From positions 1 through 56,153 of the forward strand of contig DXHY01000040.1 of the NCBI GenBank assembly GCA_019113175.1: a stretch of 56,153 nt of DNA. Direction: 5' to 3'. Under the pieces are notes generated by a model. That model ran no database searches. It was not told where the DNA came from and saw only the letters and a list, made by a program, of their open reading frames with translations. The position numbers were made by a program, and so were the translations under genes. The stretch comes from Candidatus Eisenbergiella stercoravium. Its GTDB lineage: Bacteria; Bacillota; Clostridia; Lachnospirales; Lachnospiraceae. The first letter of the stretch is position 1; every line of letters starts with the position of its first letter. Shown piece after piece: positions 1 to 56,153 of this stretch.

Positions 1-51
1 GCAGTGTACTTTTCAAAGAATATTTTTTCTACCTGAAAATTGTTTTTCCTC

Positions 52-67
52 ATGCAAAATGTTGCAT
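52..67. promoter_or_regulatory. Short palindrome upstream of the first AraC gene
   Basis: A 6-bp inverted repeat (ATGCAA, 4-nt spacer, TTGCAT) lies 55 bases before the AraC-type gene and is followed by a T-rich stretch. It could be an operator or a weak terminator of a gene left of the window. The rest of bases 1-121 is A+T-rich leader with no gene. Confidence 0.25.
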
Positions 68-121
68 TTTTTGTTTTTCTTTTGTGAAACATGAACGAGA
101 GATTCTGAAAGAGAGAAAAAA

Positions 122-1099
122 ATGAGAAACAGTATTCATGCACTTCCCGTCACCTATCGGGAATATCGCTTTTCAGAGGACTTTCCCGTACTTCTGATGC
201 GCGGCAGCTCCATTACGCCCCCTTCAGAAAAAGAATTCCTCCATTTTCATAACTCCATTGAAATTGCCCTGTGCGTGCGCGGACGGATGAACTGGAATCT
301 GGAAAACACTGAGTGCATGCTTCTGCCCGGGGATCTGTGCTTTCTGCCTCCCTTTTTCACCCATTCTTCCCGTTTCCCTCCTCAGCAGGAAAAGGACGTT
401 CTGTGTTACTATCTGTTTATGAATCCGGAAAAGCTTCTTGCCCCCTTTTATCCCGGAGGACTTCCCCAGGAATTCCTGTGGTACCGTTATACGGATTTCC
501 CCAAACTTTTTCAAAAAGATACCTTTGAAGGGGAGATTGCCCTGATTCGTGAAATCATGGAGGAAATGGAATCGCCGGGAGCTTTCGGAAAGGAAATGGT
601 CCGCGGGCTGATCCAGGCGCTGATGGCCTCATTATACTGCCGCTTCAGGGATCGTCCCGCCCTGCTTGTAAAGGGCTCCTCCCTCCCCGTTCTCTTTCCC
701 GCAGTCATCCACCTGGAAACAGAATATGCCGTATATCCGGATACAGCTCTGCTGGCCCGGCTCTGCGGGCTGTCCCAGCGGCACTTTTTAGATGAATTCA
801 AGAACAGTTTCCATCAGACTCCTCTGCAATACGTCCGTATTCTGCGTATTCAGCACGCGTGCCGCCTTCTGACCAGCACCGAAAACAGCATTCTGGATAT
901 TGCGCTTCAAACAGGCTTTCAGTCCGTTTCCAGCTTTAACCGCCAGTTCCTTGCACTTATGGGCCGAAGTCCTCAGGTATTCCGCAACGAAAAGCGGTCC
1001 ATTCTGAAAAAGGATACGCTCTATGCGCCCTACCATCAGATAAGGGAGCAGAAAAACGTCTCCGGCGGTTCGGGGCGGCGCTCCAAAGCCAATTCCTGA
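122..1099 (+). CDS. AraC-family transcriptional regulator with cupin sensor domain
   Basis: A 325-residue cytoplasmic DNA-binding regulator. Residues about 38-80 form an AraC-type cupin sensor (FLHFHNSIEI, then LLPGD), the usual ligand pocket for a small molecule. Residues about 205-292 hold the double helix-turn-helix (LARLCGLSQRHFLDEF, then ILDIALQTGFQSVSSFNRQF). The ribosome site is weak (GAGAG before the ATG). It faces the long minus-strand peptidase/ABC cluster and converges with its last gene across a hairpin. The cupin segment resembles that of the AraC protein at 11647 (both contain FLHFHN, one residue, IEI), so the two look paralogous and may both control the cluster. The ligand is unknown. 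Confidence 0.9.
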   Translation: MRNSIHALPVTYREYRFSEDFPVLLMRGSSITPPSEKEFLHFHNSIEIALCVRGRMNWNLENTECMLLPGDLCFLPPFFTHSSRFPPQQEKDVLCYYLFMNPEKLLAPFYPGGLPQEFLWYRYTDFPKLFQKDTFEGEIALIREIMEEMESPGAFGKEMVRGLIQALMASLYCRFRDRPALLVKGSSLPVLFPAVIHLETEYAVYPDTALLARLCGLSQRHFLDEFKNSFHQTPLQYVRILRIQHACRLLTSTENSILDIALQTGFQSVSSFNRQFLALMGRSPQVFRNEKRSILKKDTLYAPYHQIREQKNVSGGSGRRSKANS

Positions 1100-1141
1100 A
1101 GTGCACTTTGTGCTTCAGGAATCTTCTGCAGACATGAAAAG

Positions 1142-1184
1142 GCGGAAAAAGAATGAGTTTTCAAATATCTCATTCTTTCTCCGC
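1142..1184. terminator. Bidirectional terminator-like hairpin
   Basis: Arms of 16 bp (1142-1157 and 1169-1184) match with one mismatch and flank an 11-nt loop between two convergent genes. The stem itself is A/T-rich on one side, so it could serve both strands. Confidence 0.6.
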
Positions 1185-1196
1185 AGTTATCCTAAG

Positions 1197-2666
1197 CTAT
1201 TCCGGCAGTTTCAGAGGACAGTCATTCAGCGCCGCAACGCTCATGGCATATATTTTCAGTGCCTCCAGAAGCTGCCTCACGTTCAATCCCTCATCCGGCT
1301 CATGGGCGCCCCCGTGTCCCGGCAGGAAAAGCCTCTTTTTCGCCTGTACATCCTCATCGGTTTCCCGCATTCCTCCGACACCGTAAGCGAATGCGTTCGG
1401 GAGCTTTCTCGCATAGGTTCCTCCGCCCATCACAAAGCTTTCTGTCTTTTCTCCCGTCATCTCATTATACAGATCCGTCAGAAGCTTTACCGCCGGATGC
1501 TCCCTGGGAAAATAGTTTGGTCCGGAATCCCGCTCCGTCTTCCAGTCCATCCCCTGTTCCTTTGCCGCTCTCCGGAGACCGTCCTGGATCCGGTCCGGAT
1601 CGTCCGTAATGGCATAACGGATATTCAGATGCAGAACCGGCCGGCGTCCGTCCATCGTCAGGACCGTTGCCGCGCAGGTTGTTTTCCCGGAGACCTCGTC
1701 CTCATAGCTGATCCCCGTATTGGCTCCATAATACTCCTCTGACAGAAAGGCCAGCGTTTCAAACAGCGTCCTGTCCGTTTCTCCCAGTTCCTGGATTTCT
1801 TCCAGGAAAGCGGCCAGCTCATGAATCGCATTGCAGCTTCCCTCCGGAAATGCGCTGTGCTTCGCCGTTCCTTCTGCGGTTACCTCAAGCCCTTCGTTCG
1901 TCCGTTTTATGGAAACCGCCGGTTTGTCTTTTCCTCTATCCTCCAGATGCTTCCGAAGCGCTTCCTCCAGATTTTTATCCTGACGGAAACCCGCACAGGC
2001 CCGGTCGGGAATCATGTTCCCTGCACTTCCTCCCGAACAGGACACCACAGCATCGGACCATTCCCGACACGCTGCCATCTGTCCTTCCAGAATTCCCTTT
2101 TCTCCATAGCAGACCGGAAAGCCGCTGTCCGCGATCATGGACATGGCCGGACAGGGGTGATGAGCTGCATACCAGGCCAGATCCTCCATCCCCCGTTCCT
2201 CGTCGCAGCCCACGAACAGGCTGAGTTCATGCTTCATCGGCACAGAAAGCTCCCGAAGGCACTGCATCACATAAAGCATCCCTATGGCAGGTCCCTTGTT
2301 GTCCTGCGCTCCGCGTCCAATCAGGAAGTGTTCTTTGAAGACCGGCTCAAAGGGCTCATATTCCCATCCGTTTCCCACCGGCACCACATCCAGATGATTC
2401 CAGAAGCCGATCATGTTATCCCAGTTCTTCTCCGCACTTCCGATTCTTCCCACGTAGTAATCGTAGTTTTCCGTAACGAAGCCATGCTCCCTCCCGATTT
2501 CCAGCATCTCATCCATGGCCCTCCGGCACGCTGCGCCAAAGGGCACCGTTCCGGAAGCCGGATCGGAAACGCTCGGAATCCGCACCAGTCTTATAATGTC
2601 CCGGATCAGCTCCTCCCTGTGTGCCTCAAACCAGGCGTCAATTTTCCGGTATAATTCCCTGTCCAT
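1197..2666 (-). CDS. M20-family (Sapep-type) dipeptidase
   Basis: A 489-residue zinc metallopeptidase, normally cytoplasmic, cleaving dipeptides or short peptides with broad specificity in the Sapep/PepV group. Metal ligands of the family are visible: H91 and D93 in WNHLDVV, D122 in QDNKG, the catalytic E156-E157 pair in CDEERG, D180 in ADSGFPVCYGEKG, and a C-terminal GHGGAHEP histidine. The start has a GGGAGG ribosome site 6 bases upstream. It is the last gene of the minus-strand cluster, after the Lpl-type permeases, and a paralogue of the gene at 6626-8092. The adjacent ABC system suggests that it hydrolyses the imported compound; the substrate is not shown by the sequence. Confidence 0.92.
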   Translation of the reverse strand: MDRELYRKIDAWFEAHREELIRDIIRLVRIPSVSDPASGTVPFGAACRRAMDEMLEIGREHGFVTENYDYYVGRIGSAEKNWDNMIGFWNHLDVVPVGNGWEYEPFEPVFKEHFLIGRGAQDNKGPAIGMLYVMQCLRELSVPMKHELSLFVGCDEERGMEDLAWYAAHHPCPAMSMIADSGFPVCYGEKGILEGQMAACREWSDAVVSCSGGSAGNMIPDRACAGFRQDKNLEEALRKHLEDRGKDKPAVSIKRTNEGLEVTAEGTAKHSAFPEGSCNAIHELAAFLEEIQELGETDRTLFETLAFLSEEYYGANTGISYEDEVSGKTTCAATVLTMDGRRPVLHLNIRYAITDDPDRIQDGLRRAAKEQGMDWKTERDSGPNYFPREHPAVKLLTDLYNEMTGEKTESFVMGGGTYARKLPNAFAYGVGGMRETDEDVQAKKRLFLPGHGGAHEPDEGLNVRQLLEALKIYAMSVAALNDCPLKLPE

Positions 2667-2750
2667 ATTGTCCTCCCTGTTTTCTTTCTTTTCCTGCCGA
2701 CGGCCTGCCGCATCACATACCTGTCAGAGACAGCCTGCCGTCCAGCGTAC

Positions 2751-3626
2751 CTAACCCTTTACAGCTCCTATCATAACACCTTTTTCAAAATATTTCTGCA
2801 GGAAAGGATAAATGATCAGGATCGGCAGAGTGGAAACAATAATGGTGCAATATTTTACCAGCTCGCTGGAGAAGGTGTCCTCCACCGCTGCGGCAAGGGA
2901 ATCCGCGCTCTGCATCTGATTATCAATCAGAATTTCCCGCAGGATAAGCTGCAGCGGATAGATTTTACGGTCCCTGGTAAACATGGAGGCCGGGAACCAG
3001 GAATTCCACTGCCCGACGCCGTAGTACAGCATCATCACGGCTACCACAGGCTTTGACAGGGGCATGATGATCCTGGAAAAGACCGTAAAATCATTCGCTC
3101 CGTCAATGATCGCCGCTTCCTCCAGGCTTTCCGGTATGGACTCGAAAAAGGTCCGCATGATGATCATGTTATAGGCACTCACTGCATAAGGGATGCTGGA
3201 TACCCAGATGGTATTATAGATTCCCGTGTTGCGGATGGCAAAGAACATGGGGATCAGACCGCCGGAAAAGAACATGGTAAAAATAAACATTTTCATCAGA
3301 CCCTTCCGGATCAAAAAGGTCTTTCTGGAAAGTACATAAGCGGCGAAGCTGGTAAGCATCAGCTGCAACAGCGTGCCGACGATCAGATAAAAGAGGGTAA
3401 CCTTAAAGCCGTTGAAAAGGCTTCTGTTGGTCAGCGTTTTCTCATATCCGGCAAGCGTCGGCTCTCCCAGAATCCATACCAGAGGCCCTGTATGGGAGGT
3501 CAGCAGCAGGGGATCACTGAAAGAAGCCACCAGCACATAGTACATCGGATACAGAGTAATAAAAATTAAAATCAGCATGATCGCCGTATTCACAACCTGA
3601 AATGGAGTCATTTTCTTTTTTTTCAT
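2751..3626 (-). CDS. Carbohydrate-type ABC transporter permease (LplC-like)
   Basis: A 291-residue inner-membrane permease with about six membrane segments, beginning with a hydrophobic helix after MKKKKMTPFQ. The cytoplasmic EAA loop that docks the ATPase is visible as EEAAIIDGANDFTVF. The family (CUT1, LplC/YtcP type) usually pairs with an LplB-type permease and a lipoprotein, as here, and borrows a shared ATPase (MsmK type); no ATPase gene is present in this cluster. Start supported by GGAGG upstream. It lies 12 bases after the partner permease gene. Confidence 0.92.
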   Translation of the reverse strand: MKKKKMTPFQVVNTAIMLILIFITLYPMYYVLVASFSDPLLLTSHTGPLVWILGEPTLAGYEKTLTNRSLFNGFKVTLFYLIVGTLLQLMLTSFAAYVLSRKTFLIRKGLMKMFIFTMFFSGGLIPMFFAIRNTGIYNTIWVSSIPYAVSAYNMIIMRTFFESIPESLEEAAIIDGANDFTVFSRIIMPLSKPVVAVMMLYYGVGQWNSWFPASMFTRDRKIYPLQLILREILIDNQMQSADSLAAAVEDTFSSELVKYCTIIVSTLPILIIYPFLQKYFEKGVMIGAVKG

Positions 3627-3638
3627 CGCGGCACCTCC

Positions 3639-4589
3639 CTACCAGAGACTCGTCTCGTTGATCTTCCGGCTGACCGCGTTGGCCGCAATCAGAAGAATGA
3701 AGTTGATGACAGAATTAAAGAAGCCCACTGCCGTGGCAAAACTGTATTCGAAATTCATCAGACCGATCCGGTATACATAGGTGGAAATCACGTCCGACGT
3801 TTCATATGTCATGGGATTGTAAAGAAGCAGGATCTTTTCCCATCCGAGCGTCATCAGGCTGCCGATCCGCATGATCAGAAGGATCACGATGGTCGGGGAA
3901 ATTCCGGGCAGCGTCACATGAATGATCTTTTTGAAGCGGCTCGCTCCGTCAATATCCGCCGCTTCGTACAGCGCCTGATCAATCCCGCTCAGAGCTGCGA
4001 AGTAAATAATGGAATCCCAGCCGAATTCCTGCCAGATGTTCATCAGTACATACAACGGCTGGAAAAAGGCGGATTTACTGAATAGATTGACCGGATCCTG
4101 TCCCGTCAGAGTGGTATAGATGCTGGTAATCACACCATTGGTCTTACAGAAATCCAGCATCAGGCCGCAGATAACCACCGCAGAAATGAAGTGCGGCATA
4201 TAGGTAATAGTCTGTGTGATCTTCCTAAGCCGATTGCTCCGAAGTTCATTCAGCAGGATTGCAAAAATGATCGGGAAGGGAAATCCGAAGATCAGAAGGA
4301 GCACATTAATGGAGAGCGTATTACGCATGGTACGAAAAAAGTACGGATCTCCAAGGAAAGACTTAAAATGCTCCAGACCGACAAATTTGCTCCCAAAAAT
4401 TCCCTTTGAGGGGACATAATCAAACAGCGCAATGATCATTCCATACATCGGATAATAATGATACAGTATAAAATAGACCACGGCCGGAAGCACCATCAGA
4501 TACAGCAGAGGGTGCGTCCTCATATTTTTCCATAATCTCTTTGGGAAGGATTCTTTCTTTTCCACCCCTATTGCTTTTCTTTTGCTCAT
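3639..4589 (-). CDS. Carbohydrate-type ABC transporter permease (LplB-like)
   Basis: A 316-residue membrane permease, partner of the LplC-like gene that follows 12 bases downstream. It has six predicted membrane helices and the EAA motif YEAADIDGASRFKKI. An open frame extends further upstream, but the start at 4589 is chosen because GGAGG lies 8 bases before it and an alternative ATG two codons earlier would be too close to that site. Between it and the solute-binding lipoprotein lies a 16-bp perfect hairpin that probably sets a lower level of permease than binding protein. Confidence 0.92.
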   Translation of the reverse strand: MSKRKAIGVEKKESFPKRLWKNMRTHPLLYLMVLPAVVYFILYHYYPMYGMIIALFDYVPSKGIFGSKFVGLEHFKSFLGDPYFFRTMRNTLSINVLLLIFGFPFPIIFAILLNELRSNRLRKITQTITYMPHFISAVVICGLMLDFCKTNGVITSIYTTLTGQDPVNLFSKSAFFQPLYVLMNIWQEFGWDSIIYFAALSGIDQALYEAADIDGASRFKKIIHVTLPGISPTIVILLIMRIGSLMTLGWEKILLLYNPMTYETSDVISTYVYRIGLMNFEYSFATAVGFFNSVINFILLIAANAVSRKINETSLW

Positions 4590-4613
4590 AAGCATTACCT
4601 CCAACAGATGAAA

Positions 4614-4661
4614 ACAGGTTCCATGAAACCGTCTTTGGTTTTCCCGTTTCATGGAACCTGT
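4614..4661 (-). terminator. Perfect 16-bp hairpin between binding-protein and permease genes
   Basis: Arms 4614-4629 and 4646-4661 are exact reverse complements with a 16-nt loop. There is no long T-run after it on the minus strand, so it may be an mRNA-stabilising or partially terminating hairpin of the kind that keeps binding-protein mRNA in excess over permease mRNA. Confidence 0.6.
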
Positions 4662-4772
4662 CTGACCGTTCCGTTTCCCCGCTTACCCGGCAGTCATCCT
4701 TCCGTCTTTTAGAAGAATTTCCACCCGGAGTTCCACCGGATCAACATGCGGCAGCGGAAACGTCTGTCTATT

Positions 4773-6506
4773 TTATTCAGCATCATCACGGGCCATGTAT
4801 CTGTCATAAGCGGCCTTGTAGATTTCCTCGGCGCGCTCGCTTCCCAGATCCTTCAGCTGAGCTACGAATCCATCCCATCCGCTTTCCAGATCTTCCTCGC
4901 CGAAAATGAAACGGTATACCATCTCATCCGAATAGTTGGAAAGCTTGGTCTTAATATCGGTCAGCTCCTGAGATTCTTCCGTCGTAAGGGTCAGATAGGA
5001 AGGAAGCTTATGGGCGTTGTCATTCTGTTTTCCCCATGCATCCCAGGACTGATGGCACTCTTCTTCGGAATACTGGGAGGCCTCCATGGTTTCATCATAC
5101 ATGATCTGAAGAGGCTCGCACATATACAGATCGCGGACCGTATCATAATCCAGTCCGTCCGGATTGTTGGTCACAAAATCGGAAAAGCTGCGGGTTCCGT
5201 TCTCGTCCTCCGTATAGGTCTCTACTCCAATATTGGTTCCCCATGCGGTAACCAGCATGATATCGGGATCCATCAGATAATCGATGAACTTCACTGCTTC
5301 TTCCGGATATTTGGTATCAGCGGATACCTGCCAGGACTGAGAGTTGATGGAGCTGGTAATTCCGGACATATGAGTCCAGTCATCCGCGTTTACCTTGGGC
5401 ATTTCCAGCGCGGTCAGCTTGAATTCAGGATCTACGGCAGGGCCGGCAGCAAGAGACTGCTTCACGTTATAGGTATGGGCAAAGCACATACCGGCAGTTC
5501 CATTCTGGAACAGCTTCAGAGAATCGTCGATGGTACGGCTGACGAAATCGGTATCAATCAGTCCTTCCGCCGCCCAGTCTCTGAGCACCTGAAGAAATTC
5601 CTTATATCCGTCCTGGGTTCTGCTGTAATGTACATTTCCCTCATCGTCCAGATCAAAGTCCATGATGGATACGTCAAAGGCGGACGCAATCGGGTTGTTG
5701 GCATAGAACTGGGACTGTCCGAACTCACAGAGCGCCAGAGGAACCTGAACGCCGTTTTCCTTGAAGGTACGGAGCACCTCCGTATATTCATCCAGAGTGA
5801 CGGGAGCTTCCAGACCATATTTATCCAGCCAGTCCTGTCTGACTACAAGACCATTAAAGATCTTGTTGTTGTCCGTCGGAGGAAGCCAGATGGTTCCGAA
5901 TTTAATGATGTTGCCTTCGTCGCCTCTGATCTTCTTATCAACATCAGGATCACCGCTCTCCTCACAGAGCGCATTGAAGTTCACCGCTTCCGTTTCCACC
6001 AGCTCTGTCACATTATACAGAAGGCCGTCCGCAATCGCACCTTCCACACCGCCGGGATAATTGCTCTGGAACAGATTCGTGAACATCAGATCCGGCAGAT
6101 CTCCACTGGCAAGCAGCTGCTGAAAATAAGAACCGTCATCACCGGCCGGTGCATGGATGAATTCCAGATTCAGTCCGGTATCCTCCTCGATCCACTGTAC
6201 CACAGGATTTTCTCCCAGGTCTGTATAATAGGCTCTCGCACCGTTCTGAAAATCACAGAAGATGGTCAGCGTCACATCCCCATCTGCAATCTTTCTTGAT
6301 TCATCATGAACTGCAGGATCCACCCCTGCAGCCTCCTCAGCCGTCTCTGCGGAAGCCTGACTTTCACCCGCCTGGCTTTCCACGGTCTGTGTCTGTGAGC
6401 TTTCCCCTCCTGCAGTGTCCGAACCTCCGGAACAGCCGGAAAGAAGCGCGGAAGCGGCCAGGATTGCTGCAGCCATCACGGACGTTGTTCTTTTCCACTT
6501 TTTCAT
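4773..6506 (-). CDS. ABC transporter extracellular solute-binding lipoprotein
   Basis: A 577-residue surface lipoprotein. The signal sequence ends in the lipobox LLSGC with lipidated Cys25, followed by a Ser/Gly/Glu/Ala-rich linker to about residue 60 and a type-1 solute-binding fold typical of the long LplA-like proteins (about 550 residues). The start has an AGGATGG ribosome site. It is the first transporter gene of the cluster; two permeases follow after a hairpin. LplA-type proteins usually bind oligosaccharides, but the two flanking dipeptidases, the cysteine desulfidase-like gene and the absence of glycosidases here make a peptide-containing ligand possible. Confidence 0.93.
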   Translation of the reverse strand: MKKWKRTTSVMAAAILAASALLSGCSGGSDTAGGESSQTQTVESQAGESQASAETAEEAAGVDPAVHDESRKIADGDVTLTIFCDFQNGARAYYTDLGENPVVQWIEEDTGLNLEFIHAPAGDDGSYFQQLLASGDLPDLMFTNLFQSNYPGGVEGAIADGLLYNVTELVETEAVNFNALCEESGDPDVDKKIRGDEGNIIKFGTIWLPPTDNNKIFNGLVVRQDWLDKYGLEAPVTLDEYTEVLRTFKENGVQVPLALCEFGQSQFYANNPIASAFDVSIMDFDLDDEGNVHYSRTQDGYKEFLQVLRDWAAEGLIDTDFVSRTIDDSLKLFQNGTAGMCFAHTYNVKQSLAAGPAVDPEFKLTALEMPKVNADDWTHMSGITSSINSQSWQVSADTKYPEEAVKFIDYLMDPDIMLVTAWGTNIGVETYTEDENGTRSFSDFVTNNPDGLDYDTVRDLYMCEPLQIMYDETMEASQYSEEECHQSWDAWGKQNDNAHKLPSYLTLTTEESQELTDIKTKLSNYSDEMVYRFIFGEEDLESGWDGFVAQLKDLGSERAEEIYKAAYDRYMARDDAE

Positions 6507-6546
6507 AACCTACCATCCTTTCTTTTGCTAACTCTATAACTTATCT

Positions 6547-6566
6547 GCCGTACTACAGGGTACGGC
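6547..6566. other. Small hairpin between dipeptidase and lipoprotein genes
   Basis: GCCGTAC and GTACGGC pair around a 6-nt loop in the 119-base gap. It is not followed by a clear T-run. It may mark an mRNA-processing or attenuation point between the enzyme genes and the transporter genes. Confidence 0.3.
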
Positions 6567-6625
6567 CCCTTCTATATGCCCGGAGGGTAAAATAGGTCCA
6601 TCCGCCATATTCTTTTATTATGATT

Positions 6626-8092
6626 TTACTCAAGCAGACTGCCAAGAGTATCGATTTCAAGAAGTCCGCAGATATAAACCTCCAGCGCCTTCTCCATCCG
6701 AACAAGCGCAATGCTTTCATCCGGCTGATGATAATCCCCGTGGCCAGGCCTGAACATTCCTTCCGGCGCAGGAGGAAGCGGCATACCCGTTCCAAAGGCC
6801 AGCGCATTCGGAAGCTTTCTCGCATAGGTTCCACCGCTCATCACGAACGGCCCGTCCTGACGATTCAGCACCTCATTGCTCACCCCTGTCAGACGTTTTA
6901 CCACCTGTCTGTCCGGTTCAAAGTAATTTGCCTTTCCAAGCCTCGTTACCTTCAGGTGGAAGCCTCTTGCCTCAGCGGCTTTTCCAGCTCTTTCTTCAAA
7001 CGGAAAATCATTCTTCGTAATCGGATATTTTGAAATAAATCCGATAACAAGATGCCCGTCCTCCAGTCTAAGCTGTGTCGCCACCAGATTCATGGGACCG
7101 CTTGGTTCATCCTCACATGAGACGTCAAGCGCGGTTCCACGGTGATCGCCGTTGATCTCACAGATCAGCCGGAAAGCCTCCGATTCCTTCTCCGGGAGCA
7201 TATTATTATCTACGATCAGCCCTGCCAGCGCGGTCATCGCGCATTTCCCCTTTTCCGGCATGGATGCCTGAGTGGAAATGCCGGACGCCGTAATGATAAT
7301 CCGTCCATCCTCCCTTTTTGCGGAAAACGGCTCCGTCAGATTCGCACATTTTTCCCATAGTCCCGGCTCATCAGACAGAGTAATCGACGCCCTGTCAGGC
7401 ACGGTATACTGTCCGCAGTCACTCTCTGCTTCCAGAAGCGGGGAACCGCAGGTGAAATCGGAAACCAGCTCTCCGTTGAAAGATCCCCTTTCTCCAAGAC
7501 AGACCGGGAATCCACTGTCCGGTACCAGAGAAAGCGTCGGCGGCTGATAGTGCTCCAGGAAATAATCCAGTTCGTACATTCCCTGCTCCTCACAGGTCCC
7601 AAGATAAAGGCTCATGGGATGTGCCGGCACAATACCATGCTCTTTCATATAGATCAACGCATAAAGTCCCATCACCGCACTGCTCTTATTGTCCTGACAG
7701 CCTCTGGCGATAAAGTATCCGTTCCTCACCACAGGCTGATACGGTTCATAGTCCCAGTCCTCCAGAGGCTTTTCATCCACCACATCCAGATGCGCCCAGA
7801 TTCCGATATCCTCTGTTCCTCCATCTTTGTTCTCCCCTGCGCCTGTCCCGCAAAGACTGATTCTCCCCACATAATTGTCATAATTATGGGTCTCAAAGCC
7901 GTTTTCCTTCCCGATGGCCAGCATCTCCTCCAGCACGTCGATACAGCCCTGTCCATAGGGAGGCTGACTGGTTCCCTTCGTTTCAGCCACACTTCTGATC
8001 CTGCATATACGCTTCAGATCCCGTATCATATCCGGCATCTTTTCCCGAATCCAGTTCTGTATTTCCTTTCTATCTCCCAAATTCACGCTCAT
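6626..8092 (-). CDS. M20-family (Sapep-type) dipeptidase
   Basis: A 488-residue zinc dipeptidase, paralogue of the one at 1197-2666. Visible metal and catalytic residues are H101 and D103 in WAHLDVV, D134 in QDNKSS, E168-E169 in TCEEQG, D192 in PDSGFPVCLGERG and the C-terminal GHGDYHQPDES. Its start codon overlaps the stop of the aldo/keto reductase gene (ATGA), so the two are translationally coupled. Having two divergent copies in one operon suggests different steps or substrates, or different ends of one compound. Confidence 0.92.
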   Translation of the reverse strand: MSVNLGDRKEIQNWIREKMPDMIRDLKRICRIRSVAETKGTSQPPYGQGCIDVLEEMLAIGKENGFETHNYDNYVGRISLCGTGAGENKDGGTEDIGIWAHLDVVDEKPLEDWDYEPYQPVVRNGYFIARGCQDNKSSAVMGLYALIYMKEHGIVPAHPMSLYLGTCEEQGMYELDYFLEHYQPPTLSLVPDSGFPVCLGERGSFNGELVSDFTCGSPLLEAESDCGQYTVPDRASITLSDEPGLWEKCANLTEPFSAKREDGRIIITASGISTQASMPEKGKCAMTALAGLIVDNNMLPEKESEAFRLICEINGDHRGTALDVSCEDEPSGPMNLVATQLRLEDGHLVIGFISKYPITKNDFPFEERAGKAAEARGFHLKVTRLGKANYFEPDRQVVKRLTGVSNEVLNRQDGPFVMSGGTYARKLPNALAFGTGMPLPPAPEGMFRPGHGDYHQPDESIALVRMEKALEVYICGLLEIDTLGSLLE

Positions 8093-9096
8093 TTTCCGTC
8101 TTCCTCCGCTCTTCCCGCAAGCACCCTTTCAATCCGTTCGATCTCCTCCGGTGAAAATTCAAGGTTCTTCAGTGCTCCCAGATTTTCCTCAATCTGAGAA
8201 AAGCGGCTGGCACCAAGCAGCACAGTGGTCAATCTTCCATCATAAAGTGCATAAGCCAGCGCCATCTGAGCCAGGGACTGTCCCCGCTCCCTTGCGATCT
8301 CATTCAGAGCCCGCGCCTTTTTCAGATAATCATCCGTAATGCTGTCCGTCTGCAGGAAGGGACTGCTGCTCTTCGCTCTGGAATCCTCCGGGATGCCATT
8401 CAGATATTTATCGGTCAAAAGTCCCTGCGCCAGAGGGCAGAACGCCGCTGATCCCATTTCTTCCTCCTCCAGAACAGGAAGCAGCCGCTTTTCCTGGCGT
8501 TCCAGCATGGAATAACGGTGCTGGTGGATCAGGCAGCGGACGCCGGCAGCCTTCAGGTGTCCCGCCATTGACTTCAATTCCTCCGGTCCGTAATTGGACA
8601 GACCAATGTAAAGAGCCTTCCCGCTTTTCACGATCCCCGCAAGTGCCCCCGCCGTCTCTTCCTGCGGCGTGTCCGGATCAGGTCTGTGATGATAATAGAT
8701 ATCCACATAATCCACGCCCAGGCGCTTCAGGCTCTGATCCAGAGAAGCGACCAGATATTTCTTGCTTCCTCCGTCCCCATAAGGTCCCGGCCACATGTCA
8801 TATCCGGCCTTGGTAGTCAGAATGATCTCATCCCGGTATGACGACAGCTCTTCCCGCAGCACTCTTCCCATGGTCTCTTCCGCGCTTCCCGCGGGATTTC
8901 CATAATTGTTTGCAAGATCAAAATGGGTGATCCCTCTGTCAAAGCTTTTCAGAATGATCTCCTTAGCCGCCGCATATGGCTTATCCTCTCCGAAATTCTG
9001 CCACAGTCCCAGGGACATGGCCGGAAGAAGCAGGCCGCTTTTTCCGGTGCGGTTATATTTCATTGCCTGATATCTGTCTGATGATGCCTGATACAT
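8089..9096 (-). CDS. Aldo/keto reductase, YghZ (AKR14)-like
   Basis: A 335-residue NADPH-dependent oxidoreductase with a TIM-barrel fold. Catalytic-site segments visible are the Asp of THFDLANNYG (with the Tyr of the NNYG segment), the Lys of TTKAGYDM and the His of YYHHRPDP; the C-terminal nucleotide-binding part is VLLGASRFSQIEENL. The opening MKYNRTGKSGLLLPAMSLG and LWQNFG are characteristic of YghZ, which reduces L-glyceraldehyde 3-phosphate and methylglyoxal-like aldehydes. The start at 9096 is chosen over an upstream in-frame start because AAGGAG lies 10 bases before it. In this cluster it could act on an aldehyde or keto product of the imported compound. Confidence 0.9.
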   Translation of the reverse strand: MYQASSDRYQAMKYNRTGKSGLLLPAMSLGLWQNFGEDKPYAAAKEIILKSFDRGITHFDLANNYGNPAGSAEETMGRVLREELSSYRDEIILTTKAGYDMWPGPYGDGGSKKYLVASLDQSLKRLGVDYVDIYYHHRPDPDTPQEETAGALAGIVKSGKALYIGLSNYGPEELKSMAGHLKAAGVRCLIHQHRYSMLERQEKRLLPVLEEEEMGSAAFCPLAQGLLTDKYLNGIPEDSRAKSSSPFLQTDSITDDYLKKARALNEIARERGQSLAQMALAYALYDGRLTTVLLGASRFSQIEENLGALKNLEFSPEEIERIERVLAGRAEEDGK

Positions 9097-9125
9097 ATTT
9101 TTGTTCTCTCCTTTTATTTTCCCGG

Positions 9126-10085
9126 TCAGCTCAGCTCGTCCAGCTTCTTTCTCAGCCACTGGAGCCGTTCCGTGGGAATGTCGGACGGCAGCGTGCAGTC
9201 CGCGCCGATGATCACGCCGCATTTTCCCGCTTCCGCAATCACGCGCTCAGCCTCTTTTTCAATCTCCTCCCTGGTTCCGGAATAGAGGACGCCCTCCTTC
9301 CGGTTATCGAAGCCGCCAAGCACGCAGTCACATCCAAAGAATTTTCTTCCTTCCGGAAGGGACATACCCTCCACATAAACCGCCCAGTTGACCGTATGTG
9401 CCGGATAATCCTGCCATACCTCTACACGGTTTTTATTTCCGTCCCATCCACAGCAGTGAAGAATATTGTTATCGCTCAGAGTATTTGCATAATTTAAGAC
9501 TTCCAGATCCGAAGGAGTCACCAGCCTGCGGTATTCTTCTGCTGTAAAGCGAAATTCTTCCGCGTTCTGGACACAATAATAGATTCCGTCGCAGCCAGCC
9601 TCCTGAATCAGCCTTCTGGTCAGCGTTTTCAAATCCTCTGCCGCAACCATGAACGCATGGCACATCGCTTCCGGATTTTCTCTCAGATGGCTCATGAGCA
9701 TATCCCATCCTATTCCAAAACGCATCAGAGACATGGGGCAGAACACGTTATAAAAGACGCAGCATTCTCCCTTGACGCCTTCTACGACTCCTCTGGCTCG
9801 CTCCACCTGCTTTGTGATAAACGGATCGTTTTCATCCATGGGCGTCATCCGCGCCCAGTCATCCGCACAGGTTACGGTTTTGATAAACGGATTGGGATAA
9901 TTAAAATATCCGTCGCACATCACCTTGATCATATCCATATCCGCATCCCGGTACAGCTTCAGATGCTGCTCCACCGTTTCCTGTCCGTGATCCTCATCCG
10001 GTGAAAAATGATACCAGAATCCCATCGGAATTCTATCCACCGGCTGATTTCTAAATGTCCGAAGCACTCTTTCTTTCTTTGTCAT
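9126..10085 (-). CDS. Uroporphyrinogen-decarboxylase-family (MtaA/CmuA-like) protein
   Basis: A 319-residue TIM-barrel protein of the UroD superfamily. It is shorter than true HemE and lacks a haem-operon context. The family's zinc-site pattern for methyltransferases appears as the HCC of ILHCCGWDG and a later Cys in GADCTLP, as in MtaA/CmuA-type methylcobamide transferases. The start has GGGAG 6 bases upstream. No corrinoid protein is visible nearby. It lies between the cysteine desulfidase-like gene and the aldo/keto reductase, so a demethylation or C-C cleavage step in the same pathway is possible; the reaction is unknown. Confidence 0.82.
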   Translation of the reverse strand: MTKKERVLRTFRNQPVDRIPMGFWYHFSPDEDHGQETVEQHLKLYRDADMDMIKVMCDGYFNYPNPFIKTVTCADDWARMTPMDENDPFITKQVERARGVVEGVKGECCVFYNVFCPMSLMRFGIGWDMLMSHLRENPEAMCHAFMVAAEDLKTLTRRLIQEAGCDGIYYCVQNAEEFRFTAEEYRRLVTPSDLEVLNYANTLSDNNILHCCGWDGNKNRVEVWQDYPAHTVNWAVYVEGMSLPEGRKFFGCDCVLGGFDNRKEGVLYSGTREEIEKEAERVIAEAGKCGVIIGADCTLPSDIPTERLQWLRKKLDELS

Positions 10086-10135
10086 GTCGTCTCCCTTTCC
10101 GCCGTCTCCGTACGGCTTTCCATTTTTACCTTCTT

Positions 10136-11422
10136 CTATCTTCCCGCAAGCATCATATCCAGAATTACATGGTCCGTCTTTTCCATTCCATCTCTTCCCA
10201 GGCTTCCCAGATTCCGAATGGTATCCTCCACATCAGGCCGGACAATACCGTCATGTTCCGGCACCTGTACACCTTCTACAGCAAGGAATGCACATTGAAC
10301 AGCCCCGCTTACGGAAGTGGCAATTTTCAGTGCACAGCCCGCTTTTGCGCCGTCACAGATCAGACCGGAAATATCAGCAATCATATTCTTGACAGCACAT
10401 TCCAGGTTTTCATATTCCCCTCCCAGCAGGAAGGTCAGCCCGCACGCGCTTCCGATGGATGCGGCAATGGCACAGCCGCACAGAGCGGAAAGCCTTCCGA
10501 TATATTCCTTTACATGGATGGTTACCAGCTCGCTCAGCGCCAGCGCACGATACTTCTGATCTTCAGAGCACTTCATCCATTCCGCTGCCGCCAGTACCGG
10601 TACGGAAGCCGTAATTCCCTGATTCCCGCTTCCGGTTGTCGCCATGACGGGAAGCGGACATCCGGCCATTCGTGCATCCGCCGCAGCTGCGGCACAGGCT
10701 GCAATATAGGTCTGGAATTCCATGACCCCGCTCTTTTTCATCCGTTCATACAGATGCTTTCCTACTCCCATTCCGTATTCCGTACGCAGTCCTTTTCTGA
10801 CGATCCTGTCATTGATTTCTTCTACCTTTTTCAAAACCGGAATCCGGGTGCAGTCCGTATCCTGAACGAATCTCCAGATCTGCTTCATGGAAAGCTTTGC
10901 TTCATCTGTTGTCTCCCGCTCCGCCGTATCAGCCGCCCTGGCAAACAGCATTTCCTCTCCCCTGCATACGGAAGTGATATTGGTATGGTATTTCTCGATT
11001 ACCACGCCCGCATTCTTCTCACCTTTCCGGCAGACCGCTTCAATATAAAGCTTCTGAGGCGAATCACTCAACGCAATGTTCACACGGCCTTCACGGATCA
11101 TTGCCCGCGCCCTTTCCACTTCTTCCGGTCCGGCATCCTTCAGTACCTCAAGTCCGTACTCGCTTTTTCCGGCCACGCACCCCAAAGCCGCCGCGATCTC
11201 GATTCCCTTCAGATCCGTTCCGGGGATTCCCACATTCATGGCATTTTTCAAAACATTTCCGCTCACACGAACCGTCAGCGTTTCGGCATCTTCTCCCAGA
11301 GTTTCCCTTGCCTTTGCCGCAGCCAGTGCCACAGCTCCAGGCTCCGTACAGCCAAGTGCATACTCGATCTCCCGTTCAAGGATATCCAGGATTCTCTTTT
11401 TTTCTGTTTCTGAACACTGCAT
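10136..11422 (-). CDS. L-cysteine desulfidase / L-serine dehydratase alpha-like protein (CyuA/YhaM family)
   Basis: A 428-residue protein of the UPF0597 family, whose studied member CyuA is an Fe-S enzyme that turns L-cysteine into pyruvate, sulfide and ammonia. Visible family blocks are GCTEPGAVALAAAKA near the N-terminus, TTGSGNQGITASVPV in the middle, and Cys-rich LCGCAIAASIGSACG and LICDGAKAGCALKIATS that would hold the cluster and substrate. The start at 11422 is preferred because a GGGA-type site precedes it and the upstream in-frame ATG has none. It is the promoter-proximal gene of the minus-strand cluster and diverges from the AraC gene at 11647. Confidence 0.88.
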   Translation of the reverse strand: MQCSETEKKRILDILEREIEYALGCTEPGAVALAAAKARETLGEDAETLTVRVSGNVLKNAMNVGIPGTDLKGIEIAAALGCVAGKSEYGLEVLKDAGPEEVERARAMIREGRVNIALSDSPQKLYIEAVCRKGEKNAGVVIEKYHTNITSVCRGEEMLFARAADTAERETTDEAKLSMKQIWRFVQDTDCTRIPVLKKVEEINDRIVRKGLRTEYGMGVGKHLYERMKKSGVMEFQTYIAACAAAAADARMAGCPLPVMATTGSGNQGITASVPVLAAAEWMKCSEDQKYRALALSELVTIHVKEYIGRLSALCGCAIAASIGSACGLTFLLGGEYENLECAVKNMIADISGLICDGAKAGCALKIATSVSGAVQCAFLAVEGVQVPEHDGIVRPDVEDTIRNLGSLGRDGMEKTDHVILDMMLAGR

Positions 11423-11471
11423 CTCTTTACTTTCCCTTTTCTTTCGTCTATACTTTTCACAGGCGGATTCC

Positions 11472-11499
11472 ATTTTACCATTTTACATTCTTTTGTCAT
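11472..11499 (-). promoter_or_regulatory. Candidate promoter of the desulfidase-dipeptidase-ABC cluster
   Basis: On the minus strand ATGACA (11494-11499) and TAAAAT (11472-11477) are separated by 16 bases, placing a start about 40 bases before the first gene. This is pattern matching only. Confidence 0.35.
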
Positions 11500-11588
11500 G
11501 CAGAGCGTAAAAGTCCAGCTCCAACGCCTATGATATGACGACGGAATTTCATTTTTATTCATCCATTTTGTGCATATTGCTTAACCTG

Positions 11589-11603
11589 TTGTACCTATTG
11601 TAC
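11589..11603. promoter_or_regulatory. Direct repeat TTGTAC-N3-TTGTAC, possible regulator site
   Basis: Two TTGTAC hexamers nine bases apart lie in the 224-base gap between the divergent AraC gene and the cluster it probably controls. Direct half-sites are typical of AraC-family operators. Assignment to the AraC protein is inference. Confidence 0.4.
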
Positions 11604-11646
11604 CTGCTTCCGCCTCATTTTTCTTATCAGGAAAGGGATGAAAACT

Positions 11647-12597
11647 ATGCAGAAACGCTCATTTCGACATATTTCATATCTGTACAGGCCCTATGACTTT
11701 CCTTCTTCCTTTCCAGTTCTTGTTTTTCTCGGCGATTACTGGCAGGTTGAACCGGGTGAACCGCAGTTTCTTCATTTTCATAACGGAATTGAAATCGGAC
11801 ATTGTCTGGAAGGGGATACGGTATTGTACCGTGAGGAAGAAGAGCCTCTGTCATTTTCTTCCGGCGATTACAGTCTTGTTTTTCCACAGCAGCTTCACAT
11901 TATGGCCAGCCGGGAACGTCCCAGCCGCTGGGAATTCATCTACATTGAGCCAAAACTGCTTGTCGAAGGGGAATGCTCACCGGCCGCAGAGCTGTGGCCG
12001 CTTTTTTATATGCGTCAGATTATCCCGGCACGGATTTCATCCGACGGCTTCCCATCCCTGTATGCTCTTCTGCGGAATATCTTTCAGGAGCTGCATATGA
12101 AAAGTCCTCTTTATCAGGACATCGTCCACGGACTTCTGTATGCGCTTTTTGCCCGCTTCAACCGGATGACAGTCCAGGAGGAAAAGCAGGCACTCCTTCC
12201 CCCTCAGAACGGATATGCCTGTATCAGAGCGTCTCTTTCCTATATTTATGACCACTATATGGAACCGTTGTCCGTTCGTGAGCTTGCAGAACGCTGTCAT
12301 ATCAGTGAAAGCCATTTTCGCCGCCTCTTCCATACCACGGTAGGAATCAGCCCTCTGGATTATATCCAGCATTACCGGATCCGACAGGCCTGTCATCTGA
12401 TTCATCTGAATCAGAAGCCGATCAATGTAATCGCACAGGAAGTGGGATATACGAGCCTGTCCAGCTTCAACCGGCAGTTTCAACAGTATCTGGGGCAGTC
12501 TCCGTCCTCATGGAAAAAGGATCATCTTTCTGATCCGTATCTGAATGAGGTCCGTTCCTATGATGATCCGGATACGCAATACGTTTTTCAGGTTTAA
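11647..12597 (+). CDS. AraC-family transcriptional regulator with cupin sensor domain
   Basis: A 316-residue regulator. The N-terminal cupin contains FLHFHNGIEIGHCLEGD and a GDYSLVFP strand; the C-terminal HTH pair contains VRELAERCHISESHFRRLF and INVIAQEVGYTSLSSFNRQF. The start at 11647 is chosen because AGGAAAGGG ends 9 bases before it; an ATG at 11638 directly touches that site. It is divergent from the desulfidase-first cluster and is the more likely direct activator, sensing the imported compound or a product of it. Confidence 0.9.
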   Translation: MQKRSFRHISYLYRPYDFPSSFPVLVFLGDYWQVEPGEPQFLHFHNGIEIGHCLEGDTVLYREEEEPLSFSSGDYSLVFPQQLHIMASRERPSRWEFIYIEPKLLVEGECSPAAELWPLFYMRQIIPARISSDGFPSLYALLRNIFQELHMKSPLYQDIVHGLLYALFARFNRMTVQEEKQALLPPQNGYACIRASLSYIYDHYMEPLSVRELAERCHISESHFRRLFHTTVGISPLDYIQHYRIRQACHLIHLNQKPINVIAQEVGYTSLSSFNRQFQQYLGQSPSSWKKDHLSDPYLNEVRSYDDPDTQYVFQV

Positions 12598-12618
12598 AAG
12601 TTTTTTTCAGAAGTGGGA

Positions 12619-12646
12619 TTTGCTGCTTCCATTTCCGTGCTATAAT
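12619..12646 (+). promoter_or_regulatory. Candidate promoter of the MATE gene
   Basis: A perfect TATAAT (12641-12646) sits 16 bases after TTTGCT, about 50-95 bases before the two possible starts of the transporter gene. Confidence 0.4.
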
Positions 12647-12740
12647 AAAAAATTGGGCTTCCTGTAATATCTTCTCCATTCAGACAGGAAAGGGAAGCAT
12701 GAATATTAATGCCGCTTTCGCGGCGGGAAAAGAGGAAATT

Positions 12741-14090
12741 ATGAAAAGTCAGTCCACACTCATGACCGAAGGTTCCATTGCCAGAAGGCTTACCGCCTTT
12801 GCCATCCCGCTTTTTCTGGGAAATCTGTTTCAGCAGCTTTATAACACTGCAGACTCACTGATCGTAGGAAATTTTCTGGGAAGCGAAGCTCTGGCAGCTG
12901 TCAGCTCCTCCGGGAGCCTGATTTTCCTCATGGTCGGATTCTTTAACGGCATCTCCATCGGAGCCGGCGTGGTGATCGCCAGATATTACGGGGCAAGACA
13001 GATTGACAGAATGCAGAAAGCCATCCATACCACGGTGGCCTTCGGCCTGGTAGCAGGCGTGCTGCTCACCGTGATCGGACTTCTGCTCGCTCCGGTTCTG
13101 CTGGTATGGATGGGAACACCGGAAAATGTGCTTCCCAATTCCATCACATACTTCCGCATTTATTTCTGCGGTTCCATCGCCTTCGTCCTGTATAATGTGT
13201 TCGTGGGAATCCTTCAGTCCGTAGGCGACAGCACCCATCCGCTGATCTATCTGATCATATCATCCGTGGTCAATGTTGTCCTGGATCTTCTGTTCGTAGG
13301 CGGTTTTCATATGGGCGTGGGAAGCGCAGCCTTTGCTACCATCATTTCTCAGTTTGTCAGCGCCATCCTCTGCCTCCTTCAGCTTCTGAAAAGTCCCGAG
13401 GACTACAGGCTTCATCCGGAGAAAATCCGTTTCCATGGCTTTTATCTGAAGCAGATCATACAGAACGGTCTTCCCTCCGGCTTTCAGAATTCCATCATCT
13501 CCGTGGCAAATGTGGTGGTTCAGGCCAACATCAACAGCTTCGGTGCACTGGCCATGGCCGGCTGCGGCGCCTACTCCAAAATTGAGGGATTTGGGTTTCT
13601 TCCCATCACCTGCTTCGCCATGTCCCTGACCACCTTCATCAGTCAGAATCTGGGAGCAGGGCTGTATGAACGCGCAAAAAAAGGCGCGCGGTTCGGTATC
13701 CTGTGCTCTGTTATTATGGCTGAGCTGGTAGGACTTGCCATCAATCTCGCCGCCCCGCTTCTCATCGCCGCCTTCAACAACGATCCTGAAGTAATTGCCT
13801 ATGGCGTCGCTCAGGCCAGAACCGTTACGCTGTTCTATTTTCTGCTGTCCTTCTCCCACTGTGTAGCAGGCATCCTCCGCGGTGCGGGCCGCGCCACCGT
13901 TCCCATGCTGGTCATGCTCTGCTGCTGGTGCGTAATCCGGATCAGCTATATCACCGTTGCCGTGCGCTTCATCCCTTCCATTCGTGTGATATTCTGGGCC
14001 TATCCCATCACCTGGTGTTTAAGCTCCATCATCTTTCTGATTTATTTTTTGAAAGCAGACTGGCTGCACGGTTTTGACAACAGGGCATAA
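12741..14090 (+). CDS. MATE-family multidrug/metabolite exporter
   Basis: A 449-residue, twelve-helix membrane transporter of the MATE family, which exports cationic drugs or metabolites using Na+ or H+ gradients. The start region MTEGSIARRLTAFAIPLFLG followed by NLFQQLYNTADSLIVGNFLG is the family's first helix, and the second half repeats it (QNGLPSGFQNSIISVANVVV). The start at 12741 has GAGG 6 bases upstream and gives the standard N-terminus; an ATG at 12699 with AGGAAAGG would add 14 unusual residues and cannot be excluded. It stands alone between a promoter-like sequence and a hairpin. Confidence 0.92.
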   Translation: MKSQSTLMTEGSIARRLTAFAIPLFLGNLFQQLYNTADSLIVGNFLGSEALAAVSSSGSLIFLMVGFFNGISIGAGVVIARYYGARQIDRMQKAIHTTVAFGLVAGVLLTVIGLLLAPVLLVWMGTPENVLPNSITYFRIYFCGSIAFVLYNVFVGILQSVGDSTHPLIYLIISSVVNVVLDLLFVGGFHMGVGSAAFATIISQFVSAILCLLQLLKSPEDYRLHPEKIRFHGFYLKQIIQNGLPSGFQNSIISVANVVVQANINSFGALAMAGCGAYSKIEGFGFLPITCFAMSLTTFISQNLGAGLYERAKKGARFGILCSVIMAELVGLAINLAAPLLIAAFNNDPEVIAYGVAQARTVTLFYFLLSFSHCVAGILRGAGRATVPMLVMLCCWCVIRISYITVAVRFIPSIRVIFWAYPITWCLSSIIFLIYFLKADWLHGFDNRA

Positions 14091-14104
14091 AAACATATTC
14101 TTCG

Positions 14105-14142
14105 AAATCAAAAACGGGCCTGTATAAGCCCGTTTCTGATTT
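14105..14142. terminator. Bidirectional terminator between convergent genes
   Basis: Arms 14105-14119 and 14128-14142 pair over 15 bp with one mismatch; the core is AAACGGGC/GCCCGTTT with an 8-nt loop. T-rich on both exits, between the MATE gene and the convergent hydrolase gene. Confidence 0.8.
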
Positions 14143-14159
14143 CTCTCTCTGATATAATT

Positions 14160-14861
14160 TCAACCGCCAAGCGCCCACTGCTTCAGAACAATCACCCTTA
14201 CCGGCGCCTTCTGCTGAGTATGCGTTTGTCCGCGTACCTCAGGAGAATACGGATTTTCTTCCGCTTCTCCTCCCATGCCGTCTCCCGGCTCCAGCCTGAT
14301 GGTATCCGTGTCATATTTTGTTACGTTTTCACAGCCCTCCAGATATTCTTCACAGGTTTTCAGAACCGGAAAGCCGCTTTTGTCCGTACGATAGTGCATG
14401 GGAATCATGACCGCCGGAGAAAGCCTGTCAATCAGACTGCGGATCACCTCCGGCTCCGCCGTATAATAGCCGCCCACCGGAGCCATGATCACATCCGCAT
14501 CCTCCATCCTCTCCAGCTGCCATTTTTCCGGCATACATCCGATGTCTCCCAGATGAATGACCTTCAGGCCGTCCGCCTGAAGAATGTGGATAACGTTGCT
14601 TCCGCGAAGCGCACCTTTTTCATCATCGTGCCAGCTTTCCAGCCGTTCGATTTTAAACGGGCTCTCAACTCCTCTGTTCTTCAGCCGGATCCACTCCAGG
14701 CCGCAGTGATCTCCGTGTCCATGGCTGCAAAGACACTGATCTGCTTCCACATCCAGCGTTTTTAACCCCGGCACCGAATCCTTTTCATATGGATCCAGCA
14801 CGATTTCATATCCCTCCGCTTCAACTTTGAAGCAGGAATGCCCCAAATACTGCAGTTTCAT
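14160..14861 (-). CDS. Metallo-beta-lactamase-fold hydrolase (UPF0173/UlaG-like)
   Basis: A 233-residue MBL-fold protein. It opens with MKLQYLGHSCFKVE and carries the metal motif in CSHGHGDHCG (HxHxDH), the later ligand Asp in HLGDIG and a C-terminal PMHYRTD histidine, as in the short UPF0173 group with UlaG-like lactonases. The last 30 residues (GRGQ-like, ending KQWALGG) are less typical. The start has GGGGA 7 bases upstream. The gene is downstream of the TPM/zinc-ribbon pair and probably co-transcribed. The substrate is unknown. Confidence 0.85.
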   Translation of the reverse strand: MKLQYLGHSCFKVEAEGYEIVLDPYEKDSVPGLKTLDVEADQCLCSHGHGDHCGLEWIRLKNRGVESPFKIERLESWHDDEKGALRGSNVIHILQADGLKVIHLGDIGCMPEKWQLERMEDADVIMAPVGGYYTAEPEVIRSLIDRLSPAVMIPMHYRTDKSGFPVLKTCEEYLEGCENVTKYDTDTIRLEPGDGMGGEAEENPYSPEVRGQTHTQQKAPVRVIVLKQWALGG

Positions 14862-14881
14862 TTTGTATCCCCTCTTTCTTT

Positions 14882-15787
14882 TTACCTTCTGTGTCCGCCG
14901 CCTCCATGGGAAACGCCTCCTGACGAGGTATGATGGCCGCCGCCACCGCCTCCGCCGCCTCCTCCATCGCCGCTGCTTCTTTCAATATGTCTCTTCGTCA
15001 CCGTCTTTCTCAAAAAGATATCTTCCCTGCGCTTAAGCTCCGGTTTTCCGCCTTCCACATAGGTGGTCGGATTCACAGTTTTACTTCCCTTATGATGCTT
15101 CAGCGATCCTCCTGCAAACAGAGCCGTTCCCAACACTGCTACTGCCAGAGGAACGAGAACCGAAATTTTCGGTGCTCTGCCTTCCGTCATCATTTCCGCA
15201 AACAGATTCACATACTTCACATAGGCTCCATACGGATCCTGCTCCACGTTTGCAAGTGCCTCCGTCAGCAGAGCATCGATCATGGATGAGGAAAACCGTT
15301 CCTCTGCCCTGCCGCAGGTGCTGAGCCAGGAATAAACGCCTCCGTCCGCTTCCCGGTACCAGTTATCCAGAAGCAGGACACCGTCTCCATGAGGTTTGTC
15401 ATAGCCAAATTTATGTTCATCATAAAAGTTATCCGCATATACCATTGTATACTGATAAGGCTCCAGCCTTCCCAGCGCATCCTCATAGGCCTCTGCGTAA
15501 TCCGCCAGGGATTCATCCAGTATGACCAGTACAATATCGCATGCAGTCCGCCTCTCCGTCTTCTCTATCAGCGTTCTCAACGCGTCCTCCTGATCATCTG
15601 TCAGCACATCCGCGTAGTCGAACACCCTTTCCTGTGTATCACATTCCTGATTCGTCCGCTCCGCTGTATTTCCGCTTTTTCTGATCACCAGAAGAATCAC
15701 AAACAGCGCTGCCAGCAGAAGTATGGCCAGGAACCAGTATTTAAAATAAGAAAAGTATCTTTTCCAGTTAATCTCTCTGTTGTCCAT
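14882..15787 (-). CDS. TPM-domain membrane protein with Gly/His-rich tail
   Basis: A 301-residue protein. A membrane segment follows the first 15 residues (YWFLAILLLAALFVILLVI). The TPM domain begins at VFDYADVLTDDQEDALRTLI and includes TACDIVLVILDES. A second membrane segment (LVPLAVAVLGTALFAGG) precedes a basic stretch and an extreme tail of ten glycines with HH and SHGGGGHRR. The family (TPM_phosphatase) is linked to membrane quality control or phosphatase activity; the Gly-rich tail is common in it. Start at 15787 chosen for AGGAG 8 bases upstream. It follows the zinc-ribbon gene by 11 bases. Confidence 0.85.
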   Translation of the reverse strand: MDNREINWKRYFSYFKYWFLAILLLAALFVILLVIRKSGNTAERTNQECDTQERVFDYADVLTDDQEDALRTLIEKTERRTACDIVLVILDESLADYAEAYEDALGRLEPYQYTMVYADNFYDEHKFGYDKPHGDGVLLLDNWYREADGGVYSWLSTCGRAEERFSSSMIDALLTEALANVEQDPYGAYVKYVNLFAEMMTEGRAPKISVLVPLAVAVLGTALFAGGSLKHHKGSKTVNPTTYVEGGKPELKRREDIFLRKTVTKRHIERSSGDGGGGGGGGGGHHTSSGGVSHGGGGHRR

Positions 15788-15798
15788 GTCCCTGTCTC

Positions 15799-16782
15799 CT
15801 ATAAAAGGGAAATACACGCCCAGATCAGCATCAGCACCGCCGTAAGGCACGCGAAAAACGTTCCTCCATAAAGCAGGGCGCAGGGAATGGACAGAGGAAG
15901 CTCTCCCGCCATCTTTCCCGTCTGTCCGTTTACATAGCAGTCATAATCCCGGTCCCGGTAACGGTAACGGTAGCACCAGACCGGAAGCAGGGCGTACTGT
16001 ACATCCCGCTGTCTGATGTCCACCGTCTCACGATTCGGCACGGTGGCGGAATACCCCGCCACAGTCTGCATCAGCAGGCTCTTTGCGTCCGTCTGTGCCC
16101 TATCCCGGGCCCTCGGCTCATACTCCGTGCTGGGGCCGTTGTATACTTCTCCCAGAAAGCCGGACATATATTCCGGTGCAAAATCCTGAAGGTCATTGTA
16201 CTCATACGGCTCCATCAGATCCATAATCTCGTCCGGAAGCCCTTTTGAGGCGTCAGCCGGAATTTTTTCAAACTCAACCTCCATATCCCGGAGAATATGA
16301 AACCAGGATGTCTCCGTATATTCCGTATCTCCGCTTCTCCAGACCCGTACCCTGGTTCCGGTACCGTCATAATGACAGTCTGCGGACATGTCATACAGCC
16401 AGAACGGAACGTAGCTTCCCTCCATGCGTGAAAGCGTCGCTTCCGAAAGGAACGAAGCAGGCGCAAAAATCCTGTTCTTAAATTCCTCCTGCAGACGCAC
16501 GGAAGCCTCCTTTTTCCCAATTCGAAAAGGCAGGATAAAGCGCGGATGGTATTCGTCCCTGATCCGATCTTCCAGAATAGTATATTGTCCACAATAGGCA
16601 CACTTCACAGCGGACCCGTACTCTCCTGCCTCCAGAGGCGCTCCGCAGTTTTTGCAGACCGGCTGTCCGTCGCCCGCTGCCGGCTCCTGCGTATCCACGC
16701 CGTCACAGTATGGACAGTGCATCCTTCCCCGTTCAGGATCATATACCACATTTCCGCCGCAGTTTCTGCACTTGAAAATCAT
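15799..16782 (-). CDS. Zinc-ribbon membrane-anchored protein
   Basis: A 327-residue protein with paired CxxC motifs near the N-terminus: FKCRNCGGNV and MHCPYCDG form one zinc ribbon, and VCKNCGAPL and VKCAYCGQY a second. The middle contains aromatic-rich beta segments (PFWLYDMSADCHYDGT), and the end has a membrane segment (LLYGGTFFACLTAVLMLIWACISLL). Such proteins commonly sit next to TPM-domain genes. The start at 16782 is chosen because AAGGAG lies 9 bases before it. Biochemical role unknown. Confidence 0.8.
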   Translation of the reverse strand: MIFKCRNCGGNVVYDPERGRMHCPYCDGVDTQEPAAGDGQPVCKNCGAPLEAGEYGSAVKCAYCGQYTILEDRIRDEYHPRFILPFRIGKKEASVRLQEEFKNRIFAPASFLSEATLSRMEGSYVPFWLYDMSADCHYDGTGTRVRVWRSGDTEYTETSWFHILRDMEVEFEKIPADASKGLPDEIMDLMEPYEYNDLQDFAPEYMSGFLGEVYNGPSTEYEPRARDRAQTDAKSLLMQTVAGYSATVPNRETVDIRQRDVQYALLPVWCYRYRYRDRDYDCYVNGQTGKMAGELPLSIPCALLYGGTFFACLTAVLMLIWACISLL

Positions 16783-16860
16783 GGTGTCTGTCTCCTTCAA
16801 TTCCCGCGGCGGAACGAACAGACCGTCCATATCGCTCCGCTGCCAAAAACCTTTTGATCA

Positions 16861-17000
16861 ATTATACCACGCGCGCAGGGGAGAAAGCGACGCCTCAGGC
16901 GGCATTTTCTCCTCACGCCGTGGGTTTCCGGTATAATCCCTGCGAAGCAGGGCGGCACGATGAAATCGTGCCGGATTGCGCTTTGCGCAATCATTATACC
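16861..17000. repeat. Composite palindromic element with cloverleaf-like half
   Basis: The octamer ATTATACC (16861-16868) is inverted at 16930-16937 and again at 16993-17000. Between the last two lie three tight hairpins: 16938-16952 (stem 6, loop GAA), 16954-16972 (stem 8, loop GAA) and 16974-16992 (stem 8, loop TTT), which together fold into a four-way cloverleaf. The first half (16861-16937) also folds, with CCACG/CGTGG outer and GGAGAAA/TTTCTCC inner pairings. It fills most of the 320-base gap before the small gene at 17103. Confidence 0.8.
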
Positions 17001-17102
17001 GTAAATGCCTTTCTCTTTTCAACCGTTTCAGATAAGATTTGACAATCCGCTCTTCTTCGTATAAACTGTATCCGCACAAAACGGAAAGGAAATGGATATA
17101 GA

Positions 17103-17336
17103 ATGAACGGAATTAATCCACTCAAGCTTCTGCAGATAAAGGGCGCCTGGGAACAGTTTCAGGCCCGTCATCCCAAATTCTCCGCTTTTCTGAATGCAGC
17201 ATCCGGACTCTCTCTGGAACAAGGAACCATTATAGATGTTACCATAACCTCTCCGGACGGCAGACAGATCGGAACCAACCTGAAGCTGACCGCTGAAGAC
17301 ATACAGCTTCTTCAGGAGCTGAAGGACCTGAAATAA
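17103..17336 (+). CDS. Small protein of unknown function (77 residues)
   Basis: A short cytoplasmic protein starting MNGINPLKLLQIKGAWEQF, with an amphipathic N-terminal helix, a central beta-like segment (GTIIDVTITSPDGRQIGT) and a final helix (AEDIQLLQELKDLK). The start has AAAGGA about 12 bases upstream. It is a monocistronic unit followed by a strong hairpin. I recall similar small proteins in other Clostridia but cannot name a family, and no function can be read from the sequence. Confidence 0.7.
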   Translation: MNGINPLKLLQIKGAWEQFQARHPKFSAFLNAASGLSLEQGTIIDVTITSPDGRQIGTNLKLTAEDIQLLQELKDLK

Positions 17337-17420
17337 TAGACTGCTGCTTCCGAAGAATCCGGATTTTAAGATGTCCGGATTTTCAAGGGTCAGGCTTATC
17401 AGGCGTCAGGCTTTGGAAGA

Positions 17421-17474
17421 ATCATAAATAAAAAACGGAGCCGATCTGCACGGCCCCGTTTTCTTATTTATGAT
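17421..17474. terminator. Bidirectional terminator
   Basis: Outer arms 17421-17431 and 17464-17474 are perfectly complementary, and inner arms AAAACGG/CCGTTTT and CCG/CGG continue the stem around a 7-nt loop. It overlaps the stop codon of the minus-strand exported-protein gene and lies downstream of the plus-strand small gene. Confidence 0.8.
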
Positions 17475-18178
17475 TCATAGAGCGCAAGCTGCGCGGTAGA
17501 CTGCTGTACCGCTGCCGCAAGGTTCTGCACGTTCAGAAGTGCCTGCTGACAGACAGCCGGATCGGCCTGTTGCTGATAAAGAAGCACAGCCTGCTGCTTG
17601 GCAGCGATCAGCGCCTGGAGCTGCGCGCACATGTCCGTATAGGTCCGGATCATGGCCGCATCCGCAGAAGAAGCGGAAGAAGCCACAAGCTGCTGGAGAA
17701 GCGCTGCCTGCTGAGCCATCGCCGCAGCCATGACGGCCTGCTGGTTCAGCTGGGCCAGCTGCTGGTTTTCCAGAGCCAGCTTTTCTTCCTCACTCATCGC
17801 ATCCAGCGCCGCCACGTTATTCAGATGTGCCGCAGCTTCCTGAGCCAGTGCAGCCGCATCCTTTACGGCAACCGCGTTTCCATTCTCATCCAGCACGATG
17901 CTGGAGGCAGCTGTCGCCTTCAGCTTCGCCAGAACATTGTCAAAACGGTTATATCTGACAAAGTACGGATCGGATGCCGTCTCTCTCATAAACTGCGTTA
18001 TGGCGTCGTTTTCCTGTGTAAACATCAGTCCGTTCGTACCATTTTCGTCTATCACATATACCTGTCCATAAACAGGTGACTGGATCAGCTCAGCCGCATC
18101 CGCCTTCAGCGGAAGCACGCACACCATCACCGCGGCAACTGCAGCCGCCGTCTTCAGCCATCGAAAAACCTTCATCAT
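17468..18178 (-). CDS. Exported Ala/Gln-rich protein of unknown function
   Basis: About 236 residues with a clear signal peptide (WLKTAAAVAAVMVCVLPLKADAAE), so it is secreted. The first half after cleavage has mixed composition (GQVYVIDENGTNGLMF); from about residue 120 it is a long Ala/Gln-rich helical region (QQAVMAAAMAQQAALLQQL) likely to form a coiled coil. AAGGAGG lies 5-8 bases before two adjacent ATGs (18178 and 18175). It starts at the stop of the D-Ala-D-Ala carboxypeptidase gene and is co-transcribed, which hints at a cell-wall role. No known domain recognised. Confidence 0.75.
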   Translation of the reverse strand: MMKVFRWLKTAAAVAAVMVCVLPLKADAAELIQSPVYGQVYVIDENGTNGLMFTQENDAITQFMRETASDPYFVRYNRFDNVLAKLKATAASSIVLDENGNAVAVKDAAALAQEAAAHLNNVAALDAMSEEEKLALENQQLAQLNQQAVMAAAMAQQAALLQQLVASSASSADAAMIRTYTDMCAQLQALIAAKQQAVLLYQQQADPAVCQQALLNVQNLAAAVQQSTAQLALYES

Positions 18179-18180
18179 CT

Positions 18181-19776
18181 CTACCTCCTTTTCCACCACC
18201 GGCGTTTTCTTGCCTGAACATGGTAAACATTACTTCTTCTCACGCTGCGCCGGTAAACCGGATCCTTCCCGCCATATTTTTTTCTGCGCCACCTGGATTT
18301 CCAGATCTGACGTCTGACGAACAGATAACTTCCTCCTCCGAGAATGGCCACAACAGCAGCTCCGATTACCAGATACAGCCAGGGGAACCCTTTCCCCGCC
18401 TGTTCCTCCGGTTCTTCAGGAGTTTCCGTTTCCATCGGGACCTCCGGCTCCTCCGGAATCACCAGAGACGCGGGCAGCACAATCTGTGCCTGCCCCACTA
18501 CGCGGCCTGCATAGCTGTATTCCAGAGTGGCCGTTTCTCCCTCCCGTGCATTCTCTGTATCATAATACAGGTCAGCATCCAGATCACGCAGAGTAGCGGT
18601 ACCGGGCAGCACCACATTGCCATCCTCTTCCATCTGAACCGGGATCTCCTCCGTCACCACCGAACCGTTTTCCACTCCGTTCGTCCTCGCATGGATGGAA
18701 GCCGTCATGCTGTCTGAAACATTTCCGCCGATGTCCATCAGGCTGAAATTGTCAAAACCATAGTCAAACAGTGTTGCGGCATCAACATAGACCTGCTGCC
18801 CCGGCGTTTCCATGGTTACACAGATGAGATCCATCCCGTCCCGTTCCGCACAGGTAACCAGCGTATTCTGAGCCACCGTCGTATAGCCGTTCTTTCCTGC
18901 GAACACCCCGTCATAGTGGTATTTACCACTGAGCAGCATCTTGTGATGATGGGACATGGGAATCAGATCCGGCTGTTTTTCGGAGGGCTGTATCTCATAA
19001 AAAGTGGTTCCTGCAATGGTGCGGAAAATATCATACTTCAGCGCTTCTTTGGTGATCAGCGCCATATCATAGGCGCTGGTCACATGGTTTTCGTCCGGAA
19101 GGCCATGGGGATTCGTGAAATGGCTTTCCTGGCAGCCCAGCTCTTCAGCCCTTTTATTCATCATGTCCGCGAAGCCTTCTATGGATCCTCCTATATGGAC
19201 CGCCAGAGAATATGCCGCATCATTTGCGGAAGCCAGCAGTATGGCATACAGGCAGTCCTCCACCGTCAGCTCCTCTCCCTCATCAAGGGCGATGTGAGAT
19301 CCCTTATCCTCCATATATACCGCCTCGTGAGGCACAGTCACCATCTCGTCCATATCGCAGTTCTCGATGGCGAGAAGGGCCGTCATGATCTTCGTAATGC
19401 TGGCCGGATAATGCTGCTCGTGCATGTTCTTATCATACAGAATGGTTCCGGTGGACGCCTCCATCAGAATGCCGGACGGCGCAACAATGGACGGCTCGGA
19501 AGGCCAGTCTTCTCCCGCAGTCTCAGCCGTTTCTTCCACAGAAGAGGATTCCTCTTCCGCCGTTTCCGTCCCGCCCGTTTCGGTTCCGGCAGTCTCAGCC
19601 GTTTCGTTCGCCTCCGTTCCGTCCTGAAGCGTATCCGTCACGCTTTCGGACAGACCCTCTGACATGCTGTCCGTCGGGACCTCCGCCGCAAGGGATGTTA
19701 CCGGTATGGAAGCCGTAAAAAAAGCCGCTGCCAGACAGACAGCCGTTATCGTAAGCCTGCATCTATTATATTTCAT
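18181..19776 (-). CDS. D-alanyl-D-alanine carboxypeptidase (PBP5/DacF-type, S11)
   Basis: A 531-residue penicillin-binding peptidoglycan carboxypeptidase. Order: signal peptide (1-30), a Glu/Thr-rich low-complexity linker (35-95), the S11 catalytic domain with S126-x-x-K129 (SITK), S183-A-N185, and the third motif as K295-N-G297 (GKNGYTT) instead of the textbook KTG, then a C-terminal beta domain, a membrane anchor (about 465-488) and a very basic cytoplasmic tail. The KNG variant occurs in clostridial members as far as I recall. A ribosome site AAGGAG lies 11 bases upstream. It removes terminal D-Ala from pentapeptides outside the membrane. Confidence 0.93.
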   Translation of the reverse strand: MKYNRCRLTITAVCLAAAFFTASIPVTSLAAEVPTDSMSEGLSESVTDTLQDGTEANETAETAGTETGGTETAEEESSSVEETAETAGEDWPSEPSIVAPSGILMEASTGTILYDKNMHEQHYPASITKIMTALLAIENCDMDEMVTVPHEAVYMEDKGSHIALDEGEELTVEDCLYAILLASANDAAYSLAVHIGGSIEGFADMMNKRAEELGCQESHFTNPHGLPDENHVTSAYDMALITKEALKYDIFRTIAGTTFYEIQPSEKQPDLIPMSHHHKMLLSGKYHYDGVFAGKNGYTTVAQNTLVTCAERDGMDLICVTMETPGQQVYVDAATLFDYGFDNFSLMDIGGNVSDSMTASIHARTNGVENGSVVTEEIPVQMEEDGNVVLPGTATLRDLDADLYYDTENAREGETATLEYSYAGRVVGQAQIVLPASLVIPEEPEVPMETETPEEPEEQAGKGFPWLYLVIGAAVVAILGGGSYLFVRRQIWKSRWRRKKYGGKDPVYRRSVRRSNVYHVQARKRRWWKRR

Positions 19777-19930
19777 GGGGAACCTGCTCCTTATTTTCTT
19801 TCGTCGAATTTTCAGAAAAGATTTAAGAATTTGTAATAATTTCTTAACGTCTCTTTAACAGATTAACCCCACAAAGAATCTGCGTCAAGAACAAAATTTC
19901 TTAAGTTTTTCCTAAGGCTGACAGAGATGG

Positions 19931-20581
19931 TCAGTTTCCCTTTCCAAGCCGCTCATAAAACTGTCCGTAAAAATCATTTTCCTCATAGGGGAGCAGGAAA
20001 AAAAGTCTCAGCACGGACATCGTCAGTTCCTTCATCCGTGCCTCATCCTCCGCGCACTTCACCTCTCCTCCCACCCGCTTCAGATAATCGTGCCAGGCCA
20101 GCACAAAGGCTTCGTACCGCCTGATATCCGGAATCCTCAGCCATTTCTTCACTTTGACCTTGGACCGGTTCTGTTTGTGGCATTCATGAACCTGCAGAAA
20201 ATAACGGAAGCCGCCCTCTTCATAGATCCTTCCAAGCGGGAACAGCCTGCACAGGCCCGGCCGGAACGCATGGATGGAGCATCTTCCTTCTTCATTCAGA
20301 AAGCTGCAGCCCTCCCCGTTTTCTCTCAGCTTCAGATTTGGCAGAATCACGCCGTCCGCCATGTTCAGCTCAATCCTGCCCTGTTCCAGCAGTTCAAAAA
20401 AGGACAGCTTTGTGCCGCAGCCGAGCTGCCAGATATCGTAGGGGTCCAGCAGGATCGTATTTCCCGTTTCCCTGCAGCAGGACGAGCAGCCCGCACAGTC
20501 ACCGCAGCCAACTTTTACCAGATCTTCCGCCGTATACAGCCTTCCGTCGGATATCTCCGCCAGATCGATTTCCCGTTCCAT
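19931..20581 (-). CDS. YkgJ-type cysteine-cluster protein
   Basis: A 216-residue protein with the family's clustered cysteines: VGCGDCAGCSSCCRETG near residue 25-40, then GCSFLNEEGRCSIHAFRPGLCRLFPLGR, a pattern thought to bind an Fe-S cluster or zinc. The start at 20581 is favoured by a CGGAG site 6 bases upstream; an ATG at 20620 has only a distant G-run, and the open frame further upstream runs through the tandem repeat and is not credible. It stands apart from its neighbours. The reaction is unknown. Confidence 0.82.
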   Translation of the reverse strand: MEREIDLAEISDGRLYTAEDLVKVGCGDCAGCSSCCRETGNTILLDPYDIWQLGCGTKLSFFELLEQGRIELNMADGVILPNLKLRENGEGCSFLNEEGRCSIHAFRPGLCRLFPLGRIYEEGGFRYFLQVHECHKQNRSKVKVKKWLRIPDIRRYEAFVLAWHDYLKRVGGEVKCAEDEARMKELTMSVLRLFFLLPYEENDFYGQFYERLGKGN

Positions 20582-20680
20582 ATTTTTCTCCGCCTTTTCT
20601 ATTTTTTCATCTTCTGCCATTATAAACGATTTTCCCCCATACGACAAATCATTCTTTGCCGGCAGACTCACGGCATATAT

Positions 20681-20869
20681 GCTGCTCGCTGTCCGTTGCC
20701 CGTCGGATGTCCGCCTGTCTGTGCAGGCAAGCCTGCCATCCATGCGGCCGCCCTCCGGGCTTATCGCTCCGGCTCGCAGCTGAGCTGCTCGCTGTTCGTT
20801 GCCCGTCGGATGTCCGCCTGTCTGCGCAGGCAAGCCTGCCATCCACGCGGCCGCCCTCCGGGCTTATCG
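20681..20869. repeat. Tandem pair of 86-bp G+C-rich repeats, period 103
   Basis: Copies at 20681-20766 and 20784-20869 differ at three positions, two of them (the T/C in CTGTGCAGG and in CCATGCGG) being transitions that leave the pattern intact. Each holds short palindromes such as GCCTGTCTGCGCAGGC. It lies in a 399-base gap between the cysteine-cluster gene and feoB that holds no gene of its own. Confidence 0.85.
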
Positions 20870-20872
20870 TGC

Positions 20873-20916
20873 AAAAAACACCCCGGATCCGTCTGTTGCA
20901 GATCTGAGGTGCTTTT
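20873..20916 (-). terminator. Terminator downstream of feoB
   Basis: Arms 20879-20889 and 20901-20911 pair with one mismatch and one wobble; on the minus strand the stem is followed by TTTTTT, 65-108 bases after the feoB stop. Confidence 0.7.
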
Positions 20917-20980
20917 TCTGATTTTCTTTACGGCGAAACGCCAGATACCGGACATTCCGTTTTTTCAGAGGCTTCAGTCC

Positions 20981-23161
20981 TTATCTCGCCTTCGCCATTC
21001 TCTTCATATTGACATTAAGGGTTTCACTTTCCTTATACGGGCGGAACAGCAGGTACAGGAAGAGGATGACAAGCAGGAAGGCCACAACCGTGAAGATTCC
21101 GAAGGAACCGGTCGTAATCAGTGTGCCGATCTGGTAGATGCACAGGGAGGTGCAGTAGGCCAGAATCGTCTGATAGCCAATGGCGAACCAGAACCATTTC
21201 GCGTTGTTCATCTCTCTCTTGATGGCGCCCATGGCCGCAAAGCAGGGAGCGCACAGAAGGTTGAAAACCAGGAAGGAGTAAGCCGCAACCGCAGTCATGC
21301 TGCCTGCCAGCGTTCCCCAGAATTCCGCGCCGTCCTCGGCAACCTCGGCAAAGCCATAGAGAATACCGAAGGTACCAACCACGTTTTCCTTCGCCACAAG
21401 ACCGGTAACCGCCGCAACCGCGCTTCTCCAGTCGCCCCAGCCGAGCGGGATGAAGATCCATGCTATGGCGTTTCCGATAGCTGCCAGGATGCTATGATCA
21501 AGCTCCATGTCGTCAAGCATTCTGAACTGTCCGTCCACCCATCCAAAATAGCTGGCGAACCAGATCACGATGGTGGAAAGGAGGATAATGGTGCCCGCCT
21601 TCTTAATGAAGGACCAGCCGCGCTCCCACATGCTGCGGAGCACGCTTCCCACAGTGGGAAGATGGTATGCGGGAAGCTCCATGACAAAGGGAGCCGGATC
21701 GCCCGCGAACATTTTGGTTTTCTTTAAAATAATTCCGGAACAGATGATTGCCGCAATTCCCACGAAGTACGCGCTGGGAGCTACCCAGGATGCGCCGCCG
21801 AACAGTGCGCCTGCGATCAGGGCAATGATAGGAAGCTTGGCGCCGCAGGGAATAAAGGTGGTGGTCATGATCGTCATCTTGCGGTCACGGTCATTTTCGA
21901 TGGTACGGGAGGCCATAACGCCGGGAACACCGCAGCCGGTACCGATCAGCATGGGAATGAAGGATTTTCCGGAAAGTCCGAACTTGCGGAAAATGCGGTC
22001 CATGATGAAGGCGATTCTTGCCATGTATCCGCAGCCCTCCAGGAAGGCCAGGAAAATGAACAGCACAAGAATCTGAGGCACGAAGCCGAGAACCGCGCCC
22101 ACGCCGGCGACAATACCGTCAAGGATCAGGCCGGACAGCCAGTCCGCGCAGCCGATGGAGGCAAGCAGGGATTCCACCAGCACCGGGATGCCGGGAACTT
22201 CCAGGCCGAACAGGCTCCAGCCCTCTCCGAACACTCCGTCATTCATCCAGTCTGTCGCCCAGGTACCCACCGTCGTCACGGAAACATAATATACGATGTA
22301 CATGATCACCGCGAAAATCGGAAGCGCCGCCCACCGGTTCGTCACGATCCGGTCAATCTTATCGGAGGTGGTCATATTCCCTTTTCTGTTCTTTTTATAG
22401 CAGTCTCCGATGATGGAGGAAATGTAGACATATCTCTCATTGGTGATGATGCTTTCCGTATCATCGTCCATTTCCTTCTCCAGTCTGGCGATCTGGGCGG
22501 ATACGTCCGGCGCGTTCGTCATCTGCTCCCGAATCTTGTCATCCTTTTCCAGAAGCTTGATGGCGAAGAAGCGTTTCTGCTCCTCCGGCACGCCCTTCAG
22601 CATGCTCTCCACCTCGTCGATCACCGATTCCACTTCAGGTGCAAAGGTATGTACGGGAACTGCGCTGCTCTTCTTTTCCGCCAGGGCAACCACTCTCTTT
22701 GCGGCTTCCTGTACACCGGTTCCCTTCAGGGCGGAAATCTCAACCACCTCGCAGCCCAGCTTCTCGCTCAGCTTCTTAATGTTGATCTTATCGCCGTTCT
22801 TTTCCACCACATCCATCATGTTCACGGCCATCAGAACCGGGATGCCCAGCTCCATCAGCTGGGTGGACAGGTAAAGGTTACGCTCGATATTCGTTCCGTC
22901 CACGATATTCAGGATCGCGTCAGGCCTTTCCGTAATCAGGTAGTTTCTGGCCACAACCTCTTCCAGCGTGTAGGGAGACAGGGAATAAATTCCCGGAAGG
23001 TCCATGATTACAACATCCCTGCTGCCCTTCAGCTTACCTTCCTTCTTCTCCACCGTTACGCCCGGCCAGTTTCCCACAAACTGATTGGAACCGGTCAGCG
23101 CATTGAACAATGTTGTTTTTCCGCAGTTTGGATTTCCTGCCAATGCAATCTTAACTGACAT
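20981..23161 (-). CDS. feoB: Ferrous iron transport protein B
   Basis: A 726-residue inner-membrane Fe(II) transporter. The N-terminal G domain shows G1 GNPNCGKTT, the G2 region NWPGVTVEKKEG, G3 DLPG and G4 NMMD, followed by the helical switch domain to about residue 270. The membrane domain has the two Gate blocks with conserved Cys (GTGCGVPGVMA and NLLCAPCFAAMG). A ribosome site AGAGG lies 6 bases upstream. Two feoA genes precede it on the same strand, separated by a 94-base gap that contains its own palindromic operator, so feoB may have an independent iron-regulated promoter. Confidence 0.97.
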   Translation of the reverse strand: MSVKIALAGNPNCGKTTLFNALTGSNQFVGNWPGVTVEKKEGKLKGSRDVVIMDLPGIYSLSPYTLEEVVARNYLITERPDAILNIVDGTNIERNLYLSTQLMELGIPVLMAVNMMDVVEKNGDKINIKKLSEKLGCEVVEISALKGTGVQEAAKRVVALAEKKSSAVPVHTFAPEVESVIDEVESMLKGVPEEQKRFFAIKLLEKDDKIREQMTNAPDVSAQIARLEKEMDDDTESIITNERYVYISSIIGDCYKKNRKGNMTTSDKIDRIVTNRWAALPIFAVIMYIVYYVSVTTVGTWATDWMNDGVFGEGWSLFGLEVPGIPVLVESLLASIGCADWLSGLILDGIVAGVGAVLGFVPQILVLFIFLAFLEGCGYMARIAFIMDRIFRKFGLSGKSFIPMLIGTGCGVPGVMASRTIENDRDRKMTIMTTTFIPCGAKLPIIALIAGALFGGASWVAPSAYFVGIAAIICSGIILKKTKMFAGDPAPFVMELPAYHLPTVGSVLRSMWERGWSFIKKAGTIILLSTIVIWFASYFGWVDGQFRMLDDMELDHSILAAIGNAIAWIFIPLGWGDWRSAVAAVTGLVAKENVVGTFGILYGFAEVAEDGAEFWGTLAGSMTAVAAYSFLVFNLLCAPCFAAMGAIKREMNNAKWFWFAIGYQTILAYCTSLCIYQIGTLITTGSFGIFTVVAFLLVILFLYLLFRPYKESETLNVNMKRMAKAR

Positions 23162-23225
23162 ATTCTACCTCTTTCCGCCTCGCAGCTAACGCTGTCTGCA
23201 TTATATTCGTTAACACTATCTTTTA

Positions 23226-23239
23226 TTAGTGTATACTAA
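23226..23239. promoter_or_regulatory. DtxR/MntR-like operator upstream of feoB
   Basis: Palindrome TTAGT-GTAT-ACTAA. Read on the minus strand as GTTAGTATACACTAAT, it matches the site upstream of the feoA pair at 14 of 16 positions. A metal-responsive repressor site is the likely meaning. Confidence 0.65.
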
Positions 23240-23255
23240 CCATTCAGTAAAAAAA

Positions 23256-23477
23256 TCATTCCACCTGAATCATCCCGGCATCCGCCTTACGGACAGACAG
23301 CTCATAGCCTCTCACCGTCACCTCCATGGGATCGCCCAGCGGCGCGACCTTTCTCACATAAATCTCCACGCCTTTGGTAATGCCCATGTCCATGATGCGC
23401 CGCTTCACGGCACCCTCTCCTGTGAGCTTCACAACCTTCACGCTTTCCCCGCAGGGAACTTCCTTTAATGTCCTCAT
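23256..23477 (-). CDS. feoA: FeoA-family SH3-like protein
   Basis: A 73-residue cytoplasmic SH3-like protein (LKEVPCGESVKVVKLTGEG, then RRIMDMGITKGVEIYVRKVAPLGDP, then ELSVRKADAGMI). FeoA proteins bind and help gate FeoB. GGAG lies 6 bases upstream of the ATG. It is the second of two adjacent feoA genes; this copy is the more canonical and closest to feoB. Confidence 0.93.
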   Translation of the reverse strand: MRTLKEVPCGESVKVVKLTGEGAVKRRIMDMGITKGVEIYVRKVAPLGDPMEVTVRGYELSVRKADAGMIQVE

Positions 23478-23489
23478 ACTATCTCCTTT

Positions 23490-23705
23490 TCATCCAACCA
23501 TGATTTTATTGGCCATATCTTTTCCTATGGCTACCCTGGAATCCTTGACATTGACGATCATATTGCCGCCCGTCTCAGATATCACGGTCACAACACCTCC
23601 CGCAACGAAGCCCAGATTCTCCAGAAATCTTCTGGTCTCTTCCTTCCCGCCAACCTTGCGGATCACGTTCGGCTCCCCTGCCTGCACCATTGTTAATGGC
23701 ATCAT
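23490..23705 (-). CDS. feoA: FeoA-family SH3-like protein, second copy
   Basis: A 71-residue FeoA-like protein (LTMVQAGEPNVIRKVGG, RRFLENLGFVAGGVVTVISETGGN, then MIVNVKDSRVAIGKDMANKIMV). It is divergent from the neighbouring copy 12 bases downstream and has a weak ribosome site. FeoA duplicates are common in Clostridia and may form a hetero-assembly with FeoB. It is the first gene of the minus-strand feo unit. Confidence 0.9.
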   Translation of the reverse strand: MMPLTMVQAGEPNVIRKVGGKEETRRFLENLGFVAGGVVTVISETGGNMIVNVKDSRVAIGKDMANKIMVG

Positions 23706-23789
23706 GTCTCATCTTCTTTCTGTAAGCTGAAATTTTTCAGGAAAATTTCCCCACACAAACAGCCGTGGAAACATTTCCCCGTTTCATGT

Positions 23790-23805
23790 GTTAGTATACT
23801 CTAAC
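23790..23805. promoter_or_regulatory. DtxR/MntR-like operator upstream of the feoA pair
   Basis: GTTAGTATACTCTAAC, an imperfect palindrome (GTTAG/CTAAC arms), lies in the gap between divergent feoA and the regulator gene. It is a near copy of the site at 23226, supporting control of both feo units by one regulator. Confidence 0.65.
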
Positions 23806-23826
23806 TTCTATTAGTCGTCAAGTATA

Positions 23827-23874
23827 TTTCGTAAAAACTGTTCCCTATAATTTCGTAAAAACTGTTCCCTATAA
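23827..23874. repeat. Perfect 24-bp tandem duplication
   Basis: Two identical 24-base copies (23827-23850 and 23851-23874) sit between the feo operator and the regulator gene. Each ends in CCCTATAA, so each copy offers a TATAAT-like box when joined to the following T; the duplication may double a promoter or operator. Confidence 0.85.
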
Positions 23875-24037
23875 TATTCTGTCCAGACACGGCTGTACAG
23901 GGAGTGGAATTGTAGAATTTTTCCTGATAATGCCCGCATCCGGCAGAGGATGTTATAAATTTTTTATTTGATGTCATTTTTACATTATGCTATACTGTTA
24001 CTATCTGCAAATATATAATAAGGAAAAAGGTGAAATT

Positions 24038-24430
24038 ATGATACATGTAAACGAATCGGCTGAAAACTATCTTGAAACTATTCTGATCCTGAGTAAAGAA
24101 CACCCGGTGGTCCGGTCCGTGGATATTGCGGAAGAGCTCGGCTTTAAGAAATCCAGCGTCAGCGTCGCCATGAAGAATCTCCGGGAAAAGCAGCATATTA
24201 CCGTTTCCAAAGAGGGATTCATCACCCTGACGGATTCAGGACGGGCGATTGCGGAAATGATTTATGAGCGCCACGAGCTGCTTTCCGACTGGCTCACCCG
24301 GCTGGGAGTAGACCCGAAGGTGGCCGTGGAGGATGCCTGCCGCATCGAGCACGTGATCAGTGCAGAAAGCTTTGAAGCGATTAAGAGGCATATCGGGATG
24401 AAGGGAACAAAACAGGAGTCAGGTAAGTAA
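24038..24430 (+). CDS. DtxR/MntR-family metal-dependent transcriptional regulator
   Basis: A 130-residue repressor. The winged helix is visible as AENYLETILILSKEHPVVRSVDIAEELGFKKSSVSVAMKNL, followed by the dimerisation helices with metal-ligand candidates (ERHELLSDWL, VEDACRIEHVISAESFE). It lacks the C-terminal SH3 domain, as in MntR-type short members. The start at 24038 is set by AGGTG 5-6 bases upstream rather than by the earlier in-frame start. Divergent from feoA-feoA-feoB and next to two shared palindromes, it is probably the Fe(II)- or Mn(II)-sensing regulator of these genes. Confidence 0.92.
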   Translation: MIHVNESAENYLETILILSKEHPVVRSVDIAEELGFKKSSVSVAMKNLREKQHITVSKEGFITLTDSGRAIAEMIYERHELLSDWLTRLGVDPKVAVEDACRIEHVISAESFEAIKRHIGMKGTKQESGK

Positions 24431-24460
24431 AAGCAGGCTGGCTGGCAGCCTGCTTTTTTT
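24431..24460 (+). terminator. Rho-independent terminator of the metal regulator gene
   Basis: AAGCAGGCT and AGCCTGCTT pair perfectly around a 7-nt loop and are followed by a T-run, immediately after the stop codon. Confidence 0.9.
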
Positions 24461-24556
24461 GAAAGCATTCCTGGTTTTTCCAATAAAGTTTTTCCGATAA
24501 AAAAGGATGCCGCAGAACGCGGCACCCATCTTCATACGCGTATTTTTATGGAAGAA

Positions 24557-25126
24557 TCAGATATAAGGAACAATATTTCTGATGTTCTTCATTCTCTTTG
24601 CAAGCAGAAGCACTACAAAAGGAGTAAGCGCAATCGGCACCACGTCCGCGATTCCAATCCAGATAACGCAGTAGGCATAATCAAGTCCTGCAAAGTAGGA
24701 CAGGGAAAGGCTGGTGGTAAGGATCATCAGTACACCGAACAGAAGGCTCCAGAACAGGCTCACACCGATGAATTTTCCTTTTCCTTCGTTGATAACCTCA
24801 AGCAGATCCCTCTTTCCGCCTCTCAGATGTACCAGTGCAGGAAGCGCTGCGGAAAGGCCTACGGTAATGCCGTCCGCAAGGGGGGAGTGCAGCGGAATGA
24901 AGTTACCGGACAAAAGCGCCCATACGATGGTTCCGATGTAACCGGAAAAGAATCCCGTTACAGGCCCGAACAGATAGCCGATTACCACGATAATGAATGC
25001 AAATGTTCTGAAATGCACGGCACCGGGGATCAGCGGGATCGGGCACAGGTATGCCCAGAGCACGCCCGTCAGAACGCCGAACACAACAAAGAAAATGATG
25101 TTGACAAAAGATAATTTTTTCTTCAC
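24557..25126 (-). CDS. ECF transporter substrate-binding (S) component
   Basis: A 189-residue membrane protein with about six helices (FVNIIFFVVFGVLTGVLWAYL at the start; GPVTGFFSGYIGTIVWALLSG in the middle; YCVIWIGIADVVPIALTPFVVLLL at the end). Size and helix pattern fit ECF S components that bind a vitamin or nucleobase-like ligand. It starts with GTG, supported by AGGAGG about 8 bases upstream. It is the last gene of the operon with EcfT and the fused ATPases; the neighbouring creatininase and phosphoribosyltransferase suggest a purine, pyrimidine or similar cyclic-amide ligand, which is inference. Confidence 0.8.
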   Translation of the reverse strand: MKKKLSFVNIIFFVVFGVLTGVLWAYLCPIPLIPGAVHFRTFAFIIVVIGYLFGPVTGFFSGYIGTIVWALLSGNFIPLHSPLADGITVGLSAALPALVHLRGGKRDLLEVINEGKGKFIGVSLFWSLLFGVLMILTTSLSLSYFAGLDYAYCVIWIGIADVVPIALTPFVVLLLAKRMKNIRNIVPYI

Positions 25127-25156
25127 GTTTTCTTCCTCCTCAAAAGAAGCTGTTCA

Positions 25157-25942
25157 TCAGTAACTGATATCTGCAATCTCTGCAAATATATCAAGAAGCT
25201 TTCCGCACGCGTAATCAAAAAGCTTTTGACCTTTTTCCACAGTGGCAAAGGTAGGCGCACCGATCACGCCGCTCTTCGTCACATCAGCCGTCTTCCACCC
25301 CGCATTTACAGGGCCGAAAACAGTTACATATTTGTCCCCGCGGAACTCTGCCGCAGGCTCCTCGTCCACAGCGAGCTCCATGTGCACCGTTTCAGGCCTC
25401 GCCTCCAGCATCAGAGAGGTTTCCAGCTCACAGGCATGGAACACGCCGTATTTTCCGGACTGCTGAATATCCTTCAGGCCATCCGCCCAGAAATCGGTGA
25501 ACCACCAGTCTATTACAAATACGTCCAGTCCCAGATCAATTCTCAGATCCCGGCTGATCAGGTTCAGCATATCGGTATTTCCGCCATGGCTGTTGAACAG
25601 AACCAGCTTTTTAAAACCGCTGGCCGCAATGGACTTCGCAATATCATGAAGAAGCGCATAATAGGTCTGCGCGCTGAAGGTAATAGTTCCCGCAAAACCC
25701 ATATGCTCGTTGCTCTTTCCGATCGGAAGCTGAGGGGCAAAAATCAGATTTCCCTCAGGGAAGGCCCCGTCTCCCTGTGCGATGATCCGGTCAATCAGCG
25801 AGGATAAAATGATTGCATCCGTTCCCACCGGAAGATGCGGTCCATGCTGCTCCGTGGCGGACGTGGGCAGCATAACGATTGTCCTGTCCTTATCCAGAGC
25901 CGCGATTTCATCTCTTGTCAGATTCTCCCATCTTTTGATCAT
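25157..25942 (-). CDS. Creatininase-family amidohydrolase
   Basis: A 261-residue metal-dependent amidohydrolase of the creatininase fold, which opens cyclic amides such as creatinine or related lactams, or acts on formamide-type intermediates. Ligand-bearing blocks are visible: PTSATEQHGPHLPVGTDA near the N-terminus, GNLIFAPQLPIGKSNEHMGFAGTITF, and the NSHGGNTDML segment. The start at 25942 is chosen because AGAGG lies 6 bases upstream; the longer frame runs through an intergenic hairpin. Being inside an ECF transport operon, it probably acts on the imported molecule. Confidence 0.9.
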   Translation of the reverse strand: MIKRWENLTRDEIAALDKDRTIVMLPTSATEQHGPHLPVGTDAIILSSLIDRIIAQGDGAFPEGNLIFAPQLPIGKSNEHMGFAGTITFSAQTYYALLHDIAKSIAASGFKKLVLFNSHGGNTDMLNLISRDLRIDLGLDVFVIDWWFTDFWADGLKDIQQSGKYGVFHACELETSLMLEARPETVHMELAVDEEPAAEFRGDKYVTVFGPVNAGWKTADVTKSGVIGAPTFATVEKGQKLFDYACGKLLDIFAEIADISY

Positions 25943-25962
25943 AACTACCTCTTTTCTTCCGC

Positions 25963-26002
25963 CCGTCGGAATTGCCGCAGGCGGCATTGAAATTCTGTAC
26001 GG
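25963..26002. other. Nested hairpin between creatininase and EcfT genes
   Basis: Three nested pairings (CCGT/ACGG, GAATT/AATTC, TGCCGC/GCGGCA) form one bulged stem inside the operon. It may be an mRNA-processing or attenuation element. Confidence 0.45.
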
Positions 26003-26074
26003 CAAAAACGCCAAAGCGCACAAACGCATAAACCGGCAGTTCATGCCATGCTCCTGTTTCTACGGCCATCCGCG

Positions 26075-26896
26075 TCATACGGGGATATAGAAGAAAATCC
26101 TCAGAACAACCGTCACAGCGATTGCCGCCGCATTGACGAGCACAAAAAGCGCATCATAGCGGCTCGCCCTGATGGCCTTATAGGTTCCTCTTTTTACAGA
26201 GAAATCAAGCTGATAATAATGCATGGCAAGCGAAATTGCCTGCCCCTTGCTGATCACTCGGAACAGAAGCGGCAGAGAAAATGTCACATAATTATTAATC
26301 TTCGTCGCCCAGCCGCAGTCTTCAATTTCCAGCCCTCTGGAGCTCTGCGCCTCCATAATCGCGTTCAGCTCCGTAATAATCATGGGAATGATCTGAAAAA
26401 CCAGACCGATTCCAAACGCAATCGCATAGGAAACATGCCACTTCTGAAGGCCCAGGATGATCTCGCTGAAATTGGTGGTGATCAGCACCGTATAAAAGGA
26501 GGAAATCATGAGAAAAATTCTCAGTGCGTAAACAGCTCCCTTATAAAAATCGTACCAGTCAAAGCAGAAATCCACCGGCTTTCCCGCGAAGGAAAATACC
26601 GTTTCAAAAAATATTGGGCCGCCCTCCACGACCGGCGGCTCGAACAGCCCCAGCACCAGCCACAGAAGGAAGATGAACAGAAGGAGCACCTTCAGCTTGG
26701 AAAGCAGTACCACCATGTATTTCTGTATGCCGCAGGTACACCAGATGGCGATGAAAAACGCAAACAGAAACAGCAGTGCCACTCCGGACTTGATCAGACT
26801 GGTGAGAACAGCCATCACCACAAAAAAGGCGAATTTCGTTCTTGGATCGAGCTTATGAAGGAGGGAATCCCCGTCCACATATTTCAGATAATCCAT
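26075..26896 (-). CDS. ecfT: ECF transporter transmembrane (T) component
   Basis: A 273-residue EcfT protein: early helices (FAFFVVMAVLTSLIKSGVALLFLF), a cytoplasmic coupling region with the Ala-Arg-Gly-type motif as SSRGLEIED, and a final membrane segment (ALFVLVNAAAIAVTVVLRI). EcfT couples ATP hydrolysis to the S component. Its ATG overlaps the stop of the ATPase gene (TAATG) and a GGAGG site lies within that gene's end. It is a bit longer than the usual 260 residues but otherwise normal. Confidence 0.92.
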   Translation of the reverse strand: MDYLKYVDGDSLLHKLDPRTKFAFFVVMAVLTSLIKSGVALLFLFAFFIAIWCTCGIQKYMVVLLSKLKVLLLFIFLLWLVLGLFEPPVVEGGPIFFETVFSFAGKPVDFCFDWYDFYKGAVYALRIFLMISSFYTVLITTNFSEIILGLQKWHVSYAIAFGIGLVFQIIPMIITELNAIMEAQSSRGLEIEDCGWATKINNYVTFSLPLLFRVISKGQAISLAMHYYQLDFSVKRGTYKAIRASRYDALFVLVNAAAIAVTVVLRIFFYIPV

Positions 26897-28587
26897 TATC
26901 TTCCTCCCTCCTTTTCCGCGTACTTTTTCAAAATCTGCTCCGTGAATTCCTCTACCGTATAACAGATCCGCTCCAGTCCGAGGCTGTGAGACAGACGTAC
27001 CACAGGCGGCATCGCGATGCCGATCCGCTCAAAAATATCACTTCTGTCCGCAAGCTCCTGCCGGCTTCCCTCGAAGATCTTCTCGCCGGCATTCAGGATC
27101 ACCGCCTCATCCATCGTACGGAATACCAGCGGGATCTCATGGCTGATCATGATGACCGTCTTTCCCGCTTCCTTCAGCGAACGGATCAGCCCCTCCAGAT
27201 CCTTCACCAGAAAGCCGTCCATTCCGAGCGTAGGCTCATCCAGAATGATCACATCCGCGCTGGAGAACAGAACGGAAAGGATGGTGAGCATATGCTTCTG
27301 GCCCATGGACAGATTCAGCGGGAAGGTCTCCCTTTCCTGCTCCAGATGATAGCGTGAAAGCACCTCCGTGATCTGTTCAGCGGAGAAATCCACCTGCTGC
27401 ATGCGTGCGCAGAAGGTCAGCTCCCTCTCTACCGTTTCCTCAAACAGCATATGTTCCGGATGCTGGAATACCAGAATGATATTTCTCGAAATCTGCGCTA
27501 CTGTTTTGGAAAGGATGGACCCGCCGCGGTATCTCACATCTCCTTCCGTCGGTTTATACAGACCGTTCAGATGCTTGACGAAGGTGGTCTTTCCGGACCC
27601 GTTCTGCCCCAGGACGGCGATTACCTTTCCCTCCGGCAGGTTTGCGTTCACATCGATCAGGGCGTGGAAGCCGTCACTGAAGGTCTTTGCCAGATTATGC
27701 ACCGTGATCACAGGAGCAGCCTGCTCCGTCTTCTGCTCCTTCCCGCTGCGTTTCTCCGGCTCTCCGCGTCCAGCCGTCTCTCCTCCCAGAAGGCTTCCGA
27801 TCTGCTCTCCGGCTTCCTCTACCGTATAAAAAAGCTCCAGTCCCTGGAAATGTCCGGAAAGCTCCCGGTAAATCTCCACTTCCTGAGGGATGATCACACC
27901 AAGCCTCTCCTGCAGCTCAAAATCCCGGAAGAAATCGTCCCTGCTTCCGTCAAATACCACTTCGCCGTCCAGAAGGCCGATGACATGATCTACAATGCCC
28001 GCTGACCATACCAGGTTATTATCTACCAGAACAGTGGTATTCCCGTTTACGGAAAGCTGTCTGAGGATTCCCTGTACCATCGCCTTTCCACCCGGATCCA
28101 GGGAGCTCACCGGTTCATCCATAATCAGGATGTCCGGATTCATGGCAAGAACGGAAGCGATGCAGACCGACTGCCTCTGGCCGCCGGACAGATTCGCCAC
28201 GCTCCGGTTCCTCAGATACTGCAGGTTCAGAAGATCCAGAACGTATTCCATCCGGTCCGCAATTTCCTCCTGAGGCAGCCCCAGATTTTCCATGCCGAAG
28301 GCGATGGCATCCTCCACGCCGTATCCGAACAGCTGATTTTCCGGCGTCTGGCTGACCACGCTGACGAAGGTTTTCTCCGGCATATCAAAGCTGCCCTCCA
28401 GCACACCGCCGGTGATCAGCTTCGGGATAACCCCGGAAAAGATCTCCACCAGCGTGGACTTACCGCATCCGCTGGGCCCCACAATTGCCGTAACCTTTCC
28501 TTTTTCAATGGAAAAGCTGACGTTCTTGAGAACCTCTTTTCCATCCGGCGCATATTTGTAACTGATATTGTTTACTCTGTATTCCAC
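26896..28587 (-). CDS. ECF transporter ATPase, two fused ABC domains
   Basis: A 563-residue protein with two nucleotide-binding domains in one chain, the YkoD-like arrangement. Domain 1 has Walker A GPSGCGKST (K43), signature NLSGGQRQS and Walker B ILIMDEPVSSLDP. A variable linker (about 255-300, Glu/Gly-rich) leads to domain 2 with Walker A GQNGSGKTT, a degenerate signature NLSMGQKHM and Walker B VIILDEPTLGMDG. The start is GTG after GAGGAG. It powers the T component encoded next with an overlapping start. The single fused ATPase suggests a dedicated group-I ECF system. Confidence 0.94.
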   Translation of the reverse strand: MEYRVNNISYKYAPDGKEVLKNVSFSIEKGKVTAIVGPSGCGKSTLVEIFSGVIPKLITGGVLEGSFDMPEKTFVSVVSQTPENQLFGYGVEDAIAFGMENLGLPQEEIADRMEYVLDLLNLQYLRNRSVANLSGGQRQSVCIASVLAMNPDILIMDEPVSSLDPGGKAMVQGILRQLSVNGNTTVLVDNNLVWSAGIVDHVIGLLDGEVVFDGSRDDFFRDFELQERLGVIIPQEVEIYRELSGHFQGLELFYTVEEAGEQIGSLLGGETAGRGEPEKRSGKEQKTEQAAPVITVHNLAKTFSDGFHALIDVNANLPEGKVIAVLGQNGSGKTTFVKHLNGLYKPTEGDVRYRGGSILSKTVAQISRNIILVFQHPEHMLFEETVERELTFCARMQQVDFSAEQITEVLSRYHLEQERETFPLNLSMGQKHMLTILSVLFSSADVIILDEPTLGMDGFLVKDLEGLIRSLKEAGKTVIMISHEIPLVFRTMDEAVILNAGEKIFEGSRQELADRSDIFERIGIAMPPVVRLSHSLGLERICYTVEEFTEQILKKYAEKEGGR

Positions 28588-28615
28588 TTGGCGTTCTCCT
28601 CATATGTTTCATGTA

Positions 28616-29173
28616 TCACCGGGATTTTCCAACCGGAAAGGTAGGGAAGGATTCCAGGTAGATAATATCCTTTCTCTTCGCGGCATCCCCTTCTGCAAGA
28701 ATTGCTGCCTTTCCCGCGATCTTTCCGCCTGCCTTTTCAACCAGGGTTTCCATGGCCTTCAGGGACTCTCCCGTGCTGATCACATCGTCTACGATGAGAA
28801 TTCTTTTTCCACGGATCATCTCGCTCTCCTCTCTGTCCAGACAGAGAATCTGCTTTTTCTGCGTCGTAATGGAATAAACCTCCGTCACGAAGGGCTCCAG
28901 CATATAGGGCTTGACGCTTTTTCTGGCGACGAAATACCGCTTCATATTCATAATGCGCGCCATTTCCTGCACCAGCGGAATTCCCTTGGCCTCCGCCGTT
29001 ATCAGATAATCCACCTCCGGCACGCGCTCCTTCAGCGCTGCGGCCGCCTTCACCACAAGCTCGGCATCGCCGAGGAGCACGAAGCTCGCGATGTCCAGAT
29101 TATCGGAAATCCGGATAATGGGCAGTTTTCTTATACAGCCCACAATATTCATTTCATAATACTTCTTTTCCAT
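28616..29173 (-). CDS. Purine-type phosphoribosyltransferase
   Basis: A 185-residue type I phosphoribosyltransferase. The PRPP-binding motif is ILIVDDVISTGES, and the fold's flexible loop precedes it (RKSVKPYMLEPF). The N-terminal block EVDYLITAEAKGIPLVQEMA matches the adenine/xanthine PRT subgroup. The start at 29173 follows an AAGGAGAGG site at 12-14 bases, longer than usual. It is the first gene of the ECF operon, so it may trap an imported nucleobase as a nucleotide. Exact base not determinable. Confidence 0.88.
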   Translation of the reverse strand: MEKKYYEMNIVGCIRKLPIIRISDNLDIASFVLLGDAELVVKAAAALKERVPEVDYLITAEAKGIPLVQEMARIMNMKRYFVARKSVKPYMLEPFVTEVYSITTQKKQILCLDREESEMIRGKRILIVDDVISTGESLKAMETLVEKAGGKIAGKAAILAEGDAAKRKDIIYLESFPTFPVGKSR

Positions 29174-29357
29174 TGCCGCCGTCCTCTCCTTTCCTTTCCG
29201 TGCCTCGCTGCACGGCTTACGCCAGAACCGCATCACGCCTTTTCCGCCGTAATCTCTCCGGCAGACATGACAATGCAGAAGGGGAAGTCCCTTCTGCACA
29301 CTTTGCAGTTCCGCACTGTGACGGCATTATCTTCCGGAATCATCCCATGCCGTCTCC
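29174..29357 (-). ncRNA. Structured 5' leader, candidate riboregulator of the ECF operon
   Basis: About 180 bases of leader precede the phosphoribosyltransferase gene, with several strong stems: GACGGCAT/ATGCCGTC (29320-29327 with 29347-29354), GCAGAAGGG/CCCTTCTGC (29275-29283 with 29289-29297) and smaller CTGC/GCAG and GCCG/CGGC pairs. It does not match the purine, TPP, THF or cobalamin riboswitch consensuses that I know. A regulatory RNA sensing the transported compound is inference. Confidence 0.4.
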
Positions 29358-29363
29358 CATTCA

Positions 29364-29392
29364 ATTATGCAACAATAATACTCACTTGTCAC
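29364..29392 (-). promoter_or_regulatory. Candidate promoter of the ECF/phosphoribosyltransferase operon
   Basis: On the minus strand GTGACA (29387-29392) and CATAAT (29364-29369) are 17 bases apart, a good sigma-A spacing, placing a start near 29357. Confidence 0.55.
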
Positions 29393-29452
29393 GAAAAATT
29401 TAAATTTTTTATAAACTTCACGTAAATTATTTATAACTTTTGGCAGCAGCCG

Positions 29453-29731
29453 TTATTCACTGTCCGGAAGCAGCTTCACGCGCACCATGATTTTACGCAC
29501 CATTTCGCCTTCTTTCAGAGGAATATCCTCAACCGCCGTCTGGTTTGGAAGATGGCAGTCCTCTTCCTCCAGTTCTGAAAGAATCCAGTTATAGGCGGCA
29601 TCCATGGCGTTTTCAATCGCATCCTCCATATCGGCGCCAAACGCCTCACAGCAGGCAAGATCCGGAAAGCTCGCCCGGAATCCGCATCCATCCGCCTGCG
29701 GGGTAAAAACAGCAGGATATACAAATGTCAT
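29453..29731 (-). CDS. HicB-like small protein (orphan)
   Basis: A 92-residue protein with the HicB partial RNase H-like fold pattern: VYPAVFTPQADGCGFRASFPDLACCEAFGADMEDAIENAMDA. HicB proteins usually are antitoxins to HicA, but no hicA-like gene (short, with a double-stranded RNA-binding-like fold) is adjacent. The start at 29731 has GGAGG 12 bases upstream; the longer open frame enters the histidine-kinase region and is not credible. It may be a stand-alone regulator. Confidence 0.7.
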   Translation of the reverse strand: MTFVYPAVFTPQADGCGFRASFPDLACCEAFGADMEDAIENAMDAAYNWILSELEEEDCHLPNQTAVEDIPLKEGEMVRKIMVRVKLLPDSE

Positions 29732-29790
29732 TGTCTCACAAACCTCCCGAATAATTTCCGTCCCATTATAAGTCAGAGAATGGAGTTCTG

Positions 29791-31398
29791 TCAAATACAG
29801 GGGAGGAACAGGGCGAACACGGCGCCCTTTCCGCCGGGCGGGGGATCCTCCAGACAGACGTTTCCGCCGTGAAGCTCCAGAATCTTCGCGGTAATCGCAA
29901 GCCCCAGTCCAGAGCCATGCCCGCTTCCCCGAGCCGTATCCCCGGTCACAAAGGGCCGGAACAGATCCCTCTTCAACTCCTCCGGTATTCCATTTCCATC
30001 GTCTGCGATCCGGATTTCCGCCCGGCCCTTTTCTTCCCTCACCTCCACCGTCAGCTTTGTTCCGGGCGGATTGTAGGCAGCCGCATTGTTCACGATGTTC
30101 TCCATGGCACGCCTGAGAAGTGCCCTGTCCGCACAGACCCATATGCTTTTTTCCGGAATGAATGCCTCCACCTCAAATCCCGCAAGTTCCAGCTCCTGAT
30201 ACCTTTCCGCAAAATATTCCTGAACCAGCCCGCAGAGATCCTCCCTTCTTTTGCTGACGGGCATGTCAGGGCGGTCCAGACGGCTGTATTCATGGAAGGT
30301 CAGAAGAAGCTCATTTACCCGGTCCGCTTTCCTGGCTATGGTATCCAGATATTTTTTCTGATCCTCCGGAGCTGTCAGGCCGTCCCGCAGCGCGGCCGCA
30401 TAGCCCTGGATCACCGTAACGGGCGTCTTCAGATCATGGGAAATGTCCGCCAGAAGCTTTCTTCTCTCCTCATCCAGACGAAGCCTTTCCTCTTCACTTT
30501 TTTTCAACGCGTCTTCCATCTTCAGGAAGTTATCGGCAAGCTCCTTAAACTCTACCGGCCCCCTGTATCCTTCCAGGCCGCTCGGCTGATCCGCAGCCAG
30601 GTTGGCCACCGCCTCATTCAGAGGCGCGAGAAGCCTTTTCACCCTCCGGCTCAGCCAGAAAATGCAGAAAGCCGCCGTTCCCAGATAGATCGGAATGATG
30701 GACAACATAACGCCGTCCGCCACCTGGTAAAACAGACGGTATTCCCTGGAGCCGGCCTCCCGCATCCAGAAAACCGCCCGCCTGGAAAGTCCTTCCGCAT
30801 TGGTATAGGAATAGCTGTAAATTCCGCGGTCCTGACCGTCCCTCCCCATCAGATACTCCAGTTCCCGTTCCGTAAAGGGCTTTTCTCTCTTCAAAATCGT
30901 ACCGGACTTCCATACCCTGTTTTCATCCAGAAAGGCATATCCCGTAATGGTCAGACTGCCATCCTCCAGGTATCTCGCGCGGGTCAGCAGGTAGCGTCCT
31001 CCCTCAGCATCCTCCGACAGCTCCGCAACCAGAATACGGCTTTCCGTATCATAGTCCTGAATGCAGTCAAGCTCATCCCGGGTAAATGCTCTGCCCTGCG
31101 CATCACCCTGGCCACAAATGACATTCCCCTCCTCATCCAGAATCATCAGTCCGGAGTCCTTTCCCAGCCAGGGGACCGGATTAAGGCGGTTCAGCTCCCC
31201 GTCCTCTGTGGATTGAAGCTCCTCCAGCAGTCCTGCCACATCCGGCGTGGGCGCCACATGATCCGCATACGCGGAGAGCATCAGATAGACGCCGGTCAGA
31301 ATAACCAGATTCATGATGGTGAAAAACACATAGTTTTCCGCCAGAAATCGAAACAGGCCCTCTCTTCTTCTATTTCCGGTCTTCAATTTTATATCCAA
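29791..31398 (-). CDS. Sensor histidine kinase
   Basis: A 535-residue membrane kinase. Two membrane helices (about 24-44 and 231-249) flank an extracytoplasmic sensor. A HAMP-like linker leads to HisKA with the phosphorylated H321 in DISHDLKTP, then the ATPase domain with N box NNAAAYNP, G1 DDGNGIP and G2 GSGLGLA. The frame's first start is TTG, overlapping the response-regulator gene by 29 bases, and its ribosome site is too close; the true start is uncertain by a few codons. Signal unknown. It pairs with the regulator upstream. Confidence 0.93.
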   Translation of the reverse strand: MDIKLKTGNRRREGLFRFLAENYVFFTIMNLVILTGVYLMLSAYADHVAPTPDVAGLLEELQSTEDGELNRLNPVPWLGKDSGLMILDEEGNVICGQGDAQGRAFTRDELDCIQDYDTESRILVAELSEDAEGGRYLLTRARYLEDGSLTITGYAFLDENRVWKSGTILKREKPFTERELEYLMGRDGQDRGIYSYSYTNAEGLSRRAVFWMREAGSREYRLFYQVADGVMLSIIPIYLGTAAFCIFWLSRRVKRLLAPLNEAVANLAADQPSGLEGYRGPVEFKELADNFLKMEDALKKSEEERLRLDEERRKLLADISHDLKTPVTVIQGYAAALRDGLTAPEDQKKYLDTIARKADRVNELLLTFHEYSRLDRPDMPVSKRREDLCGLVQEYFAERYQELELAGFEVEAFIPEKSIWVCADRALLRRAMENIVNNAAAYNPPGTKLTVEVREEKGRAEIRIADDGNGIPEELKRDLFRPFVTGDTARGSGHGSGLGLAITAKILELHGGNVCLEDPPPGGKGAVFALFLPCI

Positions 31399-32074
31399 GC
31401 CCCCTTACCGTTTTGATATAGCGCGGGTTTTTGGGATCATCCTCGATTTTTTCCCGCAGCTTTGAAACGTGGACCATCATCGTTTTATCATCGTTTTCAA
31501 AAAATTCCCCATTGATGCTTTCATAAATCTGCGCCTTCGTATAGACCCGTCCGGGGGAACGCATCAGCTTCAGCAGAATCTTGTATTCCGTCGGCGTCAG
31601 GAAAATCTGTTCCCCGTTCTTCGTTACCGTCATCGCATCTGCATCCAGGCACAGCTCTCCCAGCGTGATCCGGTCCGTTCGTCCCGTGTCTCCAGCTGCC
31701 GATCCCAGCTCATAAAAGCGCCGGAGGTTGGAATTGATGCGGGCCGCCACCTCCATGGGATTAAATGGCTTGGTCAGATAATCATCCGCTCCCAGATTCA
31801 GCCCCAGAATCCGGTCATAATCCTGATCCCTTGCTGAAAGAATCAGAATGGGAATGTTGCTGATCTTCCGGATCTGTCTGGTCAGCTCATATCCGTCCAT
31901 CTGAGGCATCATCACATCCAGAAGCGCCAGGTCCACATGTTCTCTTTTCATCCGTTCAAGTGCCTTTTCTCCATTGTCAGCGGATATGACGCGGTAGCCG
32001 CTGTTTTCCAGATACAGCCGCAGAAGCTCCACGATGTCTCCGTCATCCTCCGCAATCAGAATCGTATATTGCAT
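31370..32074 (-). CDS. OmpR/PhoB-family response regulator
   Basis: A 234-residue regulator. The receiver has acidic pocket E9-D10-D11, phosphorylated D53 in LALLDVMMPQMDG, the switch Ser of ILSARD and Lys of YLTKPF. The C-terminal winged helix is EYKILLKLMRSPGRVYTKAQIYESI ending in a wing YIKTVRGLGYKIE. GGAGG is 5 bases before the ATG at 32074, so the longer open frame is rejected. It overlaps the kinase gene and is preceded by a bidirectional terminator. Confidence 0.95.
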   Translation of the reverse strand: MQYTILIAEDDGDIVELLRLYLENSGYRVISADNGEKALERMKREHVDLALLDVMMPQMDGYELTRQIRKISNIPILILSARDQDYDRILGLNLGADDYLTKPFNPMEVAARINSNLRRFYELGSAAGDTGRTDRITLGELCLDADAMTVTKNGEQIFLTPTEYKILLKLMRSPGRVYTKAQIYESINGEFFENDDKTMMVHVSKLREKIEDDPKNPRYIKTVRGLGYKIEDRK

Positions 32075-32106
32075 GGTATCCTCCGTTCTTTTCTCAAATG
32101 TTGAAA

Positions 32107-32140
32107 AGGCCTGCCGAAGCAGTCCGGCAGGCCTCTTTTT
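32107..32140. terminator. Bidirectional terminator between glycosidase operon and two-component system
   Basis: AGGCCTGCCG and CGGCAGGCCT pair over 10 bp around an 8-nt loop, with T-runs on both sides. It probably ends the GH31 transcript before the response-regulator gene. Confidence 0.85.
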
Positions 32141-32185
32141 CATTCTATTATATTTACTGTACCGGCGCAATCCCTTTCTGAGGGT

Positions 32186-34639
32186 TCAGCAGATCAGGCG
32201 GATCCGAAAGTCTCCCTTCCGAAATTCCGGATCTCCTTCTGACTCCCATTCCACCTTTCCGCTCTCATCCTGATAGTGGATCTGCGTCACGCAGTATTCT
32301 CCCTTTTCGTATCCGTAACCGTCTCCCGCATCCTCATACAGGGCAAAGCTTCCATCCGCTCCCGTATAGATCTGCAGCAGAATCTCCCTGCCTTCCATTT
32401 CCGCCGTGTTCTCTCCCGGCTCCGTCACCGGCAGGATGGAACCGGCCTTCACATAAACCGGAATGTGATCGATTCCGACACGGGCCTCAATCTCCCTGCC
32501 TCCCTCATGGCGTTCCTCCGTATAAAAATCATACCAGTCCGTCCCCGCCGGAAGATATACCCTGCGGATGGATTTCTCCCCTTCCATGGGCTCCGTAACC
32601 GGACAGATCAGAAGGTCCGGCCCGAACATGTACTCATCCATGCTGTCCGCCGCCTTTTCATCCTGCGGGAAGTCAAAGATCAGCGGACGCATCATGGTGC
32701 CGTTTTCTCTCCAGACCGATCCCGCCAGAGAATAGATATAAGGAAGCAGCCGGTATCTTCCCCGGATGGCGGAAAGAAGCGCTTCATAAAAAGGCTGTCC
32801 CGGCACGCCGGACTGTCCTGCTTCAGACTGCCCTGACACAAAGTTCCCCGGATTAAACTGCCCCGACTCAAACTGCCATGGCTCCCTCCTGCAGTCCGTT
32901 CCATGGCTTCGGAAAACAGGCAGAAAAGCGCCGTACTGGAACCATCTCACGTACAGCTCCCGGTAGGCAGGATCCAGATTTCCGTTCTCATATTCTCCAT
33001 TCCAGAACCAGGTATTCCCCTTCTTCACGAAAAAGGCACCGATGTCCAGCGTCCAGTAGGGCATGCCGCTGGCACAGAAATGAAGGCCTGCGGTGATCTG
33101 GCGGCGCAGAGTCTCCCAGCTGGCAGAGATGTCTCCCGACCAGAGGATCGTTCCGTACCTCTGGCTTCCCGCCCAGCCGCTCCGGGTGAGGTTGACCACC
33201 CTTTTTTCCGGCGCGTCGGGCAGGAATCGTGCGGCGCATCCTCTCTGTCCCTCATAGACCGCTCTTGCATGATACATGCCGTAGGCATTCGCCTTCTGGC
33301 GGGGCATAATTTCGGACGCTGCTTCCAGATACTCATGATACATCTCTCCCGGCTCCGGCTTCAACTTCCGGCTCCATTCCGGCGTCACCGGCTCGCAGGA
33401 ATCGCACCACCAGGCGTCGATCCCGTACCGGAACAGCCCTTCCTCCGCCTGCTTCCAGTACAGCTTCCGCCCCTCCTCCCGGAAGGCGTCATAGATCTCG
33501 CTGCCGGGCAGCAGCAGTCCCGCCTCCTGAAACTCCCGGTAATTGTCACATTCCGCGCTCATGTTCGGCCAGATGGAAATCATGAAATGCACGTTTTTCC
33601 CATGCAGCGCATCCGTCATGGCTGCTGGATCGGGAAAACGCTCCGGATCGAAGGTTTTCTGGCCCCACAGATCCCCTGTCCAGGACATCCAGTCCAGCAC
33701 CAGCGCATCCAGCCCGATGCCACGCCTACGGAATTCCTCCGCTGTCTCCACAAGCTCCTGCGCCGACTCATACCGCTCCTGGGACTGGATATAGCCGAAT
33801 GCCCATTTCGGAAGCATGGTTGCCTGTCCCGTCAGAGCACGGAACTGTCCGATCACCTCATCCGGGCGGCCCGCCAGAAAATAATAATCCAGATATTCAT
33901 CCGCCTCCGTGTAAAGATAGGAGCCGTACTGCGTATCGCTAAATACCGCCGTTCCCTGAGTGGACAGCAGGATACCATAGCCGTTTCCGGAAAGGAGCAG
34001 AGGAATGGCAATCTTCAGATTGGCCTGGTGCAGGTACTGGGTGGTATGCCGCAGATTCCATACGCCTTCCTCCGCCTGCCCCAGTCCGTACAGCCGCTCT
34101 CCCGACACAAAATCCAGATACAGTCTGGTACGGCACAGCTTCCGGTCAAATACCCGGTCCGCTTCCTTAATTCTCTTCTTGATCCCGTCCGGCGTTGCCA
34201 CTTCCTCCACCCTGGTGTTTTCATTGATCACCGGGCGGAAGGAATCATAATCTTCCGTATTTTTGCTCTCCCATGCCCGTTCCGCCAAAAGCGGCGTACC
34301 ATCCGGACGCTCATAGCGGATGGAGCCGGTGGCACGTGCCGCGATCAGATGAAGCTGTGCCGTTTCCAGACGGATTTCCCGGTCGTTTTCCTCCCATTTC
34401 CACCACCGGGTATCCGGGGCCGGTCCCCTCTCCGGGCAGACGCAGGATCCGGACAGATCCGCGTATTCCGCTCCCTGTTCCTTTCCAAAGCTTCCGTTTT
34501 CCGTCCAGGAAACCCGGACCGCCCGGTCCGTCTGCGGAATCAAACGGATGATTCCGGCTTCTGATGTGAGGAAAAGGGCGTTTTCCTCTCTGGTCACTTC
34601 TGTAATCGTCCTGTTTTTTCTCCCCGATGCCTGAAGCAT
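32186..34639 (-). CDS. Glycoside hydrolase family 31 (alpha-glucosidase/alpha-xylosidase type)
   Basis: An 817-residue retaining alpha-glycosidase, with no signal peptide, so intracellular. An N-terminal beta domain (RERLYGLGQ-type block at about 181-190) precedes the (beta/alpha)8 catalytic domain with nucleophile D413 in WWCDSCEP and acid/base D503 in ILWSGDISA, followed by a C-terminal beta domain ending CVTQIHYQDESGKVEWE. The start at 34639 has GGGAGG 10 bases upstream; an earlier in-frame ATG has none. It follows the GH36 gene directly, so the pair likely removes alpha-linked sugars from the imported glycan. Confidence 0.93.
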   Translation of the reverse strand: MLQASGRKNRTITEVTREENALFLTSEAGIIRLIPQTDRAVRVSWTENGSFGKEQGAEYADLSGSCVCPERGPAPDTRWWKWEENDREIRLETAQLHLIAARATGSIRYERPDGTPLLAERAWESKNTEDYDSFRPVINENTRVEEVATPDGIKKRIKEADRVFDRKLCRTRLYLDFVSGERLYGLGQAEEGVWNLRHTTQYLHQANLKIAIPLLLSGNGYGILLSTQGTAVFSDTQYGSYLYTEADEYLDYYFLAGRPDEVIGQFRALTGQATMLPKWAFGYIQSQERYESAQELVETAEEFRRRGIGLDALVLDWMSWTGDLWGQKTFDPERFPDPAAMTDALHGKNVHFMISIWPNMSAECDNYREFQEAGLLLPGSEIYDAFREEGRKLYWKQAEEGLFRYGIDAWWCDSCEPVTPEWSRKLKPEPGEMYHEYLEAASEIMPRQKANAYGMYHARAVYEGQRGCAARFLPDAPEKRVVNLTRSGWAGSQRYGTILWSGDISASWETLRRQITAGLHFCASGMPYWTLDIGAFFVKKGNTWFWNGEYENGNLDPAYRELYVRWFQYGAFLPVFRSHGTDCRREPWQFESGQFNPGNFVSGQSEAGQSGVPGQPFYEALLSAIRGRYRLLPYIYSLAGSVWRENGTMMRPLIFDFPQDEKAADSMDEYMFGPDLLICPVTEPMEGEKSIRRVYLPAGTDWYDFYTEERHEGGREIEARVGIDHIPVYVKAGSILPVTEPGENTAEMEGREILLQIYTGADGSFALYEDAGDGYGYEKGEYCVTQIHYQDESGKVEWESEGDPEFRKGDFRIRLIC

Positions 34640-34655
34640 AATTTTTTCCCTCCCG

Positions 34656-36488
34656 TTATCTTTCATAAATCCAGGCTTTCGCGCTGAAATCCCTGTCCGC
34701 CCTTCCATACTCAAAAAGGATTCTGCTTCCTTCTGGAAATGCAGGAAGGATATCTTCCGAATTTTCAAACCGGTGCAGAATGACAAGTCCCCTGTTCTTC
34801 CATTCCCGGATGAGCACCTGCTCTCCCTGCGGATGGTTATAGGAAGCCGTACTGCAGCTTCTGTAAACCGTCGCCCCGTATTTGATGATATCCGCCGCCT
34901 TTCTATAGAAGGCCATTCCCTCTTCCACCAGCCTCCACTGCTCATCCGACAGATCATAGATGTCCCCGCTCAGGCACATCCTGCCCAGGAAGGTGGATAC
35001 GATGGAATAGAAAATCCGTTCCTCGCTGTCGTCCGCACGGAGCACCGCCCAGATATGGCTCTGCTCCGGCCGGATCACCGCGTGCAGGTTGGCGGCAATA
35101 ATGGGGATGGACGTCGTCTCATGGGCGTCGGAAAAGCTCGCCTGACTGACCAGCTCCATCATGGACGGTTCCAGACGGTGGCCGCCGCTGGAGCAGTTTT
35201 CAATCACAATGTCCGGGATCTCCTGCCGGATCCTCTCGAAGAAGCGTCTGCTTGCCGCCACCTTCCGGTAAAGGCCGTCGCCCGGGCTGTCTCCCCCATC
35301 GCAGCCCATTCCCATGGTTTCGTTGTAATCCACCTTCACATAGCCAAAGCCGCCTTCCTTCAGGGTGCGGATCACCTTTTTCTCCAGATAGTCCGTCACC
35401 CACGCATCCTCCATATCCCAGAACCTGCGGTTTCCCACCGTCAGCGCCACGCCATCCTTTTTCACCAGATGTTCCGTATTCTGAAAGCTCCGGCTCTGAT
35501 CCGCCACATTTTCCATTTCAAACCACAATCCCGGAATCATCCCTTTTGACCGGATGTAATCCGCCGCCTGTTTCAGGCCGCCTGGAAAGCTTTCCTCATT
35601 CACCTCCCAGTCTCCGATATTCCGGGACCAGTCCTTTGCGCCGCCGTACCAGCCGCAGTCGATCACAAGATAGCGGATTCCCTTTCCTTCCAGCTTATCA
35701 CAGATTTTTTTAATATTTTCAAAGGAAGGATTGCCCCAGGTGGTGCAGAATTCATTGAAAGCGATTCCCATGTCTCCATCCGCCGGGGAAATCTTCGGAT
35801 GCTGCGCCCTCACCAGTCTGTCACAGACCTGAGACAGAGAAGTTCCCTCCGCGATCACAGCCTCCGGCGAGACAAAACGTTCCCCCGGCGCGAGCTTTTT
35901 CAGCCACTGTCCGAAATCCCTGTCGGCAATTCCGCCCGTTACGGTAAAAAGCTCGCTTTCCCTGCACAGGATCTCCATCTGCCAGGAGGAAGCGCAGTAG
36001 AGCTGAACCGCCAGAAATTTTCCTGACAGGCTGTCCTCCAGCGCCAGAAAAGGGAAATACTTCCGGACGGGCATGGAGCCCACGTTTCCGAATTTTTCCA
36101 CGCGCACACCCGCTCCGCTCCAGGATTTTTCCAGATGCAGGTCTTCTATCGTCTCCGTCCTCAGCTTTCCCTCCGCGCTCCAGAAGGACTGGAGGCGGTG
36201 GATTCTGTCCGCCCGCACATCCTTCAGGGCAAAGGAGGTGAGCAGCTCCATGGCGATCTCCTTCAGGCTGTTGTTTTCCACCTCCGTCCAGGTCCGGATG
36301 GCCTCCCCGTCCTGCCTTTTATGTACCGTCAGGACGACGCCGTCCCCGTTCTCATACCGGACCGCTTCCGGGCTTTCTGATTTTTTTGCAAAGCCCTCCA
36401 TGGTCCGGCTCTGATACATGGTCAGGCCGCAGGAAAAGCCTCCCGCGTAGCCGTCTCCTGTGAGTTTCATTTCTGCGTATAAGTGCAT
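34656..36488 (-). CDS. Glycoside hydrolase family 36 (alpha-galactosidase type)
   Basis: A 610-residue intracellular enzyme. Family features: YLVIDCGWYGG, LWFEMENVAD, nucleophile D387 in FGYVKVDYNE, ENCSSGGHRLEPSMM and acid/base candidate D454 in SFSDAHETTS. It is shorter than the about 720-residue raffinose-type enzymes, with a reduced N-terminal beta domain. Start supported by GGGGAGG 7 bases upstream. The gene is followed 16 bases later by GH31 and preceded by the unknown 105-residue gene. Confidence 0.92.
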   Translation of the reverse strand: MHLYAEMKLTGDGYAGGFSCGLTMYQSRTMEGFAKKSESPEAVRYENGDGVVLTVHKRQDGEAIRTWTEVENNSLKEIAMELLTSFALKDVRADRIHRLQSFWSAEGKLRTETIEDLHLEKSWSGAGVRVEKFGNVGSMPVRKYFPFLALEDSLSGKFLAVQLYCASSWQMEILCRESELFTVTGGIADRDFGQWLKKLAPGERFVSPEAVIAEGTSLSQVCDRLVRAQHPKISPADGDMGIAFNEFCTTWGNPSFENIKKICDKLEGKGIRYLVIDCGWYGGAKDWSRNIGDWEVNEESFPGGLKQAADYIRSKGMIPGLWFEMENVADQSRSFQNTEHLVKKDGVALTVGNRRFWDMEDAWVTDYLEKKVIRTLKEGGFGYVKVDYNETMGMGCDGGDSPGDGLYRKVAASRRFFERIRQEIPDIVIENCSSGGHRLEPSMMELVSQASFSDAHETTSIPIIAANLHAVIRPEQSHIWAVLRADDSEERIFYSIVSTFLGRMCLSGDIYDLSDEQWRLVEEGMAFYRKAADIIKYGATVYRSCSTASYNHPQGEQVLIREWKNRGLVILHRFENSEDILPAFPEGSRILFEYGRADRDFSAKAWIYER

Positions 36489-36501
36489 GATTTTCCTCCC
36501 C

Positions 36502-36819
36502 TTATTCTCCGTTCGATATTTCTTTTTCCGGATCTTCCGCTTCCTCCAGCCGTTTCCGGATGCTTTCCAGCAGTTCTCTGTGCTCTCCGTGAACCGCCGC
36601 CCGGAAATGAGATTCGCCCTTTATGCCTTTGACCTGAAAATAGTCCCCCTCTGACTTAAAAAAAGGCTTTTTCAGAGATGACAGGTACAGAAAGCTTCCC
36701 ATTGATCTGAATCTCAGAATATCCGCATCAGAAAGCGGCTCTTCCAGCATAAAATCAAAGGCAAACCAGCCGGCTTCATTGCAGGCCTCCACAGAAGGCC
36801 GGACCTCTTTAATCCGCAT
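36502..36819 (-). CDS. Unknown 105-residue protein coupled to the class V aminotransferase
   Basis: A soluble acidic protein: VRPSVEACNEAGWFAFDFML at the start, a central FRSMGSFLYLSSLKKPFFKSE, then GESHFRAAVHGEHRELLESI and a charged tail. Its ATG overlaps the last codons of the aminotransferase gene by 11 bases, with GGAGG inside that gene, so the two are translationally coupled. It is not DUF3343, the small sulfur/selenium-carrier-like partner often found beside such enzymes, but could have a similar accessory role. No family recognised. Confidence 0.75.
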   Translation of the reverse strand: MRIKEVRPSVEACNEAGWFAFDFMLEEPLSDADILRFRSMGSFLYLSSLKKPFFKSEGDYFQVKGIKGESHFRAAVHGEHRELLESIRKRLEEAEDPEKEISNGE

Positions 36820-37951
36820 GAGTCAGCGCACCTCCAATCTCCCGGACAGCCCCGGTCAGAGCGTCTATTTCTTCCCGTCCTGTCGCACAGGATATGCTCA
36901 CGCGCACCGTTCCTTCTTTCCCGCTTCCGATACATTCGTGAATCAGCGGAGCACACTGGAGCCCTTCCCGGACGATGATCCCGTAGCTGTCTTTTAATAT
37001 ATAGGAAATATCCGCCGGGGTCAATCCATCCATTCCAAAGCTTAAAATCGGGCCGCGGGGTTCGGTATTTTCCGGCCCGAACAGGTGAATGCCCGGTATC
37101 TCTTTCAGCCCGTCCTGCAGATATGCCATATTTTCCCGCTCCTTTCGGGAAATCTTCTCCACACCAAATTCATATACGTAATCCGCTCCTGCCCTCAGCG
37201 CCGCGATCCCCGGAAGGTTCTGCGTGCCAGGTTCATAGTCGTATTCACCCGGCGCATAGAGAAGCTTCCCGCTCTCCCGTCCGGTGCCGCCGTATTTTAA
37301 CGGGCGAACAGGCAGCCCTTCCCGGATGTAAATGCCTCCTGTCCCCTGCGGCCCCATAAGGCTTTTGTGTCCCGTAAAGATCAGAATGTCCGCCTTCCAG
37401 GCATCCCCTTCCACCGGCATGCAGCCGGCGCTTTGGGACACATCTACCGCCAGGAGATATCCTTTTTTCTTCACGATATCCGCGATCTCCCCCATGGGCT
37501 GAACTGCTCCGGTCACGTTGGAGCAGTGGCTTATGATCACTGCTCCTTTTCCGGATGGCAGCTCCGACAGTGCAGACATTTTCACATATCCCTTCCTGTC
37601 GCAGGGCAGGATCCCGGTCCGTTCCCGCAGACCGGGCAAATTCCACAGAGGCCGCAGAAAACAGTTATGCTCGGTCTGAGCCACATAGATCCGACAGTCC
37701 GTCCAGTCCATTCCCCGAAGAAACAGATTGGCGCTCTCCGTCGCCCCGGAGGTGAAAAAGATCCGATCCCATCGCTTCACTCCAAGAAGCCTGCTCAGAC
37801 TCCTCCGGCAGGCTTCCATAATGTTTTCTTCTTCCGTCTCCAGACTGCTTCTCATCTGCCCGTCCGGCATGCCCTGTGCATATCGGACGAGCGTATCGAT
37901 CACACACTGCGGTTTCGGCCAGGAGGTGGCCGCATTGTTCAGATAGATCAT
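36809..37951 (-). CDS. Class V aminotransferase / cysteine desulfurase-like protein
   Basis: A 380-residue PLP enzyme. It opens MIYLNNAATSWPKP; H95 in AQTEHN, D170 in LLAVDVSQSAG and the PLP lysine K196 in FTGHKSLMGPQGTGG are visible. A catalytic-loop Cys lies in REGLQCAPLIHE, matching the cysteine-desulfurase-like subgroup (EF2568 type) linked to selenium or sulfur mobilisation. The start at 37951 follows AAGGA at 7 bases. It lies four bases after the sugar-isomerase gene inside a glycoside operon, an unusual neighbourhood. Confidence 0.87.
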   Translation of the reverse strand: MIYLNNAATSWPKPQCVIDTLVRYAQGMPDGQMRSSLETEEENIMEACRRSLSRLLGVKRWDRIFFTSGATESANLFLRGMDWTDCRIYVAQTEHNCFLRPLWNLPGLRERTGILPCDRKGYVKMSALSELPSGKGAVIISHCSNVTGAVQPMGEIADIVKKKGYLLAVDVSQSAGCMPVEGDAWKADILIFTGHKSLMGPQGTGGIYIREGLPVRPLKYGGTGRESGKLLYAPGEYDYEPGTQNLPGIAALRAGADYVYEFGVEKISRKERENMAYLQDGLKEIPGIHLFGPENTEPRGPILSFGMDGLTPADISYILKDSYGIIVREGLQCAPLIHECIGSGKEGTVRVSISCATGREEIDALTGAVREIGGALTHAD

Positions 37952-37955
37952 ATCT

Positions 37956-39323
37956 TTATCCTTCCAGAAGATTGAAATGCATGACTCTGGCGACCAGCTC
38001 AAGCTGCTTTTTATAATTGCCGAAGATCAGCACCTGATGATGGCCGAAGCCCGCCAGGGTGTGCATAAATTTTCTGGCGTCGTCCATCTGGACATAGTAA
38101 TAAGGGCTACAGTATACCTCCCTGTATTCCGAACGGATCACCTTTCCCGTTTTCACGCACATGGTATCCCCCTGCGGATTAAACCTGCCAAGCGTCACCT
38201 CATCCTCCTCATTTTCCGTAAAGTCCACCTGCAGCTTTCCGCCGAATCCCTGTCCGGTAAACGCCCAGAGCCTGTAGGTGAGCGGTTTGCTGCCGTAGCC
38301 GTTCATGCAGAGTGCGGGAACGGCATGATGGAGAAGAAGCATTTCATCAGACTCCATGCTGGGATTTCCCATGAACGCGGGTCGGAACGCCGTATACTGC
38401 AGGATCGTCATGGCAAGCAGGGCGTTCAGGTCTTCCTCACACCCGCTGGGGATACCTTCTCCCTTCAGCAGAGAATGGCAGATGCAGGGCGTGAACTTAC
38501 GATTCTGTGGAATTTCAGAGGTACACAGCTCATGGCAGGCTGTGGAAAAGGCGTTGCACTGGTAGACGTCCATCATCTTCTTCGCTGCCAGATAGTATTT
38601 GATATCGTTCAGAAACCAGTCCGTGTTCACCTTCACATCTGTTGCACCGGCGATGATCTTTTCCGCGATCGGCCGCGCCTCTTCATCTGTGACAGCGTCC
38701 ATGTATTTGAAAATATCGTAAAAAGGAAGCTTAATGATCTCCATGCCATATTTCTGCCGGATGAGCTCCGGATCTCTGATCAGGCTCTGCATGCCGAAGG
38801 TGGGAAGTCCGCCTGCAGTCAGTACCAGCGCCCTGGTTTCCGCCACGGCTTTTCTCACCCAGAGAGCCTCCGCGATCTCGTTCAGATCCGCCAGGTCCAG
38901 CGTCACATAGGCTTCGATTCCGATGGATCTGCAGTAGGCGGCAAAATCGATCCCCTCATTTCCGTTCTGCAGGATCACCACCGGCTTTCTATAGCGTTCC
39001 AGCTTGGGGATCCTCCAGTTCATGCACAGGAAAAAGTCTACCTGCGCCAGGTTTTCTTCGATTTTTGAAAATGTTTCCTCCGGAACCACGAAGTTTTCCG
39101 TATACCGGACGTCGATGGCGGGAAGAAAGGAGATTTTATCCGTTGCCTTCTTCAGTGTTTCCTTTGCCGCTGCAAAGGCCCTGTCCGCCGCCTCGTTTTC
39201 CTTCTCGCTGGTCATGTCGGCGGGATTGCCCGCCCGGCATGGGCCTTCCCAGAAATGGGTGTGGGTCAGGCAGCCCACTAAGGGGCGCACAATCAGTCTG
39301 GTTTCTATTGCTTTCTGTTTCAT
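37956..39323 (-). CDS. L-fucose/L-arabinose isomerase-family protein
   Basis: A 455-residue sugar isomerase-fold protein of the FucI/AraA superfamily. Recognisable parts are the N-terminal sugar-binding domain (IDVRYTENFVVPEETF; KPVVILQNGNEGIDFAAY), a central block (DWFLNDIKYYLAAKKMMDVYQCNA) and a C-terminal beta domain with GFGHHQVLIFGN. It is shorter than FucI (about 590). The start at 39323 follows AAGGAGAGG by 9 bases. It is promoter-proximal, with a palindrome overlapping the promoter. The sugar may be L-fucose or another deoxy or C5 sugar released by the glycosidases. Confidence 0.82.
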   Translation of the reverse strand: MKQKAIETRLIVRPLVGCLTHTHFWEGPCRAGNPADMTSEKENEAADRAFAAAKETLKKATDKISFLPAIDVRYTENFVVPEETFSKIEENLAQVDFFLCMNWRIPKLERYRKPVVILQNGNEGIDFAAYCRSIGIEAYVTLDLADLNEIAEALWVRKAVAETRALVLTAGGLPTFGMQSLIRDPELIRQKYGMEIIKLPFYDIFKYMDAVTDEEARPIAEKIIAGATDVKVNTDWFLNDIKYYLAAKKMMDVYQCNAFSTACHELCTSEIPQNRKFTPCICHSLLKGEGIPSGCEEDLNALLAMTILQYTAFRPAFMGNPSMESDEMLLLHHAVPALCMNGYGSKPLTYRLWAFTGQGFGGKLQVDFTENEEDEVTLGRFNPQGDTMCVKTGKVIRSEYREVYCSPYYYVQMDDARKFMHTLAGFGHHQVLIFGNYKKQLELVARVMHFNLLEG

Positions 39324-39401
39324 TTTGTTTTCCTCTCCTTTTTTGATATGCAACTGCACTGATTACAGCAATTCTCTTTTATCTGTTTTAAATTATAACA
39401 T

Positions 39402-39416
39402 TGTACAAATTGTACA
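39402..39416. promoter_or_regulatory. Perfect operator-like palindrome at the isomerase operon promoter
   Basis: TGTACAA and TTGTACA pair around one base. On the minus strand a perfect TATAAT follows within a few bases and the expected -35 position overlaps the palindrome and is poor, so a bound activator or repressor is plausible. The rest of the 250-base gap 39324-39573 is A+T-rich with no gene. Confidence 0.55.
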
Positions 39417-39573
39417 TAAAGCAATACATATTTTTGCCTTTCAAAATTTTTTATTCCATTTTTTGCTACCCTGTTCATTTTTTGGATAATAATGTCAGTT
39501 TTTTCCTTCTATCCGGCAAATCCATTTTTACCTGATATATGTACCCCAAAATGATTATATGGTTCCAAAAAAA

Positions 39574-42500
39574 TTACACATCCGCCCTTTTCATCTTTTT
39601 TGATCTTGATATGGCAACCGCACAAACGACCGCCTGTCCGCTTTTCACTCTGGGAAAAGACAGGCAGATTTCTTTGTTCGCGCGGATCTTCATCTTTTTC
39701 CTAAGCCCTCTTCTGCTCCCGGCCTCCGCCAGGATGTCCAGATTCTCCCAGATTGTCGTTCCATTCAGAGCCACATCAAAAATCCGCCATCCCCGGCAGT
39801 CTCCCGCATTCTCCGCATACCATGGTTCCGCAAAATACAGCTCCACCGTATATTCTCCCGGCTCCACCCGGAAATAGTACTGAAGCTTTTCCCTGCCGTA
39901 ACGACAGGTACGAAACAGTTCCTGATCCATGGTGTTCTGGATTGGATACCCGCAGCGGCTTTCGCTGGCAAAGCGGTTTTCCAGGTTATCATATTCCTTA
40001 GCCCAGGAGGTCCACCCGAATCCGGTTCCATCCCTTTCCCGATCCGCCGCCCAGAGGTTACCGCGAGAATCCCGGTATTCTTTTCCCCCGCAATTAACCC
40101 GGTAGAGATATTCTCCTTCTTCCGGAGCGGTCAGTTTCTCTTCCGGCTGAAAATATTTTCTTCCGTTTTCCGTCAGGACCGCGCCGTCCGCGATCAGCAG
40201 ATCCTCCGCCATTTCCCTTCCGTCCACATATCCCACGGCATAAAGCAGCCCTCTTCCCACAGGAACGTTCCGGAAAACGAAAGGTTCCCACGCTGTCCGC
40301 TCCTTCTTTTCCACCAGACTGTCCCGATAATCCAGAAACAGCGCCACCTCATCGCAGTTGGAATATACCGTAATATCGCCGATCCGTCTATTCAGGAACC
40401 GATCCGTCCAGGTGTGGGACACAATATAAACCATCGGCTCCCTTCGGGCGGATACGCAGAAGGAACGGTACAGATAAAACGCGTCCGCAGGTTCTCCCCA
40501 GCAGGAAAGCAGTCCCTTGTTGTTGACGACGCCCACCGCGTTGCTTCCCATTCCGTCCAGGCAGTATATGGTCTCTCTTCCCGGATTGGCATGGGAGCTG
40601 AAGATCCACTGAAAATGTCCGCAGACAAAATCTCTTTGCTTTTCCATTTCCCGAAGCTTCGTACCCAGGCTGTAGCAGAACAGCTCCTCGCTCACACGGC
40701 CGCCGCTGTTTTGTTTCTCATGCATGTCGCCTTCTTCATGCAGCCCCAGTACCCTGTACTGTCCGTATTCTCCCACCAGTCTCTGCCTACGGATCTCTTT
40801 TCCGTAATTTTCCACATCTCCGCCATAGGTCCCACTCCAGTTCTGCGGAATGTTCCAGTTGCTTCCAGTTCCTCCGTTGCATGTGGTCGTTTTCCGCTGC
40901 TCCGGTGTCTGGCCGTCCAGTGTGCAGATCCTCTGTGTCATGGCGGCCGCAAAGGATTCCGGAAGCAGGGACTCATTTTGCAGTCCCCACAGGATCAGGC
41001 TGGGCGAATTCCGTCTCTCCTTCACCCATTCCACCATCAGATTTTCATAGTTATCCCGGAAATCCTGCGTATCAAAATACAGATGGGCTCCCATCTGTGC
41101 CCAGTACAAAAGGCCATGTTTCTCACAGTATTCCAAATAACGAAGGTTATGCGGGCAATGCGCCTCTCGCAGTGCATTGAAACCCGCCGCCTGGATCTGA
41201 CGCATCCTGGCTTTGATCTGTTCGTCTGTAAACGCGTGGTCACATCCCAGTAAATGTTCATATTCACAGGTTCCCTGGATCAGGACCGGTTTTCCGTTCA
41301 GGAAAAAGCGGTGCTTCCGGTCTGTTTCCCCCGTTTCCGCAGCCCGGTATGGATAAGCCTTGTTCAGAAGACCGCCTTCTTCATCCAGTCCGAAGGGGGT
41401 CCATGCTTTCATGGGTTCCTCCAGCGACGTTTCCAGGTCGCGCAGTGTGCTGGATACCTGATAATAATATGGTTTTTCGCGGCTCCAGCGATCAAGGAAC
41501 TGAAGACTTTCCGTCGTCTGACAGATCACCCTTCTTTCCCTGGCTCCCAGCGTGATCCGACTTTTCAGATCAGCAATAGATTTAGTCCTGTTATAGGTCT
41601 GCACAAAGGATTCCAGCTCCAGACTGTGGGCAACCAAATCCTTGTTTTCCAGTTCAGTTTCGATCTCCAACACTACGCTGTCCGGCTTCCTGTCTGTTGC
41701 CCGTACCCGGACTCCCCCCGGTACGATTTCCGCCCGCTTTTCTTTTCCGTCCTGCCGTTTTACAAAAAACTCATTTTCCACGGAGGGTTTCTCCATAAGC
41801 AGAGCCTCATCCAGAATTTCTTCTGCCCTGTCATCAAAATTCTCCCAGGACAGGAAACGGATCCCAAAGGTTTCCGTCACTTCGTCCAGGCATGCCCCAT
41901 CCTCTCCAGCCCAGAGCTGTGTCCGCAGCTCATAGAGAAACGGGTTTTCCAGATCCCAGAGCTTATATTCGTTGAGCACACCGATCTCTCGTTCCACCCT
42001 CCGGCTTTCCAGAGGCTCAAGGACAAGTTTTTCCGTATGCCACAGCTTTTTCTCTCCATCCGGGCCTACCATCTCCTGTTCCAGCACGATACTTCGTCTT
42101 CTGCCGCACAGATTCCGGAGCTCTGTCCCGGAGCTAAGTCTGAGGGAACTGTCCTGCTGTTTCTGATACCGGACCTCTATGCCGAACGGTTCGACCCTCA
42201 CATCTCCTGTATAATATATGGACACCGGCCGGAACAGGCCCAGAGGTTGTGAACCTTCCGTGTTCGGCGTACCCCAGCAGCCACCGCAGACCCAGGGAAG
42301 ATCCCGGATCTTCTCCGGATGATCCGTTCTGACCAAAAGCATATTCTCTCCTCCCGGTTTCAGAGCCTCCGTCAGCTCTGCCGTATAACAGGTTCTCCCG
42401 CCCTTATGCCCGCCGATATATTTTCCGTTGCACCAAAGTGTGAGATACGATCCCGCACCCTCAAATTCCACAAATACATGGTCCTTCCGCTCCGGCTGTA

Positions 42501-42699
42501 CGGCAAAACGGTTCTGGTACCAGGCCGTTCCATGCAGATTTCCATGGGACAGGCAGCGGTACCCCTGATAGTCCTCCCAGTTATGAGGAAGACAGACCTC
42601 TTTCCATTCCTGTGCGTCCAGTTCCGGCACCGCTTCTCCACTCTTTCGGAAAATCGTTTTCCATCTCTGCTCAAGATCCGTCTTTTTTCTGTATTCCAT
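39574..42699 (-). CDS. Glycoside hydrolase family 2 (beta-galactosidase type) with malectin-like tail
   Basis: A 1041-residue retaining beta-glycosidase without a signal peptide. The N-terminal jelly roll (CLPHNWEDYQ...GTAWYQNRF, GAGSYLTLWCNGKYIGGHKGG) and Ig-like domains precede the TIM barrel with acid/base E576 in LWGLQNES and nucleophile E644 in VGEYGQYR. Residues about 880-1035 form a malectin-like sugar-binding domain (LQYYFRVEPGEYTVELYF, IFDVALNGTTIWENLDI). An extra domain around 300-430 is not typical of LacZ. It follows the permease genes by 6 bases and acts on the imported glycan. Confidence 0.93.
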   Translation of the reverse strand: MEYRKKTDLEQRWKTIFRKSGEAVPELDAQEWKEVCLPHNWEDYQGYRCLSHGNLHGTAWYQNRFAVQPERKDHVFVEFEGAGSYLTLWCNGKYIGGHKGGRTCYTAELTEALKPGGENMLLVRTDHPEKIRDLPWVCGGCWGTPNTEGSQPLGLFRPVSIYYTGDVRVEPFGIEVRYQKQQDSSLRLSSGTELRNLCGRRRSIVLEQEMVGPDGEKKLWHTEKLVLEPLESRRVEREIGVLNEYKLWDLENPFLYELRTQLWAGEDGACLDEVTETFGIRFLSWENFDDRAEEILDEALLMEKPSVENEFFVKRQDGKEKRAEIVPGGVRVRATDRKPDSVVLEIETELENKDLVAHSLELESFVQTYNRTKSIADLKSRITLGARERRVICQTTESLQFLDRWSREKPYYYQVSSTLRDLETSLEEPMKAWTPFGLDEEGGLLNKAYPYRAAETGETDRKHRFFLNGKPVLIQGTCEYEHLLGCDHAFTDEQIKARMRQIQAAGFNALREAHCPHNLRYLEYCEKHGLLYWAQMGAHLYFDTQDFRDNYENLMVEWVKERRNSPSLILWGLQNESLLPESFAAAMTQRICTLDGQTPEQRKTTTCNGGTGSNWNIPQNWSGTYGGDVENYGKEIRRQRLVGEYGQYRVLGLHEEGDMHEKQNSGGRVSEELFCYSLGTKLREMEKQRDFVCGHFQWIFSSHANPGRETIYCLDGMGSNAVGVVNNKGLLSCWGEPADAFYLYRSFCVSARREPMVYIVSHTWTDRFLNRRIGDITVYSNCDEVALFLDYRDSLVEKKERTAWEPFVFRNVPVGRGLLYAVGYVDGREMAEDLLIADGAVLTENGRKYFQPEEKLTAPEEGEYLYRVNCGGKEYRDSRGNLWAADRERDGTGFGWTSWAKEYDNLENRFASESRCGYPIQNTMDQELFRTCRYGREKLQYYFRVEPGEYTVELYFAEPWYAENAGDCRGWRIFDVALNGTTIWENLDILAEAGSRRGLRKKMKIRANKEICLSFPRVKSGQAVVCAVAISRSKKMKRADV

Positions 42700-42705
42700 G
42701 CTTTC

Positions 42706-43608
42706 CTACCCTTTAATTGATCCAATCATAACTCCCTTGACAAAATATTTCTGGACAAATGGATAAATGACCATGACCGGTATGGTGCTGACCACGATCA
42801 GCGCATACTTGATCACATCTGCCGTCTGGGCGATCCGCATCTGCAGCTCCGGATCCGTCACCGTGGACGGATCGATCTGATTGGCAATCAGGATCTCCTT
42901 CAGGATGATCGGCAGTGGATACAGTTCTCTGGTATTTAAGTACAGCATGGGATTAAAGTAGGAATTCCAGTGTCCCACACCATAAAACAGGACCAGGACC
43001 GCCATGATCGCCTTGGACAGAGGCAATACAATGGTGGTAAAATAACGGATATCGCTGCATCCGTCGATCTGTGCCGCATCCAGCAGTTCTCCCGGAATAC
43101 TGGTACGGATAAAAGTTCTGGCGATGATCATATTATATACTCCCAGCGCGCCGGGGATCACCATAGACCAGATGGTATCCAGCATATGAAGGTTGCGCAG
43201 CAGCATGTAATTCGGGATCATACCGCCGCTGAAGAACATGGTGAAGGTAAACAATAACATAAACTGATTATGTCCCGGCACATCATCCCTGGACAAGACA
43301 TAGCCGGCGATCATGGTCATCACCAGGTTGATGAACGTCCCAAGCACAGTATAAATGATGGAATTGCGGAATCCCAACAGGATATCCTTATTGTTGAATA
43401 CAATCTCATAGCCTTCCAGACTGAAATCCACGGGCCACAGGAATACCCTTCCCGCCGAAACCGCCTGACCGGAGGAAAAGGAAGCTGCAAGCACAAACAG
43501 AATGGGATAAAGCACCGCGATCAGCATAACAGTCAGGATCAGTCCGGACAAAACATAGAAAATTTTATCTCCTGTTCCGATTTTAACGTGTTTCCGATTC
43601 GTTTTCAT
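42706..43608 (-). CDS. Carbohydrate-type ABC transporter permease (LplC-like)
   Basis: A 300-residue permease with six helices and the EAA-type coupling loop (LLDAAQIDGCSDIRYF). It is closely related in layout to the permease at 2751, including the C-terminal YPFVQKYFVKGVMIGSIKG. GGAGG is 6 bases upstream. It follows the LplB-like gene by 13 bases and precedes GH2. ATPase not encoded here. Confidence 0.92.
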   Translation of the reverse strand: MKTNRKHVKIGTGDKIFYVLSGLILTVMLIAVLYPILFVLAASFSSGQAVSAGRVFLWPVDFSLEGYEIVFNNKDILLGFRNSIIYTVLGTFINLVMTMIAGYVLSRDDVPGHNQFMLLFTFTMFFSGGMIPNYMLLRNLHMLDTIWSMVIPGALGVYNMIIARTFIRTSIPGELLDAAQIDGCSDIRYFTTIVLPLSKAIMAVLVLFYGVGHWNSYFNPMLYLNTRELYPLPIILKEILIANQIDPSTVTDPELQMRIAQTADVIKYALIVVSTIPVMVIYPFVQKYFVKGVMIGSIKG

Positions 43609-43621
43609 TCTCTCCCTCCTC

Positions 43622-44560
43622 CTAGAAAATCCCGTTTCCGTTCATCATCTTGCTGATCTTATTGACCGTTACGAGAAGGATGAAATTGATCACGGAATTG
43701 AACATTCCAATAGCGGTTGAAAGGGAAAAATCTCCGGTTCCTCTTGCCAGACCAACCTTATATACATAAGTGGAGATCACTTCGCTGGCCGACAGGTTCA
43801 GATCGTTCTGCAGAAGCAGCACTTTCTCATATCCCACGTTCATGATATTGCCTGCTGCCAGGATCAGCATGATCGTTGCCGTCGGCATGATGCTGGGCCA
43901 GTCCACATAGATCAGTCTCTGGAACCGGGACGCTCCGTCGATCTTTGCCGCTTCATGCAGAGACTGATCCACATTGGAAAGCGCCGCGATATAAATGATC
44001 GCACTGTATCCCGTAGACTGCCAGACACCGGACCAGACATAAATATGCTTAAACAGGCTCGCCTTTCCCAGGATATCCGGCGCTGTATTTCCCGTAAATA
44101 GAGAATACAGAGTCCCGTAGATACCGATTCTGGAATTCAAAACCTGCATTATCAGGCCAACCAGAACAACTGTAGATATAAAATAAGGAATGTAAGTGGT
44201 GGTCTGTACAAATTTCTTAAACCGCTTTCCAGGGAACGCATTCAGGATCAATGCAAAAAGAATCGGTATTGGAAACGTTACTACAAGGCTGTACAGTGAT
44301 ACCGTCAGTGTATTAACAAGAACCTGCTTGAATTTATAGGAAGAAAAAAACTCCCGAAAATTTGCCAGTCCCACCCAGTCGCTGCCCCAGATCCCTTTTG
44401 TCATGTCATAATCTTTAAATGCCAGCACCAGTCCTCCCATGGGGACGTAGGCGAAAATGATGATATACAGGACAGGAAGCAAAAGCAGCAGATACATCTG
44501 CCATCTGGCGCAGATCCGGGTCTTCAGAGACCGGCTCGATTTGTTATTGCTGTTTTTCAT
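43622..44560 (-). CDS. Carbohydrate-type ABC transporter permease (LplB-like)
   Basis: A 312-residue permease with the EAA loop HEAAKIDGASRFQRLIYVD and six helices; a basic N-terminus (NKSSRSLKTRICARW) faces the cytoplasm. AAGGTG lies 7 bases upstream. Partner of the downstream LplC-like permease and of the upstream lipoprotein, from which it is separated by two hairpins. Confidence 0.92.
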   Translation of the reverse strand: MKNSNNKSSRSLKTRICARWQMYLLLLLPVLYIIIFAYVPMGGLVLAFKDYDMTKGIWGSDWVGLANFREFFSSYKFKQVLVNTLTVSLYSLVVTFPIPILFALILNAFPGKRFKKFVQTTTYIPYFISTVVLVGLIMQVLNSRIGIYGTLYSLFTGNTAPDILGKASLFKHIYVWSGVWQSTGYSAIIYIAALSNVDQSLHEAAKIDGASRFQRLIYVDWPSIMPTATIMLILAAGNIMNVGYEKVLLLQNDLNLSASEVISTYVYKVGLARGTGDFSLSTAIGMFNSVINFILLVTVNKISKMMNGNGIF

Positions 44561-44580
44561 TTCATCACCTTCCAGATAAC

Positions 44581-44645
44581 AAACGGTATACTATACTCCT
44601 CATACCGTTTTCTCCAACAAAAGGGGCCTGAATTCAGACCCCTTT
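44581..44645 (-). terminator. Two hairpins between binding protein and permease genes
   Basis: AAACGGTAT/ATACCGTTT (44581-44589, 44602-44610) and a longer stem AAAGGGG...CCCCTTT (44620-44645) with a central CTGAATTCAG. On the minus strand the second is followed by TTTTGTT, a partial terminator that would favour binding-protein mRNA. Confidence 0.65.
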
Positions 44646-44655
44646 CACACTTTAC

Positions 44656-46380
44656 TTATTGATTCTGCATCCGATCATAGGCCGTCTGGGCTGTTTCAAT
44701 CCATTCCTGAAGTCCCATGTTATTCAGTTCTTCCACATATGCATCCCAGTCGTTCAGACTTCTGTTTCCCGTCACGAATTCCGCCAGACTCTGGTTTACG
44801 TAGGAGTTCACATTTTCCTGAGGCTCTGCAATACGATCTGATTCCTCCTGCGTATACTGCAGAGTAGGAAGCACATATTCAGGATGTTTGTCATAATAAT
44901 TTGCTCTGGATTCCTGTCTCATAACGGCAGCGATATTGGGCTCCCCATCTTCACTCTTCAGACCTGCGCTGATACCATGGTACATATCCAGGCTGCGGTA
45001 GCTGGGACCGATATCCTTCCAGTGTTTGTTCTGGGCGGGAATGGACCACAGATCGGTCAGCTGCGCCATCGTACAGGGAATGCCCTCCATAGCTTCATAC
45101 ATTCCTTCATACTGGCTGCAGATTTCCGGGTCGCTGCTCCAGTCCACATTTTCCTCTCCGTAACGGGAGGTCAGAGATACATCCTGTCTGTAGAAAAAAT
45201 CCCCTACTTTAAATGCCAGATCCGGATTTTGACAGTCCTTGGTGATCACAAAAGCAGATACCGGAGTATAATCGAAATAATACGCATATGCCACGCCGTT
45301 CGGGCCTTCTACAGGCGGAAGCATTTCCATATCCTGGAAATTTTCGCTCTGATTGCCGCCGCTCCAGTAACCGTCTCCGCCTGCCGCACCGCCGCCGACG
45401 ATCTCAGGCTCGTTGCTTAATGTAGCCGTATACTGGGAAGCATCCTGCGTGAAAATGGTGGGAGAGAGCAACCCTTCGCTGCACAGCTGATTCATATATT
45501 CCAGCGCCTGTCTCCATTCATCGGTGACAAAGGGAGCGACCACGGTCGTTCCGGTCTCATCCAGGGCCAGACCTCCGTTATAGAACACAAAGGAATTCAG
45601 CAGATACATCACCGCGTTGCAGCCCCAGCCGTCCAGGCAGCCCGTAATCCCGATCTCGTCCGCCACTCCGTTTCCGTTGGGATCTTCTGTTACGAAAGCT
45701 TTTAATACCTCATAAAGCTCATCAGTCGTTGTGGGAGCTTCCAGTCCCAGCGTATCCAGCCAGGTACGGTTAAGCCAGAAACGGTAAGGGGTAAGATTCC
45801 ATTCCTCCGGAGCGAATTTTGTCAGGCTGTAAATATTTCCGTCCGGGCTTGTTGACGCCTGGATCATCTTTTCTCTGTCTTCTTCCGGAATCTGGGAGAA
45901 ATATACCGCTTTGCTTTCATCTGATATGTAATCATTCAGCGGAATAAAAATTCCCTTGCTTCCATAATCCAGCAGTTCCGTGCCGGAAAAGAAATTTTCC
46001 TGAATCACGATATCCGGCAGTGTGGTTCCGGAAGAAGCCATTACCGCAAATTTGGATTTGGCATCCGCTGTCGTGCCGGGCAGATAGACAAATTCCAGAT
46101 CTACATTACATTCTTCTTCGATTAACCGGGTCAGGTAGTTGGTATCATAATCTTCTACATAACTGCTTTTCACCACGCCGACTGTCAGTGTTTCCCTTCC
46201 GCCTCCGGAAGCATCCTGCTGGCTTTCTTCTCCTCCTGCAGCCTGTTCTGTTGAGGCCGCCTGTTCTGTAACAGAAGAAGCTGTTTCCGTGCTTCCACCC
46301 CCACATCCTGCCAGGGTACCCATGGTCAGTGCTGCAGCGCTGAACAGGGCAACCGATTTCCTGATTTTTTTCCACATCAT
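44656..46380 (-). CDS. ABC transporter extracellular solute-binding lipoprotein
   Basis: A 574-residue lipoprotein of the LplA-like type. The signal peptide ends TLAGC with a lipidated Cys, then a Ser/Glu/Gln linker precedes the binding fold. Two adjacent ATGs (46380, 46377) follow AAGGAGG by about 11 bases; an upstream GTG in frame is less likely. It is the first gene of the importer-GH2 unit, and the AraC-type sensor regulator lies just upstream. Confidence 0.93.
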   Translation of the reverse strand: MMWKKIRKSVALFSAAALTMGTLAGCGGGSTETASSVTEQAASTEQAAGGEESQQDASGGGRETLTVGVVKSSYVEDYDTNYLTRLIEEECNVDLEFVYLPGTTADAKSKFAVMASSGTTLPDIVIQENFFSGTELLDYGSKGIFIPLNDYISDESKAVYFSQIPEEDREKMIQASTSPDGNIYSLTKFAPEEWNLTPYRFWLNRTWLDTLGLEAPTTTDELYEVLKAFVTEDPNGNGVADEIGITGCLDGWGCNAVMYLLNSFVFYNGGLALDETGTTVVAPFVTDEWRQALEYMNQLCSEGLLSPTIFTQDASQYTATLSNEPEIVGGGAAGGDGYWSGGNQSENFQDMEMLPPVEGPNGVAYAYYFDYTPVSAFVITKDCQNPDLAFKVGDFFYRQDVSLTSRYGEENVDWSSDPEICSQYEGMYEAMEGIPCTMAQLTDLWSIPAQNKHWKDIGPSYRSLDMYHGISAGLKSEDGEPNIAAVMRQESRANYYDKHPEYVLPTLQYTQEESDRIAEPQENVNSYVNQSLAEFVTGNRSLNDWDAYVEELNNMGLQEWIETAQTAYDRMQNQ

Positions 46381-46582
46381 TTCTTTTTCTACCTCCTTCT
46401 TCTTCACTGGATCAGGTATCCGTTTGTTATGTTCCTATTCTGCATCCACACTCACAGCCCGCATAGTCACAGCTTTATTTTTTCACACCAATTAACGTCT
46501 TTTAACAACACTATTTCCTTTAACCTCCACTGTTTTCTGGAATATATTGTGCCTTATGCACTATTTACGCATAGTTTATTGG

Positions 46583-48868
46583 TCATTTTGCACCATTTAC
46601 ATTGTCTGCCGAATTTTTCCGGTATTTTGCCGGAGATATTCCCTTTCGCTTGGAAAACACCCGGTAAAAAGTGTTCACATGACCAAAACCAACCTTCTCC
46701 GCGATCTCTGCATTACTGAGCTGAGTGGTCAGGAGGAGCTCCTGAGCACGATTCACCCGAATGTTTTCCAGATATTCCGCCAGTGTACATCCAGTCGCTT
46801 CTTTTATCAGTTGAAACAGAAGTTTTTCCGCGATTCCGGTCTCCCGGCTGATTCTGGCCGCTGTCAGGGATGGATCAGCATAATTTGTTTTCAACCAGGA
46901 CAGAAGTTCCTTCTTCAGCTTTTCATTTCTTCCCTTTTTCTTTTCTTCTACCTCCCGGCACATCTCCACTGCAGCATCCTTCAGGCCGGAAATCAGTTCT
47001 GCAAAGCTTTGATCTCTCCTGTATTCCGGAAGCCGTACAAAACTCGATTCAAAAATCTGCTGACCCAGAAGTCCTGTCAGAATGTTCCGCATGGCATAAA
47101 AGATTTCCTCTCTTCTCAGCTCAAAGGCAGGAATATTCCTCCGATACTGATCCAGCATATGATTGAACAGCGCACTTGCCGCTTCCGTCTCCCCGTACAG
47201 GATCAGCTGGTTCAGCTTCTGCATGGCCTCCAGATCGGCTGGCGATCTATAGGCGGATTCATGCCTCAGCATATGCCAGGTTGCCACAACGTTTCCTTCC
47301 TCTTCTTCATAAGTCAGGAAGGCTTCCAGTGCCTGATTGTAGCATCTTTTAATATTTTCAAGCCCCGTCCCGACCGCGCTCAGCCCCGAGCAGAAGCTCA
47401 TGTTGTACTCTTTCTTCAATTCCTCCTGCATCCGCTCTATTCCATCCGCGATCTCCTGGATATCAGCCGGTTCAGAAGGATCCAGAAGGATCAGATATAT
47501 TTCCTGGCCGTTACCTGACAGGACACTGAAAAAATGCCTCTTTTCTCCCAGATATCTTTCCAGGCACTTTCTGGCGTGCATGGAGATTCGGAGCCGCAGT
47601 TTTGCTTCCTCCGTTCTGATATTCAGGATTGCAACGCAATAATATTCGATCTTCACAGGGAAGACCTGTCTGAACCGTTCCCTGCTTTCCTCCGTATACA
47701 ATCCCTGGCTGAACGCGTTTTCCAGCATACTGTTTTTCATCTGATTCTCCATCAGGGTGACCTTTGTCCGATATGCATCCCGATTTTGAGAAAGCTGCTG
47801 AATGGAATTTTCCAGCAGGTCAAATTCATTTTTGACCCGTTCGCCCCCTTTATACTGCGGCACTACACTGGAAATCAATCCCTGCATACTTTGATACTGC
47901 CTCCCGGCCCAAATAATAGCCAGCAAAATTGCCGCAGCAAAACCGACCGCAAGATAAATCAAAAGAATTCCAGTCAATTCAAATACATATCCATAAAGAT
48001 AATTCTGCGAAAACTTTGCGTCCACATGCAGAATCTCTTCCATTCCAGTGGCCGAAATCTCCCTGTAGCTACCTTTTCTTTTCCCCTGCCCGTCTTCTGC
48101 TGCTTCATATTGAAAAAATGGTTCATCTTTATAATAACGCAGTGTAAGGGCCGTCTTCTCCATCTGTCCTTCAGAAACCATCATATCCAGAATGGTATAT
48201 TCCCGGATAATAAATACTACAGCCATGGAAGCATCCTCGCCGGAAGAATTCTGGTTCTCTCTTTCCGATGGATAGACCACGCAGAGAATCGGATTCTTTT
48301 CCATTTCCGTTTTATTATATTTGGAATAAAGTAACTCAGGAATAGAGATGAAATTCACCTTTCTTCGGAAGGAAAAGAGCATTTTTCGGAATTCTTCCAC
48401 ATCCATCCCTGCCGCTTCCAGAAATTTGCCATAATATTGGGAAAAGGAGTCGGCAGACTGTGCTTCAGAAACAAAGCAGTCATTTTTCCGAAACAGGACA
48501 AAAGCCATTTCTGTAAAGTCGGACATGATAGTGGCATTTCTCAACTGCTCCTTGGCATAATTCAGTTCCACATAGCTTTCGGTTGCCAGACTGCCATCTA
48601 ACCGGGCAAGCTCCTGGATTCCTTCTACCTCTCTCAACGTTTCGGCCATGTCGCTCATCCGGAACATCTGATCCTCCAGTTCGTCCACACCCCGCTCCAG
48701 CTTCCATACGTTTTCTTTTACGATATTCCTTTCCGTGATCTGACAGGCTCTGATTACGATCAGAAGGCTTCCGGCCAAGGCAATCAGCAGGATCAGAAAA
48801 TATTTCAGAAAATATTTCAGAAACAGCCGCCTTACCTTTCCGTTTTGTTCCTTCTTGATATCGCTCAT
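46583..48868 (-). CDS. Membrane-bound AraC-family sensor regulator
   Basis: A 761-residue one-component regulator. A membrane helix near 16-36 (YFLKYFLILLIALAGSLLIVI), a large extracytoplasmic region, a second helix near 298-318 (LTGILLIYLAVGFAAAILLAII), a cytoplasmic linker, and a C-terminal AraC double HTH (LTAARISRETGIAEKLLFQLI, AEIAEKVGFGHVNTFYRVFSK). Such regulators sense extracellular sugars or a sugar-bound lipoprotein and control the adjacent importer operon. GGGGAGG lies 8 bases before the ATG. It is transcribed toward the operon it likely controls. Confidence 0.93.
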   Translation of the reverse strand: MSDIKKEQNGKVRRLFLKYFLKYFLILLIALAGSLLIVIRACQITERNIVKENVWKLERGVDELEDQMFRMSDMAETLREVEGIQELARLDGSLATESYVELNYAKEQLRNATIMSDFTEMAFVLFRKNDCFVSEAQSADSFSQYYGKFLEAAGMDVEEFRKMLFSFRRKVNFISIPELLYSKYNKTEMEKNPILCVVYPSERENQNSSGEDASMAVVFIIREYTILDMMVSEGQMEKTALTLRYYKDEPFFQYEAAEDGQGKRKGSYREISATGMEEILHVDAKFSQNYLYGYVFELTGILLIYLAVGFAAAILLAIIWAGRQYQSMQGLISSVVPQYKGGERVKNEFDLLENSIQQLSQNRDAYRTKVTLMENQMKNSMLENAFSQGLYTEESRERFRQVFPVKIEYYCVAILNIRTEEAKLRLRISMHARKCLERYLGEKRHFFSVLSGNGQEIYLILLDPSEPADIQEIADGIERMQEELKKEYNMSFCSGLSAVGTGLENIKRCYNQALEAFLTYEEEEGNVVATWHMLRHESAYRSPADLEAMQKLNQLILYGETEAASALFNHMLDQYRRNIPAFELRREEIFYAMRNILTGLLGQQIFESSFVRLPEYRRDQSFAELISGLKDAAVEMCREVEEKKKGRNEKLKKELLSWLKTNYADPSLTAARISRETGIAEKLLFQLIKEATGCTLAEYLENIRVNRAQELLLTTQLSNAEIAEKVGFGHVNTFYRVFSKRKGISPAKYRKNSADNVNGAK

Positions 48869-49068
48869 ACCGCTTTCCTCCCCGTTTTTTCTGCCTCCTG
48901 GTGTTACAAGTGTCTCTTATTTTCTATTCTGCACCAGATCCTTCCTCAGGTACAGTAACAGCTTTTTCTTTTTCCACCAGATCATTTTCTGATTCACACC
49001 AACTTCTTCCCGGCACACCAATTTCTGCCGTTTTGTTTGTAGTGTATTATTTGGGGGCCAGCGTGATA

Positions 49069-49094
49069 GTTTAAGCTGAAAACTCAGCTTAAAC
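49069..49094 (-). terminator. 11-bp perfect hairpin at the end of the peptide cluster
   Basis: GTTTAAGCTGA and TCAGCTTAAAC pair around a 4-nt loop. It includes the stop codon of the ABC remnant. No T-run follows, so terminator function is uncertain. Bases 48869-49068 beside it hold no convincing gene. Confidence 0.45.
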
Positions 49095-49239
49095 TGCATT
49101 TTTCATCCATCCGAATCCTTCCATCCTCCACCACAACCACCCTGTCAAACAGTTCCAGATATTCATGACGGTGCGTCACCACAACGGCGGTATCCGAAGC
49201 GCGCAGCAGCTTTTCCATCATCCTTCTGCCCTCCTGAAA
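49084..49239 (-). pseudogene. C-terminal remnant of an ABC transporter ATPase
   Basis: In frame after the stop codon of the 343-residue gene, about 50 codons read QEGRRMMEKLLRASDT, AVVVTHRHEYLELFDRVVVV and EDGRIRMDEK. This is the H-loop (THR) and end of an ABC ATPase nucleotide-binding domain; Walker A, signature and Walker B are absent. It differs from the C-terminal ends of both complete exporters in the cluster. An in-frame TAA separates it from the preceding gene, so a deletion or insertion probably removed the rest. Confidence 0.75.
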
Positions 49240-50271
49240 TTACCGGTTCGGAATAGTTTCCATCTCCATCTGGTATATTGCTTTTAAAATACCGCCAATA
49301 GCATATCTGTATTGTTCTTCGATGGACTCCAGACGTAACGCCAATTTTTTTCTGCATTCGATATCTGGTTCGGAACCGGATTTACAGAATTCTTTCAGTA
49401 TCACATTTCTGAAAATCAACGTGTCTCTGACAATATCTCCCATCATTCTGTAAGAGGACTCAAAGGTTCTGTTGGTTTTTAGAAACGCCTCAACTCTGTG
49501 ATACATAAGCTTTACATGGCAGTATGGAAAGCTGATCAGCTTAATTGAAATGTCCGGGCTGTTTAAAATGTAATTTTTCATATTTCCAAGGAAGCCCAGA
49601 CCGTCCAGAGACTCCTTCCTCTGCCAGCTGCCGGACAACAATGATTCCAGACCCTCTTTTATCTTTCTATAATTGATGTCCACACCGACAGTTTTTTTCC
49701 TGATCAGCAATATACCTCCAACATAGTCCATATCATTAAGATACAGATATGCCTCTTCCAGCTGTTTCCTCTTCAGGGCCTGGTGCCGATATGTTCTGTA
49801 ATCAAAATAATCCGCACCGTAAAACAAATCCTCTTCCAGATTATATCCATATATAAAAATTTCATGGTCTCTATGCTGTTTATGAAAATTCTCATAATTA
49901 GAGACATAGTAGGTATTATGGACATAATAAACATAATTTCCGTCATTCAGTGCCCTGATAAGCAGATCTCTGAATTCCTGTCCGGTAAAACTCCTTGGCA
50001 ACAGCTGAAATTCCAACGTCTGAAAATTTTCCCAGTCTGAAAATCCCTCAAATTCAATCCAGCTGTCATATAAAAAATTCTTCCTGCATTTTACTTTAAT
50101 ATAATTCTCCCATATGACATTCTGCATAGTATCAATTTCACTGCCAAGAATCGATAAAATCATGTCAACCGGTGGTATAAAGTTTATTATGGGCTTTGAT
50201 ATATCCAGAATGATATCCATATTTTTCAATGCTTTATCTTTCTTTTTCAATCCTGCCATAATTGGATTCAT
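49240..50271 (-). CDS. Unknown 343-residue protein of the peptide cluster
   Basis: No family is certain. An N-terminal hydrophobic stretch (IILDISKPIINFIPPVDMILSIL) precedes a region with a pattern like the C39/BtrH-N papain-like fold: DGNYVYYVHNTYYV, then DHEIFIYGYNLEEDLFYGADYF with H136, then a helical C-terminus. A clear nucleophilic Cys in the expected place is not seen (C62 is the only N-terminal Cys). Such proteins occur in peptide and polyketide clusters as acyl or peptidyl transferases. The ribosome site is poor and start may be codon 1 or 5. It follows the S8-fusion gene after 76 A+T-rich bases. Confidence 0.7.
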   Translation of the reverse strand: MNPIMAGLKKKDKALKNMDIILDISKPIINFIPPVDMILSILGSEIDTMQNVIWENYIKVKCRKNFLYDSWIEFEGFSDWENFQTLEFQLLPRSFTGQEFRDLLIRALNDGNYVYYVHNTYYVSNYENFHKQHRDHEIFIYGYNLEEDLFYGADYFDYRTYRHQALKRKQLEEAYLYLNDMDYVGGILLIRKKTVGVDINYRKIKEGLESLLSGSWQRKESLDGLGFLGNMKNYILNSPDISIKLISFPYCHVKLMYHRVEAFLKTNRTFESSYRMMGDIVRDTLIFRNVILKEFCKSGSEPDIECRKKLALRLESIEEQYRYAIGGILKAIYQMEMETIPNR

Positions 50272-50347
50272 AGCGTATATTTATATTATTACGTTGATTT
50301 CAAAGCCATCATGATATCATTAAAAGTTAATAAGAATAATCTTGATT

Positions 50348-52141
50348 TTATTCTTCAAAATATTCAATTACCCTATTTACCAACATTTCCATTTCATCCT
50401 CTTTTTCCAAAGGATATAATGGCAAATTAACTCGGGAACTATATTCTTTTTTTAGCCATTCACACTTTTCCTGACTTATCTGCTTTCTGTTCCCATAGAA
50501 TGATTCATTTTTAAAATCTAATGGAAAGAGACTCAGCCCAATTACCTTACACTCCACAGAGGATTCGATAAAATGAATTGTTCTCTCAACATACTCTATA
50601 TCATCAAAAGGATTTACGCAAAGAATAACCGCATCCGGAAGTGTTCCCATTAACAAATCAAATTGTGCAAATGCATATTGTTCCAGATTCCCATAATCAT
50701 AAGGAACTGTTCCCGATTGTGATCCAACAATAATCAGATCATTTTCTTTCTCGCATAATTCATTTATCTGATAATTTAGATATCTTACCGCATCAGCACC
50801 TGTTATATGTACCGAGGAATTATATCCCATTGGATATACCCCATCCATACCATAAAGCAGGGAACTCGGTTCAGTTCCTATCTGTCCTATATGATATCCT
50901 CTGCCAATTAGCTTCCGTCTTAAAATAAGTTGTAATGTAAATTTTCCCTGATGTGAACTGGTTCCAAAGATTCCCAAAACAGGTTTTGAAGGACGATACA
51001 ATTTCCCATAACCTATAAACGGAACCTGACTCTTATCCACGTAAGGATAATAAACCTGTGTTCTGATTTCACGGGAAGCAAATTTTGATAAATCATCAAA
51101 AGCAACTATCTTTTTCTCATGTTCCTCTGCTTCTTTTATCAGATTTTGGAAAAAGTTATTGTCGTTAACCAATGAAGAAAGCTTCCCCATATGTCCGATA
51201 ATTAAGGTATCAAATTTATCCCATTCAATATTTTCGATATTTTTGACCATTAATTTCAGAACATTATCATCTTTCATCAAACGATCGGTGTATGCTCCAA
51301 CAATAGCAGAATACTTGATATCATAAATGTCTGTTATATGGAAATTCAATAAATCGTAAAAACGAAGCATACTCTGGGTTTCTTTACAAAATGGGAACAC
51401 TGCTGCATTTTTGATTGGGAAAAGAGGACTGGCTTTGGAAAAGCATTTTTGACTTTTTTCTACTCTAATTGCATCTTCTTTAAAGCGACGGAGAATATTT
51501 TCACGGTCTGAAGTCCCTTCCGCCATATAACGAACCGCCTGAACCGTTGCATGGGCGCATGCAAAACTGTTTCCGCCCAGAAGGATATAGTCCGGTTCCA
51601 GCCACGCAAGTTTTTGAACAGCACCCTTTGCCGCCAGGTCAACAATACCATTCTCGTGAACTATAAAATCTTTCGTTCTGGCACATTCCTCTCCTGAAGT
51701 AACTCCTATCACATCAGGGAAAGCTGCCGGATAGGAAACCGCCCCTTCATTGTCAAATGCAGAAATAATTACGACCTTTTTTTGAATCAAATGCGAACAG
51801 GCGTTTCTTAAAGCATTTAAATCCATACAGCAGCAGCTTCCCAAACTCAGATTTAATATATCCGTATCAACTTTTTCCGCAATATAATCCAGCACAGAAC
51901 ACAGTATTTCCTCTTCTATCCCCTCTTCTATGTCAGGAATACGGATATTAATAATATCTGCCCACTTTTTTGCCTGACGGATTATTCCATATATTGCAGT
52001 TCCATGTCCGAAAGAGTCCTGAAAATTATCCTCTGTTCTTCCCTGTCCAAGGTATGTAAATCCCTGTATATCATCTTCTTGGAATAAAGGATGATCACGG
52101 CGAACCCCGCTGTCAACAATAGTGATTTTTATCTTCTTCAT
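50348..52141 (-). CDS. S8 subtilisin-type protease fused to a P-loop peptide-maturation domain
   Basis: A 597-residue cytoplasmic protein without a signal peptide. Residues 1-230 are a subtilase: D10 in IVDSG, H46 in SFGHGT, N131 in AFDNEG and S192 in GGNSFACAHA give the full triad and oxyanion Asn. Residues about 245-597 resemble a DUF1611-type domain: GTSSHQGKFT (393-402) is its variant P-loop and GQIGTEPSSLLYGMD follows. From memory this half matches the clostridial peptide-maturation family TIGR04066. The gene is A+T-rich. It may cleave and modify the nearby precursor peptide. AGGGGAG precedes the ATG. Confidence 0.85.
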   Translation of the reverse strand: MKKIKITIVDSGVRRDHPLFQEDDIQGFTYLGQGRTEDNFQDSFGHGTAIYGIIRQAKKWADIINIRIPDIEEGIEEEILCSVLDYIAEKVDTDILNLSLGSCCCMDLNALRNACSHLIQKKVVIISAFDNEGAVSYPAAFPDVIGVTSGEECARTKDFIVHENGIVDLAAKGAVQKLAWLEPDYILLGGNSFACAHATVQAVRYMAEGTSDRENILRRFKEDAIRVEKSQKCFSKASPLFPIKNAAVFPFCKETQSMLRFYDLLNFHITDIYDIKYSAIVGAYTDRLMKDDNVLKLMVKNIENIEWDKFDTLIIGHMGKLSSLVNDNNFFQNLIKEAEEHEKKIVAFDDLSKFASREIRTQVYYPYVDKSQVPFIGYGKLYRPSKPVLGIFGTSSHQGKFTLQLILRRKLIGRGYHIGQIGTEPSSLLYGMDGVYPMGYNSSVHITGADAVRYLNYQINELCEKENDLIIVGSQSGTVPYDYGNLEQYAFAQFDLLMGTLPDAVILCVNPFDDIEYVERTIHFIESSVECKVIGLSLFPLDFKNESFYGNRKQISQEKCEWLKKEYSSRVNLPLYPLEKEDEMEMLVNRVIEYFEE

Positions 52142-52189
52142 ATGCTCCCCTTTAATACATTATGTTAGATAGCGTTTTCTCTGATATTT

Positions 52190-53998
52190 TCACATGTAAT
52201 ACTCAGCCTGCACCCGGAACATCCCCGCATAGATCCCTTCCGGAATATTCATCAGCTCCTGATGGCTCCCATATTCCGCAAGGCGGCCCTGATCCAGCAC
52301 GGCTATCCGGTCTGTAAACCGGGTCGAGGACAGCCTGTGTGAAATATAAACCGCGCATTTCCCCTTCACCAGCTCATGGAACCGCTGAAACATCTCGTAT
52401 TCCGCCAGTGGGTCAAGCGCGGAAGTCGGCTCATCCAGCACGAACAGGCGTGGATTCTTATAAAGGACACGGGCAAGCGCCAGCTTCTGCCCCTCGCCCC
52501 CGGAGAATTCTACCCCATTTTCATCAAATTCCTTTGAAATATTTGTTTTCAGCCCTTCCGGCAGAACGGCCAGCTTATCCGACAATCCGCTTTTTTCCAC
52601 GCATTCCAGGACACGCCCCTCCTCAGTCTTCTCTCCCATGGTGATATTTTCTTCCATGCTGAAGGCATAAAGCCTGTAATCCTGAAATACCACTCCCAGC
52701 ACAGCCATGTATGCTTCATGCGGGATTTTCTGAATGTCCACGCCGTTTAAGAGGATCCTGCCCTCCGTTGGTTCATAAAGGCGGCACAAAAGCTTTACAA
52801 ACGTGGTTTTTCCGGCGCCGTTCTCCCCTACGATTGAAAGGGATTCCCCTTCCCTGATCATGAGGCTTATATCTTTCAGGACCATACGGTCCGTATTGGG
52901 ATAGGTAAAGGAAACATGACTGAATTCCAGGCAGAGCGGCGCCTTTTCAGCCTGGCGGAAACGACTGTTTTGAAAAAGAGCGTCACCCGTTCCAGGTAAA
53001 TCTTTTTCTTCCCCTTTTTCCTGCTCTCCTATCCGTACGCAGTAACGAAAATTTTCCAGAAACAGTCCGTATTCCAGCAAAGCAGCAACGCTGTCCACGA
53101 TTCCTCTCATTCCGTCGGAAAACGCCTGTATAGAGGACATATACATGGAAAAATCTCCAATCGGCATGCCCCTGAATACCACTCTGTATCCCAGAAACAG
53201 ATAGACCATAAACTCCTGCAGCACCATGGCGAATTCCGAAGGCACATGGTTCCTCTGCAGCTCCGCGTTATGCTCTGTCGCCGTTTTCATATATTCGCCC
53301 GAAGAAAGACCTGTGATTTTGTCATAAATCCATTCACCAAGGTGGTACAGGCGGATTTCCTTTCCGTAATCCACACTTTTCATAATATAAAAAAAATAGT
53401 TGATCCTCCGCATGACTGGCGCGTATCTCGGCCGCCACTTCTCCCAGAGCTTTCTGTTCCTCCCATCGCTCCATATGCGTACGGCCACCACAGCGGCAAC
53501 CAGCAGCAGGATGACCGGCTGTACCGTAAAAATGATCCCGGTAAGGCCCGCCAGGGTTACGATTCCGGTAACCAGCGCACTGAATCCTTCAAAAAGCTCC
53601 GCAAGCTTTCCTCCTTCCTGTGCCAGCAGGATAAAATCCCGCATCTGCGGCTTCTCCAGCTCGGAAAAGGGCATTTTCATGACAGCTTTTCCCAGATAAG
53701 CCTGTATTTTCTTCAGAGCGGCCTCCATGTGCTTTTCCAAATAAACCTCCAGAACACGCACCAGGGCGTTTCCGGCCAGTGAGGTACCCGCCAGAAGGAG
53801 CACGCTCTGCAGACAGCCCGCAGGGTTTCCCGCGGTGATTTCATTCAGGAGCGTCCTCACAATCAGGATCGGAAGATAAATCATCAGGGCCTTCAGAACC
53901 GTCAGCCCTGCCTGGAGCCAGATAACGGCCGGATCTAGCCGGAAGGCAAGAACCGCCATGAACATGCAGTTTGAAAACAGGCTCTTCTTCTGTTTCAT
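52190..53998 (-). CDS. ABC exporter half-transporter (peptide-export type)
   Basis: A 602-residue protein with an N-terminal six-helix domain and a C-terminal ATPase: Walker A GENGAGKTT, signature FSGGEGQK (a variant with GEGQK), Walker B LFVLDEPTSALDP and H-loop YISHR. No N-terminal C39 protease domain is present, so leader removal must rely on another protease. It follows the sister gene by 3 bases and lies 48 bases before the S8-fusion gene. Both halves likely pair as a heterodimer. Confidence 0.9.
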   Translation of the reverse strand: MKQKKSLFSNCMFMAVLAFRLDPAVIWLQAGLTVLKALMIYLPILIVRTLLNEITAGNPAGCLQSVLLLAGTSLAGNALVRVLEVYLEKHMEAALKKIQAYLGKAVMKMPFSELEKPQMRDFILLAQEGGKLAELFEGFSALVTGIVTLAGLTGIIFTVQPVILLLVAAVVAVRIWSDGRNRKLWEKWRPRYAPVMRRINYFFYIMKSVDYGKEIRLYHLGEWIYDKITGLSSGEYMKTATEHNAELQRNHVPSEFAMVLQEFMVYLFLGYRVVFRGMPIGDFSMYMSSIQAFSDGMRGIVDSVAALLEYGLFLENFRYCVRIGEQEKGEEKDLPGTGDALFQNSRFRQAEKAPLCLEFSHVSFTYPNTDRMVLKDISLMIREGESLSIVGENGAGKTTFVKLLCRLYEPTEGRILLNGVDIQKIPHEAYMAVLGVVFQDYRLYAFSMEENITMGEKTEEGRVLECVEKSGLSDKLAVLPEGLKTNISKEFDENGVEFSGGEGQKLALARVLYKNPRLFVLDEPTSALDPLAEYEMFQRFHELVKGKCAVYISHRLSSTRFTDRIAVLDQGRLAEYGSHQELMNIPEGIYAGMFRVQAEYYM

Positions 53999-54001
53999 AT
54001 C

Positions 54002-55789
54002 CTACCCCCTGTAATATTCCGCCTGTCTGCGGAACATTTCCTCATATAACCCGTTCTGCTTCATCAGCGATTCATGCGTTCCGTACTCCACCATCCTGCC
54101 GTCATCGAATACGGCTACATTGTCGCAGAATCTGGCGGAGGCCAGACGGTGGGAAATAAAGATGGCTGTCCTGTCCCCCATGATCTCCTTAAAATGCATG
54201 TAAATCTCACTTTCCGAAGCCGCATCCAGCGCCGCTGTGGGCTCGTCCAGAATCACAATGGGCGCGTCCCTGTAATAGGCCCTCGCCATGACCAGCTTCT
54301 GCCCCTCACCTCCGGAGAATTCAATCCCGTTTTCATCGAATTCCCTTCCCACAGAAGTATCGATTCCAAGCGGAAGGGCGTCCACTTTTTTCTGCAGGCC
54401 GCTTTTTCGGATTGCCTCCGCCGCCTTCTGCGCATCATATTCCTGATTCAGGATCATGTTGTCCTTCACGGAAAACGCAAACAGACGGTAGTCCTGAAAA
54501 ACAACGGAAAGCAGGCGGACATAATCGGCATAACATATGCTGGAAATATCGGTTCCGTTATACAGGATCTTCCCTTCCGTCGGTTCATACAGCCTGCAGA
54601 GAAGCTTAATGAAGGTGGACTTTCCCGCCCCGTTTCTTCCCACCACAGCCAGCTTCTCCCCATCGGAAATGGTAAGGGAAACGTTCTTCAGCACCATCCT
54701 CTCTGTATTCGGATAACGGAAGCTGACATTCCTGAATTCGATCACATAACGTTCCTCCCGCCCGCTGATCCGGACCGTCTGCTTTTCTCTGCCGGACGGT
54801 GCCGCCAGCTTTATGTACTCCCTGTATTCCTCCACATAATCTGAAAGGAAGCGGATATGGGCCGCGCCTTCCGCCAGAGAGGCAAATGCGCCTGAGAAAT
54901 TTAAAACCGCTCCCACATAAACGCTGAAATTTCCCACCGTGATCTGTCCAATAACCGCCTGCCACGCCGCATAGCCATACAGGAGGAGCAGCTGAACGGC
55001 ATCCACAAAAGCGGAAAGGAGCTTCACAGCCGCTTCTTTTCTGTAATAGCCCTTCACTTCAGAGGAATATTTCCCCAGAACCTCCTCCACCTTGCCGGAC
55101 AGCCATACGGACGCACGGTTAATGCGCACCTCCTTGGCAAAGGAAAAGTCCGTCATTACGTGGAACAGGTATTCGCTCTTTCTTTCCATGGAAGCCTTCT
55201 GCGGCTGGACGGAATATTTATTCTTTTCACTTCTGAGGCTGAGAAAGTAGTTGGATACAATGACCAGGGCAACGAGCAGCAGAATCAGAGGATGAAGGGA
55301 AAAAATCAGCCAGGAATACCCGACCAGCTGGAGCAGCCCTGTCATCACCTTTCCCATATCCTCATAGATGAAGGAATTGGCCCGCACATTCCGGGAGACC
55401 TTCTGCTGAAGATCGCGTACCGTCCCGTCTTCCAGCTTTTCATAATCCATGTCCAGAAAGTGTCCTGCATAATCGATTCCGTTCATCATGTCACACTGGT
55501 TGACCGACATGTTGATAAAGACGGACAGTCCCAAGCGCAAAAGGCGCAGAACCAGCTCTATTGCCACCAGCGCAAGGATCTCCTGTACTACCACGTTCCA
55601 TCTCTTCTGAGCTGTCAGTTCATCCAGGATGATGCCAGAGAAAAGCAGCGGAACAAACGGTTCGACAGTGTTGAATACCGTAGAGAGCACGCTGGCCGTA
55701 AAGATCCTTTTGCTGATTTTCCAGGAATACCGGAACAGGAAGGAAATATTAAAAAAAATTGTTTCACACTTTTTTTTATTAATTTTCAT
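54002..55789 (-). CDS. ABC exporter half-transporter (peptide-export type)
   Basis: A 595-residue half-transporter, paralogous to the one downstream. Transmembrane domain 1-330; Walker A GRNGAGKST (384-392), signature FSGGEGQKLV (491-500), Walker B IVILDEPTAALD (511-522), H-loop H547. No peptidase domain. Its last residues (RRQAEYYRG) resemble the partner's (RVQAEYYM). The ribosome site is weak (AAGGT at 12 bases). It is the first gene after the precursor-peptide gene and its hairpin, so expression is probably limited by readthrough. Confidence 0.9.
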   Translation of the reverse strand: MKINKKKCETIFFNISFLFRYSWKISKRIFTASVLSTVFNTVEPFVPLLFSGIILDELTAQKRWNVVVQEILALVAIELVLRLLRLGLSVFINMSVNQCDMMNGIDYAGHFLDMDYEKLEDGTVRDLQQKVSRNVRANSFIYEDMGKVMTGLLQLVGYSWLIFSLHPLILLLVALVIVSNYFLSLRSEKNKYSVQPQKASMERKSEYLFHVMTDFSFAKEVRINRASVWLSGKVEEVLGKYSSEVKGYYRKEAAVKLLSAFVDAVQLLLLYGYAAWQAVIGQITVGNFSVYVGAVLNFSGAFASLAEGAAHIRFLSDYVEEYREYIKLAAPSGREKQTVRISGREERYVIEFRNVSFRYPNTERMVLKNVSLTISDGEKLAVVGRNGAGKSTFIKLLCRLYEPTEGKILYNGTDISSICYADYVRLLSVVFQDYRLFAFSVKDNMILNQEYDAQKAAEAIRKSGLQKKVDALPLGIDTSVGREFDENGIEFSGGEGQKLVMARAYYRDAPIVILDEPTAALDAASESEIYMHFKEIMGDRTAIFISHRLASARFCDNVAVFDDGRMVEYGTHESLMKQNGLYEEMFRRQAEYYRG

Positions 55790-55828
55790 GTCTAAAATGA
55801 ACCTTATTTTTTGAGAGATGATTTCTTA

Positions 55829-55857
55829 AAATAGGGCAGAAAATATCTGCCCTATTT
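55829..55857 (-). terminator. Terminator/attenuator between precursor and exporter genes
   Basis: Perfect 12-bp stem (AAATAGGGCAGA with TCTGCCCTATTT) and 5-nt loop, followed on the minus strand by a T-rich stretch, 17 bases after the precursor stop. Such leaky hairpins give high precursor mRNA and low transporter mRNA. Confidence 0.75.
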
Positions 55858-55873
55858 GCCTTAAGGAAATTTG

Positions 55874-55972
55874 TCAGCAGCCCCAGCATCTGCTATTGGA
55901 TCCACCTTCGTTTGCATAGAGATAAACTTTACGGTTACTCTTGCGTGAAGATTTTTTTACCAGTTTCTTCAT
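55874..55972 (-). CDS. Small precursor peptide of a putative RiPP (32 residues)
   Basis: A 32-residue peptide beginning MKKLVKK, then a basic Ser/Arg/Lys stretch, KVYLYANE, and ending GGSNSRCWGC. AAAGGAGG lies 8 bases before the ATG, an excellent site for so short a gene. The leader resembles, from memory, that of the CLI_3235 family of clostridial bacteriocin precursors (MKKL..KK, then a V-x-Y-A segment). The short C-terminal core has two Cys and a Trp. The ABC pair and S8-fusion gene follow on the same strand. A double-Gly cleavage point is possible. Confidence 0.82.
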   Translation of the reverse strand: MKKLVKKSSRKSNRKVYLYANEGGSNSRCWGC

Positions 55973-56004
55973 AAGTACGTCCTCCTTTCTTTAAATGTAT
56001 AGAA

Positions 56005-56019
56005 AATGGTAAAACCATT
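56005..56019. promoter_or_regulatory. Operator-like palindrome upstream of the precursor gene
   Basis: AATGGT and ACCATT pair around AAA, 33 bases before the precursor ATG. A TTGACA hexamer (56036-56041, minus strand) lies upstream, but no good -10 is seen at normal spacing. Bases 56040-56071 form another hairpin (AAGCCT/AGGCTT) with a T-run on the plus strand. No other gene is visible to the end of the window. Confidence 0.35.
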
Positions 56020-56153
56020 CCTATCCTTCCTATAATGTCAAGCCTAAAAGCATTGATTTTTCAGGCTTTTTCTAACTTGTTACCTCATATAAACAGAGCC
56101 AAAAGTGATGAACAGTCATGGTATCCTGTACTGAATAGCTATAGATGGGTACA

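Follow-up and report, generated by a model that had tools for sequence, protein, structure and literature searches.

Comparative analysis of a 32-codon open reading frame of the gut-type bacterium Candidatus Eisenbergiella stercoravium indicates that it very probably encodes a radical-SAM RiPP precursor. The gene lies on the reverse strand of the window (the whole stretch of 56,153 nucleotides that was analysed), which is a complete contig (G000:C57:1-56153) of an 89-contig draft genome. Judged by sequence comparison, this ORF is genuine. A profile model of seven precursors from other loci, with the window left out, retrieves it with an E-value of 1.1e-9, the second-best ORF of the window with the same model scoring 0.57, and the gene order around it recurs in its nearest relative together with genes for a radical SAM enzyme, an acyl carrier protein (ACP) and a transglutaminase-like protein, homologues of which begin another contig (C34) of the same genome. 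More generally, many distantly related bacteria carry gene sets of this type, in which the end of the peptide varies greatly.

The precursor gene and its downstream neighbours

The encoded peptide reads MKKLVKKSSRKSNRKVYLYANEGGSNSRCWGC. The original prediction had started from a tiny gene with a good ribosome site and a basic leader ending in GGSNSRCWGC, and both features are borne out by reading the ORF and the bases ahead of its ATG (Table 1). The strong hairpin reported 3' of the gene is also present, the folded 81-nt stretch behind the precursor stop reaching -19.8 kcal/mol (z -2.47) with 3 of 200 shuffles equally stable, yet a terminator scan of positions 55600-56153 listed neither this hairpin nor any terminator, and a promoter scan of the same interval returned none. 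It is possible that the hairpin acts as an attenuator. The two ABC half-exporters, the S8-fusion protein and a further protein of 343 residues, the last of the series, follow on the same strand as described. Downstream of the cluster, positions 49084-49221 of the reverse strand hold a 45-aa remnant of an ABC ATPase C-terminus.

Table 1. Features of the window and of contig C34 from the same genome
Feature	Position	Strand	Remarks
Precursor peptide gene, 32 codons	55874..55972	-	Leader 1-22, proposed core 23-32 GGSNSRCWGC; boundary suggested by the conserved YxxE
Ribosome-binding site AAAGGAGG	55981..55988	-	8 nt before the precursor ATG; read from the sequence
11-bp hairpin, possible attenuator, 3' of precursor and ahead of first exporter	55830..55856	-	z -2.47
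ABC half-exporter 1, 595 aa	54002..55789	-	No C39 peptidase domain listed; 58% identical to L086 counterpart
ABC half-exporter 2, 602 aa	52190..53998	-	No C39 peptidase domain listed; 56% identical to L086 counterpart
S8 protease fused to TIGR04066 / DUF1611 P-loop domain, 597 aa	50348..52141	-	Proposed leader protease
343-aa protein, BtrH/CtaG/CcbD-like fold	49240..50271	-	Foldseek matches; BtrH_N below cut-off
End of multi-copy repeat, on which the contig stops	56023..56153	.	Same bases end contigs C72, C58 and C7
Acyl carrier protein (ACP)	C34:109-384	-	Same genome as window
Radical SAM enzyme	C34:388-1758	-	Same genome as window
Transglutaminase-like protein, 273 aa	C34:1718-2539	-	Same genome as window

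In the fusion protein the Peptidase_S8 domain spans residues 2-203 and TIGR04066 residues 245-597, the second half also matching DUF1611_C (Pfam). Residues D10, H46 and S192 of the S8 triad, and G393, T394, Q398, G399 and K400 of the P-loop, are invariant in all 12 aligned fusions. The structure model (mean pLDDT 84.5) matches subtilisins as well as 2g0t, 2obn and 7xrj, the last of which is titled N-acetyltransferase DgcN. The second half of the protein is thus akin to DUF1611/DgcN proteins, but in the window it is fused to a protease and placed within a RiPP cluster. A search of the literature on DgcN and DUF1611 returned nothing related, and the literature searched on TIGR04066, with few subscription papers in it, gave no experimental answer as to function.

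The 343-aa protein (mean pLDDT of its model 82.6) finds its best Foldseek matches in AziU2-U3, CtaG and CcbD, with a TM-score of about 0.5. Its likeness to the BtrH/CtaG/CcbD/AziU3 group (E 2e-9 to 7e-5, TM 0.46-0.61) comes with an rmsd of 6-7 Å, an identity of 10-13% and the lack of a conserved cysteine: in a 14-row alignment no Cys column is invariant or nearly so, as a nucleophile of the BtrH type would be. BtrH_N (Pfam) matches below its cut-off (E 0.0028, 18.3 versus 29.7 bits), and when the 14 aligned sequences were used as a profile against solved structures, the best E was 0.26. Members of this group are carrier-protein-dependent, share a papain-like fold and use carrier-bound acyl groups, and the title of one CcbD structure mentions a bound PCP domain. 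The ACP, the BtrH-like fold and the DgcN title fit an acylation step without proving it.

Gene order in the nearest relative and on contig C34

The closest relative was found in Candidatus Avimonas narfia (locus L086, CAJFNR010000026.1), whose precursor, MKKLVKKTSEKKVRMVSLYANEGGTNKQCWGC, has the same length and ends in GGTNKQCWGC as against GGSNSRCWGC in the window; codon by codon, the two genes agree at 9 of the 32 positions, with silent changes at 14 and amino-acid replacements at 9. The order in this locus is contiguous: transglutaminase-like protein, radical SAM enzyme, ACP, precursor, ABC, ABC, S8-TIGR04066 fusion and BtrH-like protein. This is the order of the C34 genes followed by that of the window contig, and hence we are very probably dealing with a radical-SAM RiPP cluster that goes beyond transport and proteolysis. 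Identities between the genome of the window and L086 amount to 50% for the transglutaminase-like protein, 57% for the radical SAM enzyme, 53% for the ACP and 54% for the S8 fusion, and to only 17% for the 343-aa protein and its BtrH-like counterpart. The original description of a transport/protease cluster therefore holds with regard to exporters and protease, but it missed the modifying enzymes, which lie on another contig. A cluster devoid of modifying enzymes was considered and rejected, given that the window is a whole contig and that the radical SAM, ACP and transglutaminase-like genes start C34.

The same circumstance bears on the claim that the gene stands at the head of its cluster, which is not shown, since the contig stops just upstream. 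The last 130-131 bases of the window contig recur at the ends of C72, C58 and C7, while C31, C65 and C64 open with the same 129-131 bases as C34; a four-copy element at which the assembly broke off would account for this pattern. The repeat stops about 50 bases upstream of the precursor ATG, and the ACP, as translated from C34, takes its final residues (KASCIL) from it. Should C34 and the window contig adjoin, the repeat sits at the ACP/precursor junction. We infer this adjacency from synteny with L086, the two contigs having no sequence overlap that we could find. A check of target-site duplications found the bases TA beside the repeat on both contigs, but also on C31; no partner was found in this way for the ends of C58 and C7, and the repeat ends pair uncleanly.

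A search of the genome with TIGR04068 gave seven matches, with a protein on C32 first (128 bits) and the C34 enzyme second (103 bits; 101.8 bits in the family test described below). The search is unspecific, as it produced matches in 14 of 14 control genomes, and the C34 enzyme is preferred to the higher-scoring C32 protein because of its neighbour genes. The S8-TIGR04066 gene itself has one match only in the genome. Two further observations concern the same assembly. What look like exporter fragments (L082 2656-3468 and 3521-4315, reverse strand) lie upstream of the C34 transglutaminase-like gene. On contig C11 (L085 5952-10155, reverse strand), two weak TIGR04068 matches lie close together and adjoin proteins of 134 and 137 aa, one with a ...LMAVSGGWKSCICAF stretch; this is perhaps a second radical-SAM peptide system.

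In a tree of 41 of the 45 S8 proteins, from which four short ones were excluded, the window groups with L086 (100/99), and L087 and L089 join next (96/81). The core form [GS]GxNxxC is present in these four loci and also in L092, which falls outside the four and within the next set of eight (97/93). The L087 locus begins, at a contig end, 110 bases ahead of its precursor. No radical SAM or ACP gene adjoins the precursor of L089, whose genome encodes radical SAM homologues (31-34% identity) elsewhere, and it is this locus that speaks most strongly against a constant set of genes. By genome, the best radical SAM partner is 57% identical in L086, 32% in L087, 34% in L089 and 38% in L092.

A precursor family with a shared leader boundary

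Among 397 Lachnospiraceae genomes, the fusion of the window has 11 matches besides its own, in 10 genomes, with most of the length covered and E-values of 2.4e-30 or better; within the genus it occurs in one of 13 genomes, that of the window. An alignment of 12 fusions used as query led to 44 loci in named genomes, some of them the same records as matches among the 397 family genomes, with hosts in Lachnospiraceae, other Clostridia, Paenibacillus, Tumebacillus, Treponema, other spirochaetes, Latescibacterota and Gemmatimonadota. A genome-contig scan with the single S8 fusion yielded 17 stretches that matched a pattern, no relative among them. Searching the 397 genomes with the single peptide gave matches at E<=1 in 48 of them, including its own, the best other E being 0.027; a peptide match in the same genus (G107, L072) was set aside as chance, with no S8, ABC or 343-aa match nearby.

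Many of the S8-fusion genes are accompanied by small ORFs that begin with basic residues and carry an aromatic-x-x-Glu boundary. A seed model found 27 such ORFs at E<=0.01 in 19 of 39 non-seed loci (609,195 bases), five of the 44 loci having been left out of the count for having supplied seeds, and all 27 lie on the strand of the S8 gene. After dinucleotide shuffling of these loci, three sets returned 0, 1 and 0 matches, and 46 control loci, a smaller body of 147,125 bases, gave none. An iterated search extended the collection to 58 ORFs from 30 of 48 sources (the 44 loci, L064, L066, L068 and the window), of which one (L092 578-703) was judged false and dropped, leaving 57. The exact [YF]xxE boundary occurs in 52 of the 58 peptides, a count that is partly circular in that the set was gathered by a model, the seed-model count being the cleaner test; core lengths range from 5 to 58 residues among the 56 ORFs with a recognisable boundary. 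It is thus conserved peptides in syntenic loci that support the original proposal of a structural gene for a peptide natural product. That the ORF arose by chance, as its mere 32 codons and the lack of any match in NCBIfam (E<=10) or Pfam (E<=1) might suggest, is a negligible prospect against these conserved syntenic peptides, the excess of synonymous codon differences and the near-empty controls, comparative evidence that is strongly contrary.

In relatives, short precursors with a conserved leader and a variable core adjoin radical SAM genes, the enzyme of the window's genome being on C34. By our own gene-calling, the 44 loci comprise ABC genes in 38 cases, radical SAM in 26, ACP in 24, a precursor in 26, a BtrH-like gene in 19 and a transglutaminase-like gene in 4, and 21 loci combine radical SAM, ACP and precursor genes; some of the contigs end early. 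All 24 radical SAM proteins retain CxxxCxxC together with six other cysteines, all 25 ACPs their phosphopantetheine serine and each of the five transglutaminase-like proteins its Cys, His and Asp columns. Among the ten loci from Latescibacterota and Gemmatimonadota, a precursor is present in one (L127) and a radical SAM gene in none, so that the fusion may have another role there. A formyltransferase-like gene adjoins the S8 fusion in L063 (7694-8440, reverse strand), L095 and L103 and hints at variable tailoring.

The conserved [YF]xxE points to a leader boundary that places the Gly-Gly of the window inside the core. The original prediction had envisaged a Gly-Gly processing site, a view that the comparison does not support: the family does not conserve the pair (YNNESC, FMNGEQCC, YMGESCC), and the Pfam matches (E<=1) of either exporter include no C39 peptidase domain. 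Gly-Gly/C39 processing is rejected on both counts. These data also weigh on the possibility that the gene encodes a short, unmodified bacteriocin or signal with cysteines, which would be cleaved at Gly-Gly and leave the cell with no part played by radical SAM chemistry. The window contig, which by itself carries no modifying enzyme, and L089, with no adjacent radical SAM gene, would suit such a peptide, but it is improbable in view of the exporters without C39, the lack of Gly-Gly conservation in the family and the joint presence of radical SAM, ACP and precursor genes in 21 of 44 loci, contiguous in L086. S8 proteases acting at Glu-containing leader motifs are known, for their part, from the class III lanthipeptides dealt with in PMC10885120.

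In the spirochaete loci, tandem arrays combine a single leader type with very different Cys-rich cores (L114 4966-7144, eight precursors; L110 270-1641, five; L101 1732-3395, six; L100 3816-6421, five; L099 4050-4886, three). Cores of only five or six residues (QCCNW, SCCVW, YCCNW, SCCNNW, SCCNIW) lie beside two radical SAM genes in L104 (10606-10689), L106 (8772-8852 and 15360-15443), L108 (8433-8510) and L111 (8750-8827). Cores as short as five residues, together with the intracellular-type fold of the S8 protease, could bring to mind an intracellular cofactor or redox-carrier precursor, such as those of PQQ or mycofactocin, that is not secreted. We deem this marginally less credible still than an unmodified peptide, for exporter genes adjoin 38 of the 44 S8 genes, and hypervariable cores and tandem arrays are more in keeping with a product that is released than with an invariant cofactor.

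Proposed maturation and relation to CLI_3235-type systems

The reading we favour, that of a radical-SAM RiPP precursor, suggests the following pathway. The basic 22-residue leader would be recognised by the radical SAM enzyme encoded on C34, which would alter the core, most likely by linking Cys29 and/or Cys32 through a thioether to a carbon close by, as would be expected of a sactipeptide or ranthipeptide; Asn26, common to the nearest clade, is a candidate for this link. The ACP, assisted by the transglutaminase-like protein and perhaps by the one with the BtrH fold, would add an acyl group, the S8 domain would cut after the conserved Glu22 (YANE|GG), and the two ABC half-exporters would export a product that may serve in killing or signalling. 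A bolder version, which we regard as rather doubtful, is a cut-and-cap pathway in which the S8 domain acts as leader protease and the DgcN-like P-loop domain acylates the freed amino terminus with an acyl group from the carrier protein of the cluster. Radical-SAM-modified, acyl-capped peptides of down to 5-10 residues would then amount to lipopeptides made without NRPS, spread with hypervariable cores over at least Bacillota and Spirochaetota.

One machinery and a conserved leader that operate with cores of 5 to 58 residues show which parts of a precursor are read by enzymes and which vary freely. The shortest cores (SCCVW, QCCNW, GGSNSRCWGC) are simple to synthesise, which makes the chemistry directly testable, and the fused protease/P-loop protein and the carrier protein do the same for the old question of what TIGR04066 does.

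The system most similar to the one described here is CLI_3235, for which NCBIfam defines the precursor TIGR04065, the radical SAM enzyme TIGR04068 (CcpM), TIGR04066 and the ACP-related TIGR04069. Both systems share the same kinds of genes, a basic MKKLxK-type leader and an aromatic residue ahead of the Cys part, and the subtilase and ABC transporter of a CLI_3235-type system are both found in the window. In the window, however, S8 and TIGR04066 are fused, there are two exporters, the cluster (with C34) adds transglutaminase-like and BtrH-fold proteins, and a 10-residue core stands against precursors of 59-68 aa. This bears out the original remark on how much shorter the core is than that of CLI_3235-type precursors: eight of the nine TIGR04065-type precursors read in the family genomes measure 59-68 aa (six over the cut-off, two below), and the ninth (L160) looked different.

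The precursor of the window has no match to TIGR04065 (cut-off 26 bits) at E<=10. Of 35 family members hand-picked from the 57 ORFs, four match this model weakly (best E 8.6e-4), the window not among them. The C34 radical SAM enzyme reaches 101.8 of the 500 bits set as cut-off for TIGR04068, the fusion 93.6 of 200 bits for TIGR04066 over profile positions 2-361 of 361, and the C34 ACP 19.3 of 70 bits for TIGR04069. Since the CLI_3235 models tested are all below cut-off or unmatched, the gene is kept out of CLI_3235; on sequence grounds, it probably belongs to a short-core, protease-fused distant branch of that system that works alike. The best NCBIfam match of the C34 enzyme is to TIGR04463-type radical SAM/SPASM maturases, at 206 bits over nearly the whole model and below the cut-off of 525, a likeness that concerns the enzyme.

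In Paenibacillus polymyxa, SacP23 is a CLI_3235 precursor of 61 aa listed with TIGR04068, TIGR04066, TIGR04069, a subtilase and an ABC transporter, and its eight-gene cluster conferred activity against Gram-positive bacteria in B. subtilis, according to PMC10731318. PMC4573289 describes a similar gene set in Roseburia, with a structural gene that is not obvious there, and further CLI_3235 or TIGR04065 precursors appear in PMC7343975 and PMC7872077. FlmA/OhkA, also considered, represent another precursor family (PMC12703449). The family may already be catalogued in the bioinformatic atlas of radical-SAM RiPPs (JACS 2022). As a last point of contact with known peptides, L066 (8516-8635) encodes a family precursor ending in GKISW, and the KIS family of RaS-RiPP peptides is matched (E 0.0091) by one of the 35 scanned members, probably that of L066.
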